A stretch of DNA of 64,000 nt, taken from assembly GCA_002763895.1 (NCBI GenBank), contig NSLH01000006.1, positions 1 to 64,000 on the forward strand, written 5' to 3'. Positions within the stretch are counted from its first letter, which is position 1. Each line of letters starts with the position of its first letter. The DNA is from [Chlorobium] sp. 445 (GTDB lineage: Bacteria; Bacteroidota; Chlorobiia; Chlorobiales; Thermochlorobacteraceae). Under the pieces are notes generated by a model that ran no database searches, was not told where the DNA came from, and saw nothing but the letters and a program-made list of their open reading frames with translations. A program made the position numbers and the translations under genes. Below, piece by piece: positions 1 through 64,000 of this stretch.

Positions 1-3
1 ACA

Positions 4-29
4 GCAACTTGCCTTGAGAAGCAAGTTGC
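4..29. repeat. Perfect 9-bp inverted repeat (hairpin) in gene-free left edge
   Basis: GCAACTTGC at 4-12 and GCAAGTTGC at 21-29 are exact reverse complements around an 8-nt loop. It lies downstream of adk on the minus strand and could end that transcript, but neither flank carries a T tract. The rest of bases 1-201 shows no gene or other clear signal. Confidence 0.4.
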
Positions 30-201
30 ACCCTCACTTGCCACATGCCAAACAAAACGAGGCACACTGTCAGTTCTTTGCATCATTGAGCTTGCGCAGC
101 ATAGCGAGCGTGTCCGAGCAGCACTAAGTAGCAGGAGTTGTCTCTCAATGCCGCATCACACTGTGTTGTTTGCTATCAGCTTCTCGGCTTAGTGCATAGC
201 A

Positions 202-855
202 CTAACTGGCGTTGAGTGCGATAGCTTCAATGGCTTGGGTTACTTCTTCAATGCTTTTACTGGCATCGATATCAGCTACAAGATTTTTTGCACGGTAGTA
301 GGATAGCACAGGTTCTGTTTTAGCATAATACTCTTTGAGTCGACGCCGCACTGTCTCTTCCTTATCATCATCGCGCTGGCGCAAATCTGTGCTGCCGCAT
401 TTGTCGCAGACTCCTTCTACTTTCGGTGGCTGATAGAACTTGTTGTAAATCGCGCCGCAGTTTGCGCAAGTAATCCGACCTGATAAGCGACGCACCACCT
501 CATCTTCGGCAACGCTAAGGTTAATTACATGGTCGAGCTTCTGTGAGGTGCGCTCCAAAATTTTATCGAGTGCTTCTGCTTGCGGCACAGTGCGCGGAAA
601 GCCATCGAGCAAGTATCCGTTTTTTGATTCAGGTGCTTTGAGGGTCTCTTCAATCATTGCGATAATGACGTCATCGGGCACGAGCTCACCTTTGTCCATA
701 AAAGTTTTAGCTTGAAGCCCCAGCGGTGTTTGTGCCGCAATGGCTGCACGCAGCATGTCACCAGTCGAGAGATGTACAACATGATATTTCTCTGCGAGAA
801 TTTTAGCTTGAGTACCTTTCCCGACGCCCGGAGTTCCAAATAAAATTAACTTCAT
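202..855 (-). CDS. adk: Adenylate kinase
   Basis: Cytosolic adenylate kinase (ATP + AMP to 2 ADP), 217 aa, the usual long bacterial form. The P-loop GTPGVGKGTQ is at residues 8-17. The NMP-binding region contains STGDMLR, and DGFPRT follows near residue 85. The LID (about 125-165) carries four cysteines in a C-x2-C...C-x2-C zinc arrangement, so this is a zinc-LID enzyme. The ATG overlaps the stop of the upstream gene as ATGA, which suggests translational coupling. No disruption is visible. Confidence 0.97.
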   Translation of the reverse strand: MKLILFGTPGVGKGTQAKILAEKYHVVHLSTGDMLRAAIAAQTPLGLQAKTFMDKGELVPDDVIIAMIEETLKAPESKNGYLLDGFPRTVPQAEALDKILERTSQKLDHVINLSVAEDEVVRRLSGRITCANCGAIYNKFYQPPKVEGVCDKCGSTDLRQRDDDKEETVRRRLKEYYAKTEPVLSYYRAKNLVADIDASKSIEEVTQAIEAIALNAS

Positions 856-1511
856 TGTTCAGCGGTGTTGGTCGTTTTATCGCTCTTTGGAATTTGCTTG
901 ATTTGAATTTTGCCACCTTTGCTACCCTGCACCACCAATGGTTTGCGCTCTGGCGTCGGCACAACTGGCGGCGGACTTTGCGGCGGCATATTAATTTTGG
1001 GCGTTTCGGGTTCAGGAGTTGGCGGCACTGGTGTGCTTTGACTTTTTGGCATCTCCGCACTTTCGCTCAAGGGTAGCTCAATGACCTCATCATCGAGTGC
1101 CGAGAGAAAGAATGCTATGGCGCGCCGTGTTTCTCCCAAGTCGCCTTTGGTCGGCGCATTGGAAATGCATTTGCAATTTACAACGGTCTGCGGTGTACCA
1201 TCTGGTAGATTTTCCTGAATGAACCATACTGAAAGCTCGAGCGTATTACCACCTAGTGCAATTGAGATAATCTCGCATTTAAGCAGTGCCATGCCACCGA
1301 GGTTTTTCTGTCGCGTCTTGAGTTGCCATCCAAACCAGCGCGAGATGACTGTTACCGCTGCATCATAGGTTTCATTTATTGTTGCACGGTATCGGCGGGT
1401 TTTGAGTTCTGAAAATTCAGGATTATCAGATGTTTCAGATTCACGGACAGTGAACGCCATCACCGCTTTTTTGAGCAAGGCTTCAGGACGCAAATCAAGT
1501 TGAAACGGCAT
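852..1511 (-). CDS. Conserved hypothetical protein with Pro-rich tail
   Basis: 219 aa, not assigned to a family. Residues 1-150 look like a compact globular domain rich in alternating hydrophobic beta segments, with a buried-looking WFGW motif. Residues about 155-205 are Pro/Thr/Glu-rich and probably disordered, followed by a basic end. There is no signal peptide or membrane segment, so it is probably cytosolic. Its stop overlaps the adk start by four bases, making a two-gene unit. Function is unknown. Confidence 0.75.
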   Translation of the reverse strand: MPFQLDLRPEALLKKAVMAFTVRESETSDNPEFSELKTRRYRATINETYDAAVTVISRWFGWQLKTRQKNLGGMALLKCEIISIALGGNTLELSVWFIQENLPDGTPQTVVNCKCISNAPTKGDLGETRRAIAFFLSALDDEVIELPLSESAEMPKSQSTPVPPTPEPETPKINMPPQSPPPVVPTPERKPLVVQGSKGGKIQIKQIPKSDKTTNTAEQ

Positions 1512-1659
1512 AGACTTAAAACTTAAAAATTGGCGTTAATGTCTGTTACAAAATAGCTCAGAGCAGATTTTTCTCAGATACAGTTATATAATGCTGTAAC
1601 TGGCTAAACTAGCCTGCATTGGTGCAATTTCATCTCCATTAGTGCGTTCTCCTTTTTGT

Positions 1660-2034
1660 TTAGTGCCCTAAGTAGATAGATTGGTCTGGAATGAATACCG
1701 TGATGTCGCCGTAGATGCGGCACTGACAGCCCAGACGTGATTTCAGTGTCAGTCCAACAGCTTCATCGAGTTGTTCTTCTTCTTCATCTGTCATCTCAGG
1801 CAAGTGTTCCATGCCTTTTTCAATAATGACATGGCAAGTCGAGCAAGCACATACGCCTCCACAATTATGTTGTAATTGAATTGCGTTTTCCATGCAGGCT
1901 TCAAGAATTGTCGTACCCTCGTCGACTTCAATGACACGTTCTTCGCCAGGGCTGTTGTAGAAATGCAGGGTTACTTTGTAGCGTGGTGTCTTTTGCGCTT
2001 CGGCTTTACTTTTAGGTAAGGTTGATTGTACCAT
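1660..2034 (-). CDS. 2Fe-2S ferredoxin (adrenodoxin/Isc type)
   Basis: 124 aa from the ATG at 2034; a TTG eight codons upstream is a less likely start. A soluble electron carrier. The cluster ligands are visible as C-x5-C-x2-C within NCGGVCACSTC, with the fourth Cys downstream in RLGCQC, the adrenodoxin/Fdx spacing. The acidic segment MTDEEEEQLD sits where partner-docking residues lie in this family. No isc or suf genes are adjacent, so its partner cannot be told from context. Confidence 0.9.
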   Translation of the reverse strand: MVQSTLPKSKAEAQKTPRYKVTLHFYNSPGEERVIEVDEGTTILEACMENAIQLQHNCGGVCACSTCHVIIEKGMEHLPEMTDEEEEQLDEAVGLTLKSRLGCQCRIYGDITVFIPDQSIYLGH

Positions 2035-2125
2035 TATTTTTGAAATAAAAATTTGCAAAGATTTCGTCCTTGCAAACGAGTTTTACTGCCATTCAATTCC
2101 ATACGGACTTGCCCGCTTACTTGCT

Positions 2126-2930
2126 TTACTTTGGACGACTGCGGTAGCGCAGTTCCATTTCTCTTACTTTGAGTTGCAGTTCTTCTAGCGGCAGTTGAAG
2201 ATAGTAATTGACAAGGTCGCGAATCATCAGCATGCGTATGTTACTATCAGCTGTCAAACCTTGACGGCGTTTTTCTTCAATGATTTGTACAAGGTTCCCA
2301 CTTGCAATTTCCTCTGCGGTCAGGACATACATTTCGCTGCCGCTTTTTTTCGTTAGCTTTGATAGCCAGTTTATCAGGCATGACGGCTGGTTGGGGCACA
2401 TTGGCACCGGGCATGGGCGCACGCATGGGCGCATGTGCGGTTGTAGACGCTGACGCCGATTGATTATGCGATTCTTCCGCTTCGCTCTGCGCTTGAATCA
2501 TTTTGTTAGTGGTGTCGCGCAGGCGCTGAGAGAGAATTTTGATGAAATTGAGCAAAATTTTGATAGCTTCGTTAGGTCGACTTTGGAGCATTCGGTCGAA
2601 GTTATACTTTGGCATCACCAACAGTTCCGAATACTCGCGCACAATTGCTGATGCCGAACGCTTTTGCTGCTCAAAGAGCGACATCTCGCCAAGCAATGCT
2701 CCCGGTCCCAGCGTCAGAAATACCACATCTTCACCTGCCGCATTTTTCTTAGCCAGATCTACTTTCCCCGAGAGAATCACATACATAATCTGCCCGACAA
2801 TGAGATTCTCGCGAAAGAGCACATACCCGGGTTCAAAACTCTTGATGAAGGCATACTTGATAATTTGTTCCATTTCTTCTGGAGAGATGCCTTCAAAAAT
2901 CGGGATATTTGTCGGGTCAATCTTTCGCAT
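2126..2930 (-). CDS. Cyclic-nucleotide-binding-domain protein, frameshifted
   Basis: The reading frame from 2930 encodes a cNMP-binding beta-roll (residues about 8-125: LFRENLIVGQIMYVILSG, GALLGEMSLFE) followed by a helix and an Ala/Pro/Met-rich linker. At an A7 run (2344-2350 on the plus strand, T7) the frame breaks. The +1 frame continues with a charged helical tail (MYVLTAEEIASGN ... MELRYRSRPK, stop at 2126). Removing one A would give a protein of about 268 aa. There is no DNA-binding HTH, so it is not a Crp regulator; it resembles stand-alone cNMP-binding effectors of unknown role. Confidence 0.8.
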
Positions 2931-3187
2931 GTTGCGGGAACAAGAAATTTTGTTGATTTATTGCTATGCCTTGATGGCATTTCTCAAGAAGGGTCAAGAA
3001 GGTCAAGAAAACTCTCAATCTTATTTGATCGCCCAAGACCGACTAGCCGCTTCTTACAGAGCTAAATATAATTTTTCACCACAAATATCCATACTTTGCT
3101 TTGTGAAAACTTGATTTTCTTTTTGCTTCTTTTTTGCTTTTGGCATCGCTCACTTGTTATCCTCACGCTTTATCTAGCGTCTGGACT

Positions 3188-3709
3188 TTAATCTTTGCTG
3201 CGAAAGTATCGCGCTTGACATGGCTTAAAGCCTTCGGCTGCGTACTCTTGAATAAACGCTGCCAAAGAAGAGGGATAAATTGGGTAGTCTTTCAGAGCAT
3301 CAATTGGCAGCCAAGCTGTTTCCAGAATAAGCTGGTCGGCTTCAGGTAACTCTGGATCTTTACCTGTTTGCAGTGTGCCCCCTGTAATTTTAACCGCAAA
3401 ACAAAGTGAGAGCACATGCAGCAAGGGGCGTTCATGCCTCACGGCTTCATCGCAGTAAGGATAAATCAACTCTTTGACAAACAGCATATCACCCACGTCG
3501 CAGCTCAAACCCGTTTCTTCTTTTACTTCACGGCGCACCGCCTCTTCTAACGTCTCTCCCACTTTGACACCGCCACCGGGCAAAATCCATGATTCATCTG
3601 GCAAATCTATTCCACTCAAAAAACGCCGATGCTTGACAAGCAGCGCTCTTCCATCTTGCACAGCTAATGCCGCCACTCGTAGACGAATACTAGTGTTAGT
3701 TTGAGACAT
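3188..3709 (-). CDS. Nudix hydrolase
   Basis: 173 aa. A complete Nudix box G-x5-E-x7-REVKEETGL is present around residues 45-68, with all metal-binding glutamates. The family hydrolyses nucleoside diphosphates linked to another moiety; substrate cannot be read from the sequence. A second small gene ends 11 bp upstream in the same direction, so the two are probably co-transcribed. The 257 bases between its stop and the cNMP gene start (2931-3187) contain no convincing gene. Confidence 0.92.
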   Translation of the reverse strand: MSQTNTSIRLRVAALAVQDGRALLVKHRRFLSGIDLPDESWILPGGGVKVGETLEEAVRREVKEETGLSCDVGDMLFVKELIYPYCDEAVRHERPLLHVLSLCFAVKITGGTLQTGKDPELPEADQLILETAWLPIDALKDYPIYPSSLAAFIQEYAAEGFKPCQARYFRSKD

Positions 3710-3720
3710 GTTTGTATGTT

Positions 3721-4005
3721 CTACGCAGAGTGATGACGAAACAGGCCTTCTTTGGTTGCTAGAAAGTGATAGCTCCCTAACGGCGCCAGAATTTGCTCAA
3801 CGGGCAAATACTCTTTTTTTTCTTCCGACCATGCTAAGGCTTGCACATCTCCACTTTCAATCATCTGCCTAAGGCAGGCTTGCAATTGTTCTTTCTCCAA
3901 GCAGGTTTCTTTTTGTAACTCTTCAAACGAGAGTACAAAATGCAGCGCGTCAAGTACCGCTTCTTCTTCGCGCGACAGCGGTATGCGTGAGCGTTGCTTT
4001 GACAT
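3721..4005 (-). CDS. Small hypothetical protein upstream of the Nudix gene
   Basis: 94 aa, mostly helical and charged (LSREEEAVLDALHFVLSF), with a C-terminal segment that could form the beta-wing of a small winged helix. I do not recognise a family. It is 11 bp upstream of the Nudix hydrolase on the same strand. Codon use resembles the neighbours and it fills the space cleanly, so it is probably real. A DNA-binding role is only a guess from secondary structure. Confidence 0.6.
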   Translation of the reverse strand: MSKQRSRIPLSREEEAVLDALHFVLSFEELQKETCLEKEQLQACLRQMIESGDVQALAWSEEKKEYLPVEQILAPLGSYHFLATKEGLFRHHSA

Positions 4006-4151
4006 AGGCTTCCCTTACTGAACTTATTAGATTTTTGTTATCTTGTTTTTCGTTAAAATTATTAGTTCAACGGTTCTCAACCTAAATCTTCAACCTAAGT
4101 TTTTTTGAGCTTTGCTCGACTCTCAAACCGATCTTTTTTTCTTTGACGATC

Positions 4152-5594
4152 ATGCTGATTCGTCTTTTCCTGTTTTGCATGCTGCTCTTGCCTTTTGCTT
4201 CTACGCTTTGGGCACAACCTGAGCCCCAAACCGTCTGCTTTTACTTCAAGCGACAAAATTTGCTCAATGCTGATGACGGTCTGACGCTCTTCATCTTAAA
4301 CACGCGCCAGCTCTCGCCTGAGCTTCAATTGCGGATTCAACCTAAAACGAAATTCTTCTACCTTGAAACCGCTAAGCCTATTGCAGGTGCCACGCCCAGC
4401 GCTAATGAAATTGTCCAAGTCTTTGAAAGTCGTCTTAGCTCCTTCTTCACTGAATTTGATAAACGCAAACTCTCCACACCTGCACAATACAAAGACCTGC
4501 TTGAAGCTGTCACAAACGGTAACCGCATATTGAGGCAAGTCAATCTTAGTGCATTTGGCATTCCCGACCGAGTTCTCGCCTTCGATGCGGATGCTGCCGA
4601 TTCTAATCCCAGACTTCTTAAAGATGCTCACAGCGCCGAAGCCATGGCGCTCTACAACTTAGCGCTCGGGGAATGGCGAGAACAAACGGCGCTACTCGAC
4701 TATAAAGATCGCTTGCTTAAAAGCACAACTGTCTCACGCCTCCTGCGCCGTACTACGCTTGAATCACTCTTTGAGGAGCCAGTGGCGATCAAACCTACTA
4801 AGCTCATGACTGAAGATCTTGCTCAAATTCAAAAAGCTGAAGAGCGTGCAACTTGGGCTTTTCTCTTGGCATTTTTTTCACTGATTGTGACGCTTTATCT
4901 TGCTATAATTTCTCTCAGTACCTTGCGCAAGCAGCGTGAGCAACTCTCTAAGCTTGAGTCCAAAGTCAAACATCTGGATTCCAAACTCAACAAACCCTTT
5001 TATCAAGAAGTCCTGCAACAATCCGAAAGCCATAGCCTTAGCCCTAAGGTGTTTGACAGTGTGCTCTCTCGTCTGGCTGCGCTTGAAAAGCAAGTTGGAG
5101 TTGAGCGTCGCACTACGGCTTTCCAAAATGACCTTGCACGACAAGCGCAAACCATCATTGCGTCTTATCACTCACGCTGGCAAGAGACGCAGCCTGTTGC
5201 ACAAACGGAGATCGCGCATAAACTTCTTCTTTATCTCGACGAATTTCTTGCAGAACTCACGCTGCTCGATAGCGATATGCCTGTCAAATCCTTTATTCAA
5301 AAATCGCTTATCACGCATATCGATAAAATTGATGCCCTTTTCCAAGCTGAACCAGATGCTCCAATCAACACACCTGAGAGCGTACAAACCTATCTCAAAG
5401 CCCTGATGGATGTCTTCGGCGTCAAAGAAATTGAAGTCAAGCAAAAGCAGTCGCTTTTTGATATTGAAAAGCATGAAAAAGCTGGCGCAATTCTAAAAAC
5501 GAATTATGAGCCCGGTACTGTTCTTAAAGTGATTCGACGCGGACTTGTCTACAACGGCTCGATTCGTAAAGCTCAAGTTGTCAAAGCAGAATAA
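4152..5594 (+). CDS. Signal-peptide and single-TM protein with GrpE-like C-terminal domain
   Basis: 480 aa from the ATG at 4152 (a TTG three codons earlier is less likely). Layout: signal peptide 1-21 (cleavage near LWA/Q); a region of about 210 residues of unknown fold; a membrane helix at about 234-257 followed by positive residues; coiled coil at about 258-317; then residues 352-480 resembling GrpE. The tail has the GrpE pattern FGVKEIE ... FDIEKHE ... EPGTVLKVIRRG ... NGSIRKAQVV, matching the beta-domain that contacts DnaK. Predicted topology puts the N-terminal domain outside and the GrpE-like part in the cytosol. A nucleotide-exchange role at the membrane is inference. Confidence 0.75.
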   Translation: MLIRLFLFCMLLLPFASTLWAQPEPQTVCFYFKRQNLLNADDGLTLFILNTRQLSPELQLRIQPKTKFFYLETAKPIAGATPSANEIVQVFESRLSSFFTEFDKRKLSTPAQYKDLLEAVTNGNRILRQVNLSAFGIPDRVLAFDADAADSNPRLLKDAHSAEAMALYNLALGEWREQTALLDYKDRLLKSTTVSRLLRRTTLESLFEEPVAIKPTKLMTEDLAQIQKAEERATWAFLLAFFSLIVTLYLAIISLSTLRKQREQLSKLESKVKHLDSKLNKPFYQEVLQQSESHSLSPKVFDSVLSRLAALEKQVGVERRTTAFQNDLARQAQTIIASYHSRWQETQPVAQTEIAHKLLLYLDEFLAELTLLDSDMPVKSFIQKSLITHIDKIDALFQAEPDAPINTPESVQTYLKALMDVFGVKEIEVKQKQSLFDIEKHEKAGAILKTNYEPGTVLKVIRRGLVYNGSIRKAQVVKAE

Positions 5595-5700
5595 AACGCT
5601 GCAAGCTCAACACAGAGTTGTTGTGCAGTCGTTGTCGTGTCTTTGCACCGATTTCTGATGAATCTTCTTCTAACTCTTAATCCGCTTAATTCTTTCAACA

Positions 5701-6234
5701 ATGCTTCGCACCTTTCTCTTTGTGCTGCTCTGGACTTTTGCTGCACCTGCTCCATCGATTTATGACTTTACCGTCAAAACAATTGATGGTAAGGAGAAAT
5801 CACTTTCGGATTATCAAGGCAAAGTGGTTTTAATTGTCAATGTCGCTTCCGAATGTGGCTATACGCCTCAGTATGCTGAGCTCGAGAAACTCTATCAGAA
5901 ATACCGTGATAAAGGATTTGTGATTTTAGCTTTCCCTTCTAACGATTATGGCGGACAAGAGCCGGGTAGCAATGCAGATATCAAAAAGTTTTGCACTACA
6001 ACCTACGGTGTTACCTTCGAGCTTTTTGAGAAAATTCCCACAAAAGGTGAAAAGAAGCACCCGCTCTATGCGTATCTGACCAGCCAAGCGACACCTTCTG
6101 GTGAAATTGGTTGGAATTTTGAGAAGTTTCTTATCTCACGCGATGGCAGAATTGTCGGGCGTTTCAAAAGTGGTGTAAATCCCATGAGTGCTGACTTAAC
6201 AAAAGCTATTGAAGCAGAACTAGCAAAGAAATAG
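5701..6234 (+). CDS. Glutathione peroxidase family protein (exported)
   Basis: 177 aa thioredoxin-fold peroxidase that reduces hydroperoxides. The peroxidatic Cys is in NVASECGYTPQY, the Gln in GGQEPGS and the Trp in GWNFEKFL, completing the usual tetrad region. It is a Cys, not selenocysteine, form; such enzymes often use thioredoxin. An N-terminal hydrophobic stretch (residues 2-17) looks like a signal peptide or anchor, suggesting a periplasmic location. It follows the GrpE-like gene by about 100 bp and may be transcribed separately. Confidence 0.93.
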   Translation: MLRTFLFVLLWTFAAPAPSIYDFTVKTIDGKEKSLSDYQGKVVLIVNVASECGYTPQYAELEKLYQKYRDKGFVILAFPSNDYGGQEPGSNADIKKFCTTTYGVTFELFEKIPTKGEKKHPLYAYLTSQATPSGEIGWNFEKFLISRDGRIVGRFKSGVNPMSADLTKAIEAELAKK

Positions 6235-6487
6235 CCCTTTTTAGTCTTGCCTTGCACAGTATCTTCTAACGCATAAAGGTTATGCGCAGCTCAAGCGGCT
6301 GCGGCACACATGCCCATCGCATACAAGCACAGTGTGCTGCACCGTTTGTCTCTCAAAGCGTCCAAATCGTCTTTTGAACAGGCACAATCACGCCTCAAAG
6401 AGATTGTCAATTCCTCGTGCAGAGCAGATATTCGTTTTGAGCAACATGCTCAGTACTTTTTATGAAGTCAAAAGAAGGAGAACTGCT

Positions 6488-6910
6488 ATGCCTACATCCA
6501 TGTCATGGCTCTACATCTACGCCTTTGCTCTGCCTATCTTTTTCATCTTGGTGTTCATTTTCTACAAATTTGCGTCTTACAAATTTCAGCAGGATAACAT
6601 CCGTCTGGAGCCACTGAGTGAAATGTATAGCGACAATGTCGTCGGGCTCTCTAAAGAAGAACTTGAAGTGCGCAAAAAGCAGGAGGCTGAAAAGCTCAAA
6701 GCATTAGATGAAGCCCTGCGTAAAATCCCGATGGAGTTTGTCAACGGCAAGTTTGTACCCATGACCGGTGAAAAGTTAGAGGCTGAACTTGCACGGCGTA
6801 AGGCTGAAGAAGAAGCGCGTCGCAAAGCTACACAAGTTGCTGCAAGCACGACCAGCACTGAGACATCGGCATCGCACTCATCATCGCCCAATACAACAGC
6901 CGCAGCGTAA
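6488..6910 (+). CDS. Small single-TM protein with charged coiled coil
   Basis: 140 aa. The start is fixed by AGAAGGAG at about 6473-6480 upstream of the ATG; an open frame extends further upstream but the leader is not protein-like. One membrane helix (residues 5-28) is followed by a Lys/Glu/Arg/Ala-rich helix (about 55-115) with repeats such as ELARRKAEEEARRK, then a Ser/Thr/Ala tail. No family recognised. A strong terminator follows, so this is the end of a transcript. Bases 6235-6487 hold no other gene. Confidence 0.7.
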   Translation: MPTSMSWLYIYAFALPIFFILVFIFYKFASYKFQQDNIRLEPLSEMYSDNVVGLSKEELEVRKKQEAEKLKALDEALRKIPMEFVNGKFVPMTGEKLEAELARRKAEEEARRKATQVAASTTSTETSASHSSSPNTTAAA

Positions 6911-6976
6911 CCTGCAGCATGTTTCCTGTTCTTTCTTCCTGTTTTTCTTAGTGCATTTGTTGGTTGAAGGTTGAGG

Positions 6977-7008
6977 GTCCCTGTTACTTCGGTAACGGGG
7001 GCTTTTTT
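6977..7008 (+). terminator. Rho-independent terminator with UUCG tetraloop
   Basis: An 11-bp stem (6977-6987 with 6992-7002, two G-T wobbles) closed by a C(UUCG)G tetraloop and followed by six T residues at 7003-7008. Its position 66 bp after the stop at 6910 ends the small membrane-protein transcript. Confidence 0.93.
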
Positions 7009-7112
7009 ATTGCTGTTTTTCTTTTTCTCTTCTTCATTTCTTTCATTCCCTGTGGTTCTTCACCTATCTTTTCCTATCTTCGCCACTTCTCAAGATTCAC
7101 TTTGCTTGAAAC

Positions 7113-8444
7113 ATGAAAACAAAATTGCCTAAACTTCATGTACTTACCTTAGGGTGCTCTAAAAACACTGTCGATTCCGAAATGCTGCTGGCACAAGCGC
7201 AGGCTAATGACTTTATCCTTACCTCTGAGGCTCACAAAGCCGATGTGCTGGTCATTAACACTTGTGGATTTATTGAAGCCGCCAAGCAAGAATCTATTGA
7301 CCACATCTTAGCCGGTGTGGCACTCAAAAAGTCTGGTCGACTTAAAAAATTGCTTGTGATGGGTTGCCTTTCGGAACGCTATCGCTCAGAGCTTGAGCGT
7401 GAAATTCCCGAAGTGGATCGCTACTTCGGAGTCTTAGATTTTGATGGTAAAACCCTTTCAGATATTCTCATTGAACTTGGAGGGCATCTTAAAGCAGAAC
7501 TCTTAGGCGAGCGTGCTCTTTCTACGCCATCACATTTTGCATACCTAAAAATTTCAGAAGGGTGCGATAATCCTTGCTCATTCTGTGCTATTCCGCTGAT
7601 GCGTGGCGCTCATCGCTCTAAGCCTATCCCTGCCCTTCTTAGCGAAGCCACACGGCTCTATGAACAGGGCGTCAAAGAACTTATTCTCATCGCACAAGAT
7701 CTTACATACTACGGTCTTGACCTTTATGGTGAGCGCAAGTTAGATGAACTACTCAAACGACTCTCTGATATTGGATTCTGTTGGATTCGCTTACTTTATG
7801 CTTATCCTGCAAAGTTCCCAAAAGAGATTTTGCCTGTTATCTGCGAGCGCGAAAATATCTGCAAATATCTTGATATGCCGATTCAGCATGCCAATGATGA
7901 CGTGTTGAAATCCATGCGCCGCGGTATCACGAAGCGCCGTCTTATTGAACTCATTGAAGAGATTCGTGCCGAAGTACCCAACATTTGCTTGCGCACCACC
8001 TTCATTTTTGGTTATCCAAATGAAACCGAAGCAATTTTTGAAGAAGCCCTTGAGTTTATTGCCGAGATGAAATTCGACCGCTTAGGCTGCTTTTCTTACT
8101 CGCATGAAGAAAACACAGCTGCATTTGCATTACCTGACAATGTTCCTTCCCGAGAGAAAAAGCGCCGTGTAGAGCGTGCCATGGCACTGCAAGAAAAAAT
8201 TTCGCTAAAGAAAAACGAATCGCTTATCGGCTCTACCATGCGCGTCTTGATTGACCGCATTGAGCACGGCGTTGCTATTGGACGTACTGAATTCGATGCC
8301 CCCGAAGTTGATAACGAAGTCATCATTAACTCTGCTCATCCTGACTTTTCTACAAAAGCACTTCGTGTCGGTGAGTTTTACGATGTTGAAATCACTGATG
8401 CTGAAGCCTTTGACTTATTTGGCACCGTTCTTTGCAAATCTTAA
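7113..8444 (+). CDS. rimO: Ribosomal protein uS12 methylthiotransferase RimO
   Basis: 443 aa radical-SAM enzyme that methylthiolates the conserved Asp of ribosomal protein uS12. The N-terminal UPF0004 domain has the three cluster cysteines (LGCSKN, NTCGF, MGCLS). The radical SAM motif is C-x3-C-x2-C in GCDNPCSFCAIP. A C-terminal TRAM domain follows at about residues 370-440. The LGCSKNTVDSE opening is typical of RimO rather than MiaB. Full length, with no visible defect. Confidence 0.96.
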   Translation: MKTKLPKLHVLTLGCSKNTVDSEMLLAQAQANDFILTSEAHKADVLVINTCGFIEAAKQESIDHILAGVALKKSGRLKKLLVMGCLSERYRSELEREIPEVDRYFGVLDFDGKTLSDILIELGGHLKAELLGERALSTPSHFAYLKISEGCDNPCSFCAIPLMRGAHRSKPIPALLSEATRLYEQGVKELILIAQDLTYYGLDLYGERKLDELLKRLSDIGFCWIRLLYAYPAKFPKEILPVICERENICKYLDMPIQHANDDVLKSMRRGITKRRLIELIEEIRAEVPNICLRTTFIFGYPNETEAIFEEALEFIAEMKFDRLGCFSYSHEENTAAFALPDNVPSREKKRRVERAMALQEKISLKKNESLIGSTMRVLIDRIEHGVAIGRTEFDAPEVDNEVIINSAHPDFSTKALRVGEFYDVEITDAEAFDLFGTVLCKS

Positions 8445-8457
8445 ATCACTTCACGCT

Positions 8458-8856
8458 ATGCGTTACTACCTGACCATTTCTCTTTTTTTGCTCTTTGCTT
8501 TTAGCCAACTCAATTGTGGTGGCAAAAAAATTGAAACCCTGAACATTATTGATGAAGTCGTCGGCACAGGCGCTGTAGCAGAGCCGGGCAAAAAACTTAC
8601 GGTGCACTACACGGGTATGCTGACGAACGGCAAGGTATTTGATTCATCTCGCTTGCCGGGAAGAGTGGCATTTGAATTTGTCTTAGGCACTGGAATGGTC
8701 ATTCCGGGGTGGGATGAGGGCTTGAAAGGCATGCGTGTTGGCGGCAAGCGTCGGCTTGAAATTCCGCCGCACTTAGGCTATGGCAGTGAGCCTGCAGGCG
8801 AGATTCCACCAAATAGCGCCTTGATTTTTGATATAGAATTGCTTAGCGTGGAATAG
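8458..8856 (+). CDS. FKBP-type peptidyl-prolyl isomerase, probable lipoprotein
   Basis: 132 aa. The start is the ATG at 8458, 14 bp after rimO, where a signal peptide begins. Residues 1-20 are hydrophobic and end in FSQLNCGGK, a plausible though non-canonical lipobox, so the protein is probably a periplasm-facing lipoprotein. The FKBP fold is complete: VHYTGML, FDSS, VIPGWDEGL, IPPHLGYG and the final FDIELLSV. Likely role is proline isomerisation in envelope-protein folding. Confidence 0.94.
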   Translation: MRYYLTISLFLLFAFSQLNCGGKKIETLNIIDEVVGTGAVAEPGKKLTVHYTGMLTNGKVFDSSRLPGRVAFEFVLGTGMVIPGWDEGLKGMRVGGKRRLEIPPHLGYGSEPAGEIPPNSALIFDIELLSVE

Positions 8857-8859
8857 CGC

Positions 8860-9490
8860 CTACGCGGCAAGTGAATCGGGTGAATCGGATGTACCGCGCT
8901 CGAGAATCGCTGGGATTTTCTCGTGCTTAACATCCTTTGTGTGATTTTCTTTGAGCAGCATGTTAGCATATTTGCGACAGATTTCCTTATGGCGCAAGAG
9001 GTCTGTTGCATAGCAGTAAGCGATGCGTACCGAATCGGTATTGATCAGCGTTAGGCGCCGCTTGCTGAGGCTGTGTAGAATACACAGTTCGAGATAATTG
9101 AGGCTAAAGAAAACGGCTTCAATAAAGCGCAGCGGGCGCGTCTGGAAACCAAATTTTATCAGTGTCGCATCACTGAAGTAGTAGGTTGTGCCACGCAGCA
9201 GCAGATCTTTGGAGTATTTCCCGCGTTCAATGTCTTCGCACAGTTTTAGCAGCCCTTGCGAGAGCGACGCCAGCATTTTGCGCGAGCCAACAATATCAGT
9301 ACGGAAAAATCATATGATGTCCCTAAGTGAATCTCGCGCTTTTTTTCCAAATCGGGACAGTAAAAAGCATCTCTGAGTGATATGTGTAGATGCCTAACTT
9401 CATAAAGAGCGGCGTTGTGATAAAACGAAGAAAGCGGTAGATGATGATGAAGGCAAGGAGCCAAAGCAGTGCTATTAGAATCGATGTCAT
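8860..9490 (-). pseudogene. Disrupted membrane-anchored protein gene (frameshift plus in-frame stop)
   Basis: The frame from ATG 9490 encodes a membrane helix (ILIALLWLLAFIIIYRFL) and then ...VPIWKK, and hits TAG at 9323. At an A7 run (T7 at 9340-9346) a shift gives KKARDSLRDII, then an in-frame TGA at 9310-9312, then FFRTDIVGSRKMLASLSQ and a further 138 residues to the stop at 8860. Read through both lesions, this would be one protein of roughly 208 aa with an N-terminal anchor. No family recognised. It converges on the FKBP gene, 3 bp apart. It could also be two separate small genes. Confidence 0.55.
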
Positions 9491-9773
9491 ATGGGTTTTG
9501 TTTGCGTACTGAAAGATACAAGAAAATCTGTTTCCAAATTGTAAAATTTGTTCTGCGTGGCTACAATTTTCTGTAAGCAAACTTTACAAGAGTTTAACAG
9601 ATGCTTTTTACATTCTTTTGGCAAGCCTTTGCCGCATTGAGTCAGCCCCTCAAGGTTGTTGATAAGCACCCTTGGTGGTTGTTCAGGTTTGAAATCTTTG
9701 CGGCAATTCTTTGATTTGAATTTAACTGCCCAGAGGGGGTTACGAATTTTACGGACTGAAATTTTAACTTATT

Positions 9774-10571
9774 ATGCCACTGCCCATCAGCGGCTTATCT
9801 GCAGCAGAAGTTCAAGAGCAGCAGCGTCAAGGACGTGTCAACTTTACGCGCACACCGCATGCCAAAAGCACACGCGAAATTTTCCTCGAAAATATCCTCA
9901 CGGTTTTTAATCTCATCAACTTTGCAATTATAGCTTTCCTTTTTGGTGTCTTTGTCTGGTCAGATGACATTCGTCTGTTGCTCGATAGCGTCGGCATCAT
10001 TACGGTGGTGTTTGCCAACACAGCGATTGCTATCGTGCAAGAATTTCGTACACGTGCCATTTTAGAAAACACACGCCTTTTGCTCTCACGCGAAGTAACG
10101 GTCGTACGTGAAGGCAAGGAAATCATCATTGAACCTTCGGAAGTTGTCGAAGGCGATGTCGTGAAAATTCACCGGGGTGAATATGCTGTCGTTGATGGTT
10201 CAGTGATTCATTCCCTTGGGTTGGAAATGGATGAATCGCTTCTGACTGGTGAATCGCTCACGATTGAAAAGCCTGTAGGGTCTGCACTTTTCTCAGGCAG
10301 TTACTGTGTAGCTGGCACGGGCTACTATGTTGCCGAGCGTGTCGGACAAAGTTCTTATGCGTCACGTATTACTGCGCTTGCACGCGAGTATAAGTTCGTG
10401 AGCACACCGCTTCAAAAACGGGTTGATAAAATTTTCGTTTGGTCATTTGTCATTGCCCTTGGCTTAGCGCTCTTTGAAATTCTGATGCGCGCCCAAACCG
10501 GCGGACTTTCAGACCTTGATTTTATCCGCCGCATTGCTACTGTTGTTATTACACTCTTACCCGAGGCTTAG
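9774..10571 (+). CDS. Cation P-type ATPase, N-terminal part (frameshifted)
   Basis: Residues 1-265 of a P-type ATPase: N-terminal GLSAAEVQEQQRQGRVN, the first membrane pair, the actuator domain with the dephosphorylation motif LLTGES, and the third and fourth helices up to ITLLPEA. The frame ends at TAG (10569-10571) exactly where the family has a PEGL motif in helix 4. One extra G in the GG at 10565-10566 would restore PEGLVFFTT and join it to the next frame. It resembles the CtpE-like group; the transported ion is uncertain. The 283 bases upstream (9491-9773) contain no gene. Confidence 0.88.
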   Translation: MPLPISGLSAAEVQEQQRQGRVNFTRTPHAKSTREIFLENILTVFNLINFAIIAFLFGVFVWSDDIRLLLDSVGIITVVFANTAIAIVQEFRTRAILENTRLLLSREVTVVREGKEIIIEPSEVVEGDVVKIHRGEYAVVDGSVIHSLGLEMDESLLTGESLTIEKPVGSALFSGSYCVAGTGYYVAERVGQSSYASRITALAREYKFVSTPLQKRVDKIFVWSFVIALGLALFEILMRAQTGGLSDLDFIRRIATVVITLLPEA

Positions 10572-12223
10572 TGTTTTTTACGACAGTTGTCTTTGCTGCT
10601 GGCGTCTATCGTGTGATGAAACTTGGCGCTGTCGTGCAAAAACTTAACGCCATTGAATCGTTCTCTACCGTTGATGTGGTCTGCTTAGACAAGACAGGCA
10701 CCCTGACAGAGAATCATCTTTCGCTGCATGCTCTCCATGCGTTTGAAAATGGCGTCTCTGAATCCAATATCAAGCAACTCTTAGGGGCGTTTGCGCACGC
10801 TTCATCGGATTCTAACGCTACAATTCAAGCGCTGCGGCACTTACCCAAAACGCCAAGCCAAGTGATTGCTGAATTGCCATTCAGCTCTGCGCGCAAGTTT
10901 TCTGCACTTCGCCTCAAAACCGAGTTAGGCGAGTTTTCGCTGGCTCTTGGCGGCTATGAAGTTCTCTTACCATTTTTGGATGAAGCCAATCAGCGCGTTT
11001 TGAATCGCACACTTGAAGAACATGGCTTGCGCGGTTACCGCAATTTGATTTTTGCAAGCCTCAGCGACGGCGTGCCACTGAACTCGCTCTTTTCGCCCAA
11101 CGGCGAGATGTCGCTCAAACTTAAACCGCTTGCTTTGATATGCCTGAGCGGCGCCATTCGCCACGATGCACCTGAGGCGCTTGCACTCTTTCGCGAAAAT
11201 CAAATTGATATCAAAATCCTTTCGGGCGACTCTGCCGATTCCGTACAAGCCACTTTGAATGACATTGGTTGGAAAACCACCAAAGGCGATGTGGTTACTG
11301 GTGCAGAACTTGATACGCTTGCGGCACATCAATTTGTAGAGCGCGTTCAAGAAAAAAGTGTCTTTGCCCGTCTTTCGCCCGAGCATAAGCAGCGCATCAT
11401 TCGCACCTTAAACAAGCATCGACGAACAGCCATGATTGGCGATGGTGTCAATGATGTGCCTGCAGTGAAAGAAGCGACGCTTGGCATTGCGATGGAAGAA
11501 GGCAGCAGCATTACGAAGGAAATTGCTGACATTGTCTTGCTCAAAAATAAATTCTCGCTTTTGCCCAAAATCTTTGAGCAAGGTCGATTAATCTTGAATA
11601 CGGTGCTCTCTATTTCGAAACTTTACCTTACTAAAAATCTCATCGTTCTGCTCTTGGAAATCTCAACGGTGCTGTTTGGCGCACTTTTTCCTCTTACGCC
11701 ACGTCGTTCGGGTTTGCTGAGTTTGCTCGGTGTCGCCTTGCCTGTCTATTTCATTACCGCCTTTAACACGCGAACGTCTCCACCACGTGCATTTTTCACC
11801 GAACTATTTTCTTTTATTGCCATCTCTCTCGTGGCATTTGCTTCGGCAAGTTACCTCTCGCAATATCTCACTCAACTTTTCTTTGAGCCCACACGCATTG
11901 AAGAAAAAATGGCGATGACCTCCGCTCTGGTCGTGATGTGTCTGGGGAATTTTGTTTACCTTGCCATGCGTGCAAATTCAGAGAAGCTTTTGCTCTTTGT
12001 GCAGTCTAGTCTGCTGGTGCTTCTGCTCTATGTATTTCTTGCGCATACCCCGTGGAATGTCTTTCCACTCAACCTTATCAAGACATTCTATGAGATTGAA
12101 AATTTTCGCATCGAGATTTGGAGCGCAATTTCTTTGGGAAGTGCTGTAGGATTAGCACTGCTCTTTACGATGCACCGCTTGAGCGAGCGGTGGCTTTATC
12201 GAAGCCTCTCTTCCCGTTCTTGA
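10571..12223 (+). CDS. Cation P-type ATPase, C-terminal part (frameshifted)
   Basis: Continuation of the same pump. It contains the phosphorylation motif DKTGTLTE, a nucleotide-binding domain, the hinge motif GDGVNDVPA and about six C-terminal membrane helices. The GTG at 10571 is probably not a true start: the preceding two codons in this frame (GL) complete the helix-4 motif. The rejoined protein would be 816 aa, a normal length. If the break is real, neither half can work, because the actuator and phosphorylation domains are separated. Confidence 0.88.
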   Translation: MFFTTVVFAAGVYRVMKLGAVVQKLNAIESFSTVDVVCLDKTGTLTENHLSLHALHAFENGVSESNIKQLLGAFAHASSDSNATIQALRHLPKTPSQVIAELPFSSARKFSALRLKTELGEFSLALGGYEVLLPFLDEANQRVLNRTLEEHGLRGYRNLIFASLSDGVPLNSLFSPNGEMSLKLKPLALICLSGAIRHDAPEALALFRENQIDIKILSGDSADSVQATLNDIGWKTTKGDVVTGAELDTLAAHQFVERVQEKSVFARLSPEHKQRIIRTLNKHRRTAMIGDGVNDVPAVKEATLGIAMEEGSSITKEIADIVLLKNKFSLLPKIFEQGRLILNTVLSISKLYLTKNLIVLLLEISTVLFGALFPLTPRRSGLLSLLGVALPVYFITAFNTRTSPPRAFFTELFSFIAISLVAFASASYLSQYLTQLFFEPTRIEEKMAMTSALVVMCLGNFVYLAMRANSEKLLLFVQSSLLVLLLYVFLAHTPWNVFPLNLIKTFYEIENFRIEIWSAISLGSAVGLALLFTMHRLSERWLYRSLSSRS

Positions 12224-12290
12224 ACACCCGAGACCTTCTGATTTACCAAGATGCTGATTTTCACTTCACACCCTGACTTTTTTGTTGTTT

Positions 12291-13736
12291 TCAGTAAGCC
12301 CTTGCGAAGACCACTTTTTGTTTTGAAGGATTGCTCGTGTAAATGCATTTGCCTTCAGAGCGCATATCATACTTGTTCAAAAACTCCTCTTGCGTTGGAA
12401 TGCAGCGAATCGTTGCCTTGGTCTCTTCCTTGATTTTGGCTTCGGTTTCGCGTGTGCCATCCCAATGCGCAATTGCAAAGCCTTTTTCTACTTGCGCTTT
12501 GAACTCATCATAGTCTTTGACTTCTTTGATATTTGCATCACGAAATGCTTTAGCGCGCTCATAGAGCTGCTGCTGCATCGCAGAAAGCATATCGTGAATA
12601 CATGCATGGATTTGGTCGCCAAGCGACAATGTTTGTTTTTCACCGGTATCACGCCGCACGATAACACACTGACCTGCCGCAAGGTCTTTTGGACCAAGCT
12701 CTATGCGCAGGGGAATACCTTGCAGTTCATACTCTGCAAATTTCCAGCCCGGTGTGTTTTGCTCGCTATCATCCACGATGACACTTAAGCCATTCGCCCG
12801 CAGCACTGTAGCAAGTTCGTGGGCTTTTTGCACCACTGCAGATTTATCACCCTTGAAGATTGGCACAATGACAACTTGACGTGAAGCCAGTTTCGGTGGC
12901 AACACAAGTCCTTTGTCGTCAGAGTGTGCCATAATCAGTGCGCCAATCAGCCGTGTCGATACGCCCCAGCTTGTCGCCCAGACATACTCCAACTTTCCAT
13001 CTTTGGTTTGATAGCGACAATCAAACGCCTTCGCAAAATTTTGTCCTAAGTGATGTGATGTGCCAGCCTGTAAAGCCTTGCCATCTTGCATCATCGCCTC
13101 AATGCAATAGGTTTCAACAGCTCCCGCGAATTTTTCAGATTCTGTCTTCTTGCCTACAATGACTGGCAGCGCCATAAACTCTTCTGCAAAACGGCGATAG
13201 ACCTCAATCATCTGCAAGACTTCAGCTTTTGCTTCTTCTTCAGTAGCATGTGCCGTGTGCCCTTCTTGCCAGAGAAATTCTGCAGTACGTAAAAACAGCC
13301 GCGTACGCAATTCCCAACGCACGACATTTGCCCACTGATTGATGAGAATCGGTAAATCTCGATAAGACTGAATCCACTTGGCGTAGGTCGACCAGATAAT
13401 CGTTTCGGAAGTTGGGCGCACGTAGAGTTTTTCTTGCAATTCTTCTCCGCCGCCGTGCGTTACAACAGCACATTCTGGCGCGAAGCCTTCAATATGCTCG
13501 GCTTCTTTTTTCATATAACTTTCTGGGATAAACAGCGGGAAGTAGGCATTGACATGTCCTGTGTCTTTGAACATTTTGTCGAGCGCCGCTTGCATCTTTT
13601 CCCAGATTGCATAGCCGTTCGGGCGGATAATCATGCAGCCACGCACATCGCTATAGTCAGCAAGTTTTGCTTCACGAACAATATCGATATACCATTGAGA
13701 ATAGTCTTTACTGCGAGGCGTAATTTTTTCAGCCAC
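12291..13736 (-). CDS. proS: Proline–tRNA ligase (archaeal/eukaryotic type)
   Basis: 481 aa class II aminoacyl-tRNA synthetase charging tRNA-Pro. Motif 2 region is [22 protein letters not shown], seen here as [16 protein letters not shown], with the catalytic core around residues 40-280 and the anticodon-binding domain after about 290 (VVIVPIFKG). It lacks the editing insertion of the bacterial type and ends in the short C-terminal zinc-like domain of the other type, ending FARAY. The frame begins with GTG; no ATG lies near and no Shine-Dalgarno is seen. A hairpin lies in its leader (13779-13807). Confidence 0.95.
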
Positions 13737-13778
13737 AGATATGTTGCAGTTTCAGATTTGACAAAAAGTGAATTGCAA

Positions 13779-13807
13779 CAGGTGGTTGCTCGGGGGCTTA
13801 CCACCTG
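13779..13807. repeat. 7-bp inverted repeat in the proS leader
   Basis: CAGGTGG (13779-13785) and CCACCTG (13801-13807) pair perfectly. An overlapping alternative pairing of GCAAC with GTTGC (13775-13779 with 13785-13789) uses the same bases. It lies between the DUF4412 stop (13840) and proS start (13736), so it could end the upstream transcript or affect proS. The T tract on the minus strand comes 11 bases later and is short. Confidence 0.4.
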
Positions 13808-13839
13808 CCGATTCGAGATATAGCTTCTGTTGCTTGCTT

Positions 13840-14580
13840 TTAGTCCTTATCTTGCTTCATCATCTGCTTCATCATCTCTTGCATCTTGTCTTTGCTCATC
13901 CCCGGAATGCCAAACATGTCCGAGGACTCTTTGTAGTCGCTTGGAATCTCAAAGAGCGACGCTGGTAGCGCCTTTTTTTCGACTTTCGTCACTTCCGTAA
14001 CACTTCTTGTTCCTTCAACGGTCACTACGGTTTTTAATGGCATGCCATCGGCATTTTCTTTACGCAGGGCAGCAAGCAGTTTGTTGTTTTGAAACATTGG
14101 ATTGTTCTTCTGCATTCTTGAATACATTTCCCAATCCCCTATCTCTTTTGTCGTCCACATGTCCATCATGACATTACTTTTCTTCATTTTCACTTGCACA
14201 TGCACGCACTTCATTCCTCGAATTTTTTCCGTGCCAATTTTCTTTACCTCAAACTCCTCTTCATTCTGCATCGATTGCATACCTGTTACATCAAGTACCC
14301 CGTATGTTTTGTTTTTTCTATCTATCGTATAGAGCTTATTAGGTTCACTTGCGCGTGCAAGTGTTACTTGTTGCATCTTCATTCCCCCAACATTGGTACT
14401 TGTCTCTATCAATGTCGATCCATTTTTGCTATACACTATCATCGTAGCACTTAGCTCGACTTGGTTATCAGGGCTCGTGGTATTCGTTTGCATCGTAATA
14501 GTACCCTCGAACTGGGGGACCTGTGCTGCTACCACACGCATCAAGCAGCATAAAACAAGAAGAAGGCTGACTTTTTTCAT
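13840..14580 (-). CDS. DUF4412-domain exported protein
   Basis: 246 aa with a signal peptide (residues 1-19, cleaved near VVAAQ). The body matches the pattern of DUF4412 proteins: FEGTITMQ near the start, alternating beta strands, and MDMWTTKEIGDWEMYSRM. The Met-rich C-terminus (KDKMQEMMKQMMKQDKD) may be flexible. The family is found in Bacteroidota and Chlorobiota envelopes and resembles LolA/LolB-like folds, but its function is not established. Single gene upstream of proS. Confidence 0.8.
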   Translation of the reverse strand: MKKVSLLLVLCCLMRVVAAQVPQFEGTITMQTNTTSPDNQVELSATMIVYSKNGSTLIETSTNVGGMKMQQVTLARASEPNKLYTIDRKNKTYGVLDVTGMQSMQNEEEFEVKKIGTEKIRGMKCVHVQVKMKKSNVMMDMWTTKEIGDWEMYSRMQKNNPMFQNNKLLAALRKENADGMPLKTVVTVEGTRSVTEVTKVEKKALPASLFEIPSDYKESSDMFGIPGMSKDKMQEMMKQMMKQDKD

Positions 14581-14630
14581 AAAATTGGCTTTGGTATTGC
14601 ATTGGTTGAATCTATCTCAATTAAATGTGC

Positions 14631-15326
14631 TCAGAGTATCTTGAACATTAGCATCACCGAGACCTGCAAGTAGTTAAATGAGTTTTCCTGAGCAATTGCG
14701 TTCGTGAGTGTAATATTTTCTTTGCCTGTCAAATTTGCGAGTCGATACTTGGCTTCAATGTCAAATGAAATTGGGATAAGCGGTGGTGAAAATTCAATTC
14801 CAATACCTGCGCCCAAACCGTAGCGCGTGTAGGCGGATTTACCTTCTGGTGCAATACTATAAAGTCCAAAATCTACACCGATGTAGGGTGTGATAATAGG
14901 CAGTGGCAGTGGTGAGAATTCTAAACCTGCACCTGCGTTGAGCACATTTACTCTGCTGCCAGAGGGAGCAAAGGGATTGATGTTTAGCGGGATTGTCGTC
15001 CCACCTACTGAAATGCTCTCTGAAGTGTTCGTGTTTGTCGAAAGTAGGTTATAGTTTACAAACCCTACAATACGCAGCGGAATAAGTGGCGGCATAATTT
15101 TGAGTTTAGCAGCAATATTTGCACCGCTGAGAGGGGCATCTTTGACAAAATCGCTGAAATTTAAGCCGCCTTGCCTTTGCACCAGCGCCAAGTTTTGCCC
15201 TCCGCTTGCAAATCCGCCCCCGATGCCTCCTTCAATCGTCAATAGCTGCGGAAGACCGGGAATTTGTGCGTTAGCTGAAAATGCAATGGCAACAATCAGT
15301 AGAAATAGTGTGGCGATTTTCTTCAT
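14631..15326 (-). CDS. Outer-membrane beta-barrel protein
   Basis: 231 aa. Signal peptide 1-20 (AFSANAQ). Gly-rich alternating strands such as GGIGGGFASGG, TPYIGVDFGLY and YGLGAGIGIEF, ending in VMLMFKIL, suggest an eight-stranded OmpA/OmpW-like barrel. No enzymatic motif. It is followed by the DUF4412 gene after 50 bp on the same strand. Bases 15327-15548 upstream hold no gene. Function unknown beyond an outer-membrane location. Confidence 0.75.
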   Translation of the reverse strand: MKKIATLFLLIVAIAFSANAQIPGLPQLLTIEGGIGGGFASGGQNLALVQRQGGLNFSDFVKDAPLSGANIAAKLKIMPPLIPLRIVGFVNYNLLSTNTNTSESISVGGTTIPLNINPFAPSGSRVNVLNAGAGLEFSPLPLPIITPYIGVDFGLYSIAPEGKSAYTRYGLGAGIGIEFSPPLIPISFDIEAKYRLANLTGKENITLTNAIAQENSFNYLQVSVMLMFKIL

Positions 15327-15548
15327 AGCAGTGAAGTTTGGTTAGAGATGTTTGCGTATTGAGGTTTTACTTTACTAACGCTTTGCTTTACTGCTGAGTA
15401 TGATGTTCTTTTCAGGTTGCAATATACACATTTGATTTCAACTTATTCGACTGCCCTTGCGTGCCCATAGGCTCTAATATAAAGATTTGGCTCATACCAA
15501 ACTACACGGTTAGCATGCGCTTTGGCTCATGTGCATGCATTTTTGTGC

Positions 15549-16448
15549 TTAGACTTCCGAATCAAGGAAGCGTTTGGTAAGTGGCGCATAGGCATCAATG
15601 CGTCTATCGCGCATAAAGGGCCAATGCTGACGGTAAAAGTCAATTTGAGACAAATCGCACTCTGCCACGATGACTTCTTCCTTATCGCTTGAGGCTTTTG
15701 CTAACTGAATGCCGAAGGGATTTGCCACAAAACTTTGTCCCCAAAACTCCAGCCCTTCTTTTGGATTTTCAGGAGAATATTCTGTGCCGACGCGATTTGT
15801 TACAGCCACATAAATTCCGTTTGCAATAGCATGGCTGCGCTGAATCATTTCCCACGCTTGATGTTGCGCAGCACGCACCGCTGGATCTTTCTCTGATGTT
15901 GCCCACCCAATGGCTGTAGGATAGAAGAGAATTTGCGCGCCCTGCATTGCTGTCAGACGCGCTGCTTCAGGATACCATTGATCCCAGCAAATCAATACGC
16001 CAATGGTTGCAAATTTGGTTTTGAAGACCTTAAAGCCTAAGTCGCCGGGCGTAAAGTAAAATTTTTCGTAGAACCCGGGGTCATCAGGAATGTGCATTTT
16101 GCGGTATTTGCCAAGATAGGTGCCATCTGCATCAAGGACAGCAGCTGTGTTGTGATAAATACCCTGCGCACGCTCCTCGAACAAGGCGGCGACGATGACG
16201 ACATTGAGTTCTTTTGCAAGCTCTGAGAGCGTTTGAGTTGTTTTGCCCGGAATCGGTTCCGCAAATTTGAACGGCGCATAGTCTTCAGTTTGGCAAAAGT
16301 AAAGCGTGGTGAACATCTCTTGCGTGCAGATTATCTTTGCTTCTTTCGATGCCGCTTCTCTCACACCGTCAATCGTGCGGACAAGATTTTCTTCAGGATT
16401 TGGCAGTCCTTTACGCTGTACCAAACCGACTTTGACGATGTGTTTCAC
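15549..16448 (-). CDS. aguB: Carbon-nitrogen hydrolase, N-carbamoylputrescine amidase-like
   Basis: 299 aa nitrilase-superfamily amidase. The catalytic triad is visible: Glu in TQEMF, Lys in YRKMHIPDD and Cys in GVLICWDQWYPEAAR. The KMHIPDDPGFYEKFYFTPGD segment is typical of AguB, which converts N-carbamoylputrescine to putrescine. No aguA is in the window, so assignment rests on sequence alone. Translation appears to begin at GTG 16448. It lies 26 bp after the TPR gene in the same direction. Confidence 0.88.
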   Translation of the reverse strand: MKHIVKVGLVQRKGLPNPEENLVRTIDGVREAASKEAKIICTQEMFTTLYFCQTEDYAPFKFAEPIPGKTTQTLSELAKELNVVIVAALFEERAQGIYHNTAAVLDADGTYLGKYRKMHIPDDPGFYEKFYFTPGDLGFKVFKTKFATIGVLICWDQWYPEAARLTAMQGAQILFYPTAIGWATSEKDPAVRAAQHQAWEMIQRSHAIANGIYVAVTNRVGTEYSPENPKEGLEFWGQSFVANPFGIQLAKASSDKEEVIVAECDLSQIDFYRQHWPFMRDRRIDAYAPLTKRFLDSEV

Positions 16449-16474
16449 GCTTTGAGAGTTTAGGGTTGAGCTTT

Positions 16475-17032
16475 TTACAAGCCTCGCGCACCGAGCTTGC
16501 GTCGCAAGTTCTCAACATATTTTCGCAAGTCTCTTTGTTGTGGATGAATTTGCAAGACCGCTTCATAGGCTTTGAGTGCCGCCAGTTCATTGCCTATTGC
16601 CATGTAGATCAGTCCTAAGCCAGAGAGTGCTCCAAAATGCCGAGGTTCTAAGGCAAGTGTACGTTCAATATCTTTCATAGACGCGGCAAAATCACCTTTG
16701 AGGTAGTAAGCCGTCGCGCGCTTGTTCCATCCTTCGGGAAAGTCGGGGTCCAGTTCCGTTATCGCACTGAAGGCTTGAATGGCGCGTGTGTAATTATTCT
16801 CGCTCATCTCCTCTATACCTTTTGCCATAAGCACATTGATGTCTTCACGCTCACTGGTTGTCCATAGCTCCCAAATTAAGTTCTCAATGAAAGCCGCCGC
16901 ATCTTCACTCTCTGCAGTTTTCAACTGCGCAAAGAGCGAATCTAACATAGCTTTTTTCTCTTCCAATGTAATTTTGAGCCGCTGCTGTTCTTTTTGTCTC
17001 TCAGCCGTCAGATTGACAACGCCATCGGTCAT
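16475..17032 (-). CDS. Tetratricopeptide-repeat protein, probably the 3' part of a DUF4864–TPR gene
   Basis: 185 aa. An N-terminal helix (LDSLFAQLKTAESEDAA) is followed by three TPR units (NYTRAIQAFSAITELDPDFPEGWNKRATAYYL, seen in part as FPEGWNKRATAYYLKGDF; then LEPRHFGALSGLGLIY; then KAYEAVLQIHP). Its relatives are usually exported, yet this frame has no signal peptide. Its first residues, MTDGV, are the end of the DUF4864 motif CWMTDGV, so the true protein probably starts in the upstream frame. The overlap ATGA looks like coupling but is better explained by a frameshift at 17070-17080. Confidence 0.8.
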   Translation of the reverse strand: MTDGVVNLTAERQKEQQRLKITLEEKKAMLDSLFAQLKTAESEDAAAFIENLIWELWTTSEREDINVLMAKGIEEMSENNYTRAIQAFSAITELDPDFPEGWNKRATAYYLKGDFAASMKDIERTLALEPRHFGALSGLGLIYMAIGNELAALKAYEAVLQIHPQQRDLRKYVENLRRKLGARGL

Positions 17033-17535
17033 CCAGCATCCTTTGTAGTCGCTATCTTCTTGCTTGGAGAGTGAAAAAGATAGGTGTGAGCTTTGCCTTG
17101 TTTATCAATCAGCACGACTTTTTGCTCGGCTCGATTACCATTTTTTTTCATTGCACCCAGCTCTTCGGTGTCGTAGTTCAGCATCGGTGCGTAGAGTGGA
17201 TTGTGCAGCATCTTCGTAAAGTTTGGCAGCGGTCCTGTGTACAGTCGATTTTCAGGTGATGCAAATCGGTAGACAATTGCAATACCGCGATTTTTCTCGT
17301 CGTTGTACTTCAATGCTTTGAGTTGAATTTTGACTACATCTTCAGGCGATAGTTCAGGACTCGGTTTTGGATCATTTTCTTGATAGTCCATCTCTTCCAT
17401 CATTTTCAGACTTCTTGCTTGCGCTTGAGTTTCAGTTTGAGAATTTGTCACTTTTGATGTTTGGCATGCTTGATTACATCCCATCACGATTATGGCAATA
17501 ACCATCAATAATCGACATCGTCTTGCAGCCGTCAT
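17029..17535 (-). CDS. DUF4864 lipoprotein domain, 5' part of frameshifted DUF4864–TPR gene
   Basis: 168 aa as read. A lipoprotein signal with lipobox VMGC (Cys 20) is followed by the DUF4864-type segment FASPENRLYTGPL ... MLHNPLYAPMLNY. The family normally ends with LSKQ...GCWMTDGV. That exact ending exists in the +1-related frame just before the TPR gene, while the frame as read drifts into YLFHSPSKK and stops. One missing base near A5 (17074-17078) explains this. Rejoined, it would be a lipoprotein of about 356 aa with DUF4864 and TPR domains. Confidence 0.75.
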   Translation of the reverse strand: MTAARRCRLLMVIAIIVMGCNQACQTSKVTNSQTETQAQARSLKMMEEMDYQENDPKPSPELSPEDVVKIQLKALKYNDEKNRGIAIVYRFASPENRLYTGPLPNFTKMLHNPLYAPMLNYDTEELGAMKKNGNRAEQKVVLIDKQGKAHTYLFHSPSKKIATTKDAG

Positions 17536-17603
17536 TGTTCATCAGCAGTATGGTTTGAGCGACTCTGTTGAGAGCACCCTGTTGATGGGCTTTGGCAGCA
17601 GGC

Positions 17604-18651
<1,048 letters not shown>

Positions 18652-18675
18652 TTATGGCACTTCTCGACGCAACGG

Positions 18676-18987
18676 TTATCTATCCAAATAGAATCCTTGT
18701 GGATCAGCTACACCAAAGGTTACTTGCACAGTTGCACCCTTTTCGTCTAACTCTCGGATTTCAACATGTTTTGCATCAGGCTTTGGCACAATTTCACCTT
18801 CATCATTGGTGAACACCAGCACCGCTTTGACTCCACCGTTTGGTGTCGGTCCCAAAAATTCATAAATGCCTGTTTCTTTTTCGGTTAGTACACAACCGGG
18901 TTGCAAATTCGAGACTACAGGACAGCCAACACACTGACAGTAAAAACCTGCCTCAGCAGGATACAAATCGCATCGCGGAAACTCCAT
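18676..18987 (-). CDS. Small Cys-rich hypothetical protein beside FNR
   Basis: 103 aa from the ATG at 18987; an upstream TTG frame is less likely. Five cysteines occur in the first third, with the spacing C-x-C-x2-C in FYCQCVGCP and one more Cys on each side, which could hold a metal or Fe-S cluster. The rest is beta-rich and acidic. It is 42 bp upstream of the ferredoxin–NADP reductase on the same strand, so a redox link is possible but unproven. No family recognised. Bases 19033-19246 hold no gene. Confidence 0.65.
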   Translation of the reverse strand: MEFPRCDLYPAEAGFYCQCVGCPVVSNLQPGCVLTEKETGIYEFLGPTPNGGVKAVLVFTNDEGEIVPKPDAKHVEIRELDEKGATVQVTFGVADPQGFYLDR

Positions 18988-19246
18988 ACTTCGCGCCTGT
19001 TTTATGAGTTTGTGCGTTCTTGTTTTACTCAAAACTTAATATAGCGACTTCTTCAAAATAATTTGCCCTATAAATTTTCTTTCCTCCCAAAAGGATCGGT
19101 CGAGCAAGCACAAGACACCTTGCACTTGCTTACCCTCTTTTGGCTTAGGCATACTCTGCACTTTGTCTCACTTCTTGTTTCTTTCTTGCGTTTGCCACAA
19201 ATAGTTTAAATTCGTTTTGTTTTTTCCAACTTAACTTAGTCTGACC

Positions 19247-20401
19247 ATGCGATTTGCTTTTTCCGAAGAGCAACTGATGATTCAGCAGACGGCGCGCGAC
19301 TTTGCCCGCACTGAAATCACAGATGCCATTGAGCGCGATGAAACCTCAGAATTTCCCTACGACATTGTCATGAAACTTGGCGAACTTGGTTTTCTCGGCA
19401 TGATTGCGCCACCCGAATATGATGGCGCAGGTATGGATACGCTCAGCTATGTGCTTGCAATGGAAGAAATCTCCAAAGCTGATGCCTCTGTCGGTGTGAT
19501 TATGTCCGTCAATAACTCCCTCGTATGCTGGGCGCTTAGCGAATATGGCACGCCTGAACAGAAAGAAAAATACTTGCGTCCGCTTGCTAAAGGTCAGAAA
19601 GATGGCAAACTCTACATTGGCGCATTCTGTCTTTCTGAACCAAACGCTGGCTCCGATGCCACTGCGCAGACTACTACTGCAGTACGCGATGGCAATGCTT
19701 GGGTACTCAACGGGACAAAAAACTGGATTACCAATGGCACAACGTCTGAATTGTATCTTGTTTTTGCCATGACCGATAAATCCAAAGGTTCGCATGGCAT
19801 TTCTGCTTTCTTAGTTGAGCGCAATACGCCTGGCTTTGAGATCCTCAAGAAAGAAAAGAAACTTGGCATTCGTTCTTCCGATACGTGCTCACTTGGCTTT
19901 ACGGATTGCCGCATTCCCTTGGAGAATATGCTCGGTGTTGAAGGGGAAGGCTTTAAGATTGCGATGAAAACTCTGGATGGCGGTCGCATTGGGATTGCTG
20001 CACAAGCCTTAGGGATTGCTGCCGCCTCGCTTGAGCGCTCGCTCAAATACGCCAAAGAACGCAAATCATTCGGCAAATTGATTATTGACCATCAAGCCAT
20101 TCAGATGAAACTTGCAGACATGGCTACCGAACTTGAAGCGGCAAGAATGCTTACTTATGAAGCAGCTTGGCGCAAAGACCAACATCAGCAGCATTCAGCG
20201 CAGTCGGCAATGGCGAAACTTTATGCTTCTAAAATCGCTGTCAAAGCGGCACTTGAAGCTGTTCAAATTCATGGCGGATATGGCTATGTGCAAGAGTATG
20301 AAGTTGAACGCTATCTGCGCGATTCGAAGATTACAGAAATTTATGAAGGTACATCAGAAGTGCAGCGCATTGTTATTGCACGCTCACTTTTGCGTGCTTA
20401 A
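19247..20401 (+). CDS. Acyl-CoA dehydrogenase
   Basis: 384 aa FAD enzyme of the short/medium-chain class. It shows LSEPNAGSDA (FAD/substrate binding), WITNGTTSELYLVFA, the RIGIAAQALGIA helix, IQIHGGYGY seen as VQIHGGYGYVQEYEVER, and the catalytic Glu in IYEGTSEVQRIVIAR. It catalyses alpha,beta-dehydrogenation of acyl-CoA in fatty-acid or branched-chain amino-acid breakdown. It stands alone, without etfAB or thiolase nearby. Such genes are not typical of anaerobic green sulfur bacteria and suggest respiratory heterotrophy. Confidence 0.95.
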   Translation: MRFAFSEEQLMIQQTARDFARTEITDAIERDETSEFPYDIVMKLGELGFLGMIAPPEYDGAGMDTLSYVLAMEEISKADASVGVIMSVNNSLVCWALSEYGTPEQKEKYLRPLAKGQKDGKLYIGAFCLSEPNAGSDATAQTTTAVRDGNAWVLNGTKNWITNGTTSELYLVFAMTDKSKGSHGISAFLVERNTPGFEILKKEKKLGIRSSDTCSLGFTDCRIPLENMLGVEGEGFKIAMKTLDGGRIGIAAQALGIAAASLERSLKYAKERKSFGKLIIDHQAIQMKLADMATELEAARMLTYEAAWRKDQHQQHSAQSAMAKLYASKIAVKAALEAVQIHGGYGYVQEYEVERYLRDSKITEIYEGTSEVQRIVIARSLLRA

Positions 20402-20442
20402 TAGCTCGTTGGGCATCCAAAGTGCGCTGGGTGAAGAGCTTG

Positions 20443-20574
20443 TCAGAAGTAAAAACAACTTTTCGCCCACGCACCTAAGGCTAACAAAATTTGCACGATA
20501 ATTAGCGTTAGCACAATGCGATAAAACCAACGCCCAATGATTTTTATCGGTGTATCTTTTTGCGAGTGCGACAT
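20443..20574 (-). CDS. Possible 43-aa single-TM protein
   Basis: A short frame starting at ATG 20574, 27 bp after aroB. After ten polar residues it has one clear membrane helix (YRIVLTLIIVQILLALGAW). It lies between aroB and the convergent acyl-CoA dehydrogenase. No Shine-Dalgarno is visible, but many genes here lack one. The helix and position argue for a real gene; the short length argues for caution. Confidence 0.35.
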   Translation of the reverse strand: MSHSQKDTPIKIIGRWFYRIVLTLIIVQILLALGAWAKSCFYF

Positions 20575-20600
20575 GCCGCGGTCTGACTTAAAACTTATGT

Positions 20601-21683
20601 TTAGCTCTCCACATCGCTTTCGCGTCTTTTTATTGCATTGCACACTTGCTCTTTCTCTATCGGCTCATCTGATAGATACGCTTTACCAATTTTCTCCAGT
20701 AACACGAAACGCAGGCTATTATTCTGCTTTTTCTTATCGGCTTGCATCGCTTCTGTAATTGCTCGTTCACTTTGTCCAAGAAAGTAAGCCTTCACGATTG
20801 TCTCTTTGATTTTGAAGCGCGATACGACATGCACAATGCGCTGCAATTCGTCTGACGAAATTTTTCCCATGCGATGCGAGAGTGCCGATGCACAAAGCAT
20901 GCCGAAGAGCACGGCTTCACCATGACGTAAGTACTTATAGCGTGCAAGTTTTTCCAGAGCATGAGCGAAGGTGTGCCCAAAGTTGAGCACCGCCCGTAAG
21001 TTGCTTGTTTCTTTGAAATCTTTTTTTACGATGCGCTGCTTTGCGGCAACGCTTTTTTTTATAGCGGTAAGCAAGGCAGGTCGCTGCGCAAGAAATTCCT
21101 CAAACTTTTTTTCAAAGAAGGTCAAAAATTTCTCGTCGCCAATCAAAGCGTACTTGAGCACTTCAGCTAAGCCTGAATACATATCACGCTCTGGCAGTGA
21201 GCGCAGAAATGCAACATCAATAAGTGTTGCATCGGCTTTGTAGAAAAATCCAATCAAATTTTTTCCTGCTGGATGATTCAGCGCGACCTTGCCTCCGATT
21301 GCAGAATCGACCATGGCAAGTAGCGTAGTTGGCACCTGCACAAGGCGCAAGCCTCGCATATAACTTGCCGCCACAAATCCCGCTAAATCACCAACAACGC
21401 CGCCGCCTACGGCTACAACGGTGTAGTTTCTGTCTACATCTGCCTTTGCCCATTCACCGTAGAGTCTATTTGCCACCGCAAGCGACTTGCAGCGCTCACT
21501 TGCAGGCACGACACTTTTATGCAGCGTAAAACTTTCCTTTCGCAGTTCTAGACCTAACACTGTGCCAAAGTAACGATCAACTGTCTCATCTATACACAGC
21601 ACAAGTTTTTTTGGAATAGCATTTTTTTCGAAGTGCGCTGCTAGGTCGCTGCAAAGTGCGTGTGTAAAAATGACCTTGCTCAT
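20601..21683 (-). CDS. aroB: 3-Dehydroquinate synthase
   Basis: 360 aa. Second step of the shikimate pathway, DAHP to 3-dehydroquinate, NAD- and metal-dependent. The NAD motif VVAVGGGVVGDLAGF, then RGLRLVQVPTTLLAMVDS, KNLIGFFY, and metal ligands including NFGHTFAHALE are all present. The start ATG at 21683 overlaps the aroK stop as ATGA, marking an aroK-aroB coupled unit; a GTG four codons earlier is less likely. Confidence 0.96.
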   Translation of the reverse strand: MSKVIFTHALCSDLAAHFEKNAIPKKLVLCIDETVDRYFGTVLGLELRKESFTLHKSVVPASERCKSLAVANRLYGEWAKADVDRNYTVVAVGGGVVGDLAGFVAASYMRGLRLVQVPTTLLAMVDSAIGGKVALNHPAGKNLIGFFYKADATLIDVAFLRSLPERDMYSGLAEVLKYALIGDEKFLTFFEKKFEEFLAQRPALLTAIKKSVAAKQRIVKKDFKETSNLRAVLNFGHTFAHALEKLARYKYLRHGEAVLFGMLCASALSHRMGKISSDELQRIVHVVSRFKIKETIVKAYFLGQSERAITEAMQADKKKQNNSLRFVLLEKIGKAYLSDEPIEKEQVCNAIKRRESDVES

Positions 21684-22288
21684 TGGTTTGCGCACGGAAT
21701 ACCGCCGCCCGTCTGGTCTATTTGACTCGATTGCGCTTTGAGATATCGCTCAATCTGGCGCGTTAAGGTCTCGACTGTTCTCCCAATCGGGTTCTGATCG
21801 GTCGCAATACAAATCAGAGCATGGCTTTGATAGCGCTCTTCGCGGTTCATCAGCATTTGTTCAATACGCTGGCGCAATGCCTCTTTGGAGAGTCGCTCAC
21901 CATTTTCTGCTTTCATCAGCGGTCGATCATCTTTGTTTGAAAGCCGCCGAGCAAGGGTCTCCACATCAGATTTGAGATAAATGAGCGTCCCCGATGCCTT
22001 GACGACTTCAAAACTTCGATCGTTTTCTAAGGTTCCGCCGCCGAGTGCTACAACGAGATTTTCTGTTTGTGCGTACTTTTGCAGCAATTCATATTCCAAC
22101 TGTCGGAAATAAGCCTCGCCTTTTTCACTAAAAATTTCTACTACCGACTTTTGCTCCTTTTCAGTAATGGCTTTATCAATATCGACAAAATCAAAGCCAA
22201 GAGAGTTTGCAAGGATTGGACCAATCGTTGATTTTCCTGCGGTGCTAAATCCCGTAAGAAAAATTAAGTTAGGCTTCTTCTGCTGCAT
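21680..22288 (-). CDS. aroK: Shikimate kinase
   Basis: 202 aa, ATP-dependent phosphorylation of shikimate. The Walker A is FLTGFSTAGKSTIG; the shikimate-binding DIDKAI, the RQLEYELL segment and the VALGGGT motif follow, with the LID region containing DDRPLM. ATG 22288 was chosen because the GTG-started extension upstream is not protein-like. Coupled to aroB downstream. A tail of about 20 residues after the last helix is longer than usual. Divergent from the M48 gene. Confidence 0.95.
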   Translation of the reverse strand: MQQKKPNLIFLTGFSTAGKSTIGPILANSLGFDFVDIDKAITEKEQKSVVEIFSEKGEAYFRQLEYELLQKYAQTENLVVALGGGTLENDRSFEVVKASGTLIYLKSDVETLARRLSNKDDRPLMKAENGERLSKEALRQRIEQMLMNREERYQSHALICIATDQNPIGRTVETLTRQIERYLKAQSSQIDQTGGGIPCANQ

Positions 22289-22399
22289 ATCTTTTGTCGC
22301 ATTTTGTCGCACAGTTTGAAGATTGTTGCACAGCGGATCGAAATTTATACGAAAAAATAAAATCCAAAACACTAACTTTCGTTAAGATGATGCTCGCAC

Positions 22400-23521
22400 A
22401 TGACAACTGAAACCTCTTTGACTTGGCAAGGCGCAGCACAACTCTTTCGTAAAAACGCTTCAACACCTGAGCCCATTGTGCTGCATATCGCACCAAGTGG
22501 CTTGCGCATTGAAGACACTACTTCAAGTTTAGAGTTGCTAGCTGGTGCATTTCAAGTAACGGAGCAACCTAACACGGCATTTGTCAAAATTACATCAGCA
22601 CTGCTTCCTGATGGCGTTATCATGCTATCTGATCGCGCCGGTATTGCTGCACTTGAGCAACATGGGTTCTTCAAGGCAAGCCCTGACTTTAAGACACCGT
22701 TTTATTTGCGTGCCCTAATTTTTTTTGGCGTGCTGTCTATCTTGGGGATATTCTTTTTCACGGTCGGACTCAATGCACTGGTCTCGTACTCTGCTGCTCA
22801 TGTCCCGCCTGAACTTGAACGTGCCATGGGCGAAGCGGCTCTTGCCGATTTTCTGCGCACGCAGCGCCTTGCGACAGACTCTGCCGTTAAGGCAACACTT
22901 CAAAAATGCGCCCAGCTCATACGCACCTGGCATGGCGATAGCGCACTGCATCTCAATGTTATGATTGTAGAAAATAAAGAAGTTAAAAACGCCTTTGCCC
23001 TGCCCGGTGGCTACATCGTGCTCTACCGTGGCATCATGGATTCTATTCAAACTGAAAGCGAGTTTTTTGGCTTACTTGCACATGAAGCCGGGCATGTGGC
23101 ACTGCGACACGGCTCTAAAAGATTGCTCCGCAACGCCCTGCTTAGTGCTACATTTTTACTCTTGTTTGGCGACATGCAAGGACTGTCTGGCATCTTGCTC
23201 AGTCAAAGCTCGACTTTGCTCGATCTCTCCTACAGCCGCCACGAAGAACTTGAAGCCGATGAGTTTGCACTGCATATTCTACACAAGGCTGGTCTCGATG
23301 TACAAGCCTTGCCACGCTTGCTTGAGCGCATCGGCAGCAGCAGTTTTGAAATTCCTGCGGTGCTTTCCACGCACCCTTCACAAGCTGAACGCGCAGCACT
23401 GACACAGAAAGTGCCCACTACGCTGAACCCAAAATCGTATCTTTCCAGTAAGGAATGGCAGACACTGTTCTCAAACACTTTTCAACACACATCTGAGCAA
23501 TCAACTCAATTACAACCATGA
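22400..23521 (+). CDS. M48-family metalloprotease
   Basis: 373 aa. The zinc site HEAGH is near residue 228 with the third ligand in HEELEADEFAL near residue 285. One membrane helix (about 97-120, LIFFGVLSILGIFFFTVGL) precedes the catalytic domain, and a second hydrophobic stretch follows HEAGH. The N-terminal 95 residues resemble a small cytosolic domain of unknown fold. This is the BepA/Oma1-like branch involved in envelope quality control. Its stop overlaps the start of the S9 peptidase (ATGA). Confidence 0.9.
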   Translation: MTTETSLTWQGAAQLFRKNASTPEPIVLHIAPSGLRIEDTTSSLELLAGAFQVTEQPNTAFVKITSALLPDGVIMLSDRAGIAALEQHGFFKASPDFKTPFYLRALIFFGVLSILGIFFFTVGLNALVSYSAAHVPPELERAMGEAALADFLRTQRLATDSAVKATLQKCAQLIRTWHGDSALHLNVMIVENKEVKNAFALPGGYIVLYRGIMDSIQTESEFFGLLAHEAGHVALRHGSKRLLRNALLSATFLLLFGDMQGLSGILLSQSSTLLDLSYSRHEELEADEFALHILHKAGLDVQALPRLLERIGSSSFEIPAVLSTHPSQAERAALTQKVPTTLNPKSYLSSKEWQTLFSNTFQHTSEQSTQLQP

Positions 23522-25707
23522 TGCGTCTTGTTTTTTCGCTCATTTTCCTTTGGATCTCTACCCACAGTTTTGCACAAGAAAAATCTTTTACGCTTGAGGA
23601 AATTTTCAAATCGCGCAAACTTTTGCCGCGCTTTGTGCAAGGCTTCAATTGGTTTAGCGGTACAACCTATGCGGCAATCGAAGCTGATGAGGCTACAAAG
23701 ACCGTCAGCATCGTCCTTGTCAATGCGCTCAGTGGTGAAAAGGAAGTGCTTGCTCGTAGCGAAGACTTGAAATTTCTCGGTCGACCAATTGACTTTGCGC
23801 ACTTTGAAATTAGCAGCGACAAAGAGCACATTTTGCTGACAGGCGCACTTCCAGCACGACGACTCAAAACCGGTGGTGAGGTCTATCTCTATAGCCGCAA
23901 AACTAACCTCGTTACAAAACTCTCGCGCATCAAAGGCGATTATGAAATCGTCAAACTCTCACCCGATGGTAAAAAGGTGGGTTATGTACGCAATAAAAAC
24001 CTTTTCGTCTACGACATTGCGACTGGCAGAGAAACTCAACTGACACGCGACGGCAACGCTAATATCCTTAACGGTGTCTTTGATTGGGTCTACGAAGAAG
24101 AATTTTCCATCATTGATGGCTGGCAGTGGTCACCGGACTCAAAGCACATTGCGTTTTGGCGCCTTGACCAAAGTCAAGTGCCCGAGTTCAAAATCACTCA
24201 GTATGATTCACTCTATCTTTCGTTTCTTGAATACCGCTACCCCAAAGCTGGTGATAAAAACTCGCTAGTGAAAATCGGTGTCGTAAGCGTCGACAGCCGC
24301 CGACCGCAGCCTGTCTTTATTGACCTTGCTGAAAACACTGACATCTACATCCCACGCCTTGACTGGCTACCCGACTCAAAGCGCCTTGCTTACCAGCGTC
24401 TGAATCGTCAGCAAAATGTGTTAGAACTTTTCTTCTACGACCTTGAGCAAAAAAGCTCACGACTTGTGCTTACCGAGCGCAGCGATGCATGGGTAGAAGT
24501 AGAAAATAATGGCTATTACTTTCTCAAAAATTCAGATGCGTTCATTTGGAGCTCTGACCGTGATGGCTATCAGCACTTTTATCTTTACGGCTACGATGGC
24601 GTGCTCAAAGCCCAACTTACCAGAGGCGATTTTGATGATGATGCACTGCTCTATGTTGATGAGCCCAACCAAACGCTGTATTTTACTTCCGCAAAAGACA
24701 GTCCCTTAGAGCGTCATCTTTATTCGGTGAAGTTCGATGGCTCACAGATGCAGAAACTTACTTCAGAGCCCGGCACGCATAGCGCCGAGTTTTCTCCCGA
24801 TGGCTCACTTTACTACCACACCTATTCAAGCGTCAGCACACCACCGAAGTTTTACCTACGCAAAAAAGATGGCTCACTTGTGCGTGAATTGGAAAACAAT
24901 GCGGCTTTGGAAAAAACCCTCTCTGAATATCGCATGGGCAAAGCGCAGTTTCTTACATTCAAAAATGCTAGTGGAGTCGAACTCAATGCATGGCTACTTG
25001 TGCCTGCAGACTTTGACTCAACCAAAAAATATCCCGTACTCATGCATGTCTATGGCGGTCCTGGCTCACAAACCGTGCGCAACGCATGGGGCGCCATTAA
25101 CCTTTGGTATCACTATCTGACGCAACAAGGATACTTGGTCTTTAGTGTCGACAACCGCGGTACAGGTTTTCGTGGTGCTGCTTTTAAGAAACTCACTTAC
25201 AAAAAGTTGGGCATTGCTGAAACAGAAGATCAAGTCTCTGGCGCAAAGTTTCTTGCTTCACTTGCGTTTGTCGATAAAAGCCGCATCGGCATTTATGGAT
25301 GGAGTTATGGCGGTTATATGGCGTCGATGTGTATGACCTATGGCAATTCGCTCGCAGAGCAAGTCTTCAAGGCAGGTATTGCTGGCGCCCCCGTTACGCA
25401 CTGGAAATTTTACGACACGATTTACACCGAGCGTTACATGGATACCCCGCAGCGCAATCCGAAAGGCTATGAAATTTCTGCGCCTTTAACCTACGCCGAT
25501 CGACTTAAAGGCAATTTTCTCTTAATTCATGGCACACTGGATGACAATGTGCATTTCCAGAACTCTACTGCTCTTGCAAAGAAACTGCAAGAACTCGGCA
25601 AGCCTTTCCAAGCGATGTTCTACCCTGAGCAATATCATGGCATTCGTGGACCAGCGCGCTTTCATCTACATCAATTGATGACACAGTTCATTTTAGAAAA
25701 GCTCTGA
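23518..25707 (+). CDS. S9 family peptidase, dipeptidyl-peptidase IV-like
   Basis: 729 aa exported serine peptidase. Signal peptide 1-18; an eight-bladed beta-propeller at about 40-480 with a DWVYEEEF Glu pair that binds the substrate N-terminus; alpha/beta-hydrolase domain at 490-729. The catalytic Ser is in GWSYGGY (near residue 596), Asp in TLDDNVH and His in YHGIRG. This family releases X-Pro dipeptides from peptides in the periplasm. Translationally coupled to the M48 protease, so the two may work together in peptide turnover. Confidence 0.94.
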   Translation: MMRLVFSLIFLWISTHSFAQEKSFTLEEIFKSRKLLPRFVQGFNWFSGTTYAAIEADEATKTVSIVLVNALSGEKEVLARSEDLKFLGRPIDFAHFEISSDKEHILLTGALPARRLKTGGEVYLYSRKTNLVTKLSRIKGDYEIVKLSPDGKKVGYVRNKNLFVYDIATGRETQLTRDGNANILNGVFDWVYEEEFSIIDGWQWSPDSKHIAFWRLDQSQVPEFKITQYDSLYLSFLEYRYPKAGDKNSLVKIGVVSVDSRRPQPVFIDLAENTDIYIPRLDWLPDSKRLAYQRLNRQQNVLELFFYDLEQKSSRLVLTERSDAWVEVENNGYYFLKNSDAFIWSSDRDGYQHFYLYGYDGVLKAQLTRGDFDDDALLYVDEPNQTLYFTSAKDSPLERHLYSVKFDGSQMQKLTSEPGTHSAEFSPDGSLYYHTYSSVSTPPKFYLRKKDGSLVRELENNAALEKTLSEYRMGKAQFLTFKNASGVELNAWLLVPADFDSTKKYPVLMHVYGGPGSQTVRNAWGAINLWYHYLTQQGYLVFSVDNRGTGFRGAAFKKLTYKKLGIAETEDQVSGAKFLASLAFVDKSRIGIYGWSYGGYMASMCMTYGNSLAEQVFKAGIAGAPVTHWKFYDTIYTERYMDTPQRNPKGYEISAPLTYADRLKGNFLLIHGTLDDNVHFQNSTALAKKLQELGKPFQAMFYPEQYHGIRGPARFHLHQLMTQFILEKL

Positions 25708-25881
25708 AAATAGCTTACGCATTGCGTGTGCGCTTGCACCAGCAACAAGGTTGTGAGCGCATACTTTTTCAACATACTACAACTTCTTGCACTTGTCTCA
25801 CATGCAGCACCTAAAAACGGCTTAGCCTCACTTTTTTTGTTGTCAGTCTACTTCTCAGTATTACTAAACTTTTGTTCCGAT

Positions 25882-26313
25882 ATGCCCGACACACACGCTC
25901 AGCCTGCTATCACACTCGACTCAAACTCACACGCAGAAAAAGCCGATGCCCAAGCCTCAACTCCTCTATCCGTTGCGTTGCCGCTTGTTACGGATGAGAT
26001 GCTTTTGAACTGCATGCAATGTGGGTTTTGTTTGCCGCACTGCCCGACTTACGCTCTCACTGAACTTGAGCGTTATTCGCCACGCGGACGCATTCAACTT
26101 ACACGAGCGCTCTTCGAAGGCACCCTTTCTTCTGAAGAAGCGCTATCGGACATCTCGGATTCGGTCAATACATGCTTGGGCTGCCTTGCTTGTCAAACCG
26201 CATGTCCTGCTGGTGTAGAGTATGAAAAATTTTTGAGTCCGCAAAGACGCTGGTGGTTGAGCAACACGCTCAACGCCCCTCACTTACCACGCGATTGCTT
26301 TCTTTTGCCATGA
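25882..26313 (+). CDS. GlcF-like (Fe-S)-binding oxidoreductase, N-terminal part (frameshifted)
   Basis: From ATG 25882, a 143-residue frame with two complete 4Fe-4S motifs: CMQCGFCLPHCPTY and CLGCLACQTACPAG, as in the glycolate oxidase iron-sulfur subunit. After GVEYEKF the frame drifts; a missing base in the A5T5 stretch (26226-26235) would continue as ESAKTLVVEQHAQRP in another frame up to about 26360. A second one-base change there leads to the C-terminal frame. No glcD or glcE is nearby. Confidence 0.83.
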   Translation: MPDTHAQPAITLDSNSHAEKADAQASTPLSVALPLVTDEMLLNCMQCGFCLPHCPTYALTELERYSPRGRIQLTRALFEGTLSSEEALSDISDSVNTCLGCLACQTACPAGVEYEKFLSPQRRWWLSNTLNAPHLPRDCFLLP

Positions 26314-26358
26314 CAAGGCTTTTCACTAGCCCGAGACTTTTTCAAACGCGTCTCTCGT

Positions 26359-27192
26359 TTGCTTTCGCTCTCTCAACGCTTACCTTTAGCGCTGCTTCTG
26401 CCAAAGTCATTGCGGCGACTCTACCAACTTGCACCCACGTTTTCGCACAAGTTTTTTGATGATACTTACCTCAATCCTACATCTTCAGTGCAAGAGCGTG
26501 TGCTTTTTCTTTCAGGCTGCATTATGAACACCGCCTTTGCTGATGTGCACTGGGAGACGGTTGCGCTTTTGCAAAGTGTAGGTTTGGATGTTGTTGTGCC
26601 AGCAATGCAAGTGTGTTGTGGTGCACTAAATGCGCATAATGGTTTTCTCAAAGAAGCCAAAGCCTTAGCTCGTGAGAACCTGCGCGCATTTGCTGGTACG
26701 GAACTGATTGTAGTTAATTCTGCAGGGTGTGGTGCAATGATGAAACATTACACTGACCTTTTCTTGCCTGATGAACCTGAGCACGCCGAGGCAAGTGCGT
26801 TTTCACAGCGCGTGCGTGATTTGTCTGAAGTTCTGCTGGCACGCGATTTTCAGCCGAAGAAAATTGCAATGAAAGTTACCTATCAAGATGCCTGCCATTT
26901 GGAGCATGGTCAAAGGATTCGCCGCGAGCCACGCGAGTTGCTTCGGCGCAAGTTTGCTCAGGTGATTGAACTTAACTCGCCAGAGTGCTGCGGCAGCGCC
27001 GGGATTTACAATCTCTTGCAGCCTCACTTTTCGGAGCAATTGTTGGAGAAAAAAATTCGTGCTATTGCTGCAACAGGGGCAGAGATTGTTGCAACCGCTA
27101 ATCCCGGCTGTCTTTTGCAGTTGCAATATGGTTTGCGTCAAGTAGGGAGCAAAGTAAAAGCCATGCACCTTTCTACAGCGCTTAGGCTTTGA
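26359..27192 (+). CDS. GlcF-like oxidoreductase, C-terminal part (frameshifted)
   Basis: The frame holding the two cysteine-rich CCG domains: VCCGALNAHNG and ECCGSAGIYNLL, with LSGCIMN, NSAGCGAMMKHY and DACHLEHGQ, the heterodisulfide-reductase-like half that binds a non-cubane cluster or haem partner. It joins the preceding frame through a bridging segment (about 26238-26360) once one T is removed near 26361. Rejoined length would be about 435 aa, normal for GlcF. Role: electron transfer in oxidation of glycolate or another 2-hydroxyacid; substrate uncertain. Confidence 0.85.
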   Translation: MLSLSQRLPLALLLPKSLRRLYQLAPTFSHKFFDDTYLNPTSSVQERVLFLSGCIMNTAFADVHWETVALLQSVGLDVVVPAMQVCCGALNAHNGFLKEAKALARENLRAFAGTELIVVNSAGCGAMMKHYTDLFLPDEPEHAEASAFSQRVRDLSEVLLARDFQPKKIAMKVTYQDACHLEHGQRIRREPRELLRRKFAQVIELNSPECCGSAGIYNLLQPHFSEQLLEKKIRAIAATGAEIVATANPGCLLQLQYGLRQVGSKVKAMHLSTALRL

Positions 27193-27197
27193 AGAGT

Positions 27198-27566
27198 TTA
27201 TTTTTTTCGGTCGAGACCGACAGAGAAATTGACCCCAACAGCTGCCGCAAGCCGCTCGACATACTTTTCAATTTTTACGACACGATCAAAACTATCGGCT
27301 TTGATGCGGCTATAATTTTTTTCGTAGGCTTTCTGTCGTTCATCTTCGAACTCACGCAAGCGTTTTTGATATTCAGCGAGCGCTTCGTCGACAGAGTTTT
27401 CTTTTGATTTCACAAACTTCGGTCGATCTCTATCCCAGACTTTATCACTTTCTTTAGCAACAATCTCAGCATAGCGCAGGGTAATGTCGAAGAGTTCTGC
27501 GATTTGCATCTGCAAATCTTTCCATTCTTGCGGAGTTAGCCCACCTCTTTCTTGCGATTCAGACAT
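27198..27566 (-). CDS. Small charged coiled-coil protein
   Basis: 122 aa, almost entirely helical and rich in Lys, Glu, Asp and Arg, with a heptad-like stretch EALAEYQKRLREFEDERQK. No signal peptide or membrane helix; cytosolic. No family recognised. It converges on the GlcF-like gene with 5 bp between stops, and is downstream of the SRPBCC gene's region in divergent order with no shared promoter visible. Confidence 0.65.
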   Translation of the reverse strand: MSESQERGGLTPQEWKDLQMQIAELFDITLRYAEIVAKESDKVWDRDRPKFVKSKENSVDEALAEYQKRLREFEDERQKAYEKNYSRIKADSFDRVVKIEKYVERLAAAVGVNFSVGLDRKK

Positions 27567-27633
27567 ACTTTTTGCGCGATAAGTTTTTGTAGAAATTTAA
27601 CTCGAGTCGGGTTGAGAGTTCAAGTTTTTTATG

Positions 27634-28116
27634 TTAAGAAATTGTTGCAGGGGCCGTGGCTCGCTCACGCTCTTCAATCAGCTCTTTTGTCATCTCTTGA
27701 CGATGCTTAAACATCTTTTCTATTTCTTTTTCAATGAAGCGTCTTGCAAAAAGATCGGTAATGGATTCTACTGGCACCTCATATTCCACGTAATCAGTCA
27801 TTCGTGTGCGCTGCTCATCGAGTTTCTCGAAGCGTCGTTCTTGTCGCCACTTACGAAATGGGCTATGCTTTGCCACATCAACCATGCGGTGCGGCGGTTC
27901 ATATTCAGTGATTTCTACATCCCAGTGGCTTTTGAAAAATCCGAACTGTGTAACTACAATACTGACTTGCTGCCCTTTGCCTGCTGCAGTGGCTTTTAGC
28001 AATTCTACTTTGACATCTTTCGGCGTAATCCGAAGCAAGTTTTGAGGATCATCATGGAAATGAAACACTTTTTCAATTGGAGCTTCGATTTCAATAGAGC
28101 GTTCAAACCTGTGCAT
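27634..28116 (-). CDS. SRPBCC-superfamily (polyketide cyclase/dehydrase-like) protein
   Basis: 160 aa from ATG 28116, where the START-like fold begins (RFERSIEIEAPIEKVFHFHDDP). The pattern continues with HWDVEITEYEPPHRMVD and a long C-terminal helix ending FIEKEIEKMFKHRQEM. The fold makes a deep hydrophobic pocket that binds lipids or other hydrophobic ligands; the ligand is unknown. Fifteen further codons upstream are open but not family-like. Bases 28117-28254 hold no gene. Confidence 0.85.
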   Translation of the reverse strand: MHRFERSIEIEAPIEKVFHFHDDPQNLLRITPKDVKVELLKATAAGKGQQVSIVVTQFGFFKSHWDVEITEYEPPHRMVDVAKHSPFRKWRQERRFEKLDEQRTRMTDYVEYEVPVESITDLFARRFIEKEIEKMFKHRQEMTKELIEERERATAPATIS

Positions 28117-28254
28117 AGATGTATTCTGCTTAAAGTTGACTAAAAGTTTCAAGAGCAACAAACAAAATTACTCAAACCGTTTCCTATTACAATTCTCGAC
28201 ATAGGGCTTTTGCTGTCTTTTGTGCGCCTTATTGTTGCTAAAATATACAAAGTA

Positions 28255-28278
28255 CAAAAGCCCGCGATATTGCGGGCT
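28255..28278 (-). terminator. Terminator after susD
   Basis: A perfect 7-bp GC-rich stem (28259-28265 with 28272-28278) around a 6-nt loop. On the minus strand it is followed by four T residues. It lies 28 bp after the susD stop at 28306. Confidence 0.8.
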
Positions 28279-28305
28279 TCGAGAGCATACTACGCTTGAG
28301 CTTTA

Positions 28306-29706
28306 TCAAATCGTTGGGTCAGGGGGTGTGTTGGGATTGTTATCGCGCTCGCGCCGTGGATAAGGATAATAGTTGCGCGTACGTGTTGTCCCAGAAATTG
28401 GCTGACCGGGCTGCGGTCCAGGAATGCCCAAACGACGCGCATCTTCCATGCGCAACCCTGAGAGATAGAGTTCAATGCAGCGCTGCTTGTAGATTTCGTC
28501 AAGCAGTGCGCGCTCAGTTTGTGCTCCAGTGTAGGGTGTTGGATTGGCTCCAATGTTGAATGCGATATTACCAAGCCCTGTCTTTTGACGCACGCGGTTG
28601 ATGTCTGCGACCGCATCAGCAAGTCTTCCGAGCCGCACGTTGGCTTCAGCGCGAATGAGAATCATCTCAATTGGGCGATAAATCGGTATGGCGGCATTAT
28701 TGACGGCGCCAAAGCCTAAGTGATTGCGGTGAAAAAATTGAGGTACAGCAGCTCCTACGGCTGGAGCACGCCGTGTTGCACCTAAGAAGAAGTTGCGCCG
28801 GGTACTGTCCGCCACTTCATAGAACTGTGCAGGCAAGCCAAGGCTATCTCGGCAAGCATACGATGTTGCGGCGGTATTGGCACCTGCGCCCAGCGTTAAG
28901 ATATTGAGCCACATTATATTCTGCGGATTGACGGCATCATACACAAATCTGGACTGTACTGAGAGATCAACGCTGTTTGCAGCATCAATGGCAGCTTGAA
29001 AATTACCCGCCATCAGGTGGCAGCGTGCCCTAAAGGCGCGAATTGTGTTTAGCATATTGATTCCTGAACTTAGCACAGAAGCACGCAGTTGCGCAGTATT
29101 GCCTCGTGCAAAGAGTTGTTCTGCTTCATCAAGTGAGCGCAGAGCTGCCGCTAAGACCTGCGCACGAGGCGCAAACACAGCGCGCTCACGCCGATCTGTT
29201 TCAATCGGCACTTGCTCAAAATACTGGATGAAATAACTCAGCGCCATGGCTTTGTGCAAATGCGCAATTGCTAAAATTCCATTGCGCGTGCTGTCAGGAA
29301 TCGCTGTTACACTAGGCGCAGCTTGAATAAGCTGATTGCTGATTTCAAGTGCACGCGACAGGTTCTGAAAGAGTACCAAAATCTCGGTGTTTTCATTTGA
29401 CAAGCCTTGTCCGCCTGCTTCAAGGTCGGTCAGATTGATAAATGTGCGCGTAACAGCCAGCTCACGGCTAGTTGTGCCCGGCGTACGAATAATTGCAGAC
29501 ATGACATCAACGGCAAAGAAGCGTTGCAATCCTACCGTTAAGTTGAAAATGCCATCACGCGTTGTCAGGGCTTTGTCTTCAGTTACAGCGTTTGGATTAA
29601 CTGGATCGAGCGTGCAGCTTGTCAGCATGCCGGCACAGAGTGTCGCACTGAGCAGTGCAATTAGAAGCGCCGATGTTTTTTTAGACTTTGAATAGGTGTA
29701 TGTCAT
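28306..29706 (-). CDS. SusD/RagB-family outer-membrane lipoprotein
   Basis: 466 aa. The start is ATG 29706, with GGAGG ten bases upstream. Signal peptide with lipobox LTSC (Cys about 29) anchors it at the cell surface. The TPR-like SusD fold includes the conserved C-terminal YRPIEMILIRAEANVRLG and the end segment RCIELYLSGLRMEDARRLG. It caps the SusC channel and binds glycan or other nutrients outside the cell. It follows susC by 25 bp on the same strand. No disruption. Confidence 0.94.
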   Translation of the reverse strand: MTYTYSKSKKTSALLIALLSATLCAGMLTSCTLDPVNPNAVTEDKALTTRDGIFNLTVGLQRFFAVDVMSAIIRTPGTTSRELAVTRTFINLTDLEAGGQGLSNENTEILVLFQNLSRALEISNQLIQAAPSVTAIPDSTRNGILAIAHLHKAMALSYFIQYFEQVPIETDRRERAVFAPRAQVLAAALRSLDEAEQLFARGNTAQLRASVLSSGINMLNTIRAFRARCHLMAGNFQAAIDAANSVDLSVQSRFVYDAVNPQNIMWLNILTLGAGANTAATSYACRDSLGLPAQFYEVADSTRRNFFLGATRRAPAVGAAVPQFFHRNHLGFGAVNNAAIPIYRPIEMILIRAEANVRLGRLADAVADINRVRQKTGLGNIAFNIGANPTPYTGAQTERALLDEIYKQRCIELYLSGLRMEDARRLGIPGPQPGQPISGTTRTRNYYPYPRRERDNNPNTPPDPTI

Positions 29707-29731
29707 GTTTTGAATTCCTCCGTTCATCTTG

Positions 29732-31797
29732 TTAGAAGTTGATGCGAAGCGCAACAGAGATGCTGCGTGGAATTGGCGTTTCGGTATCGTCTGCGCCAGT
29801 TGGCACACCCTGACGCGCAAAGGCGTTCAGTTCAGGGTCGTAGCCATTGTAGCGGTCAAATGAAAAGAGGTTGCGTCCGATTATGCCAATTTGTCCGCTT
29901 CGGATGCCGAAGAAATTGCTGAAGTTGTAAAACAGTGAGGCTTCGCGCACTTTGACATAAGAGCCATCCTCTACCCAATGCTCAATGATGCGAAAGACCC
30001 CCGGATTTTCTGGCTCTGTGGCAAAGCGTGGATTAGTGTAGTACCCTGGAGCCTTTCTTCCCTCCAGTACATCACGGTAACCTGCAAGCACTTGATTTTG
30101 CTCACCATTGCGGTTGGTGAAGTTTAGCACCTGTCGTCCTTGCAGAATATCAATCTGCAAGCGCAGTGAAAATTCGCGCCACGAAATTTCATTGATGACT
30201 GTGGCTTGCCAGTCTGGATTAGGATCGCCAATAACTTTGTTTTGCACCGAACCATTTGGATTGAGTTGTCGCAGCGGTACGCCATCAGGGCTATACTGAA
30301 TGTTGCCGTTTTCATCGCGCTTATAGGCACTGGCATAAAAGACACCAAGTGGGTAGCCGTTGATGGCTGAAGCAAAGCCATAGACGCCCAGCGCAATAAT
30401 GCCACCTTTGGTATCGATCACTTCATTGCGATTGAAAAAGAAATTCACAGTAGCATCCCAACGCAAGTCATTGGTTTGCACTGGCGTTGTACGCAGCAAG
30501 ACTTCTAAGCCACGATTAGAGACCGTGCCGACATTATCGAGTTGCTGACTGAATCCTGTTGAGGCAGCGACATTGCGCCGAATAAGCAAGTCGGTCAGCA
30601 ATTTGTCGTAGTACGTGATTTCAATGCCGATGCGATCATTGAGAAAGGTGGCATCGACACCGACTTCGATTTCGCGCTGACGTTCAGGTCGAATTGTTGG
30701 CGATCCAAGCAACGCACTAGGCAGAATAGCTGCTTTGCCATCATAGTTACTTGCCGCATAGTTTGTGAAGCGATCAAAGGCGCCAATCACAGTCAGTCCG
30801 CCAGAAAAGCCCAGTGCCGCACGCAATTTTAAGTTGTTAATGGTCTTTGCAAGCTCTGACTCTTTCCAGAATGATTCTTCAGAGAGCACATATGAGGCAC
30901 TGACTTTCGGGAAGAATTGGAAGCGTTCATCTTTGCCAAAGACCGATGAGGCATCCATGCGCACTGCCCCTGAGAGAAAGAAGCGGTCGTAGAGCCCAAA
31001 GGTCTGCTGAATAAAGGCGCCATAAATCGTACGCACCAAGTCGCGCGTCTCACTTGCTATTGTCGTTACGCCTCCACCGACAATTTCCACATTCGGTGTA
31101 GTATTGATTGTCTGTGAGCCGAGAATATCAGTCTCATCGTATTGCATCGTGCCACCGATAAGCGTTGTGGATCTTAGCCCATCCGTCAAGTCGCGTGAAT
31201 AGCGCGCATTGATATCGATATTGACCTGTCGTACGCTTTGTGTGGCAAAGCGCTGAAAGCCATTGCGAAAGTCAAATGATGTATTTCCGGGCGGAATAGA
31301 AATTATGCCGTTTTGTGTGTAGGTGTCATAGCCAAACGTGGCATCAGCACCGAATCCTTCAAAGGGTGCAATATCGAGCCGCGCACTGCCCACGAACCGA
31401 TTTGTAGCTTGTGTGTAGCGGAAGCGATCGATCACTTCAAGTGGGTTTGCAAGTGCAATGCCTGTTGCGCTGCGTGTACTCGGATATTCACCTAACGCAT
31501 TCGGTCGTGGATCAATTGCAGTATTGCCAACCACGAAGCCAGTGAGTACACCATCGTTAGCTGATGTGGCGTTATTTGCTTTGTCTTGTGTTTCAGTATA
31601 GTTGTAGTTGAGATTCAGTGAGACACGTGCCCAACTGTTGAGAACTTGGTCAAGGTTGCCACGCACACTGGTGCGTTGAATTGCCGTACCTTTGATAATG
31701 CCTTGATTGCCCAGATACGAGCCTGAAATAAAGTAGTTTGTGTTGCCCGTCCCACCTGACACGGAGAGATATTGCTCCGTACCATAAGCATTTTGAA
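29732..31797 (-). CDS. SusC/RagA TonB-dependent receptor, C-terminal part (frameshifted)
   Basis: The main beta-barrel of SusC, about 688 residues, from QNAYGTEQYLSVSGG through many amphipathic strands to the final SVALRINF with terminal Phe, the outer-membrane insertion signal. It includes the conserved NPDWQATV region before the last strands. It is out of frame with the plug part: one T missing in the run at 31800-31803 would join them. It ends 25 bp before the susD start. Confidence 0.92.
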
Positions 31798-32763
31798 AGA
31801 AAAGTCTTGATAATCGAAGCGCTGTGTTGGTCGCTGGTTTGGGGTGCCTACTGGGTCAAGAAAAGGATAGTCGTTAATCGGTAAGCGTTTGCGCACTTGA
31901 TCAAAGTTAAATCGAGTGCTGTATTCGATTTTGGGGTCGCCTGCAGAGCCGCGTTTCGTAAAAATTTGAATCACACCATTGTTAGCACGTGAGCCGTAAA
32001 TCGCTGCGGCTGCTGCGCCTTTGACCACCTCAATACGCTCAATGTCGTTTGGGTTCAAATCTACCAAGCGATTTTGTGCGTATCCGCCCAAGTTTAAGAG
32101 CACGTTGCGGTCGTTGTTGACGATGACCCCATCAACGATATAGAGGGGTTCAGTATTTCCCAAGATGGTATTTGCGCCACGCAGTTGGATCGAGATACTG
32201 CCGCCCGGGTTTCCTGAATTTTGGTTAATCATTGCCCCCGGAATTTTGCCTTGCAAGGCTTGATCAATTTGCTGCGCTGCCCCGTTCTGAAGTTCTTTAG
32301 CTGTTACTGTGGAAATTGCATTGCCGAGTTCTTTCTTACTTGTCAGTACGGATGCACCTGTTACCACTACTTCTTCTGCACGTGCTGCATCTTCATCGAG
32401 CAAAATATCATCGAGTTTGACTTGACTATTGTCGCCAAGCGTAAAGCGAACCTGTTTGCGCTTAAACCCAATGTAGCTGACACTCAGAACATAATTGCCC
32501 GGCTGTAAGCTCGCTGTCAAGCTGAAGTTACCGTCACGATCTGTTGGCACGCCCAGCACCGTGTTCTCAATGCGCACGGTTGCCCCTGCAATTGGTTGAC
32601 GCGTAGCACTCTCGAGCACCTTGCCGCTAATGCTGTAGCGCAACTGTTGCGCCGATGTTGCTATGGGGTAAAGCAATAGTGCAACAAGACACAAGCTGGT
32701 GAGAAATCTGCTCCAGCGTCGAGCAAAGACTCGACACTTTTCTTGACTATTGTAGTAATGCAT
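31798..32763 (-). CDS. SusC/RagA TonB-dependent receptor, N-terminal part (frameshifted)
   Basis: Signal peptide (ending TSAQQ), a carboxypeptidase-regulatory-like beta-sandwich (ISGKVLESATRQPIAGATV), and the plug domain with QLRGANTILGNTEPLYIVDGV and IERIEVVKGAAAAAIYGSRA. ATG 32763 is preferred over the ATG at 32769 because AAAGGAG sits seven bases ahead of it. After FDYQDF the frame fails at 31800-31803. Rejoined, the receptor would be about 1010 aa, the normal SusC length. It would import substrates by TonB energy. Confidence 0.92.
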
Positions 32764-32838
32764 GTGCATTCTCCTTTGTATACTTTATGATGGAGTTACA
32801 TGTTGATTTTAGACCAATGATGTGGCTTACTGAAGATG

Positions 32839-32858
32839 TGATTTACTATGATTTACTA
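32839..32858. repeat. Perfect tandem 10-bp repeat upstream of susC
   Basis: TGATTTACTA occurs twice without spacing, followed by AGTAA, so the second copy forms a near-palindrome TTACT-A-AGTAA. It lies 76 bp upstream of the susC start in a 353-base gene-free interval (32770-33122) between divergent susC and the nagB-like gene. It could be an operator; no regulator gene is adjacent. The rest of the interval shows no gene. Confidence 0.45.
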
Positions 32859-33122
32859 AGTAATGTGCTTAAAAGGCTGGCGACACATCACACATCGTAT
32901 CTGGTACAGTTTGGAAGGCGCATCGGGCGCAGTTTGGTAGGCTTGATTTGGCTTGTTTTTGTTATTGATCCTGCAGAAAATGGCTTTAGAGATACTTGCT
33001 TTGCTCATCTTGTTTGTTTAGTGTTTTGCGCGAAAATAACACTTATTTGAAAAAATCATAATTCTTTGGAACTTCGCACCTGGACATACATAAAATTTCT
33101 TGTCTCAATCGCTTCTTGAAAC

Positions 33123-35075
33123 ATGATACATCTTGCACCTAAACTTGATTCAGAGCACTCAACACTTGCAAGCAAAGACGCTCGGCGCCTTGAAAAAATC
33201 TTTACGGTAATTTATCCCGACTCGAAATCAGCTTCACGTGCTGTTGCGCAGGAAATTGCAGACCTGATTCGCCAAAAAGCAAGTACGGGCAAGCCTGCAG
33301 TGCTTGGCTTGGCTACAGGCTCCACTCCGACTAGCGTCTATGAAGAACTTGTGCGTATGCATCGTGAAGAAGGCTTGTCGTTCAGGAATGTCATCACATT
33401 TAATCTCGACGAGTATTACCCGATGTCGCCAGATTCGCTGCAAAGCTATGTGAGGTTCATGCACGAGTACCTTTTTGATCATATTGACATCTTACCTGAA
33501 AACATTCACATTCCTGATGGCACAGTACCGCGTGAGAAAGTCGCTGAATACTGCGCGATGTATGAAGGCAAGATTCAAGCGGCTGGTGGCATTGATCTGC
33601 AAATTCTTGGGATTGGTCGTACTGGTCATATTGGCTTCAATGAGCCGGGCTCAAAGAAAGACTCCCGCACGCGCCTTGTTACGCTCGACCGCATCACGCG
33701 TCTGGATGCTGCAAGCGACTTTTTTGGAGAAGAAAATGTCCCACGCAGAGCTATCACCATGGGCGTCGGCACTATTCTGCAAGCGCGGCGCATTATCTTG
33801 ATGGCATGGGGCGAAGGTAAAGCAAGTATTGTTCGCAAAGCCGTTGAGGGTCCTGTAACTGAAAGTGTTACAGCTTCCTTCCTGCAAGAGCATCCTAATG
33901 TTACGATTGTGCTCGATACGGCTTCATCTGCAGAGCTTACCCGTATCAAGACCCCATGGCTGCTTGGTGAAGTAAAATGGACGGAAAAGCTCACGCGTGC
34001 TGCAGTGGTCTGGCTTTCGCAAACATTAGCGAAGCCCATTTTGAAACTTACCGATGAAGACTATCGCGAGCATGGCATGGGCGATTTGCTCACGGAGCGC
34101 GGCAGTGCTTACACGGTCAATATCGATGTCTTCAATCAGATGCAGCGTACCATTACAGGCTGGCCCGGCGGCAAGCCTCATGCTGACGATAGCAACCGTC
34201 CCGAACGTGCCAAACCCTTCCCTAAGCGTGTGCTTATTTTTAGCCCACATCCTGATGATGATGTCATTTCCATGGGCGGTACTTTCATTCGTTTGGTTGA
34301 TCAAGGACACGAAGTGCATGTTGCCTATCAAACCTCAGGCAGCATTGCCGTTTTTGATGAAGATGCCCTGCGCTTTGCTGACTTTGTGCGTGACTTCAAC
34401 GCTGCCTTCGGGTTGCAAGACAGTCAAGCCGCCCAGAGAATCTATCAAGAAGTCTCTGATTCGCTGCGCAAGAAAGCCCCAACCGATGTTGACTCCGAAG
34501 CTGTTCAAAAAATCAAAACCCTGATTCGTCTTGGTGAAGCCAAAGCGGCTTGTCGGTACTGCGGCGTTCCTGAATCACGCATCTATTTTCTTGATTTACC
34601 TTTCTACAAAACTGGTCGCATCAAGAAAAAACCCCTCTCTGAAGATGATATCAAAATTATGATCGAGGTCTTGGAGCGTGTTAAACCACATCAAATCTAC
34701 GCTGCAGGCGATCTGTCTGATCCACACGGCACGCATCGTGTGTGCTTGGATGCACTCTTTCAAGCCATTGAGCGTCTCAAGCACCACGATTGGCTGAAGG
34801 ATTGTTATGTCTGGCTCTACCGTGGCGCTTGGCAAGAGTGGGATTTAGCTGAAATCGAGATGGCAGTGCCGCTCAGCCTGATGAGCTTTTGCGCAAACGG
34901 CGCGCTATTTTCAAACATCAATCGCAAAAAGATAGTGCACGCTTCCCTGGTGCAGACAGCCGCGAGTTTTTGGCAACGCGCAGAAGACCGTAACCGATAT
35001 ACGGCTAAGCTTTACGACCAGCTGGGTCTTGCTGAATATGAAGCCATCGAAGCCTTTGTGCGCTGGCGATTTTAG
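33123..35075 (+). CDS. NagB-like–PIG-L deacetylase-like fusion protein
   Basis: 650 aa. Residues about 20-285 are glucosamine-6-phosphate deaminase-like (LATGSTPTSVYEEL, FNLDEYYPM, GHIGFNEPGS). Residues about 368-620 are LmbE/PIG-L-like with the metal motif SPHPDDD and a later DPHGTHR. This fusion is common in Bacteroidota. In place of the E. coli NagB catalytic GNDGH, the sequence here is GRTGH, so the Asp is a Thr. The protein probably acts on amino-sugar phosphates, but simple deaminase activity should not be assumed. It is divergent from susC. Confidence 0.9.
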   Translation: MIHLAPKLDSEHSTLASKDARRLEKIFTVIYPDSKSASRAVAQEIADLIRQKASTGKPAVLGLATGSTPTSVYEELVRMHREEGLSFRNVITFNLDEYYPMSPDSLQSYVRFMHEYLFDHIDILPENIHIPDGTVPREKVAEYCAMYEGKIQAAGGIDLQILGIGRTGHIGFNEPGSKKDSRTRLVTLDRITRLDAASDFFGEENVPRRAITMGVGTILQARRIILMAWGEGKASIVRKAVEGPVTESVTASFLQEHPNVTIVLDTASSAELTRIKTPWLLGEVKWTEKLTRAAVVWLSQTLAKPILKLTDEDYREHGMGDLLTERGSAYTVNIDVFNQMQRTITGWPGGKPHADDSNRPERAKPFPKRVLIFSPHPDDDVISMGGTFIRLVDQGHEVHVAYQTSGSIAVFDEDALRFADFVRDFNAAFGLQDSQAAQRIYQEVSDSLRKKAPTDVDSEAVQKIKTLIRLGEAKAACRYCGVPESRIYFLDLPFYKTGRIKKKPLSEDDIKIMIEVLERVKPHQIYAAGDLSDPHGTHRVCLDALFQAIERLKHHDWLKDCYVWLYRGAWQEWDLAEIEMAVPLSLMSFCANGALFSNINRKKIVHASLVQTAASFWQRAEDRNRYTAKLYDQLGLAEYEAIEAFVRWRF

Positions 35076-35086
35076 CGTGTGCAAAC

Positions 35087-36277
35087 TTAGACTTTCCAAA
35101 TCCAGTTGCGTTTATACAGCGCACGTAAGACCACGTACCAAGCAGTAATCAAGAGTAGTGGGTATAGCAATGACCCGATCATATTCCCCGCCCATACTGC
35201 TAAAAGATGTTTGTAGATGAACTGCTGCAGCGACAGCAGTTCATCATTTACTGTAAAACGGATGAGGCCGCCCATTACACGCGCTAAAATACCTGAGCCG
35301 AAAAAGAGCAACAGCGCATTGACACCAAACACCACAAGCGGCTCCGCCCACTTTTTCCATCCTTTGATGTCTATAGCATAGTAACACATTCCCAGCACGA
35401 CGAGTGCATAGCCTGTTGTAAACACAGCATACGAGGGCGACCACATATTTTTGTTAATTGGAATGACCCAATCCAGTGCGCCACCAATGCCTAGCAAGAT
35501 TGCCCCCGCAAAGAAGATTGCTGCAACTTTCTCGAGTGGCTCAGACTGTGAGCGCAGATGCGTGCCTGTCATCATGCCTGCAATCGCATTTGTTAGCGCA
35601 GGTATAGTCGATAGCAAGCCTTCGGGGTCCCAAGTCTTAGCTGCTTTCCACAGATGTGCTGTCCCAAAGAGGGTGCGATCGAGCCATGCTCCAAAATTGT
35701 CATCCTTGGTTTGCAAGAGCGTATCTCGATCAGGCACTGGGATTTGCATCAAGAGTTCATACACAACAAGGCAAAGCACAGCTATGACACACTGTGTTCT
35801 CGTGTTCGTATGCAGAAACAGCAATGCCGCAAAGAGATAGCAGAGTGCCAGACGTTGCAAGACGCCCATGATGCGAATCGTTGTCAAGTCAAAACTTGGA
35901 AAGCCTGCCAAAATCAAGCCTAGGAGAAACAGTGTAGCTGCGCGCCGCAAAATTTTGAGGTAAATGGCTTGATGTGATTCAGACTCACGGTACTTTGATA
36001 GTGCGTACGGAATTGCTACTCCGACAATAAAGATGAAGAAGGGAAAAACAAGATCGGTAATTGTCCAGCCATTCCACTCTGCATGCCGCAGGGGTGGATA
36101 GACATAAGTCCAACTGCCCGGATTATTTACAACGGTCATAAGCACCATCGTGAGCCCACGAAAGACATCGAGTGACATCAAGCGTGTAGCTGTTCCTGCC
36201 TGCTGCTTGAGTTGAACAGAGGTATCTGCTTCTTGAGCAGTATGAGTTGTTTGTTGTTTAGATGCTTGTGTTAGCAT
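35087..36277 (-). CDS. NagX-type membrane protein (heparan-alpha-glucosaminide acetyltransferase-like)
   Basis: 396 aa with about ten membrane helices. It opens with RLMSLDVFRGLTMVLMTVVNNPG, shown here as SLDVFRGLTMVLM, and continues WNGWTITDLVFPFFIFIVG, hallmarks of the COG4299/DUF5009 family. Eukaryotic relatives transfer acetyl groups across the membrane to glucosamine ends; bacterial NagX accompanies GlcNAc uptake. It converges on the NagB–PIG-L gene with 11 bp between stops, supporting an amino-sugar role. Substrate not shown by sequence. Confidence 0.9.
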   Translation of the reverse strand: MLTQASKQQTTHTAQEADTSVQLKQQAGTATRLMSLDVFRGLTMVLMTVVNNPGSWTYVYPPLRHAEWNGWTITDLVFPFFIFIVGVAIPYALSKYRESESHQAIYLKILRRAATLFLLGLILAGFPSFDLTTIRIMGVLQRLALCYLFAALLFLHTNTRTQCVIAVLCLVVYELLMQIPVPDRDTLLQTKDDNFGAWLDRTLFGTAHLWKAAKTWDPEGLLSTIPALTNAIAGMMTGTHLRSQSEPLEKVAAIFFAGAILLGIGGALDWVIPINKNMWSPSYAVFTTGYALVVLGMCYYAIDIKGWKKWAEPLVVFGVNALLLFFGSGILARVMGGLIRFTVNDELLSLQQFIYKHLLAVWAGNMIGSLLYPLLLITAWYVVLRALYKRNWIWKV

Positions 36278-36401
36278 AGAATAGAATGAATATCATTCAT
36301 CTGTTTAGGTGCTCACGCCACATCTGGGCGTGCAAGATATTTGTTTTTGTTAATTTAATTTCTTCGTGAAACTCTTTTTTATGCTTTCGTAAATTTTGTG
36401 T

Positions 36402-36811
36402 GAAGTTGCGCTGTGGCAGCCGCGGCAGTGTTTATACTACTGCTGAGGAAAGTCCGAACATCACATGGCAGGATGCCGAACAAGGCTCTCTTCTGCGAGG
36501 GCACAAGTTCGGGCGAGCGCGAGCAATCGCGTCTCGACAGAGAGTGCAACAGAAAGCATACCGCCGCAGCACATCTGCGGTAAGGGTGAAAAGGCGGTGT
36601 AAGAGACCACCAGTTACTCCAGTAATGGGGTAAGCTATGCAAACCTCTCCGATGCAAGACTAAGTAGAGAGGCTTTTTCAGCACACGCTGAAAAGAGAGT
36701 AGCCAGCTCAATCCACTTCAGTGGTGGGAGTCTCTGGGTAAGTCGCATCAGAGAAATGGCTGCCTCCTTGAGCGTTCAAGGAAACAGAATTCGGCTTACG
36801 GGCGCAACTTC
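36402..36811 (+). ncRNA. rnpB: RNase P RNA (type A)
   Basis: The universally conserved 5' core GAGGAAAGTCCGAAC is at 36445-36459 and the 3' core ACAGAATTCGGCTTAC at 36785-36800. The outer helix P1 pairs GAAGTTGCGC (36402-36411) with GCGCAACTTC (36802-36811). Length about 410 nt, and a T7 stretch follows, probably the terminator. This ribozyme makes the 5' ends of tRNAs. Open frames on either strand here are spurious. Confidence 0.97.
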
Positions 36812-36832
36812 ATTTTTTTATTTTTATTGCTC

Positions 36833-38086
36833 TTATGCCTTCCCACCCCTTTGTAACAGCAGCGACAAACGCTGTGGCTCGGGCACACCAAGTTCTTCCA
36901 AGTATATGGTGCGACATGTCTCCAAGATACGCTTTGCTTTTGCAGCATAACCTTGTCTGAGGTAGGCATCAATCTGTATCTCGTAGCCAGCTTCGTAGAG
37001 TGGATCTGCTTTGGTGATTTTCTGACCGTAGTACAGGGCTTCATCTAAGCGGTTTGCTGCAAGATCGTTGCGAGCCAGTGTGATGAGCGCTTTGAAATAC
37101 ACCTCCTGCAGTCGCTCACGCTCTTCTACGATAGGCGTGAGTGTGACATCATCTTTGAGAAAATCATCGGTATAGAGTTCAACTGCTACACGCAGTGGCT
37201 CCACGCTATTTGTGTTTCGACTCTGTGCGCACAGTTTGAGAAAATGCTCGACATCATAGTCGTAATCACTTTCACTGGTGCCTAAGCGTAATTCATACCC
37301 GCCACTATGATTGAGCACATATTGTGAGTCTTTTGCTGACGCCAGTTCAGGCTCAAACATTCGCCGAATTGCAGAAATAGCTGTGTAGAGTCCAATCTCT
37401 GCACTCTCTCGCCGTGTTTCTGGCCAGAGAATTTCGTAGAATTCCTCCGTTCTTGAAATTTTGCGGTGATTAAGTAGGAGTATCTTAAAGACATCGCGTG
37501 TTTTTGGTGAGAGCCAATCGCGCTGCATGACAACTTTCTTGCCAAGACGTATCCACAGATTACCAAATGCTCTGACTTCGACTTTTTTTGCTTGCGTTAC
37601 TTGCACAGATAGTCCTGCTGCAGCTTTCAATTTCTTTTCACGCCGCTTTTGCGCTAATCCAATCAGCTCAATGACATGTTCCAGCTGCAGCGGCTTTGGA
37701 ATAAAATCGGACGCTCCAGCACGCATCGCACTGATTACAAGGTTCATATCACCGTGTCCAGTGATGAAGAGTGTTTCTGCCAGTTCATCTCTTGCACGAA
37801 TTTCTTTTAGCACATCAAAGCCATCGATATCTGGCAGTCGAATATCGAGCAAGACAATCTCAGGGCGTTCTTTTTCGAAGAGTGCGATAGCATCTGCGCC
37901 ACATTTTGCTGTAAAGACTTGGTAGTTTGCCAAGGTCAATGCACGCGAAAAACTCTCGCGTATGCGCCGGTCATCATCGACCAGCAAAATTTTCACCTTG
38001 CTTTTCTCAGATGTTTTTTCAGCCTGCTTGCTCTGAGTTGCAGCAGCATTTTGTTTTCGCACCTCTTGTAATTGTCCACGTTTCAT
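36833..38086 (-). CDS. Response regulator with winged-helix and BTAD domains
   Basis: 417 aa. Receiver domain about 30-150: acidic pocket LLVDDDRR, phospho-acceptor Asp in LLDIRLPD, Lys in FIPKPL. An OmpR/SARP-like winged helix follows at about 180-265 (LSPKTRDVFKILLLNHRKI), then a bacterial transcriptional activator (BTAD) TPR domain at about 280-410. Receiver + SARP-like + BTAD is uncommon; SARP regulators usually lack a receiver. It is 65 bp downstream of the histidine kinase and probably its partner. It converges on rnpB. Confidence 0.9.
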   Translation of the reverse strand: MKRGQLQEVRKQNAAATQSKQAEKTSEKSKVKILLVDDDRRIRESFSRALTLANYQVFTAKCGADAIALFEKERPEIVLLDIRLPDIDGFDVLKEIRARDELAETLFITGHGDMNLVISAMRAGASDFIPKPLQLEHVIELIGLAQKRREKKLKAAAGLSVQVTQAKKVEVRAFGNLWIRLGKKVVMQRDWLSPKTRDVFKILLLNHRKISRTEEFYEILWPETRRESAEIGLYTAISAIRRMFEPELASAKDSQYVLNHSGGYELRLGTSESDYDYDVEHFLKLCAQSRNTNSVEPLRVAVELYTDDFLKDDVTLTPIVEERERLQEVYFKALITLARNDLAANRLDEALYYGQKITKADPLYEAGYEIQIDAYLRQGYAAKAKRILETCRTIYLEELGVPEPQRLSLLLQRGGKA

Positions 38087-38151
38087 AGAGATATTCTTAG
38101 CAGTATCAACTTTTTTTTTGACACCTTACACTTTACACTTACACACTTTTC

Positions 38152-38928
38152 TCATGTCGATGTGCTTGCAGGCAGGAGCAGTTCTATGGCATTTCCCACA
38201 CCTTCATCATTAAGATTGTCATGCACTTGCCACTTGCCCCCAATTTTTTCGAGAATCTCTGAGACAAGGAACAGACTGTAATAGAGTATCTCGTCTTCGA
38301 CTTGCGCAGTTGCAAAAGGCTGACCAAGTTTATCAAGATTTATCTGCGCAAGACTTAGTCCTGAATCTTTGACAAGCATCGATATCCCCTCTGAACTAGA
38401 CCATGCTTTTAGACACAGATATTTTTGAAAAGGTTTTTCTGGGAAAAGTCTTTCTCGCACTTCAATAGCTTTGCGTGCATTGAGAAAGAGATTGAGCAGA
38501 ATATATTCCAGCTCAATTATATCGATTGTGACTAGTGGCAAATTCTCTTCTTGGTTGTATGTCCAACGAATTGCACGTGCACGAAATTGCTCACCAATCA
38601 GCCCCATCACGTTTTCCACTGCGCTTTTGAGATTTGTCTGCAAGGTCTTTTCTCGTTCGTAAGCAAAAGTGCGCAAATGTTCAGTGATTTTCTGAAACCG
38701 TGCAATATCGCTCTCAATATCATCACCGATTTGGTGCAGCATCTCTGCAGTTACTTCGCCCGACTTTTCTGCTAGCATTTTTAGGTAGCCTGCATCAATG
38801 CTCATCGCAGTCAGAGGCTGATTAAGTTCATGCAGCACACTGCCGATTAGTTCGCCTAACAGTGTAAGTTTTGTCACCTTTAGCAGATGATTCAGCTGAG
38901 AGTCGCTTTTTGCGTGGGATATTGCCAT
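38152..38928 (-). CDS. Soluble histidine kinase with degenerate ATP-lid motif
   Basis: 258 aa, no sensor or membrane segment. The H-box is VLHELNQPLTAMS, with the phospho-acceptor His near residue 33; the N-box is LLNLFLNARKAI. The G1 box is weak (VKDSGLSLA) and the usual GxGLGL G2 box is replaced by VEDEILYYSLFLVSEIL. The N-box suggests ATP binding; the altered lid suggests weak kinase activity, phosphatase activity, or an adaptor role. Its input must come from another protein. Upstream of, and probably co-transcribed with, the response regulator. Confidence 0.88.
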   Translation of the reverse strand: MAISHAKSDSQLNHLLKVTKLTLLGELIGSVLHELNQPLTAMSIDAGYLKMLAEKSGEVTAEMLHQIGDDIESDIARFQKITEHLRTFAYEREKTLQTNLKSAVENVMGLIGEQFRARAIRWTYNQEENLPLVTIDIIELEYILLNLFLNARKAIEVRERLFPEKPFQKYLCLKAWSSSEGISMLVKDSGLSLAQINLDKLGQPFATAQVEDEILYYSLFLVSEILEKIGGKWQVHDNLNDEGVGNAIELLLPASTST

Positions 38929-38991
38929 TTGTAGTTAGGAGTTATGGGTTTCTTAAGTTTTCTCGCCCCGATTGATGAGTTGCGCTGTGCG

Positions 38992-40263
38992 CTATCGCCA
39001 AAGCAGTGATGAGTCTCCGTAACTTAGGAAACGATAGCCGTTCTGCAAAGCCTCGTTGTAGACTTTTTTCCAGAGCTCTCCACCTAAGAATGCCGCCACC
39101 AGTAAAATCAGTGTGCTGCGTGGCTGATGAAAGTTGGTAATTAAGCCATCACACATCATGTAGCGATAGCCGGGCACAATTATCAATTGCGTCTTGCCAG
39201 AGAGCCCATCAAGCGAGTGTTTTTGTAGACACTCCAATACCGCCTCCAAACCCTGAACCGTTGCTGGCAACGTGCTTAGTTGCGATGCTAAAGTATAAGC
39301 CTCCCACTGCTCCACATTCATTATGCTTTTGTGCAGCACTTTATTGTCTTTGAGCAGCAACTTCACACCGAACCAGTAAAGCGATTCCAAAACGCGCATT
39401 GAGGTTGTACCCACAGCAACTACGGGCTTTCCTTTCTCGATATGATTATGCAGCGTCAGTAAGGTTTGCTTTGGGACGCTAATTTGCTCTGCGTGCATTA
39501 CATGATGCTGCACATTACTTTGTTGAACAGGCTTAAATGTGCCCATGCCAACATGTAGCGTCAGCTCTGCTGAACTCACGCCCTTTTGTCGCAAGCGTTC
39601 AAGTACCGCTGGCGTAAAGTGCAGTCCTGCTGTCGGTGCAGCCACCGATCCTTCACTTTTTGCATAAACCGTTTGATAGCGCAGCTTGTCGCTCCGAGTT
39701 GGCTCACGCTTCAGATATGGCGGTAGTGGTGCTTTCCCAACAGCCTCTAAGACTTCCAAGAAGGGGAGTTCTTTTGGCTGCCATTCAAAGCACAGCGTAG
39801 ATTCCATTCCCTTCTCGACTAACGTGGCTTTGAGCAAAAGTGGCTTTGCTTGATGCATCACACTTGTGCTTAGCGTCATCAACGCTTTGAGATTCCTGCC
39901 ATGCAATAAGCATTTCCACTTTACAGCTCCTTTTGCCAGCAGTGCCAGAGCAATGTCAGAATTTGGCTCACTTGGCTCTACACATAGCACTTCTACCTTA
40001 CCGCCGCTCTGTTTTTTTAGCGCTAATCGTGCCGCAATCACTTTGGAATTGTTGAAGACAAGTAATGTTTCAGCAGGCAGCAGGTCGGGCAAATCAGAAA
40101 AATGATGATGCGATATTTCACCTGTTTTTGCTTGCACCATCAACAATTTACTTTGGTCACGTTCAGGCAGCGGCGCTGTTGCAATTTGCTCTTCTGGCAG
40201 GTCATAGATATAGTCGTCAATGTGTATTTCGGGGATTATGTTGCCGATTTGATGTTGGCTCAT
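38992..40263 (-). CDS. queA: S-adenosylmethionine:tRNA ribosyltransferase-isomerase
   Basis: 423 aa from ATG 40263. It transfers the ribosyl moiety of SAM to preQ1 in tRNA, making epoxyqueuosine. Conserved opening DDYIYDLPEEQIA, then LLVFNNSKVIAARL, SVAAPTAGLHFTP, LHVGMGTFKPV and the end FLSYGDSSLL. A TTG-started extension of 42 codons is open upstream but outside the family. The next enzyme of the pathway, queG, is in this window about 12 kb away. Region 360-400 has a short insertion relative to most family members. Confidence 0.95.
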   Translation of the reverse strand: MSQHQIGNIIPEIHIDDYIYDLPEEQIATAPLPERDQSKLLMVQAKTGEISHHHFSDLPDLLPAETLLVFNNSKVIAARLALKKQSGGKVEVLCVEPSEPNSDIALALLAKGAVKWKCLLHGRNLKALMTLSTSVMHQAKPLLLKATLVEKGMESTLCFEWQPKELPFLEVLEAVGKAPLPPYLKREPTRSDKLRYQTVYAKSEGSVAAPTAGLHFTPAVLERLRQKGVSSAELTLHVGMGTFKPVQQSNVQHHVMHAEQISVPKQTLLTLHNHIEKGKPVVAVGTTSMRVLESLYWFGVKLLLKDNKVLHKSIMNVEQWEAYTLASQLSTLPATVQGLEAVLECLQKHSLDGLSGKTQLIIVPGYRYMMCDGLITNFHQPRSTLILLVAAFLGGELWKKVYNEALQNGYRFLSYGDSSLLWR

Positions 40264-40419
40264 TTCTCTGAATGTTGAATTTGCTTCGGCGTTAGCTTCA
40301 CCTAACTCTTTTTCAAAAGCCGTATATTTGCTGCTGTCTGTCAGTGCATTTTTGAGCACAACAAGCTCGTTTTCTTGCGCTGCATTCAATTTTTTGCGAA
40401 TAAAACTAACGCATTATCT

Positions 40420-41850
40420 ATGTCTAAACAAGCCATTAACAAGCCCTCTCACCATTACGATTTTGATGTTGCAATTATCGGTTCAGGACCTGGCGGATAT
40501 GAAACTGCCATCCGAGCCTCACAACTTGGCTATAAAACCTGCGTGATTGAAAAAGAGCCTACGCTCGGTGGAGTCTGTCTGAATTGGGGCTGCATCCCGA
40601 CAAAATCACTCCTCAAAAATGCAGAACTTCTCAATACGCTCAAACATGCCAGCACTTTCGGTATTAAGTTTGAGAATATGTCCATTGACTTTGCGCAAAT
40701 CATTAAACGCAGCCGTGATGTCGCTGCGCAAATGGCAAAGGGCGTGGAATACCTTATGAAAAAAAATAAAATCACGGTTAAAAAAGGATTCGGCAAGTTG
40801 CTTTCTGCACATGAAATTGAAATCAAAGCTGACGATGGCTCAACCGAAAAAATTAGTTCGCTTTACACGATTCTTGCTACGGGCACAAAGGCGCGCTCTA
40901 TCCCCACCGTCCCTGTCGATCGCAAGCGCATCATTACAAGTTATGAAGCCATGATTCTACCAGAAAAGCCAGAGACACTTACCATTATTGGCGCAGGCGC
41001 TATCGGTGTAGAATTTGCTTATTTCTACAATGCTGTCGGCACACAGGTTACACTCATTGAAGCCCTGCCGCAAATTTTGCCCAACGAAGATGAAGAAATT
41101 GCCACACTCCTTACACGCGACTTCAAAAAGCAAGGCATTACCATCATGACCAGCGCAAAAGTTGAATCGGCATGCGTCGAAGGCGAAAAAGTCAAAACCA
41201 TCGTTACGGATAGCAATGGCAAACAAAAAGAACTGCTTTCTGATTACTGCCTTGTCGCTATCGGTCTAACAGGCAATATCGAAAATCTCGGCTTGGAAGA
41301 AGTTGGCGTCAAAACCGAGCGTGGCTTTATTAAAGTCGATGAATTTGGTCGCACTAATGTAGAAGGGGTTTATGCCATTGGTGATGTAGCAGGCGGTATG
41401 CTGCTGGCACACAAAGCCTCTGCTGAAGGCATTCGCTGTGTTGAGAAAATCGCCGGTCTTGATGTTCAACCGCTCGACCCGATGGAAATCCCAGTTTGCA
41501 CCTATTGCCAACCTTCTGTGGCTCACATTGGTCTGACAGAAAAGCAAGCCAAAGAACAGGGCTATGAGGTCAAAATCGGACGCTTTCCTTTCAAAGCCTC
41601 TGGCAAAGCCACAGCCGCCGGGCATACCGAGGGCATGGTCAAACTCATTTTTGATGCTAAATATGGTGACCTTTTAGGCGCCCATATCATTGGTTACGAA
41701 GCCACGGAGATGATTGCCTCGCTTGGCATTGCACGCAAACTTGAAGCCACAGCGGATTGGATTCACCATACCGTTCATGCACACCCGACTTTTTCTGAAG
41801 CCATCAAGGAAGCTGCGGCTGACGCTTATGGTGAAGCAATTAACATTTAG
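40420..41850 (+). CDS. lpdA: Dihydrolipoyl dehydrogenase
   Basis: 476 aa flavoprotein, the E3 of 2-oxoacid dehydrogenase and glycine cleavage complexes. FAD motif IIGSGPGGYETA; redox disulfide GGVCLNWGCIPTKS; NAD motif IIGAGAIGVEFA; second FAD motif VYAIGDVAGG; the catalytic His-Glu dyad in HAHPTFSEAIKEAA. Start at ATG 40420; the open frame upstream overlaps the queA extension and is not family-like. No E1/E2 genes adjacent. Confidence 0.96.
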   Translation: MSKQAINKPSHHYDFDVAIIGSGPGGYETAIRASQLGYKTCVIEKEPTLGGVCLNWGCIPTKSLLKNAELLNTLKHASTFGIKFENMSIDFAQIIKRSRDVAAQMAKGVEYLMKKNKITVKKGFGKLLSAHEIEIKADDGSTEKISSLYTILATGTKARSIPTVPVDRKRIITSYEAMILPEKPETLTIIGAGAIGVEFAYFYNAVGTQVTLIEALPQILPNEDEEIATLLTRDFKKQGITIMTSAKVESACVEGEKVKTIVTDSNGKQKELLSDYCLVAIGLTGNIENLGLEEVGVKTERGFIKVDEFGRTNVEGVYAIGDVAGGMLLAHKASAEGIRCVEKIAGLDVQPLDPMEIPVCTYCQPSVAHIGLTEKQAKEQGYEVKIGRFPFKASGKATAAGHTEGMVKLIFDAKYGDLLGAHIIGYEATEMIASLGIARKLEATADWIHHTVHAHPTFSEAIKEAAADAYGEAINI

Positions 41851-41933
41851 TTTCTAGTTTCGCTCGAATAATTCACTATATTCCAACGTCGAAAAACAAA
41901 CAAAAACCAAACCAAAAAAGGAGGCGAGCTCCT

Positions 41934-42518
41934 GTGGGTATTGCATCTCTCATCCTCGGTATTATTGCCATTCTCATTGCATGGATTCCTTGTGTAGGCT
42001 GGTTTGCACTGCTGCCTGCACTTGTTGGCCTTATCTTAGGCATTGTTGAAATCGTTCAGAAAAATAATGCTAAGGCTGCCGGCGATGCCGCCGCTTCACC
42101 TGTCATGGGTTTTGTCGGCACAGGTCTTAACGCCCTTTCTGTTGTTGTGGTTGTTGTGATAACGGTCCTACTTGGCAGGGGCCTTGAACAAGCCGCAAAA
42201 GAAGCCGGTTACAGCAGTGCCAGTGAAATGTTCAAAGACATTCAGAAAGGCATCGATACGCTGCAAACGGCGCGCACGGCGCTCGCACCTGAAAAAATCA
42301 CGAAAGCAAATTTCGATCGCATTCAAACTGGTATGACACTCGCTGAAGTGGAAGCGATTATAGGCAAAACTTCAATGTCGGAAGAACTTGTCAAGGAAGG
42401 CATGGAATCCACGATGCCGGCTTATACTTTGCTCTGGAAAGCCGATGGCTTCAAACTCATCACGATTGGCTTTGTAAATGGCAAGGTATCGGATAAACAA
42501 CAGTTAGGCTTGGATTAG
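41934..42518 (+). CDS. DUF4190-like membrane domain with BamE/SmpA-like C-terminal domain
   Basis: 194 aa starting with GTG at 41934, supported by AAGGAGG nine bases upstream. Residues 1-35 and 55-85 form two membrane helices of the DUF4190 style (ASLILGIIAILIAW). Residues about 120-192 match small BamE/SmpA-like repeats: ITKANFDRIQTGMTLAEVEAIIG ... FVNGKVSDKQQLGL, the first part here as FDRIQTGMTLAEVEAIIG. Probably an inner-membrane protein with an extracytoplasmic C-terminus. Function unknown. Confidence 0.75.
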   Translation: MGIASLILGIIAILIAWIPCVGWFALLPALVGLILGIVEIVQKNNAKAAGDAAASPVMGFVGTGLNALSVVVVVVITVLLGRGLEQAAKEAGYSSASEMFKDIQKGIDTLQTARTALAPEKITKANFDRIQTGMTLAEVEAIIGKTSMSEELVKEGMESTMPAYTLLWKADGFKLITIGFVNGKVSDKQQLGLD

Positions 42519-42611
42519 CAACTTCATGCACTTCGTTCCAACCATCTTAGTGCAGGCACTAAACCAGCTCTATGCGTTTTTTACTTGTGAGCCACACTTA
42601 GAAGATGTCGT

Positions 42612-43064
42612 ATGACCATGAACCGCCTCGCTTTGGATTCATCTCGTTCAATGCCCCACACGATGCGTGAAGCGTATCGCATCGCAAATTGGGTTTTGCT
42701 TTCGCTCAGCCTCTATGCGCTTTGCTTCCCGCGGCTTTCTCCGCAACTTGCAAAGTTTTTTCCTGCTGCGATTTCTACCTGCTGGTATCACGCGCGAACT
42801 GGCAAGCCCTGCCCATTTTGCGGCATGACGCGTGACATCGGACGCTTTACAGTCGGCGACTTTGTTCAAGCTAGGCAACTCAATGCGCTAAGTTTGCCCT
42901 TCTTTTTTCTTTTCATCTTTGAACTTCTCTGGCGTGCTTTGCTGCTCTTTTCTGCGCTTAGACACCTACCTATCCTGCGCTTAATAGGCATAGATATCGG
43001 CATGCATGCCCTTTTTGTGCTTACTACACTTTTTCTTAGCTTTCAGGACTTGCTTACAATCTAA
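42612..43064 (+). CDS. DUF2752 membrane protein
   Basis: 150 aa. Three hydrophobic segments and the family signature CPFCGMTRD near residue 72, preceded by CWYHARTGKP. DUF2752 proteins are small inner-membrane proteins of unknown function whose Cys pair suggests a redox or metal site. It precedes the SPFH gene by 25 bp on the same strand, which suggests co-transcription. A second ATG two codons in is an alternative start. Confidence 0.85.
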   Translation: MTMNRLALDSSRSMPHTMREAYRIANWVLLSLSLYALCFPRLSPQLAKFFPAAISTCWYHARTGKPCPFCGMTRDIGRFTVGDFVQARQLNALSLPFFFLFIFELLWRALLLFSALRHLPILRLIGIDIGMHALFVLTTLFLSFQDLLTI

Positions 43065-43089
43065 TCTACATCTACAAGGAGTAGTAACT

Positions 43090-44049
43090 ATGAACATCTA
43101 CCTCATTCTCGCCCTTCTTTTCATCGGTTTTATTTTGCTCCAATGCTTTGTAACGGTTAAACAAGGCACGGTTGCCGTCGTTACCCAGTTTGGGCAATAC
43201 AAGCGCGTGATGCGCCCTGGTCTAAATTTCAAACTCCCTCTGCTTGAAAAGATTGAAAGACGTATCTCGATTCAGAATCGCTCGGTAGAGTTAGAATTTC
43301 AAGCAATTACCGAAGACCAAGCCAACGTGAATTTTAAATCGTTGCTTGTCTATTCTGTGCTTGATCAGCAAGAAGAAACCATTAAAAATGTTGCCTTCAA
43401 GTTTGTCAATGAACAGAATTTTATGCAGGCACTGGTGCGCACAGTGGAAGGCTCGGTACGCGGTTTTGTTGCAAAGAAGCGTCAAGCTGAGATTCTAGGT
43501 TTGCGCTCGGAAATTGTACTCTATGTCAAAGAGCAAATTGATCCGACGCTGGAATCGTGGGGCTATCACTTGATTGATCTGCAAATCAACGACATCACAT
43601 TTGACGAAGCCATTATGCGCTCTATGTCGCAAGTTGTGGCTTCTAAGAATCTTAAAGCCGCTGCAGAGAACGAAGGTCAAGCCTTGCTCATTACAAAAAC
43701 GAAGCAAGCCGAAGCCGAAGGCAATGCAATTAAAATTGCAGCTGAGGCTGAGCGACAAGCCGCACAATTGCGCGGACAAGGTATTGCGCTCTTTCGTGAA
43801 GAAGTTGCACGTGGTATGAGAAATGCCGCAAAAGAAATGGAAGCCGCAAATCTCGATGCCTCTTTTATTCTCTTCTCAATGTGGACAGAAGCTGTTAAGA
43901 ATTTCGCTGAAAATGGTAAAGGCAATGTGATTTTCCTTGATGGTTCTGTCGAGGGCATGTCTCGCACTCTGCAGCAACTCATGGCGCTCAACAGTGGTGT
44001 TTTTGACCTTGATAAGAATGGTAAGCCACCTATTGTGCCAAAATCTTAA
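43090..44049 (+). CDS. SPFH/band-7 (stomatin-like) membrane protein
   Basis: 319 aa from ATG 43090, with AAGGAG upstream. An N-terminal membrane helix (ILALLFIGFILLQCF) precedes the SPFH domain (VKQGTVAVVTQFGQYKRV ... RPGLNFKLPL). A long Ala/Glu-rich coiled coil (about 190-260) follows: AEAEGNAIKIAAEAERQAAQ. Proteins of this type form large ring-shaped membrane assemblies that organise lipids and proteases. No NfeD partner is adjacent. No defect visible. Confidence 0.92.
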   Translation: MNIYLILALLFIGFILLQCFVTVKQGTVAVVTQFGQYKRVMRPGLNFKLPLLEKIERRISIQNRSVELEFQAITEDQANVNFKSLLVYSVLDQQEETIKNVAFKFVNEQNFMQALVRTVEGSVRGFVAKKRQAEILGLRSEIVLYVKEQIDPTLESWGYHLIDLQINDITFDEAIMRSMSQVVASKNLKAAAENEGQALLITKTKQAEAEGNAIKIAAEAERQAAQLRGQGIALFREEVARGMRNAAKEMEAANLDASFILFSMWTEAVKNFAENGKGNVIFLDGSVEGMSRTLQQLMALNSGVFDLDKNGKPPIVPKS

Positions 44050-44274
44050 GCCTTGCGACGCTTTCAGACTTGCTTTTGTTAGCGCAATGCATGTGCCACA
44101 AATGGCGTATTGTTTGCAACATCAATGGCATGCAAGCGGTCTGTCGCTTACCTTTGAATAAGTGCAAACTTCTGCGCATAAATAGCTCTTGTCGTCACCG
44201 ACGCACACGCAATTTCATCAAAAGGCTGTAAATTCGCCCCCACGATCTCTTGAAATTGCGTCTTCTTTTTGATT

Positions 44275-44688
44275 ATGCCAGCAACCCTTGATACACCGCA
44301 ACAAAAAGCGGCGCGCACACGCCGACGTTTTCGCGCTATCGTGATTATTCTCACCCTGCTTTGTATCGATTTAGTTACCACATCAATTAATACGCTCGTT
44401 ACCAGCCTCGATAAATTCATCAATCCCTATTTACTCACGGCACTTGGCATGATGATTGTCGTGGTGCTTTTCTACCCCGCTTTTGAGTTTCTCAGCCGCT
44501 GGTCGAACACACTTGTAGAAAAATCTATTGATGTCAGTGCAAATATGGTGGGTCGCAAAAATGCCTTGATTGTCGTGGTGATTGTTTTGCTCTTTGTACT
44601 TTATGTTGGATTTTTATTTTTGTGGTTCAATAAGTCTTTATTCAGCGATTTAGTTCGCGCAGTCCAAAAGTCTCACTTCATCCGATAA
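44275..44688 (+). CDS. Three-helix membrane protein of unknown function
   Basis: 137 aa from ATG 44275 (a TTG two codons earlier also possible). A basic N-terminus (ARTRRRFRA) is followed by three membrane helices at about 20-43, 53-75 and 98-122. No conserved catalytic motif and no family recognised. It ends 12 bp before the isoaspartyl peptidase gene and may be co-transcribed with it. Bases 44050-44274 upstream hold no gene. Confidence 0.65.
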   Translation: MPATLDTPQQKAARTRRRFRAIVIILTLLCIDLVTTSINTLVTSLDKFINPYLLTALGMMIVVVLFYPAFEFLSRWSNTLVEKSIDVSANMVGRKNALIVVVIVLLFVLYVGFLFLWFNKSLFSDLVRAVQKSHFIR

Positions 44689-44700
44689 ACGCACTTTGAC

Positions 44701-45699
44701 ATGTTCTCTCGTGTTTTGTCTTTTCTTTTCGCTCTCATCATGATGGTCTCTAGCGTTGAAGCGCAGCCGACATCAAACAAAATTGCTTTTGCCATTCACG
44801 GTGGCGCAGGTGTCATACGCAAACAAGATATGCCGCCCGAAAAAGAAAAAGCCTATCAGGAAAAACTCACTGAAGCCTTACTTGCTGGCTATACAATTCT
44901 TCAATCTGGTGGCACTGCTTTAGATGCTGTTGAGACCGCTATTAAAATTTTGGAAGATTCACCTCTTTTCAACGCAGGTAAAGGCGCCGTGCTTAATGCT
45001 GATGGCAAAGCGGAACTTGATGCAGCCATAATGGATGGTAAGACACTTGCAGCTGGCGCTGTTGCTGCTGTGCATCGCATCAAGAACCCAATTTCATTGG
45101 CGCGTGCCGTCATGGAAAAATCACCGCATGTGTTGCTCATTGGCGACGGTGCAGAGATTTTCGCCACATCGCAGGGTTTTGAACTTGTGCCAGAATCTTA
45201 TTTTATCACGCCTGAGCGGCTGAAAGGGCTCGAGCGCGCAAAAGAGCGCGAAAAATCTGCCCAAGAAAAAAAGTCAGACAAAAAAGGCACGGTTGGTGCT
45301 GTAGCACTCGATCGGTTCGGCAATCTTGCTGCGGGTACTTCGACAGGCGGTATGATGAACAAACGCTACGGTCGTGTCGGCGATTCGCCCATCATCGGCG
45401 CGGGGACTTACGCAAACAACGCCACATGCGCTGTCTCTGCCACAGGTTGGGGCGAGTACTTCATCCGTACAGTTGCCGCTTACGATGTCTCGGCACTCAT
45501 GGAATACAAAGGGCTATCTGCCGCTGAAGCAGGCAAACTTGTCATTGAAAAATTAGGCAAACTTGGCGGCGATGGCGGCATGATCATTCTTGACAAAAAC
45601 GGGAACATTGCTCTACCCTTCAATAGCGAAGGTATGTATCGCGCTTATATCAATGAACGAGGGCAAGCGGTTGTTCAAATCTATAAGGATACGCCGTAA
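44701..45699 (+). CDS. Isoaspartyl peptidase/L-asparaginase (Ntn-hydrolase)
   Basis: 332 aa, exported. Signal peptide 1-21 (ending VEAQP). The plant-type asparaginase family cuts beta-aspartyl dipeptides and asparagine after autocleavage. IAFAIHGGAGV opens the fold; the catalytic Thr follows the cleavage site in KKGTVGAVALDRFGN, with GTSTGGMMNKRYGRVGDSP and GAGTYANN completing the active site. About 12 extra residues rich in Lys/Glu precede the cleavage site, a loop removed on maturation. Role: scavenging peptides and Asn in the periplasm. Confidence 0.94.
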   Translation: MFSRVLSFLFALIMMVSSVEAQPTSNKIAFAIHGGAGVIRKQDMPPEKEKAYQEKLTEALLAGYTILQSGGTALDAVETAIKILEDSPLFNAGKGAVLNADGKAELDAAIMDGKTLAAGAVAAVHRIKNPISLARAVMEKSPHVLLIGDGAEIFATSQGFELVPESYFITPERLKGLERAKEREKSAQEKKSDKKGTVGAVALDRFGNLAAGTSTGGMMNKRYGRVGDSPIIGAGTYANNATCAVSATGWGEYFIRTVAAYDVSALMEYKGLSAAEAGKLVIEKLGKLGGDGGMIILDKNGNIALPFNSEGMYRAYINERGQAVVQIYKDTP

Positions 45700-45713
45700 C
45701 GCACTCGTTTGAC

Positions 45714-47492
45714 ATGCCTTGTTTCATGCTCGCCCAGTTGCGCCACACGCTCTTTAGCTTATCTTATCGTTCACGCTGTATCTACCTTGCGCTTTGCCTT
45801 GCCTCATATTTGCTTCTTGCACCGCTCTTGTATGCACAGCAAGATAATATCCCCCTCAACGCCACATTTCACGCCGTTGATATCTATGAATACCTTAAAG
45901 ACATGCGCGTCAAAAAAATCACGTCGTTTTTTCATGACGACAATCTGCCGCTTTCACGCTTGGAAGTTATTCGACTCTTAAAAGAAATTGCCGCTAAAGA
46001 AAATGAACTGAGCGATATCGAGCGCCGACTGCTGGGTCGTTTCCAAATTACATTTGACGAGTCATTTCAAAACGAAACGACGTTTTCCAATTTCATTCAA
46101 TACGATAGACCGTTTAGTGAGCGTGTTGCCGAAGTTTTTTCGGACAAAGAGAAAAATTTTTTTTACTACAAGCGCGATAGCACCAGCGTTTTCACGGAAC
46201 TTTTGCTTGGAGGCTACAATGCGCTGCGCTTTGAGCCGCGCCCAAATGTTTCGGCATTCATCTATGACGCCGCCTTTCGCTTTCGTGTTACGCTCTTTGG
46301 TCAACTCGGTACGATGCTTTCTTTCACACAGGGCATGAACCCTGGTAGCCGCGATCTTGTGCTTGCCTCCCGCCCTGACCTGCGCACCAATTTCAAACTC
46401 ATTGAAGGCAACATTCAGCCTGAAGAATTTCCAAACTATACCCTTAGCGAAGGCTATGTGCGATTTTATACCGAACCGACACAAGACCTTAATCTTGCTT
46501 TTCAAATTGGTCGTGAGCCAATTCGCTATGGCTTCGGCTATGGCAACCGCTTGCTTGTCTCTGGCAATGGTCCCGTGCTGGATTTCCTCAAAATCAATGC
46601 GAACTACGGCATTTTTCACTACTCTATGGTTCATGCCTCGACCGTTGGCAATTTCAGTTTCAACCGTGATGAGCGCTTCACAAAATTTTTTGCTATGCAT
46701 AAACTTAAAGTCAGCGTGCCGAATTGGTTTTCTGCCACATTCGGCGACGTGATGGTCTACTCTGGCAGAGGCTTGGAAATCGCTTACCTTAACCCGATTA
46801 TTTTCTACAAGTTTCTGGAGCAAGATGTGCTGCAAGACCGCGACAACTCACTTATCTTCGTTGATCTCCAAACGCACTTCTTCAAAAATTTCGAACTTCA
46901 GGGCACCTTTATGATGGATGAAGCCCTGTCTTTCCAATTCTTTTCGCCTAATGAGTTTGTTACCGATAAATATGCGTTTCAAGTCGGTGCCTATTGGTAT
47001 GAAGCCTTTTGGATTCAGAATTTGTCTCTTGTCGTCGAGTACACTTACATTCGTCCGTTTTTTTACTCACATGTCAATCCGCGCAATGCTTTCACAGCAA
47101 ATGGGCTCGCTGTCGGGCATCCGATTGGACCGAATGCCGATGAACTTTACTTGCGCTTGTCTTACAACGCACTGGAAAATTTGCGCCTTAATTTTGAGTT
47201 TCGCTCAATCCGACGTGGGGAGAATATCTTTGATGAGCAAGGTGAGCTTGTAAAAAATGTCGGTGGCGATATTGACCTCACACACGGTCCCGACATTCCC
47301 TTACGCCGTGCCGCTCCATTTCTCGATGGCGTGCGCTTCAATGACTTGGTTTTTAGCGCATGGCTACGCTATGAGCCACTCAAAAACTATGTGTTTGAAT
47401 TGCGCTACAGTTACCAAGTTGAGCAGCATGTTATGCTGGGCATCTCTCGTCCATTCAGTTTTGGCTTTTTGCGCTTTACAGCGGAGTATTAA
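45714..47492 (+). CDS. Outer-membrane barrel protein, Wzi/capsule-assembly-like
   Basis: 592 aa. A hydrophobic export signal at about 24-41 (ending LYAQQ) is preceded by an unusually long basic N-terminus, so a later start is possible. A helical region (YEYLKDMRVKKI, LSRLEVIRLLKEI) is followed by many amphipathic strands and the motif GREPIRYGFGYGNRLLVS, typical of Wzi-like barrels where capsule polysaccharide attaches, with YLNPIIFYKF later. It is followed by a sugar-phosphate transferase gene, which supports a surface-polysaccharide role. Family call is moderate. Confidence 0.7.
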   Translation: MPCFMLAQLRHTLFSLSYRSRCIYLALCLASYLLLAPLLYAQQDNIPLNATFHAVDIYEYLKDMRVKKITSFFHDDNLPLSRLEVIRLLKEIAAKENELSDIERRLLGRFQITFDESFQNETTFSNFIQYDRPFSERVAEVFSDKEKNFFYYKRDSTSVFTELLLGGYNALRFEPRPNVSAFIYDAAFRFRVTLFGQLGTMLSFTQGMNPGSRDLVLASRPDLRTNFKLIEGNIQPEEFPNYTLSEGYVRFYTEPTQDLNLAFQIGREPIRYGFGYGNRLLVSGNGPVLDFLKINANYGIFHYSMVHASTVGNFSFNRDERFTKFFAMHKLKVSVPNWFSATFGDVMVYSGRGLEIAYLNPIIFYKFLEQDVLQDRDNSLIFVDLQTHFFKNFELQGTFMMDEALSFQFFSPNEFVTDKYAFQVGAYWYEAFWIQNLSLVVEYTYIRPFFYSHVNPRNAFTANGLAVGHPIGPNADELYLRLSYNALENLRLNFEFRSIRRGENIFDEQGELVKNVGGDIDLTHGPDIPLRRAAPFLDGVRFNDLVFSAWLRYEPLKNYVFELRYSYQVEQHVMLGISRPFSFGFLRFTAEY

Positions 47493-47662
47493 GTTCCTTG
47501 TTTCTGATGTATCTTTGTAATTCAAAACCCGAACGATGCTGCAGTATAGCCAAACAGCGAGAGCTTTAGACCTCAGGCAGTTGTGCTGCGTCTTTTTAGG
47601 TGCGACTTTGCACTACGACTTTATGCCTAAAAAACTTGTGCTGTCGCTCTGATTTATGCTTT

Positions 47663-49078
47663 ATGCTCAAACCCGAAACTAAGCAACGCCTACTGACGCT
47701 CGTCATTGATTTTTTTGCCTTCAACTTTGCATTTCTTTGTTACTACACTGTTCGCAACACTGTTCCGTTTGCGGCTTTCACTGAGCAAGCTCCGATGCTG
47801 GTTTTGCCCATGCTCACACTTAGTGTATGTTGGATACTCATCTTTTGGCTCTTTGGTCTCTATCGTGATTGGCGGTTTAGTTCGCGCTACGAAGAAGCAG
47901 TTACCGTACTTAAAGCAATTACCTTCGGCACATTTCTGCTTTTCATTTTGATTTTTGCTGACGATATCGTTGAAGCTCAAGCAACTGATCTGCCGCATAC
48001 CTATTCATCGCGTTTTGGCGCAGCACTCTACTGGCTAGTGCTCTGCTCCGTGATGCCTATTGGTCGCTTGGTGCAGCGCAGCTACCAGCGGCGACAACTT
48101 GTGGAGAAAGGCATTGGCAGGCGGCGCGCGGTTATCATCGGCACAGGACAGCGTGCTCTATCACTTGCCGCAGATATTGCACATCATCCCGCACTTGGCT
48201 TAGATGTCGTTGGCTTTATCAAGGAGTGCCATGATGCTACAGCACTGCCCGCCCGCACACTCGGCAGTTTAGACGACCTTGATTCTACACTTGCGTTACA
48301 TCACATCTCCGAAGTGATTATCGCTGTACAATCCGTTAAGCACGATGAACTTCTGCGCATCATCGGTCGCTGCGAAGGCAAAAACATCGGCTTAAAAATT
48401 CTTCCCGATATGTACGATATTCTCTCTGGTGCTGCACGAACCACGCAGATTTATGGCACACCGCTAATTGAACTGTCTTCACCGCCGCTGACTCCCTTTG
48501 CTGAAAACGTCAAACGTCTTTTTGATATCTCGGTCTCGCTTATTGCTTTGATTTTTCTCTCTCCCATCATGGCAATTCTTGCCTTTCTTGTCTGGCTCGA
48601 TACAAAAGCCTCTCCGATTTACTCTCAAACTCGCATCGGGCTCTATGGGAAACCTTTCACGATTTACAAATTCCGCTCTATGCACAAAGACGCTGAAAAC
48701 GGTGTGCCGCAACTGACACAGAAAAATGATAGCCGCATTACAGCCTTTGGTAGATTTCTACGCAAGTATCGACTCGATGAACTGCCACAGTTTTGGAATG
48801 TGCTCATCGGCGAAATGTCCATCGTGGGTCCTCGCCCTGAGCGACCTTACTTCGTGGAACAACTCAAAGCCATAGCCCCACACTATGCACGTTTGCACTG
48901 TGTTCGACCTGGCATTACAAGTTGGGGACAAGTTAAATTCGGCTATGCCTCAAACCTTGATGAAATGCTGGAACGCATGAAGTATGATCTTTTTTATGTG
49001 GAGAATATGAGCTTATCAATGGACTTCAAAATTTTACTTGCTACGATTTATGTCATCTTCGCTGGGCGCGGACAATAA
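47663..49078 (+). CDS. Polyprenyl-phosphate sugar-1-phosphate transferase (WbaP/CpsE-like)
   Basis: 471 aa. Four N-terminal membrane helices, a CoA-binding-like Rossmann domain (RAVIIGTGQRALSLAADI) and a C-terminal catalytic domain with one helix, then GKPFTIYKFRSMHKDAE, RKYRLDELPQFWNVL and GEMSIVGPRPERPYF. It puts the first sugar phosphate on undecaprenyl phosphate to start capsule, exopolysaccharide or O-antigen synthesis. ATG 47663 fits the membrane start. Preceded by the Wzi-like barrel; no further glycosyltransferases follow. Confidence 0.94.
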   Translation: MLKPETKQRLLTLVIDFFAFNFAFLCYYTVRNTVPFAAFTEQAPMLVLPMLTLSVCWILIFWLFGLYRDWRFSSRYEEAVTVLKAITFGTFLLFILIFADDIVEAQATDLPHTYSSRFGAALYWLVLCSVMPIGRLVQRSYQRRQLVEKGIGRRRAVIIGTGQRALSLAADIAHHPALGLDVVGFIKECHDATALPARTLGSLDDLDSTLALHHISEVIIAVQSVKHDELLRIIGRCEGKNIGLKILPDMYDILSGAARTTQIYGTPLIELSSPPLTPFAENVKRLFDISVSLIALIFLSPIMAILAFLVWLDTKASPIYSQTRIGLYGKPFTIYKFRSMHKDAENGVPQLTQKNDSRITAFGRFLRKYRLDELPQFWNVLIGEMSIVGPRPERPYFVEQLKAIAPHYARLHCVRPGITSWGQVKFGYASNLDEMLERMKYDLFYVENMSLSMDFKILLATIYVIFAGRGQ

Positions 49079-49107
49079 CACCTTTGTTAGCTGCCATCTA
49101 CTAATCA

Positions 49108-49782
49108 CTACAGCAATTTCGGCAGCGAAGTAATTTCCTCTACTTTTCCTTCTTTCACCAGCAAAGTCTTAGCGGGAAGTTTTTCAGCGATATGGTAGTC
49201 ATGCGTTACCACAATTGTTGTGATACCTTTGAAACTGATGCGCTTCAAGAGCTGCATAATTTCAAGTGAGACTTGCGGATCCAAGTTGCCTGTGGGTTCA
49301 TCGGCAAGCAGAATGTAGGGTTCGCGCACAATGGCTCGTGCAATTGCGACACGCTGCTGCTCACCACCTGAAAGATTTTTCGGCATCTCGTTGCGTTTCT
49401 GCGCAAGCCCAACTTCAGAGAGTGCATCACTGACTTTTTTCGGAATCTCCTTTGGTCGCACGCCTGTTACCTCCAAGACAAATGCCACGTTCTCATACAC
49501 ACTGCGGTCTTCAAACAAACGAAATTCCTGAAAGACAATACCCAGATTGCGCCGCAGGTAGGGAATCTCGCGTTTTCGGATTGTGCTTGACTTAAACTCA
49601 CCGACTTGTACCTCGCCGCTATCTGGAAGAATATCCATGTAGAGCAGTTTGAGCAGCGAACTTTTGCCTGCCCCACTTGCACCGAGCACATAGAGAAATT
49701 CTCCGCGCCCGACTTCTAACGACAACCGATCAAAAATTTGTTTGTCACCAAATCGCAGCGAGACATTTCGCAGTGCAATCAT
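49108..49782 (-). CDS. ftsE: Cell-division ABC transporter ATPase FtsE
   Basis: 224 aa. Walker A GASGAGKSS, signature LSGGEQQRVAIARA, Walker B ILLADEPTGNLD, then the H-loop in VVTHDYH. With FtsX it regulates septal peptidoglycan hydrolases. The ATG overlaps the pdxA stop by four bases (ATGA). ftsX is not adjacent but lies 5.4 kb away at 55140-56006, so this assignment rests on sequence and on the presence of that single candidate partner. A LolD-like role is the main alternative. Confidence 0.87.
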   Translation of the reverse strand: MIALRNVSLRFGDKQIFDRLSLEVGRGEFLYVLGASGAGKSSLLKLLYMDILPDSGEVQVGEFKSSTIRKREIPYLRRNLGIVFQEFRLFEDRSVYENVAFVLEVTGVRPKEIPKKVSDALSEVGLAQKRNEMPKNLSGGEQQRVAIARAIVREPYILLADEPTGNLDPQVSLEIMQLLKRISFKGITTIVVTHDYHIAEKLPAKTLLVKEGKVEEITSLPKLL

Positions 49783-50813
49783 CTTTCTAGACTTGAGACA
49801 TGTTCAAACTTTTTGCGCTTCATCGCAATTCTACAAGCTAACAATGTTGCTTCAATAAAACTCCTTGGGTTAGCAATACCCTTGCCTGCAATGTCAAGTG
49901 CTGTGCCATGGTCAGGTGATGTGCGCACAATTGGCAATCCTGTGGTAACATTCACGCCAGTCTCAAAGGCGAGCATTTTGAATGGAATTAGTCCTTGATC
50001 GTGATAGAGCGCAAGCACTGCATCAAATTCTTTGTAGCGCCTTGCTCCAAAGAAACCATCGGCTGCAAATGCACCTTCTACCTTGAATTTCTCTCTCAAG
50101 CGCTCTATCTCAGGCTGAATCCACTCTACTTCTTCGCGCCCAATGACACCACCGTCCGAGGCATGTGGATTTAATCCTAACACCGCAATGCGTGGGGTTG
50201 CCACCCCAAAGTCTTTCTTCAAAGCCATTGCCAGCGATTCAATCAATGTACTTAGCGCGCCTGATGCACGGAGTTTCTCTGACACATCTTTGAGCGGCGT
50301 GTGCACCGTCGCTAATGCAACACGCAAGTTGCTTTGAGGGTCCACTAAAATCATTTGCGCTTTAGCATGCGGCTCTTTTTTTCGGCAGAGATGCTCAAGA
50401 AAATCCGTATGCCCTTGAAAGAAATAACCCGCTTGCTGAATAGCTTGCTTGTGAATAGGTGCAGTTACCATTGCATCTGCGCTTTGTGCAAGGCACAGTT
50501 TTGCTGCAGTCTCTACAGCTTGCATTGCTACATGTCCAGCATCAGCTTGAATTTCTCCAGGGCGCGCTTTGACAAGACAAGACAAACTTAGGACATAGAG
50601 CGGCTCATCATGTCTTTTTGGGGGAATCTCTTGTAGCGTTTCTATTTCTAGCATCGGCACATTGTAGCCTAAATGCTTGGCGTAGTATTTCATCATGCAG
50701 TATGAGCCTACAACGACAAATTGATGTTCGCTCTGGCGTAGCGCCTCAAAGGCTTTGAGAATCAGTTCAGAGCCAATGCCATTTGTATCACCTTGCGTCC
50801 AAAGTATGCGCAT
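49779..50813 (-). CDS. pdxA: 4-Hydroxythreonine-4-phosphate dehydrogenase
   Basis: 344 aa. Pyridoxal-5'-phosphate synthesis, DXP-dependent branch. TQGDTNGIGSELILKA at the start, TAPIHKQAIQQAG, GHTDFLEHL, GLNPHASDGG, DAVLALYHDQGLIPFK and the end FETGVNVTTGLPIVRTSPDHGTA (cited here in part: GLPIVRTSPDHGTA) supply the metal His residues and substrate site. Coupled to ftsE downstream and 18 bp after the DUF4293 gene, in the queG-to-ftsE run. Confidence 0.96.
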   Translation of the reverse strand: MRILWTQGDTNGIGSELILKAFEALRQSEHQFVVVGSYCMMKYYAKHLGYNVPMLEIETLQEIPPKRHDEPLYVLSLSCLVKARPGEIQADAGHVAMQAVETAAKLCLAQSADAMVTAPIHKQAIQQAGYFFQGHTDFLEHLCRKKEPHAKAQMILVDPQSNLRVALATVHTPLKDVSEKLRASGALSTLIESLAMALKKDFGVATPRIAVLGLNPHASDGGVIGREEVEWIQPEIERLREKFKVEGAFAADGFFGARRYKEFDAVLALYHDQGLIPFKMLAFETGVNVTTGLPIVRTSPDHGTALDIAGKGIANPRSFIEATLLACRIAMKRKKFEHVSSLER

Positions 50814-50831
50814 CTCTGAAACTCCTTGATT

Positions 50832-51302
50832 TTACAGGCGCTTATAGGCGGTTGCAATCTCTTCGTCCTTCAAAATATTTCGTCTTGCCAGCAAAGAAAA
50901 AATCGGTGAAATTAGCAGCAATACTGCACCAAGTTGCGGCACATGTGTTACACTTGTTGAACCTAGTTTTGCTTGCAATGCCAGCGCAGCGCCCACACCA
51001 AAGATTAAGGTTGCAAGTTCTATTCCAGCTGAGAGCAGCGCCAGTTTTGCTTGCAAGAGCCGTTTGTTAAAAAGCGCTATCGTAACCAGCGGCAGCAGCG
51101 CAGCAACCACCACACCTGCGTTGAAGAGCCAGAACAATGTGCCCATAGACAGACTTTTGCCAAAACTGCCAAAGCCGTATAGCATCATTGCTGCAGTATC
51201 CTCACTAGGGAAATCGTATTTCCAGAACGGAACCACGCCGATATTGAGCACGGCGCATAGCGCTGCAAGCAAAAGATAAAGCGTTTGAATGCGTGCTAGC
51301 AT
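50832..51302 (-). CDS. DUF4293 membrane protein
   Basis: 156 aa from ATG 51302. Four membrane helices, beginning MLARIQTLYLLLAALCAV, and a conserved-looking end ILKDEEIATAYKRLR-like segment (here LKDEEIATAYKRL). DUF4293 is found mainly in Bacteroidota and Chlorobiota; function unknown. An open extension upstream overlaps the PAP2 gene and is not family-like. In the run queG-pap2-DUF4293-pdxA-ftsE. Confidence 0.85.
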   Translation of the reverse strand: MLARIQTLYLLLAALCAVLNIGVVPFWKYDFPSEDTAAMMLYGFGSFGKSLSMGTLFWLFNAGVVVAALLPLVTIALFNKRLLQAKLALLSAGIELATLIFGVGAALALQAKLGSTSVTHVPQLGAVLLLISPIFSLLARRNILKDEEIATAYKRL

Positions 51303-51309
51303 TGTTTTC

Positions 51310-51933
51310 TTATGAGTTTGTGTTTGAACTGATGTTTGGCAGACTGTCATTTCGTGCCGTCCACTTTGCTTCAACTTTGCGAAGTCCCCAAAATGTCAGA
51401 TGTGCAGTTAGCACGCCGACCAGCGCGCCTGCTAAGATATCAATTGGAAAGTGTGCGCCTACATAGACTCGCGAAAGTGCAATGATGACAGCCACAGCGT
51501 AGAAACTGGCTCGTACTCCCCAAGCAAAGCGCGTACATAGCAAAGCTAAACTATGCGCTACCGTAAAGGCGGTTTGCGAATGCCCTGATGGAAACGAGTG
51601 TGCATACAATGGCTCGAACATTACATTGATGCTTACAAGCCCAGCTTCTAACTCGCGTTGATAAAATGACAGCGGTCGTGGTGCATCAAAGAGCAGTTTC
51701 GCCTGCGTAACAACAATACCGCCGACCACACCTGCTGCAAACAAGTAGCCAAAATTTTTCCAGAAAAATTTACGGTCATAGAAAAAAAGCATAATCATAG
51801 CAATCGGAAGCAATACATAACCATTTCCTAACTGTGTTGTGTAGCCTAACCATAGGTCATTGATAGGATGTTTCATCGCATTATTGATGAAAAAGAAAAT
51901 CTCTGTATTTGCGCGCTCGATCAATTCTGGCAT
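51310..51933 (-). CDS. PAP2-family membrane phosphatase
   Basis: 207 aa with five to six membrane helices. All three phosphatase motifs are seen: KLLFDAPRP (K-x6-RP), SFPSGHSQ and SRVYVGAHFPIDIL. Likely substrates are undecaprenyl pyrophosphate, recycling the cell-wall carrier, or phosphatidic acid/PGP; sequence does not decide. Starts 3 bp after queG stop and ends 7 bp before DUF4293, so it is in the same transcript. Confidence 0.92.
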   Translation of the reverse strand: MPELIERANTEIFFFINNAMKHPINDLWLGYTTQLGNGYVLLPIAMIMLFFYDRKFFWKNFGYLFAAGVVGGIVVTQAKLLFDAPRPLSFYQRELEAGLVSINVMFEPLYAHSFPSGHSQTAFTVAHSLALLCTRFAWGVRASFYAVAVIIALSRVYVGAHFPIDILAGALVGVLTAHLTFWGLRKVEAKWTARNDSLPNISSNTNS

Positions 51934-51936
51934 AGC

Positions 51937-53013
51937 TTATGGTTGGGTTGCCTCATTTTCTGAGATTTTCATACCGCTGAGATTCTCTTGGACTGCCTCG
52001 GCATTGCGTTTTAGTCGACGCAGCCCCGTTCGGAATACAGGTGTTTCGCCAAAGATGCGTCTGAAACTTGATTTTGTCATTTCTAAAATTTCGCGCTCAG
52101 ACAGCGCTTCAAGTTCCGGCTTTGACGCAAATTCTAAGAGTTCCGTTGGCTTTGAAAATCGTGTCCATGGACAAACTTCCTGACAAATATCGCACCCAAA
52201 CAGCCACTCACCTAACATTGTCTTTTCTTCCTGTGTAAAGTTGCGCTTCAATTCAATTGTAAGGTAGGAAATACATTTTCTTGCATCGACTTGATAAGGT
52301 GCAACAATTGCTTTTGTGGGGCAAAGGTCAATACACGCAGTGCAGGTGCCGCAGTAATTTTTTGGCATTGGGGTATCTACATCCAGTTTGCAATCGAGTA
52401 GCAAACTTCCGATGAAAAAGTATGACCCAATTTCACGGTTAATCAGATTGGTATGTTTGCCAATCCAGCCTAAGCCTGCACGTGCTGCCCATGCTTTGTC
52501 GAGCATCGGTGCCGAATCCACGAATGCCCGTCCATTGACTTCACCCACCAGTTCGGTGATATAGTCGAAGAGTTCAAGTAACTTTTGTTTCAAGACCATG
52601 TGATAATCAGCGCGTGTTGCATAAATCGATATGCGCCCACGCCACGGTTCGGATTTATCCCTCAGCATGCGCTTTTCTCTCTTCTCTGCTCTCTGTGCTT
52701 TTTCTTCTTTGTATGCTTCATTTTTGTTAGCTGCTCTGTTATGTGCTCTGCTGTGTCTTGGCGTTTCGTGTTTTGTAGGTGTATAGTAATTTGCAATAAC
52801 AGAAACTACGCTTTGACATTCAGGCATTAACTTTTTCGGATTGACGCGCTTGTCAAAGTTTTCTTCCATGTAGTGCATTTCGCCGTGCATGCCCGCCTCA
52901 AGCCAGGCTTCCAATCGTCTCGCCTCTTCGACAAGTTCCTTTGCTTCACTGATGCCAACCGCTGAAAAGCCTAAGGCACGCGCACGTTGTTTAATCTTCT
53001 CTGCAAGTGTCAT
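51937..53013 (-). CDS. queG: Epoxyqueuosine reductase QueG
   Basis: 358 aa cobalamin and Fe-S enzyme for the last step of queuosine synthesis on tRNA. Two 4Fe-4S motifs: CGTCTACIDLCPTKAI and CDICQEVCPW; YATRADYHMVLKQKL and the WAARAGLGWIGKHTNL region match the family. Residues about 95-130 are an unusual Lys/Glu/Arg/His-rich insertion (KNEAYKEEKAQRAEKREKR), absent from typical QueG. First gene of the run to ftsE; a terminator just upstream separates it from the fecR gene. Confidence 0.95.
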   Translation of the reverse strand: MTLAEKIKQRARALGFSAVGISEAKELVEEARRLEAWLEAGMHGEMHYMEENFDKRVNPKKLMPECQSVVSVIANYYTPTKHETPRHSRAHNRAANKNEAYKEEKAQRAEKREKRMLRDKSEPWRGRISIYATRADYHMVLKQKLLELFDYITELVGEVNGRAFVDSAPMLDKAWAARAGLGWIGKHTNLINREIGSYFFIGSLLLDCKLDVDTPMPKNYCGTCTACIDLCPTKAIVAPYQVDARKCISYLTIELKRNFTQEEKTMLGEWLFGCDICQEVCPWTRFSKPTELLEFASKPELEALSEREILEMTKSSFRRIFGETPVFRTGLRRLKRNAEAVQENLSGMKISENEATQP

Positions 53014-53023
53014 TTGGCAAAAT

Positions 53024-53061
53024 AAAAAAAGCGCCTGGTTTCAGAACAAACGCAGACGCTT
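53024..53061 (-). terminator. Terminator between fecR-like gene and queG
   Basis: On the minus strand a 9-bp stem (53053-53061 with 53029-53037, one G-T pair) is followed by T7 at 53024-53030. It lies 28 bp after the fecR-like stop and just before the queG start. Confidence 0.85.
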
Positions 53062-53088
53062 TCCACAAAATTTTATGGAGTACTCGGG

Positions 53089-53778
53089 CTATTTAATCTC
53101 AATCTCGCGAATATTGCCATTTGCATCTCTGAACTTGATGATAATGCGCTCATTAATTTCAGCTAACACGCGGCGCGCTTCATCAAGTTCTTCAGGTGTC
53201 GCTTGACGCACTTGCACTTGACCGTTGACCACTTCACCGATTTGTCCGGCACCAACATCTTGCATCGTGGTTCCATCTGCTAATCCAAAGGACGCAGAGC
53301 CTTCCAAAATCAGCAAACTGTTCGGGCTAAAGTATCCCGATGTGCCTTTGATAGACGCGACGGAAGTCGGTGAGACGAAGCGGAACTGTTCGTTAGCACC
53401 TTGCTTTTTGATATTGAAACCAACTTTTCCGAGGTTCAACTCAATTGTTTTGTTCATCGCATTAGATTTGTTGTCTTTATCACCGCGCACAACGATTTGA
53501 GAACTTTCTGCGACGCGCACCACAGAGTTGTCAGCAAATTTCAAAATCGAGAAGGACTGTTCGCCAGTACGCACTTGTGTGCCAGAATTGAGTTGCTGCC
53601 CGCGTTGTACGCCTCTCCACGCTTCTTGCTTTTCACGCGCTTCGACAATTTTGACGGCTTTGATGACCAGTGCAACGCCTTCTCCCTCCACTATAGGCGT
53701 TTCACTTGCTGTAGCTGCACTTACAACACAGAAAGCGATGAGTCCAAAAATTATTGTCTTTAGGGTTCTCTTTCTCAT
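53089..53778 (-). CDS. Exported FecR-domain protein
   Basis: 229 aa. Signal peptide 1-24 (SAATASE). The FecR beta-domain spans about 45-175: LNSGTQVRTGEQSFSILKFADNS ..., shown here as GTQVRTGEQSFSILKFADNS, and ASIKGTSGYF. Unlike sigma-regulator FecR proteins it has no cytosolic anti-sigma part or membrane helix, so it is an extracytoplasmic, maybe ligand-binding, protein. Good AAGGAGG nine bases before ATG. It starts 18 bp after the exported upstream gene; both probably share a promoter. Confidence 0.88.
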   Translation of the reverse strand: MRKRTLKTIIFGLIAFCVVSAATASETPIVEGEGVALVIKAVKIVEAREKQEAWRGVQRGQQLNSGTQVRTGEQSFSILKFADNSVVRVAESSQIVVRGDKDNKSNAMNKTIELNLGKVGFNIKKQGANEQFRFVSPTSVASIKGTSGYFSPNSLLILEGSASFGLADGTTMQDVGAGQIGEVVNGQVQVRQATPEELDEARRVLAEINERIIIKFRDANGNIREIEIK

Positions 53779-53796
53779 TTGTAAATCCTCCTTTGG

Positions 53797-54655
53797 TTAT
53801 CTTGGGGTTCTGCGACGCAATTCATTGAGCAAGGTTCTTGCGTCAAGACTATTCTGGTAGAGCATTCCATTAGACACGCCTGTCCAGCTTACAAAAGTTG
53901 AACCATCAAGTCCTTGAACGCCATATTTGTCTTTAAGCAACTGAATGAGTTCTGAGAGCAGTTGGCTATCGACACCGCTAATTTTGAAAGAATATATGGG
54001 TGAGACTGCAAGTGGTGATGTACCTGCAAATGCAACTTCTGCAAACGACTTAACTTGCCAGTAGACTGTTTTTCCGGGGGTAAGTGGGCGCACGACGCGT
54101 CCGAGTGATGTTGAGCCACCGCTGGGAAATTGATAGCTTGGCACGCGCACGCGTTCTTTGACATTTGGGTTCGGATGCGGGCTATTTTCTTCATTGAAGC
54201 GCTTGCCACTGCCTTCTTCAGTATCATCGGTCCACACAGTGATTTCATATTCCGGAGCATCACCTTGCCAGAGGAAAAACGGCAATACCGAACTGACTTC
54301 TTCTTGCGGGGCATCACTGCCAACTTGCGTACCAGGGCTAATAAGTTGTACAAAACCTGTTGGATTTGTCAGTGTGAAGACAATTGCGACGGTGTTGCTT
54401 TCATTGCCATTTTGGTCTACTAGCGTCCATTCCAGTGAGTAGACGCCTGCCGGCAGTTGTGACGGTACATTCGTCACCCCTCCTACTGTTGCATTTATTC
54501 CTGCAAGTGTTCTTATCGCACTCTCATCTATGTTGAATCCTTTTGGAGCCCAGAGGCTTGAGGGGATTTGGTTGCTTGTCAAGCGCAGCGATCCTTGTGG
54601 AAGAGTGCGTGGCGGTGTGTTGCTCGACAAGCCGCGCGCGATTTCTACACCATTT
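53797..54655 (-). CDS. Exported Ig/FnIII-like protein, C-terminal part (frameshifted)
   Basis: About 285 residues of beta-rich, probably Ig-like sequence: AGVYSLEWTLVDQNGNES, ISPGTQVGSDAP, PFFLWQGDAPEYEITVW, LTPGKTVYWQVKSFAE, then a C-terminal helix (LLSELIQLLKDKYG) and LLNELRRRTPR. These resemble repeated fibronectin-III-like modules. It joins the upstream frame if one A is added at the A4 run (T4 at 54653-54656), giving RKNGVEIARGL. Followed by the fecR-like gene. Function unknown; it is probably a surface or periplasmic protein. Confidence 0.75.
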
Positions 54656-54911
54656 TGCGGAACACAAAACGCAACTGTAGTCCGACAATATCGCGCCCTG
54701 AGTTGTTATTAAGGCTGATGAAGAAAAGGTCAATGCCAGTAGGTGAGGCGCCTGTCTCTGGATTTAGCGCAAGAATATCACCCGTACGGACAATTTGCGG
54801 ATTGCCAATCCTAGCTCCGCTCACACTAACGCCAGCAGGAAACTGCGCCATTGCTGTCCCTGCGGCACAGAGCATCATTGCTAACAAAAGAAATTTTGCG
54901 TATCGCATCAT
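54645..54911 (-). CDS. Exported Ig/FnIII-like protein, N-terminal part (frameshifted)
   Basis: 88 residues as read from ATG 54911. Signal peptide 1-22 (ending TAMAQ), then beta-rich sequence (PQIVRTGDILALNPETG, LNNNSGRDIVGLQLRFVFRK) that stops abnormally at TAG after the A4 run at 54653-54656. Adding one A continues as NGVEIARGLSSNTPP in the next frame. Rejoined length is about 371 aa. A Crp-like palindrome lies 93 bp upstream. Confidence 0.75.
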   Translation of the reverse strand: MMRYAKFLLLAMMLCAAGTAMAQFPAGVSVSGARIGNPQIVRTGDILALNPETGASPTGIDLFFISLNNNSGRDIVGLQLRFVFRKMV

Positions 54912-55003
54912 TTTCACTCAAATTTTGAAGTTTAATAAAACAACTACAGAGCGATGACAGGATTTTTTGCTATGCGAGTATATTTCTTTTTTCTTTCTCT
55001 TTC

Positions 55004-55019
55004 TGTGATAAGTATCACG
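55004..55019. promoter_or_regulatory. Crp/Fnr-like palindrome upstream of exported Ig-like/FecR genes
   Basis: TGTGA-N6-TCACG at 55004-55019, nine of ten positions of the classical Crp half-site pair, inside the perfect inverted repeat GTGATA-AG-TATCAC. A further TATCAC occurs at 55032-55037. It lies in a 228-base gene-free interval, 93 bp upstream of ATG 54911. No Crp gene is in the window. The rest of 54912-55139 shows no gene. Confidence 0.5.
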
Positions 55020-55139
55020 CACGCCTTTTGGTATCACTTGGTTTGTTTTGCCAATTGAATCAGTCGTCGTGACCTTCTTTTTTGCCTAGCTTTAAATCTA
55101 CACTGATTTAGTGGCGTAACAAACTGTGTTTTCATTTAT

Positions 55140-56006
55140 TCATTCGTCGATAAACTTGCGCACCGCAAAGAAACTTCCTAAGAAGCCTAAAGTTGCCCCT
55201 GCCATGATTAAGGTTACATAAAGCGGCAGCGATGCGGGTTTAAGCGTAGAGTAAATTTCTGGTGAAATCCTTGAGAGCAGCAGCATCAGGAGCGCCAGCA
55301 GCGCGGTTGAGAGTGCACCACCTACGGCACCTTGAAAAATACCTTCCAAGAGAAATGGCATTCTGATGAAATTGAAAGTTGCGCCGACAAGTTTCATGGT
55401 GCGAATGATTTCGCGCTTACTGTATATGGCTAAGCGTATCGTGTTGGAGACAAGCGCCATAGAAGCCAGTGAAATCAGCACCCCTAATCCTGCTGTTATG
55501 AGAAACAACATACGCGCATTACTATCGACGCTTGTGAGCAATTCCCTATTGTATCGTGCCTCTAAAATGCCTTGATATTGCGATGCTACATGCGCAAATC
55601 TCTCCAGACTATCGAGCGTCGCATATGCCGGTTTGAGATTAACTTTGATAGACTGTGGGAGCGGATTCATGCCCAAAATCTGTTCAATTTTCTCGCCAAA
55701 CTCTTGCTCAAAGATCTTTGCTGCATCTTCTTTGGAAATGTAGCTGACTTTGGCGACGGCTGCACTTTTGCTCATCTCATCAGCGATAGCTTTTGCATCA
55801 GCCATTGAGACCGATTCGCTAAGAAAAAACTCGACTTCTACACGGCTGCGAATTTCTTCGAGCACACGTGTGGCACTCTGTGCTAAAATCAAAAATACAC
55901 CTGCAAGCACCAGCGCTACAGCAATCGTCAGAATCGAGACCACTGTAGAGAGTTTTGCCCTCTGAAAGCCTGAAAAACTTTCTTTGAGAATGTATGACAC
56001 ATTCAT
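55140..56006 (-). CDS. ftsX: Cell-division protein FtsX
   Basis: 288 aa from ATG 56006 (an upstream in-frame start is possible). Four membrane helices: one at about 20-42, then a periplasmic domain of about 120 residues with SESVSMADAKAIADEMS, shown as SVSMADAKAIADEM, and three C-terminal helices, with the ABC-permease coupling segment IYSKREIIRTMKLVGAT. FtsX passes FtsE conformational changes to cell-wall hydrolases. FtsE is 5.4 kb away. It follows the outer-membrane gene by 48 bp. Confidence 0.92.
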   Translation of the reverse strand: MNVSYILKESFSGFQRAKLSTVVSILTIAVALVLAGVFLILAQSATRVLEEIRSRVEVEFFLSESVSMADAKAIADEMSKSAAVAKVSYISKEDAAKIFEQEFGEKIEQILGMNPLPQSIKVNLKPAYATLDSLERFAHVASQYQGILEARYNRELLTSVDSNARMLFLITAGLGVLISLASMALVSNTIRLAIYSKREIIRTMKLVGATFNFIRMPFLLEGIFQGAVGGALSTALLALLMLLLSRISPEIYSTLKPASLPLYVTLIMAGATLGFLGSFFAVRKFIDE

Positions 56007-56054
56007 GGAGTTTTGCTGCAAGCTGTTTTTCAGCTTTACGAACTGCACGCCACA

Positions 56055-57341
56055 CTACTCGATTTTACGCTGCAAAAACCATCTTTCGCCGATGTTGAGC
56101 GCCGCGCCAATTCGGAAGATGTTTTCTTGAATGAGATTATTTTCTTTTGTACCGCGCAGTGCATAGTGCAAGTAGATATCGAGGCAAGATGATTCTGCGC
56201 TCAATGGAATGCCCATTCCAAACGTGATGCCCCACTCATCAATGCCCGTGCCACCCACTTGTAAATTTGTCTGGTGATAATAGCTGCCCACACGATAGGC
56301 TATGCGAGAGAAGATATTGCTGCGCATTTCTGTGCTGGGAATAATTTCTACGCCCAGTGCAATACGCATCGCGTTGCGTTGCAGTTCGTTTTGGCGACCA
56401 AAGTAACTTACGCTTGACCAATCTTGCATCAAAACGTCAGCGGCTATGGTGTAGTTTGCATTGCCCTTGTAGGCGACAGCAATCACAAGCGAACTTGGTA
56501 ATTTCGCCTCTCCATCTACTACGGTCAGGGTATCGCGTGCTTGAAATTGTGCATTGCCTAAGTTTTTGGTGAGTATAGTCTGGCGTGTACCGCTGAGTGT
56601 TGTTGCTGTGGTTAGTGAAGCCCCCAGCATGACTTGACCTGATGATGTAAAAATGCCTTGCTTAGAGCTATAAGCTGCACCCAGCGTGAAGGTTGTGCCT
56701 GCAAGCCTATCTTCAAAATTAATTGCAGAGTCAACAAACTCGAATGTGTCAAAGATCTGCTCTGAGCCTTGCGTACTGGCGCCAAAGATGAAATTGATTG
56801 CACCGCCCAGTCGCATCGTGCCCCAGTTTTCATCTTTGAATGCAATTGCGCTGATAGCAACTGGGACACTATTTAATCCACCTAATCCAAAGTATGAAAA
56901 GGTGTAACTTACAGTGTCGCCTGAGTTTGGCGCTATTGTGATACCGCGCTGCGTTTGCTTATAGTTGATGCGTGAGTAAGGCAGAATGCCTGTAGAAATC
57001 GCCACTCTTGCATTCCAGATTGGGATGGCTAAACTTGCTCCTTCAAAGCCAGCGACCACTTGGTAGCCTGAGGTTTGAGTTGTACCTGAGAGGTATCCGA
57101 TATAGGTAAAATCGCCTGAGATGCGCGCTTGGTTAATTGCCGTCAGCATGGCGGGGTTTGCACGATTGATGTAGAGCGGGTCAGCAATGGCGCTACCTGC
57201 AAAGCCCATACCTGCCATTTGTGCTGTCATTGGTATTCTTAATTCACCGATACCAAACCGTGAGTAAAGCGACCCGCCTTGCGCGAACACCGTACTTGAC
57301 GCGCAGAGCATCAGTGCAATGAAAAAGAGCTTGTTTTTCAC
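56055..57341 (-). CDS. Outer-membrane beta-barrel protein (FadL/PorV-like)
   Basis: 428 aa beginning with GTG at 57341. Signal peptide 1-20 (STVFAQ). Then GSLYSRFGIGELRIPM and MAGMGFAGSAIADPLYINRANPA, a pattern of FadL/OmpP1-like and PorV-like barrels, followed by about 14 amphipathic strands and a positive C-terminal end (WFLQRKIE). Possibly transports hydrophobic compounds or helps protein surface delivery. It is between lepB (stop 57363) and ftsX in the same run. Confidence 0.8.
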   Translation of the reverse strand: MKNKLFFIALMLCASSTVFAQGGSLYSRFGIGELRIPMTAQMAGMGFAGSAIADPLYINRANPAMLTAINQARISGDFTYIGYLSGTTQTSGYQVVAGFEGASLAIPIWNARVAISTGILPYSRINYKQTQRGITIAPNSGDTVSYTFSYFGLGGLNSVPVAISAIAFKDENWGTMRLGGAINFIFGASTQGSEQIFDTFEFVDSAINFEDRLAGTTFTLGAAYSSKQGIFTSSGQVMLGASLTTATTLSGTRQTILTKNLGNAQFQARDTLTVVDGEAKLPSSLVIAVAYKGNANYTIAADVLMQDWSSVSYFGRQNELQRNAMRIALGVEIIPSTEMRSNIFSRIAYRVGSYYHQTNLQVGGTGIDEWGITFGMGIPLSAESSCLDIYLHYALRGTKENNLIQENIFRIGAALNIGERWFLQRKIE

Positions 57342-57362
57342 GAACTCGATTACTTTCCAGTT

Positions 57363-58205
57363 TTAATGAACTAGCCTCCCGATACGCGTCCAGCGAATTG
57401 AAGCCAGTTTATCCCACAGCTGGAAGAAACTCATATCGGGGTCCCACGACCAATAAATAATGAGTGCAGAGCCCACGATATGTGAGTGTGGCACAAAACC
57501 CCAGTATCGGCTGTCTAAACTGTTGTCTCGATTGTCGCCCATCATGAAGTAGTAATCTTGTTTAATCTCATATTCATTTGTGGGCTTGCCATCTACATAG
57601 ACTTGTCTGCCCATGATTGAGGCAGTGTGTCCTTCATACTCCAAGACGAACTTGTATGTCTGGAAGTTCTCTGGTGTGAGTGTAATCTTTTCGCCTTTCT
57701 TAGGAATGTGCAGCGGTCCAAAGTTATCCTTATTAAAAGAGGAATACAGCGGAAAGATGTTCATTTCGGCTTGTCCTGCTGGCATAGGTTGTGTGGAGAG
57801 AAACTTTCCTTCAGGCGGCAAAGCAAACTCTGCACCATCCACAAAGACTTTGCGGTCTTTGATTTCAATAGTTTTGCCAGCGGTTGCCACGCAGCGCTTG
57901 ATGTAGTTGACGTCTTTATCGCGTGGATACTTAAAGACCACAATATCACCTTGCTCGACTTCCTTGAAGCCTGGCAGGCGGTAGTCTGTAAACGGCACAA
58001 CTGCACCATAAATGAATTTATTGACCAGAAGAAAATCACCAGCCAGCAAGGTGTCTTCCATTGAGCCGGTTGGAATGCGGTAAGCCTCAATGACAAATGA
58101 GCGCAGGATAAAGGCTGCGATACCTGCAAAGATGAGCGCTTCAATCCATTCACGTGACTTGCTTTTCTTTACAGGTTGGTTGGTTGCTTTTTGTCCATTG
58201 AGAAT
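57363..58205 (-). CDS. lepB: Signal peptidase I, start unresolved
   Basis: Membrane serine peptidase that removes signal peptides. Catalytic Ser is in YRIPTGSMEDTLL, preceded by one membrane helix (EALIFAGIAAFILRSFVIEA); the catalytic Lys is in YIKRCVA and MMGDNRDNSLDSRYWG follows. The frame is open up to a stop at 58290-58292 but has no ATG, GTG or TTG before the catalytic Met; ATT at 58205 is one possibility. An ATG at 58198 lies in another frame, so a one-base error near the N-terminus is likely. End coordinate is therefore provisional. Confidence 0.85.
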   Translation of the reverse strand: MLNGQKATNQPVKKSKSREWIEALIFAGIAAFILRSFVIEAYRIPTGSMEDTLLAGDFLLVNKFIYGAVVPFTDYRLPGFKEVEQGDIVVFKYPRDKDVNYIKRCVATAGKTIEIKDRKVFVDGAEFALPPEGKFLSTQPMPAGQAEMNIFPLYSSFNKDNFGPLHIPKKGEKITLTPENFQTYKFVLEYEGHTASIMGRQVYVDGKPTNEYEIKQDYYFMMGDNRDNSLDSRYWGFVPHSHIVGSALIIYWSWDPDMSFFQLWDKLASIRWTRIGRLVH

Positions 58206-58310
58206 TTCACTTGCTTTACTTGCCGAGCGCTGCCGCTGAGCGTCGGGCTTTTTTTGTTTTTGCTTTTGCCGTTGACACGTTGTGTAAGATTAAATTTTCA
58301 AAACGGGGTC

Positions 58311-60155
58311 TTAGTCGTCATTGACACTCAACACTGCAAGGAAGGCTTCTTGCGGAACTTCTACTCTGCCGACCTGTTTCATTCGTTTTTTACCTTCCTT
58401 TTGTTTTTCTAAGAGCTTGCGCTTGCGTGAGATATCACCGCCATAGCACTTTGCCAGCACATTCTTGCGCATTGCGCCGATGGTCTCGCGTGCAATAACA
58501 CGGCTACCGATTGCCGCTTGAATTGCCACTTCAAACATCTGGCGCGGAATCAGCTCTTTGAGTTTGGCGCAAAGTTTTTTGCCCCACTCATAACTCTTGC
58601 TGCGATGCACAATCATTGAAAGCGCATCGACAGTCTCGCCATTGAGTAGAATGTCAAGTTTGACAAGGTCCGACTCGCGATAGCCAATCGGCTCGTAATC
58701 CATTGAAGCGTAGCCTTTGGAGATCGATTTTAGCTTATCGTAGAAGTCAAAGATGATTTCAGAGAGTGGAAATTCGAATTTGAGATCGGCACGCGTTGCA
58801 TCCAGATATTGTGTGTCTTTGTATTCACCGCGTCGCTCCATTGCAAGTTTCATAATGTTGCCGATGTACTCGGTTGCCGTGATAATCTGCGCACGAATAT
58901 ATGGCTCTTCAATATGCTCGATTTTGCCTGCATCAGGCATCTTGGCGGGATTATCCACCAAAATTTTTTCACCGCTCGTTGTATAAACGATATACTCCAC
59001 ATTTGGTACGGTCGTGATGATGTTCATTCCATACTCGCGTTCCAAGCGCTCTTGCACGATTTCCATGTGCAGCAATCCTAAAAATCCGCAGCGGAATCCA
59101 AACCCTAACGCTACAGAACTCTCTGGCACATACACCAGCGAGGAATCGTTGAGTGAGAGTTTATCAAGTGATTCACGCAACTCTTCAAAATCTTCGGTAC
59201 TGACTGGGTAAATCCCACTGAAGACCATCGGTTTGACTTCCTTGTATCCTGCCAGCGGTTCTGCAGCAGGATTGTCGACGGTTGTTACCGTATCTCCGAC
59301 TTTGGTATCTTTGACATCTTTAATCGAGCAAATCAAGTAGCCCACATTGCCAGTCTCAAGAATATCAGTTGGCTGTCTCTTCAAGCCTAAAACGCCAACT
59401 TCTTCCGCCGTGTAAGTTTTGCCACTTGCAAAGAAGCGCACCTTATCGCCTTTGCGCAAGACGCCATCAACAATGCGTATGTAAGCAATCGCGCCACGAT
59501 ACGCATCGAAGACCGAGTCAAAAATCAGCGCCCGCAACGGCTTATCGACATTTGCTTTTGGGGCTGGAATTCGCGCCACCACGGCTTCCAAAATATCCTC
59601 AATTCCAATCCCTTCTTTTGCTGACGCCAGAAGGATTTCTTCATCTTTGGCACCAATCAAATCATGAATTTGCGCTTTGACTTTGGGCAAATCCGCAGAA
59701 GGCAAATCAATTTTGTTGATGACAGGGATAATTTCAAGTCCAGCGTCAATCGCCAGATAAAGATTTGCAATCGTTTGCGCTTCGACACCCTGCGCCGCAT
59801 CGACCACCAGCAAGGCGCCCTCGCACGCCGCAAGTGAGCGTGAGACCTCGTAGGTAAAGTCCACGTGCCCGGGCGTATCAATGAGGTTTAGTGTGTAGGT
59901 CTCGCCATTTTTGGCTTTGTAGTGCATTTGAATTGCGTGGCTCTTAATCGTAATCCCACGCTCTCGTTCCAAATCCATATCATCGAGCACTTGGTCCATC
60001 ATCTCGCGTTTTGAGATCGTGCCCGTTACCTCAAGGAGTCTATCAGCCAGCGTAGATTTACCGTGGTCAATATGGGCGATGATGCAGAAGTTGCGAATTT
60101 TATCCTGCGATAGTTCTGTTTTCGCAAGATATGCAAGCGATTGAACCGCGCTCAT
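58311..60155 (-). CDS. lepA: Elongation factor 4 (LepA) GTPase
   Basis: 614 aa. Ribosome back-translocase GTPase. G1 [10 protein letters not shown]2 RERGITIK, G3 DTPGHVDF, G4 NKIDLP, then the LepA-specific C-terminal domain with LMERRGE-like [28 protein letters not shown] (partly: [17 protein letters not shown]) and [21 protein letters not shown] (partly: [17 protein letters not shown]). Ends with a basic tail plus about ten extra residues. First gene in lepA-lepB-OMP-ftsX. Confidence 0.97.
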
Positions 60156-60360
60156 TTTCGAAGTTGCAAATGCTGTGAAAATTGTTTGGCCTCTAAATAA
60201 CTTTTAATATAACGAAATCCGTTTCAATTTTTAGGTTTCACTTTTGCTTTGCACCCATGCGGCATCTTGCCGTGCGTTTTTCTGACACGCTTGCTCGTAT
60301 GTTGCTATAACGCATCTTTGATTTCTTTAACTCTTTAACATTGAACGCTACTCTCGTACA

Positions 60361-62070
60361 ATGAAACACTTTCGTTGGACACTCCTTGAAGCCGATCAAG
60401 AAAAAGTTTCGGCACTTATGCGTGCAATTAATGTCAGTGAGCCAATTGCCAGAGCCTTGTGCCATCGTGGCATTTTCACTTATGAGCAGGCACACAAGTT
60501 TTTTTGTCCTTCGCTCGAGCATCTTCATTCTCCTTTTGAAATGGTAGAAATGCAAAAAGCTGCACAACGGCTCTCTGATGCGCTGGATCGTGCTGAAAAA
60601 ATTATGATTTATGGCGACTACGATGTGGATGGCACCACAGGCACATCGCTGTTAGTACTCTTTCTGCGTGAACTCGGCGCCGATGTGATGTTCTATGTCA
60701 ACGACCGTTTCAAGGAAGGCTATGGCGTAGCGCGCTCGGGTATTGAGTATGCGCATCAGCATGGCATCAAGCTCATCATCTCTGTCGATTGTGGCATTAC
60801 TGCCTTTGAGCCTGCAGCGTACTGTAAAAAACTTGGGATTGACTTTATCATTTGCGACCACCATGAATCGAGCAATGAACTCCCCGATGCGTTTGCAGTT
60901 CTTGATCCTAAGCGCCCAGGCTGTAACTACCCTTTCAAGGAGTTATCCGGATGCGGTGTTGCCTTCAAACTTGCTGAAGCGCTCTGCTATGTGCGTGGCC
61001 TAGACTTGAATTTAGCGCGAAACTATCTAGACCTGGTTGCACTCGCTATTGCTGCCGATATTGTCGATGCCGTTGGTGAAAATCGGGTGTTACTTGCGGC
61101 AGGGATTGAGCGCATACAGACAAATCCACGTCCCTCACTGCTTGCGCTGGCTAAATGTGCGGGCTTATCGCTTTCGAATTTTACAGCTTCTTCTGCGGTC
61201 TTTACGATTGCGCCCCGCATCAATGCGGCCGGTCGGCTCGATCATGCACGGCAAGTCATCGAACTGCTTACCACGCCGGATGGCGAACTTGCAGAGCAGC
61301 TTGCACTCTCACTTGACGACCTCAACACACAACGCCGCAGTCTCGATCAGCTTATAACAGCAGAAGCTATTGAAGAAGCCGCTCGTTTGCTTCTGACTTA
61401 TCCTTCTTCAATTGTGCTTTACAAGCCTGATTGGCACTTGGGGGTCATCGGCATTGTTGCCTCGCGCCTGGTAGAGCACTTCTATGTCCCGACCATCATT
61501 CTGACGGAGGTCAATGGCGTGCTGAAAGGCTCGGCGCGAAGTGTGTCAGGGTTTAATTTGTACGAAGCCATTGCTGCCTGCAAAGCACATCTCATTCAGT
61601 TTGGCGGGCATGCCGCAGCAGCTGGTCTTTCGCTTTCGATTACATCGCTAGAAAATTTTCGTGCTGCTTTCGATCAAGTCTGTGCCGAGCGGCTTACTTT
61701 CGAGCAACGCATACCTGAAATTCGAATTGACGCAGAACTTAATCTGGAGCAGATTACGCCAAACTTTGTGAAGGTGCTTAAACGCTTTGAGCCGTGCGGT
61801 CCGGGAAACCCTCACCCGATTTTCTTAACGCGAGGGCTCAAACAGACCAGTCACGCACGCTTGCTCAAAGACCAGCATCTTAAACTTAGCCTTGCTACAC
61901 CGCAAAGTCGAATTTATGACGCTATCGGTTTTAACTTGTACCGCTATCACGACCTTGTGAAAGACCGTAGTTGCACTTTAGACATTGTCTATTCGATTGA
62001 GGAAAACACTTACAACGGCAATACCAGTGTGCAGCTACGCTTGCGTGATTTACGCGCAAGTTGCTCATAA
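60361..62070 (+). CDS. recJ: Single-stranded-DNA-specific exonuclease RecJ
   Basis: 569 aa 5'-3' exonuclease of recombination and repair. DHH motifs: YGDYDVDGTTGTSLL, the DxG in SVDCGIT, CDHHESSNELPDAFAVLDP (partly CDHHESSNELPDA), and DHHA1 domain with RSVSGFNLYEAI and GGHAAAAGLSL; OB-fold C-terminal end. Standard length. Divergent from lepA across a 205-base interval that holds the promoters but no gene. Confidence 0.96.
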   Translation: MKHFRWTLLEADQEKVSALMRAINVSEPIARALCHRGIFTYEQAHKFFCPSLEHLHSPFEMVEMQKAAQRLSDALDRAEKIMIYGDYDVDGTTGTSLLVLFLRELGADVMFYVNDRFKEGYGVARSGIEYAHQHGIKLIISVDCGITAFEPAAYCKKLGIDFIICDHHESSNELPDAFAVLDPKRPGCNYPFKELSGCGVAFKLAEALCYVRGLDLNLARNYLDLVALAIAADIVDAVGENRVLLAAGIERIQTNPRPSLLALAKCAGLSLSNFTASSAVFTIAPRINAAGRLDHARQVIELLTTPDGELAEQLALSLDDLNTQRRSLDQLITAEAIEEAARLLLTYPSSIVLYKPDWHLGVIGIVASRLVEHFYVPTIILTEVNGVLKGSARSVSGFNLYEAIAACKAHLIQFGGHAAAAGLSLSITSLENFRAAFDQVCAERLTFEQRIPEIRIDAELNLEQITPNFVKVLKRFEPCGPGNPHPIFLTRGLKQTSHARLLKDQHLKLSLATPQSRIYDAIGFNLYRYHDLVKDRSCTLDIVYSIEENTYNGNTSVQLRLRDLRASCS

Positions 62071-62131
62071 ATCGGTGAGTGTTTTTTGTGGGCTGCCCTT
62101 TTGCGGGCTCTTGAGACCTTGCTGTGCATTC

Positions 62132-62178
62132 AAGCACTGTGAATTCGCCTTTGACTCCCGCTGCTTCACAGTGCTTTT
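62132..62178. terminator. Bidirectional terminator between recJ and the TonB-C gene
   Basis: A perfect 12-bp inverted repeat (AAGCACTGTGAA at 62132-62143 with TTCACAGTGCTT at 62165-62176), 21-nt loop, with T residues after the right arm. It sits between two convergent stops (62070 and 62228), so it could end both transcripts. Confidence 0.72.
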
Positions 62179-62227
62179 CCTTTCTGCGCTGAAGTTGCCA
62201 TTTCCTACGGTCAAGACCCTATCCCAG

Positions 62228-63016
62228 TTACTTGAGAGTAAAGCGAATCGGAATCACCATTGCACTCTTGACAGGCTTGCCTTTGATGCTTGCGGGCACA
62301 AACCGTGCTTCTTCGGTGATCACACGCACCACTTCGGCATTGAGCAAGGGATGTGCGCTTTTGAGTAGACTGATTTGCATGATGTATCCCGATTCATCGA
62401 CATAGACTTTTGCGACCACCTGTCCTTCAATTCGTGCTCGCTCAGCGGCAAATGGATAGATCACCTTTTTGTAGAGGCTTTCGATGCCGCCTACGATTTC
62501 AATTTCTTTATCAGGTACAACAATATTGGATTCGACTTTTGCAATTTCTTCTGCGCTTCTCAAGGCTTCTAAAAGGCCAGCATCGTTTGAAATTGCGCTC
62601 ACTTCAATATCGCGAGCCACATTATACTGCGGCGCTTCACTTTCCTGTGGCTTGCTCTTATCACTGACTGGATTAGCTTTCACAACAAGCTCCGGTGCTT
62701 CACCGAGCTTGATGTCCATTCGTTTTGTTACGGCCGAAGCCACAGCAATTTCAGATTTCCATTCCGGGAAACCGCGCCGCTTGACACGCATCTCATAGCC
62801 GCCTTCTTGTACTCCCAAAAACACATAGTAGCCTTGACCGTTTGAAATTGCAGCTTGTGCCCCCGGTACATTTTTTCCAATCAGTGAGACAGTTGCCCCG
62901 CTGACCGGTTCGCCACGCTCATCTACCACTCGTCCAATAACACGGCCCTGCGCCATAGCCACACTGCTTACAGCAAGACTCATTGCGACGGCGCAAAAAA
63001 GCGCTTTCTTTGTCAT
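62228..63016 (-). CDS. Exported protein with carboxypeptidase-regulatory-like and TonB C-terminal domains
   Basis: 262 aa. Signal peptide 1-22 (VAMAQ), then a carboxypeptidase-regulatory-like fold (GRVIGRVVDERGEPVSGATV) at 23-105, a linker, and a TonB C-terminal domain at about 170-262: YPFAAERARIEGQVVAKVYV ... SAMVIPIRFTLK. It has no N-terminal membrane anchor, so it is not a classical TonB; it may be a periplasmic adaptor. Bidirectional terminator downstream. Confidence 0.85.
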   Translation of the reverse strand: MTKKALFCAVAMSLAVSSVAMAQGRVIGRVVDERGEPVSGATVSLIGKNVPGAQAAISNGQGYYVFLGVQEGGYEMRVKRRGFPEWKSEIAVASAVTKRMDIKLGEAPELVVKANPVSDKSKPQESEAPQYNVARDIEVSAISNDAGLLEALRSAEEIAKVESNIVVPDKEIEIVGGIESLYKKVIYPFAAERARIEGQVVAKVYVDESGYIMQISLLKSAHPLLNAEVVRVITEEARFVPASIKGKPVKSAMVIPIRFTLK

Positions 63017-63072
63017 ATTTTGTTTCCTATGTTGTAAGTTGCTTGAAATGATAGACTTGAGACCAATGTATT

Positions 63073-63115
63073 AGTATAACTGCAAAGTGATAACTGTAGT
63101 ATAACTGCAAAGTGA
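63073..63115. repeat. Near-tandem 18-bp direct repeat, 25-bp period
   Basis: AGTATAACTGCAAAGTGA at 63073-63090 and again, exactly, at 63098-63115, separated by TAACTGT. It is 57 bp upstream of the TonB-C start and 365 bp before the PAS gene. The 464-base interval between these genes (63017-63480) has no other clear signal. Confidence 0.6.
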
Positions 63116-63480
63116 AATTTAACTATTATTTAACACTCCATGCAAGTGCGCACAAAAATATTTTTGTTGCATCAGTCTTTCATTATGCTGCCACATGCTG
63201 CCATCGCCCACTGGGATTTGAGACTCTCTCCAAAACGAGATCACCTACTGCTTGCTTTCGCTCTTGGCATGATGTTTGCCTATGATATCTTATGTGAGAC
63301 TATCATGCGTTGGTGCGCTTATAGAGCTTATAGATTTGTTCCTGCGTATCTTTTTATGCTTTTTTTGGTCATGCTTTTTGAATATCTCGGACTAAGTTGG
63401 TTTAGTTTTCTACATTTTTTGTATGTTTTTGTGCAACTTTCAAACAAAATGCCACAAGGGCAACTTAGGAGGTCAAAACA

Positions 63481-63927
63481 ATGGCAAAAGATAAATTTCA
63501 ATTCTCACCGAGCATCACAGACAGCGAATTCCTAATGGAGATTTATGATGCCGTCGGCACTGCCATTTGTGTCACGGATGAGCATGGCTATTATGTGGAA
63601 GTCAACAGAGCGTATTGCGAACTTTATGGCTATACGCGAGAAGAACTCATCGGCAAATCTTTCACGATGGTCTTGCCTGAATCGATGCGAGAGAAAGGTC
63701 AGCAAATTCATGATGCTTTTATTGCTGGCGCGCCTGAAATGCCTGACGAGTGGAAGGTGATGCGCCGTGATGGCACACTGCTCGATGTCTATGTTGTGCC
63801 ATCATTAATGATTCGTAAAGATGGTACGCGTTGCAAAGTTACCGCAGTTACCAACATCACGGAGTATAAGAAGCTGAAAGAACTGGCTCGTCTTTCAGGC
63901 GAAAGTGCCAGTGTCGTAAAATCTTAG
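63481..63927 (+). CDS. Stand-alone PAS-domain protein
   Basis: 148 aa. Strong AGGAGG eight bases ahead of ATG 63481. One PAS domain spans about 15-130: IYDAVGTAICVTDEHGYYVEVNRA, shown in part as VGTAICVTDEHGYYVEVNRA, then YGYTREELIGKSFTMVLP, WKVMRRDGTLLDVYVVP and TNITEYKKLKEL. There is no kinase, cyclase or DNA-binding part, so it must act by binding another protein. Ends at a strong terminator, so it is monocistronic. Bound ligand cannot be predicted. Confidence 0.9.
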   Translation: MAKDKFQFSPSITDSEFLMEIYDAVGTAICVTDEHGYYVEVNRAYCELYGYTREELIGKSFTMVLPESMREKGQQIHDAFIAGAPEMPDEWKVMRRDGTLLDVYVVPSLMIRKDGTRCKVTAVTNITEYKKLKELARLSGESASVVKS

Positions 63928-63953
63928 CTTTCTCTGATACGACTTTGAAGACA

Positions 63954-63984
63954 AGGCATCTTGCCATGCGTAAGATGCCTTTTT
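63954..63984 (+). terminator. Terminator after the PAS gene
   Basis: A 9-bp perfect stem AGGCATCTT (63954-63962) with AAGATGCCT (63972-63980), loop of 9 nt, followed by TTTT at 63981-63984 directly after the stem. It lies 27 bp after the PAS stop. Confidence 0.9.
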
Positions 63985-64000
63985 GTTGTGATATAGAACT

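Follow-up and report, generated by a model that had tools for sequence, protein, structure and literature searches.

GrpE is a soluble cytosolic protein that forms a homodimer through its stalk and a four-helix bundle and stimulates the release of ADP from DnaK, and grpE is usually encoded with hrcA, dnaJ or dnaK. Membrane J-domain proteins of the DjlA type are membrane-tethered co-chaperones of DnaK, the J-domain stimulating ATP hydrolysis, and transmembrane anti-sigma factors and sensor kinases consist of an outside domain, one transmembrane (TM) helix and an inside effector. Bacteria have been described with one type of DnaK exchange factor, soluble GrpE (PMC4753570). Snl1 of yeast, which holds an exchange-factor-type domain on the cytosolic face of the ER/nuclear membrane through a TM helix, was called the only known membrane-associated Hsp70 exchange factor in 2014 (PMC3962485), and no bacterial membrane-anchored GrpE was found in the literature searched.

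The gene studied here, which we call mGrpE, lies in the window, the whole stretch of 64,000 nucleotides of DNA that was analysed (Table 1). Like GrpE, its product has, judging by sequence, a domain of short helices and a beta-wing that shows the motifs FD..HE, G and R.A.V. However, it lacks the long stalk helix, the basic DnaK-binding patch and the disordered N-tail of GrpE, and is fused to a signal peptide, an outside domain and a TM helix in a host that also has a normal grpE. Unlike a typical grpE, it thus encodes a putative membrane-bound protein, and its neighbours are unrelated to the DnaK system. In its mechanism mGrpE may still resemble a tethered exchange factor, the closest analogue of which is Snl1, though the likeness is one of working only: Snl1 has a BAG domain, is eukaryotic, has no folded far-side domain and is not homologous to mGrpE, in which the Pfam scan found no BAG family. 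With the DjlA type, mGrpE has in common the idea of a membrane-tethered DnaK co-chaperone, though the sequences are unrelated, and the single-pass envelope sensors have a similar layout, though no sequence relation to them was found and the effector of mGrpE is GrpE-derived. New here are the stalk-less GrpE match, an invariant cysteine (Cys29) and a WaaP/DUF4032 kinase-like gene upstream in seven genomes. A GrpE-derived domain held at the bacterial inner membrane beneath a conserved outside domain would couple envelope and Hsp70 system in a novel manner, and because the stalk has been lost naturally, the capacities of the GrpE wing by itself could be tested cleanly.

Table 1. Positions of mGrpE, its parts and the other genes discussed (window positions unless a contig handle is given)
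Feature	Position	Strand	Evidence or remark
mGrpE, whole gene, 480 aa	4152..5594	+	ORF intact; homologs in 10 genomes
Signal peptide, residues 1-21	4152..4214	+	hydropathy; hydrophobic N-terminus kept in homolog alignment
Extracytoplasmic domain, residues 22-233	4215..4850	+	lineage-specific, no Pfam family; AlphaFold2 (AF2) pLDDT mostly 80-93
Cys29	4236..4238	+	invariant in 10/10 homologs; sole cysteine of mature outside domain
TM helix, residues ~234-256	4851..4919	+	hydropathy; AF2 helix 220-279
Basic juxtamembrane helix LRKQREQLSKLESKVKHLDSKLN, residues 257-285	4920..5006	+	homolog alignment, hydropathy, AF2 model; ends in near-invariant N-[KR]-P-F-Y-Q motif
Helical linker, residues 298-383	5043..5300	+	occupies the position of the stalk in GrpE; lacks an ENxRKR-type motif
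GrpE-derived domain (short helices and beta-wing), residues 384-477	5301..5582	+	Pfam PF01025, hhalign
Next gene, glutathione-peroxidase-like, secreted	5701..6234	+	
Cyclic-nucleotide-binding-domain protein	2126-2930		split over two frames
209-aa protein	8860-9580		split over two frames
P-type ATPase	9774-12223		split into two ORFs
HscA-type Hsp70	L108:7666-9558		
J-domain/TM/WD40 protein	L109:6497-7879	-	
J-domain/TM/WD40 protein	L109:8928-10286	-	
Kinase-like gene of relatives	L043:9791-11056, L044:2351-3574		
GrpE-like ORF, G063	C1:1547008-1547352		181 aa
Hsp70-like ORF, G063	C1:1548165-1548824		540 aa

Layout, distribution and neighbours of mGrpE

Hydropathy analysis found exactly two hydrophobic stretches, at residues 1-23 (...STLWA/Q) and ~232-257, the second being preceded by three K/R and four D/E in 22 residues and followed by seven K/R and three D/E in 24 residues. 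A signal peptide in front and a single TM helix place the approximately 210 residues between them outside and the C-terminal part inside, and mGrpE is thus predicted to be a single-pass membrane protein with its GrpE-derived tail on the cytosolic side. The original prediction, made from the letters of the window alone, had proposed this layout (signal peptide, outside region of about 210 residues, one TM helix, basic residues and GrpE-like tail) and the cytosolic placement of the tail; the ORF reading, hydropathy and Pfam agreed with the former, and the topology supported the latter. Its description of a coiled coil followed by a GrpE tail held for the tail, but the coiled-coil-like helix after the TM is not the stalk of GrpE: the GrpE match begins past the long stalk helix and leaves profile positions 1-64 unmatched.

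The whole architecture is conserved in ten genomes: all nine of the window's family (Thermochlorobacteraceae) and one of a sister family (G277), where the copy consists of two contig ends. Of the 395 genomes sampled across the phylum, no others had it, those of Chlorobiaceae included, and no such tail was found in viral contigs and plasmids. The bearers are heat-loving relatives of green sulfur bacteria, the host itself being related to Candidatus Thermochlorobacter, and the homologs of Candidatus Thermochlorobacter aerophilum and Thermochlorobacteriaceae bacterium GBChlB share 72% and 47% identity, respectively, with mGrpE. The original prediction held that homologs without the C-terminal match would speak against it; one was found, in the relative G005 (one contig of 3.29 Mb, probably Chloroherpeton thalassium). 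The G005 homolog keeps the outside domain, the TM and the juxtamembrane helix and ends at 330 residues; the GrpE tail was therefore acquired or lost in one piece. Ca. T. aerophilum lives aerobically as a photoheterotroph, whereas C. thalassium is anaerobic (PMC9318685); the tail thus goes with the aerobic lineage here, an association based on very few independent events.

The outside domain belongs to no Pfam family and has no clear relatives beyond the lineage; a search elsewhere in the phylum for the domain joined to other effectors gave only weak matches (E ~1e-3 to 1e-2), mostly in TM or coil segments, which were treated as chance. Although the ten sequences have only ~30% of their residues in common, Cys29 is invariant among them, and it provides a first concrete clue to the signal that the domain might sense. 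Lipoprotein anchoring through Cys29 was rejected, as the sequences (PQTVC, KTIC, GVVC) contain no lipobox and the cysteine lies past the end of the signal peptide. The glutathione-peroxidase-like gene is directly downstream of mGrpE in four genomes, those of the window's genus and G285, and is not conserved as a neighbour in all genera. The invariance of Cys29 and the peroxidase-like next gene together suggest a possible thiol-based sensor in the outside domain, whose sensing role is putative.

Upstream of mGrpE, the other genera have a DUF429 gene as well as one for a kinase-like protein (DUF4032, 51.9 bits; Kdo/WaaP-like region, 21.1 bits). The kinase-like gene is directly adjacent in seven of the ten tail-bearing genomes, the two reading frames overlapping in G079, and none of the five tail-less genomes tested had it. 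A strict kinase-tail link was rejected, since the window's own genus has the tail and this gene was found nowhere in it. None of the neighbours compared was a gene of the DnaK system.

GrpE ancestry of the tail

In the Pfam-A search, GrpE (PF01025) was the sole family over its cut-off in mGrpE, with 31.3 bits against a threshold of 25.8 (E 2e-7); the match aligned residues 384-477 with positions 65-162 of the 165 in the profile. All nine aligned tail-bearing homologs matched GrpE at E<=0.1 (best 6e-11), although in the genome search three tail-bearing homologs scored under the PF01025 cut-off. When the profile was compared by hhalign with that of 14 canonical Chlorobia GrpEs, the E value was 2e-7 (93.5%), and all ten tails scored above 2000 composition-matched shuffled tails with an HMM of canonical GrpEs. 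Searches of NCBIfam returned solely weak GrpE matches, far under their cut-offs, and in a sequence search of the PDB the first match was E. coli GrpE (E 0.006). No other part of mGrpE is as well conserved as the tail (mean column identity of 67%, vs 53% for the whole protein), implying a conserved partner, and differences between tails of 3-14% at codon position 2 and 50-57% at position 3 indicated purifying selection. At the level of sequence profiles, the descent of the tail from GrpE, as originally proposed, was shown.

Structure prediction spoke neither for nor against this. With the ten-sequence alignment, AF2 gave a mean pLDDT of 74 and confident models of the outside domain and the helices, the monomer having a compact helical region; residues 429-459, however, had a pLDDT <50 and the beta-wing was not resolved, and the tail modelled alone behaved in the same way. 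Foldseek searches of the PDB with the full and the tail model returned no match at E <= 0.001, and no GrpE structure was among the matches listed for these query models, in which the wing had a pLDDT <50. The unresolved wing and the Foldseek result are what speaks for the view that a helix and beta-hairpins resemble GrpE by chance. The curated Pfam cut-off was nevertheless exceeded, the match recurred throughout the nine aligned homologs, and neither the profile-profile E value nor the shuffled tails fit with coincidence; this explanation is largely refuted and appears very improbable.

The tail keeps D391, D437 (9/10), H441, G464, R472, A474 (9/10) and V476, which are near-universal in the canonical GrpEs compared. 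The near-universal Ala after HE is replaced by an invariant Lys (K443) in all ten homologs, GY by GL/GF465 and the last V by K/R478; K443, L/F465 and K473 are, within this family, fixed replacements of residues universal in GrpE. R462 (R in 9/10) aligns with R169 of M. tuberculosis (Mtb) GrpE, which forms a salt bridge with Glu236 of DnaK (PMC10803776), and D437 with D171 of human GRPEL1, which contacts the Hsp70 lid (PMC11685456); R462 and D437 are therefore putative equivalents of DnaK-contact residues. No homolog has a counterpart of the basic stalk patch or its ENxRKR-type motif, and the residues at the spacing of the patch are acidic (LDEFLAELTLLDSD). The original prediction would have been refuted by a lack of DnaK-contact residues, and here the evidence was divided, the wing residues being kept, but the stalk patch being absent and the Ala after HE being replaced by Lys. 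In the study of the Mtb DnaK-GrpE structure, the stalk-patch residues R64, N71, R73, K74, R75 and R78 were reported to be required for DnaK binding, exchange and viability, whereas mutants of the wing patch had mild effects (PMC10803776). The tail has thus lost a part on which other GrpEs depend for holding on to DnaK; mGrpE may link the envelope to DnaK, but docking on or modulation of DnaK would be expected rather than full GrpE-type exchange.

The DnaK system of the host

The ordinary grpE that the original prediction expected elsewhere in the genome was found in an hrcA-grpE-dnaJ operon on a contig other than that of mGrpE. The host has one true DnaK, and its second full-length Hsp70 is HscA (NCBIfam, TIGR01991), which rules it out as a dedicated partner of mGrpE. 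HscA is reported to work independently of GrpE (PMC4753570), so that among the Hsp70s DnaK is the candidate partner of the tail. With one DnaK and an ordinary GrpE in the cell, a tail directed at DnaK would share it with the canonical GrpE.

Almost side by side, the host also encodes two proteins in which an N-terminal J-domain is combined with one TM helix and a WD40 propeller, a second type of membrane-tethered DnaK co-chaperone. Full-length proteins of this type were present in all Thermochlorobacteraceae-type genomes, G277 and G087, and absent in Chlorobiaceae and G005. They occur together with the tail in all ten tail-bearing genomes; however, G087 encodes the J-domain protein but lacks the tail, and the genomes are close relatives of one another, so the link between the two is suggestive only.

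Proposed mode of action and alternatives

We propose, with a probability of slightly under one half, that mGrpE is an envelope-anchored, GrpE-derived device for docking DnaK that is governed by the outside domain. The GrpE-derived domain would be held at the cytosolic face by the single pass through the inner membrane, and its short helices and beta-wing would engage the cell's single DnaK at the nucleotide-binding domain, bringing DnaK to the envelope or setting it free there. Probably via Cys29, the outside domain may report an envelope condition, most likely the redox state, and the signal would pass through the TM and the juxtamembrane helix. DnaK binding, signalling across the membrane and redox sensing are what we infer from the sequences. 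This proposal is favoured by the GrpE homology and high conservation of the tail, the seven retained GrpE positions from D391 to V476, the alignment of R462 and D437 with contact residues, DnaK being the sole fitting Hsp70, the J-domain/TM/WD40 proteins of the same genomes, the invariance of Cys29 and the peroxidase-like next gene in four genomes. It is opposed by the missing stalk patch, the changes at K443, GL/GF465 and K/R478, the low pLDDT of the wing, the lack of a GrpE structure among the Foldseek matches listed, the lack of an adjacent DnaK-system gene and the peroxidase-like neighbour not being conserved in all genera. The recruitment of DnaK to the envelope, as first suggested, is consistent with the GrpE ancestry, topology and conservation of the tail, though it is weakened by the absence of the stalk patch.

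The main rival is that the tail descends from GrpE and no longer acts on DnaK, its wing now docking a different protein of the cytosol, for instance the kinase-like one (WaaP/DUF4032) whose gene lies directly upstream in relatives. Loss of the stalk patch and the fixed K443, L/F465 and K473 would be explained by such repurposing, as would the position of the kinase-like gene in seven tail-bearing genomes and its absence from the five tail-less ones tested; however, the window's genus has the tail and no such kinase anywhere, and D437, H441, G464, R472, A474 and V476 remain GrpE-like. We regard a different partner as rather unlikely. If mGrpE were instead a fully active membrane-bound exchange factor working exactly like GrpE, the basic juxtamembrane helix (LRKQREQLSKLESKVKHL), which lies N-terminal of a wing of the GrpE type, would have to substitute for the stalk. 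This is improbable, as the distance between this helix and the wing exceeds that in GrpE by ~80-100 residues, with other helices between, and acidic residues stand where the spacing of GrpE would place the patch. The docking device that we favour could also be extended to a transmembrane redox sensor controlling Hsp70, in which oxidation of the outside cysteine would change the oligomeric state and expose or hide the stalk-less wing, a local DnaK cycle being run at the inner membrane with the J-domain/WD40 proteins. Such an extension is speculative and seems unlikely to hold in full; if true, it would constitute an envelope-stress pathway acting directly on the chaperone, without transcription.

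Several other observations were made in the genomes compared. Both the window's family and the sister family have the HscA-type Hsp70, as do the two Chloroherpeton-like genomes, and each of the three Chlorobiaceae genomes tested had a single full-length Hsp70. In G063 (Chlorobiaceae), a second, short GrpE-like ORF lies ~1 kb upstream of a divergent Hsp70-like ORF, possibly forming a specialised GrpE/Hsp70 pair. Within the window, the cyclic-nucleotide-binding-domain protein, the 209-aa protein and the P-type ATPase are split, which may reflect assembly indels or real frameshifts; the first two are each encoded by one ORF in a relative (L001).
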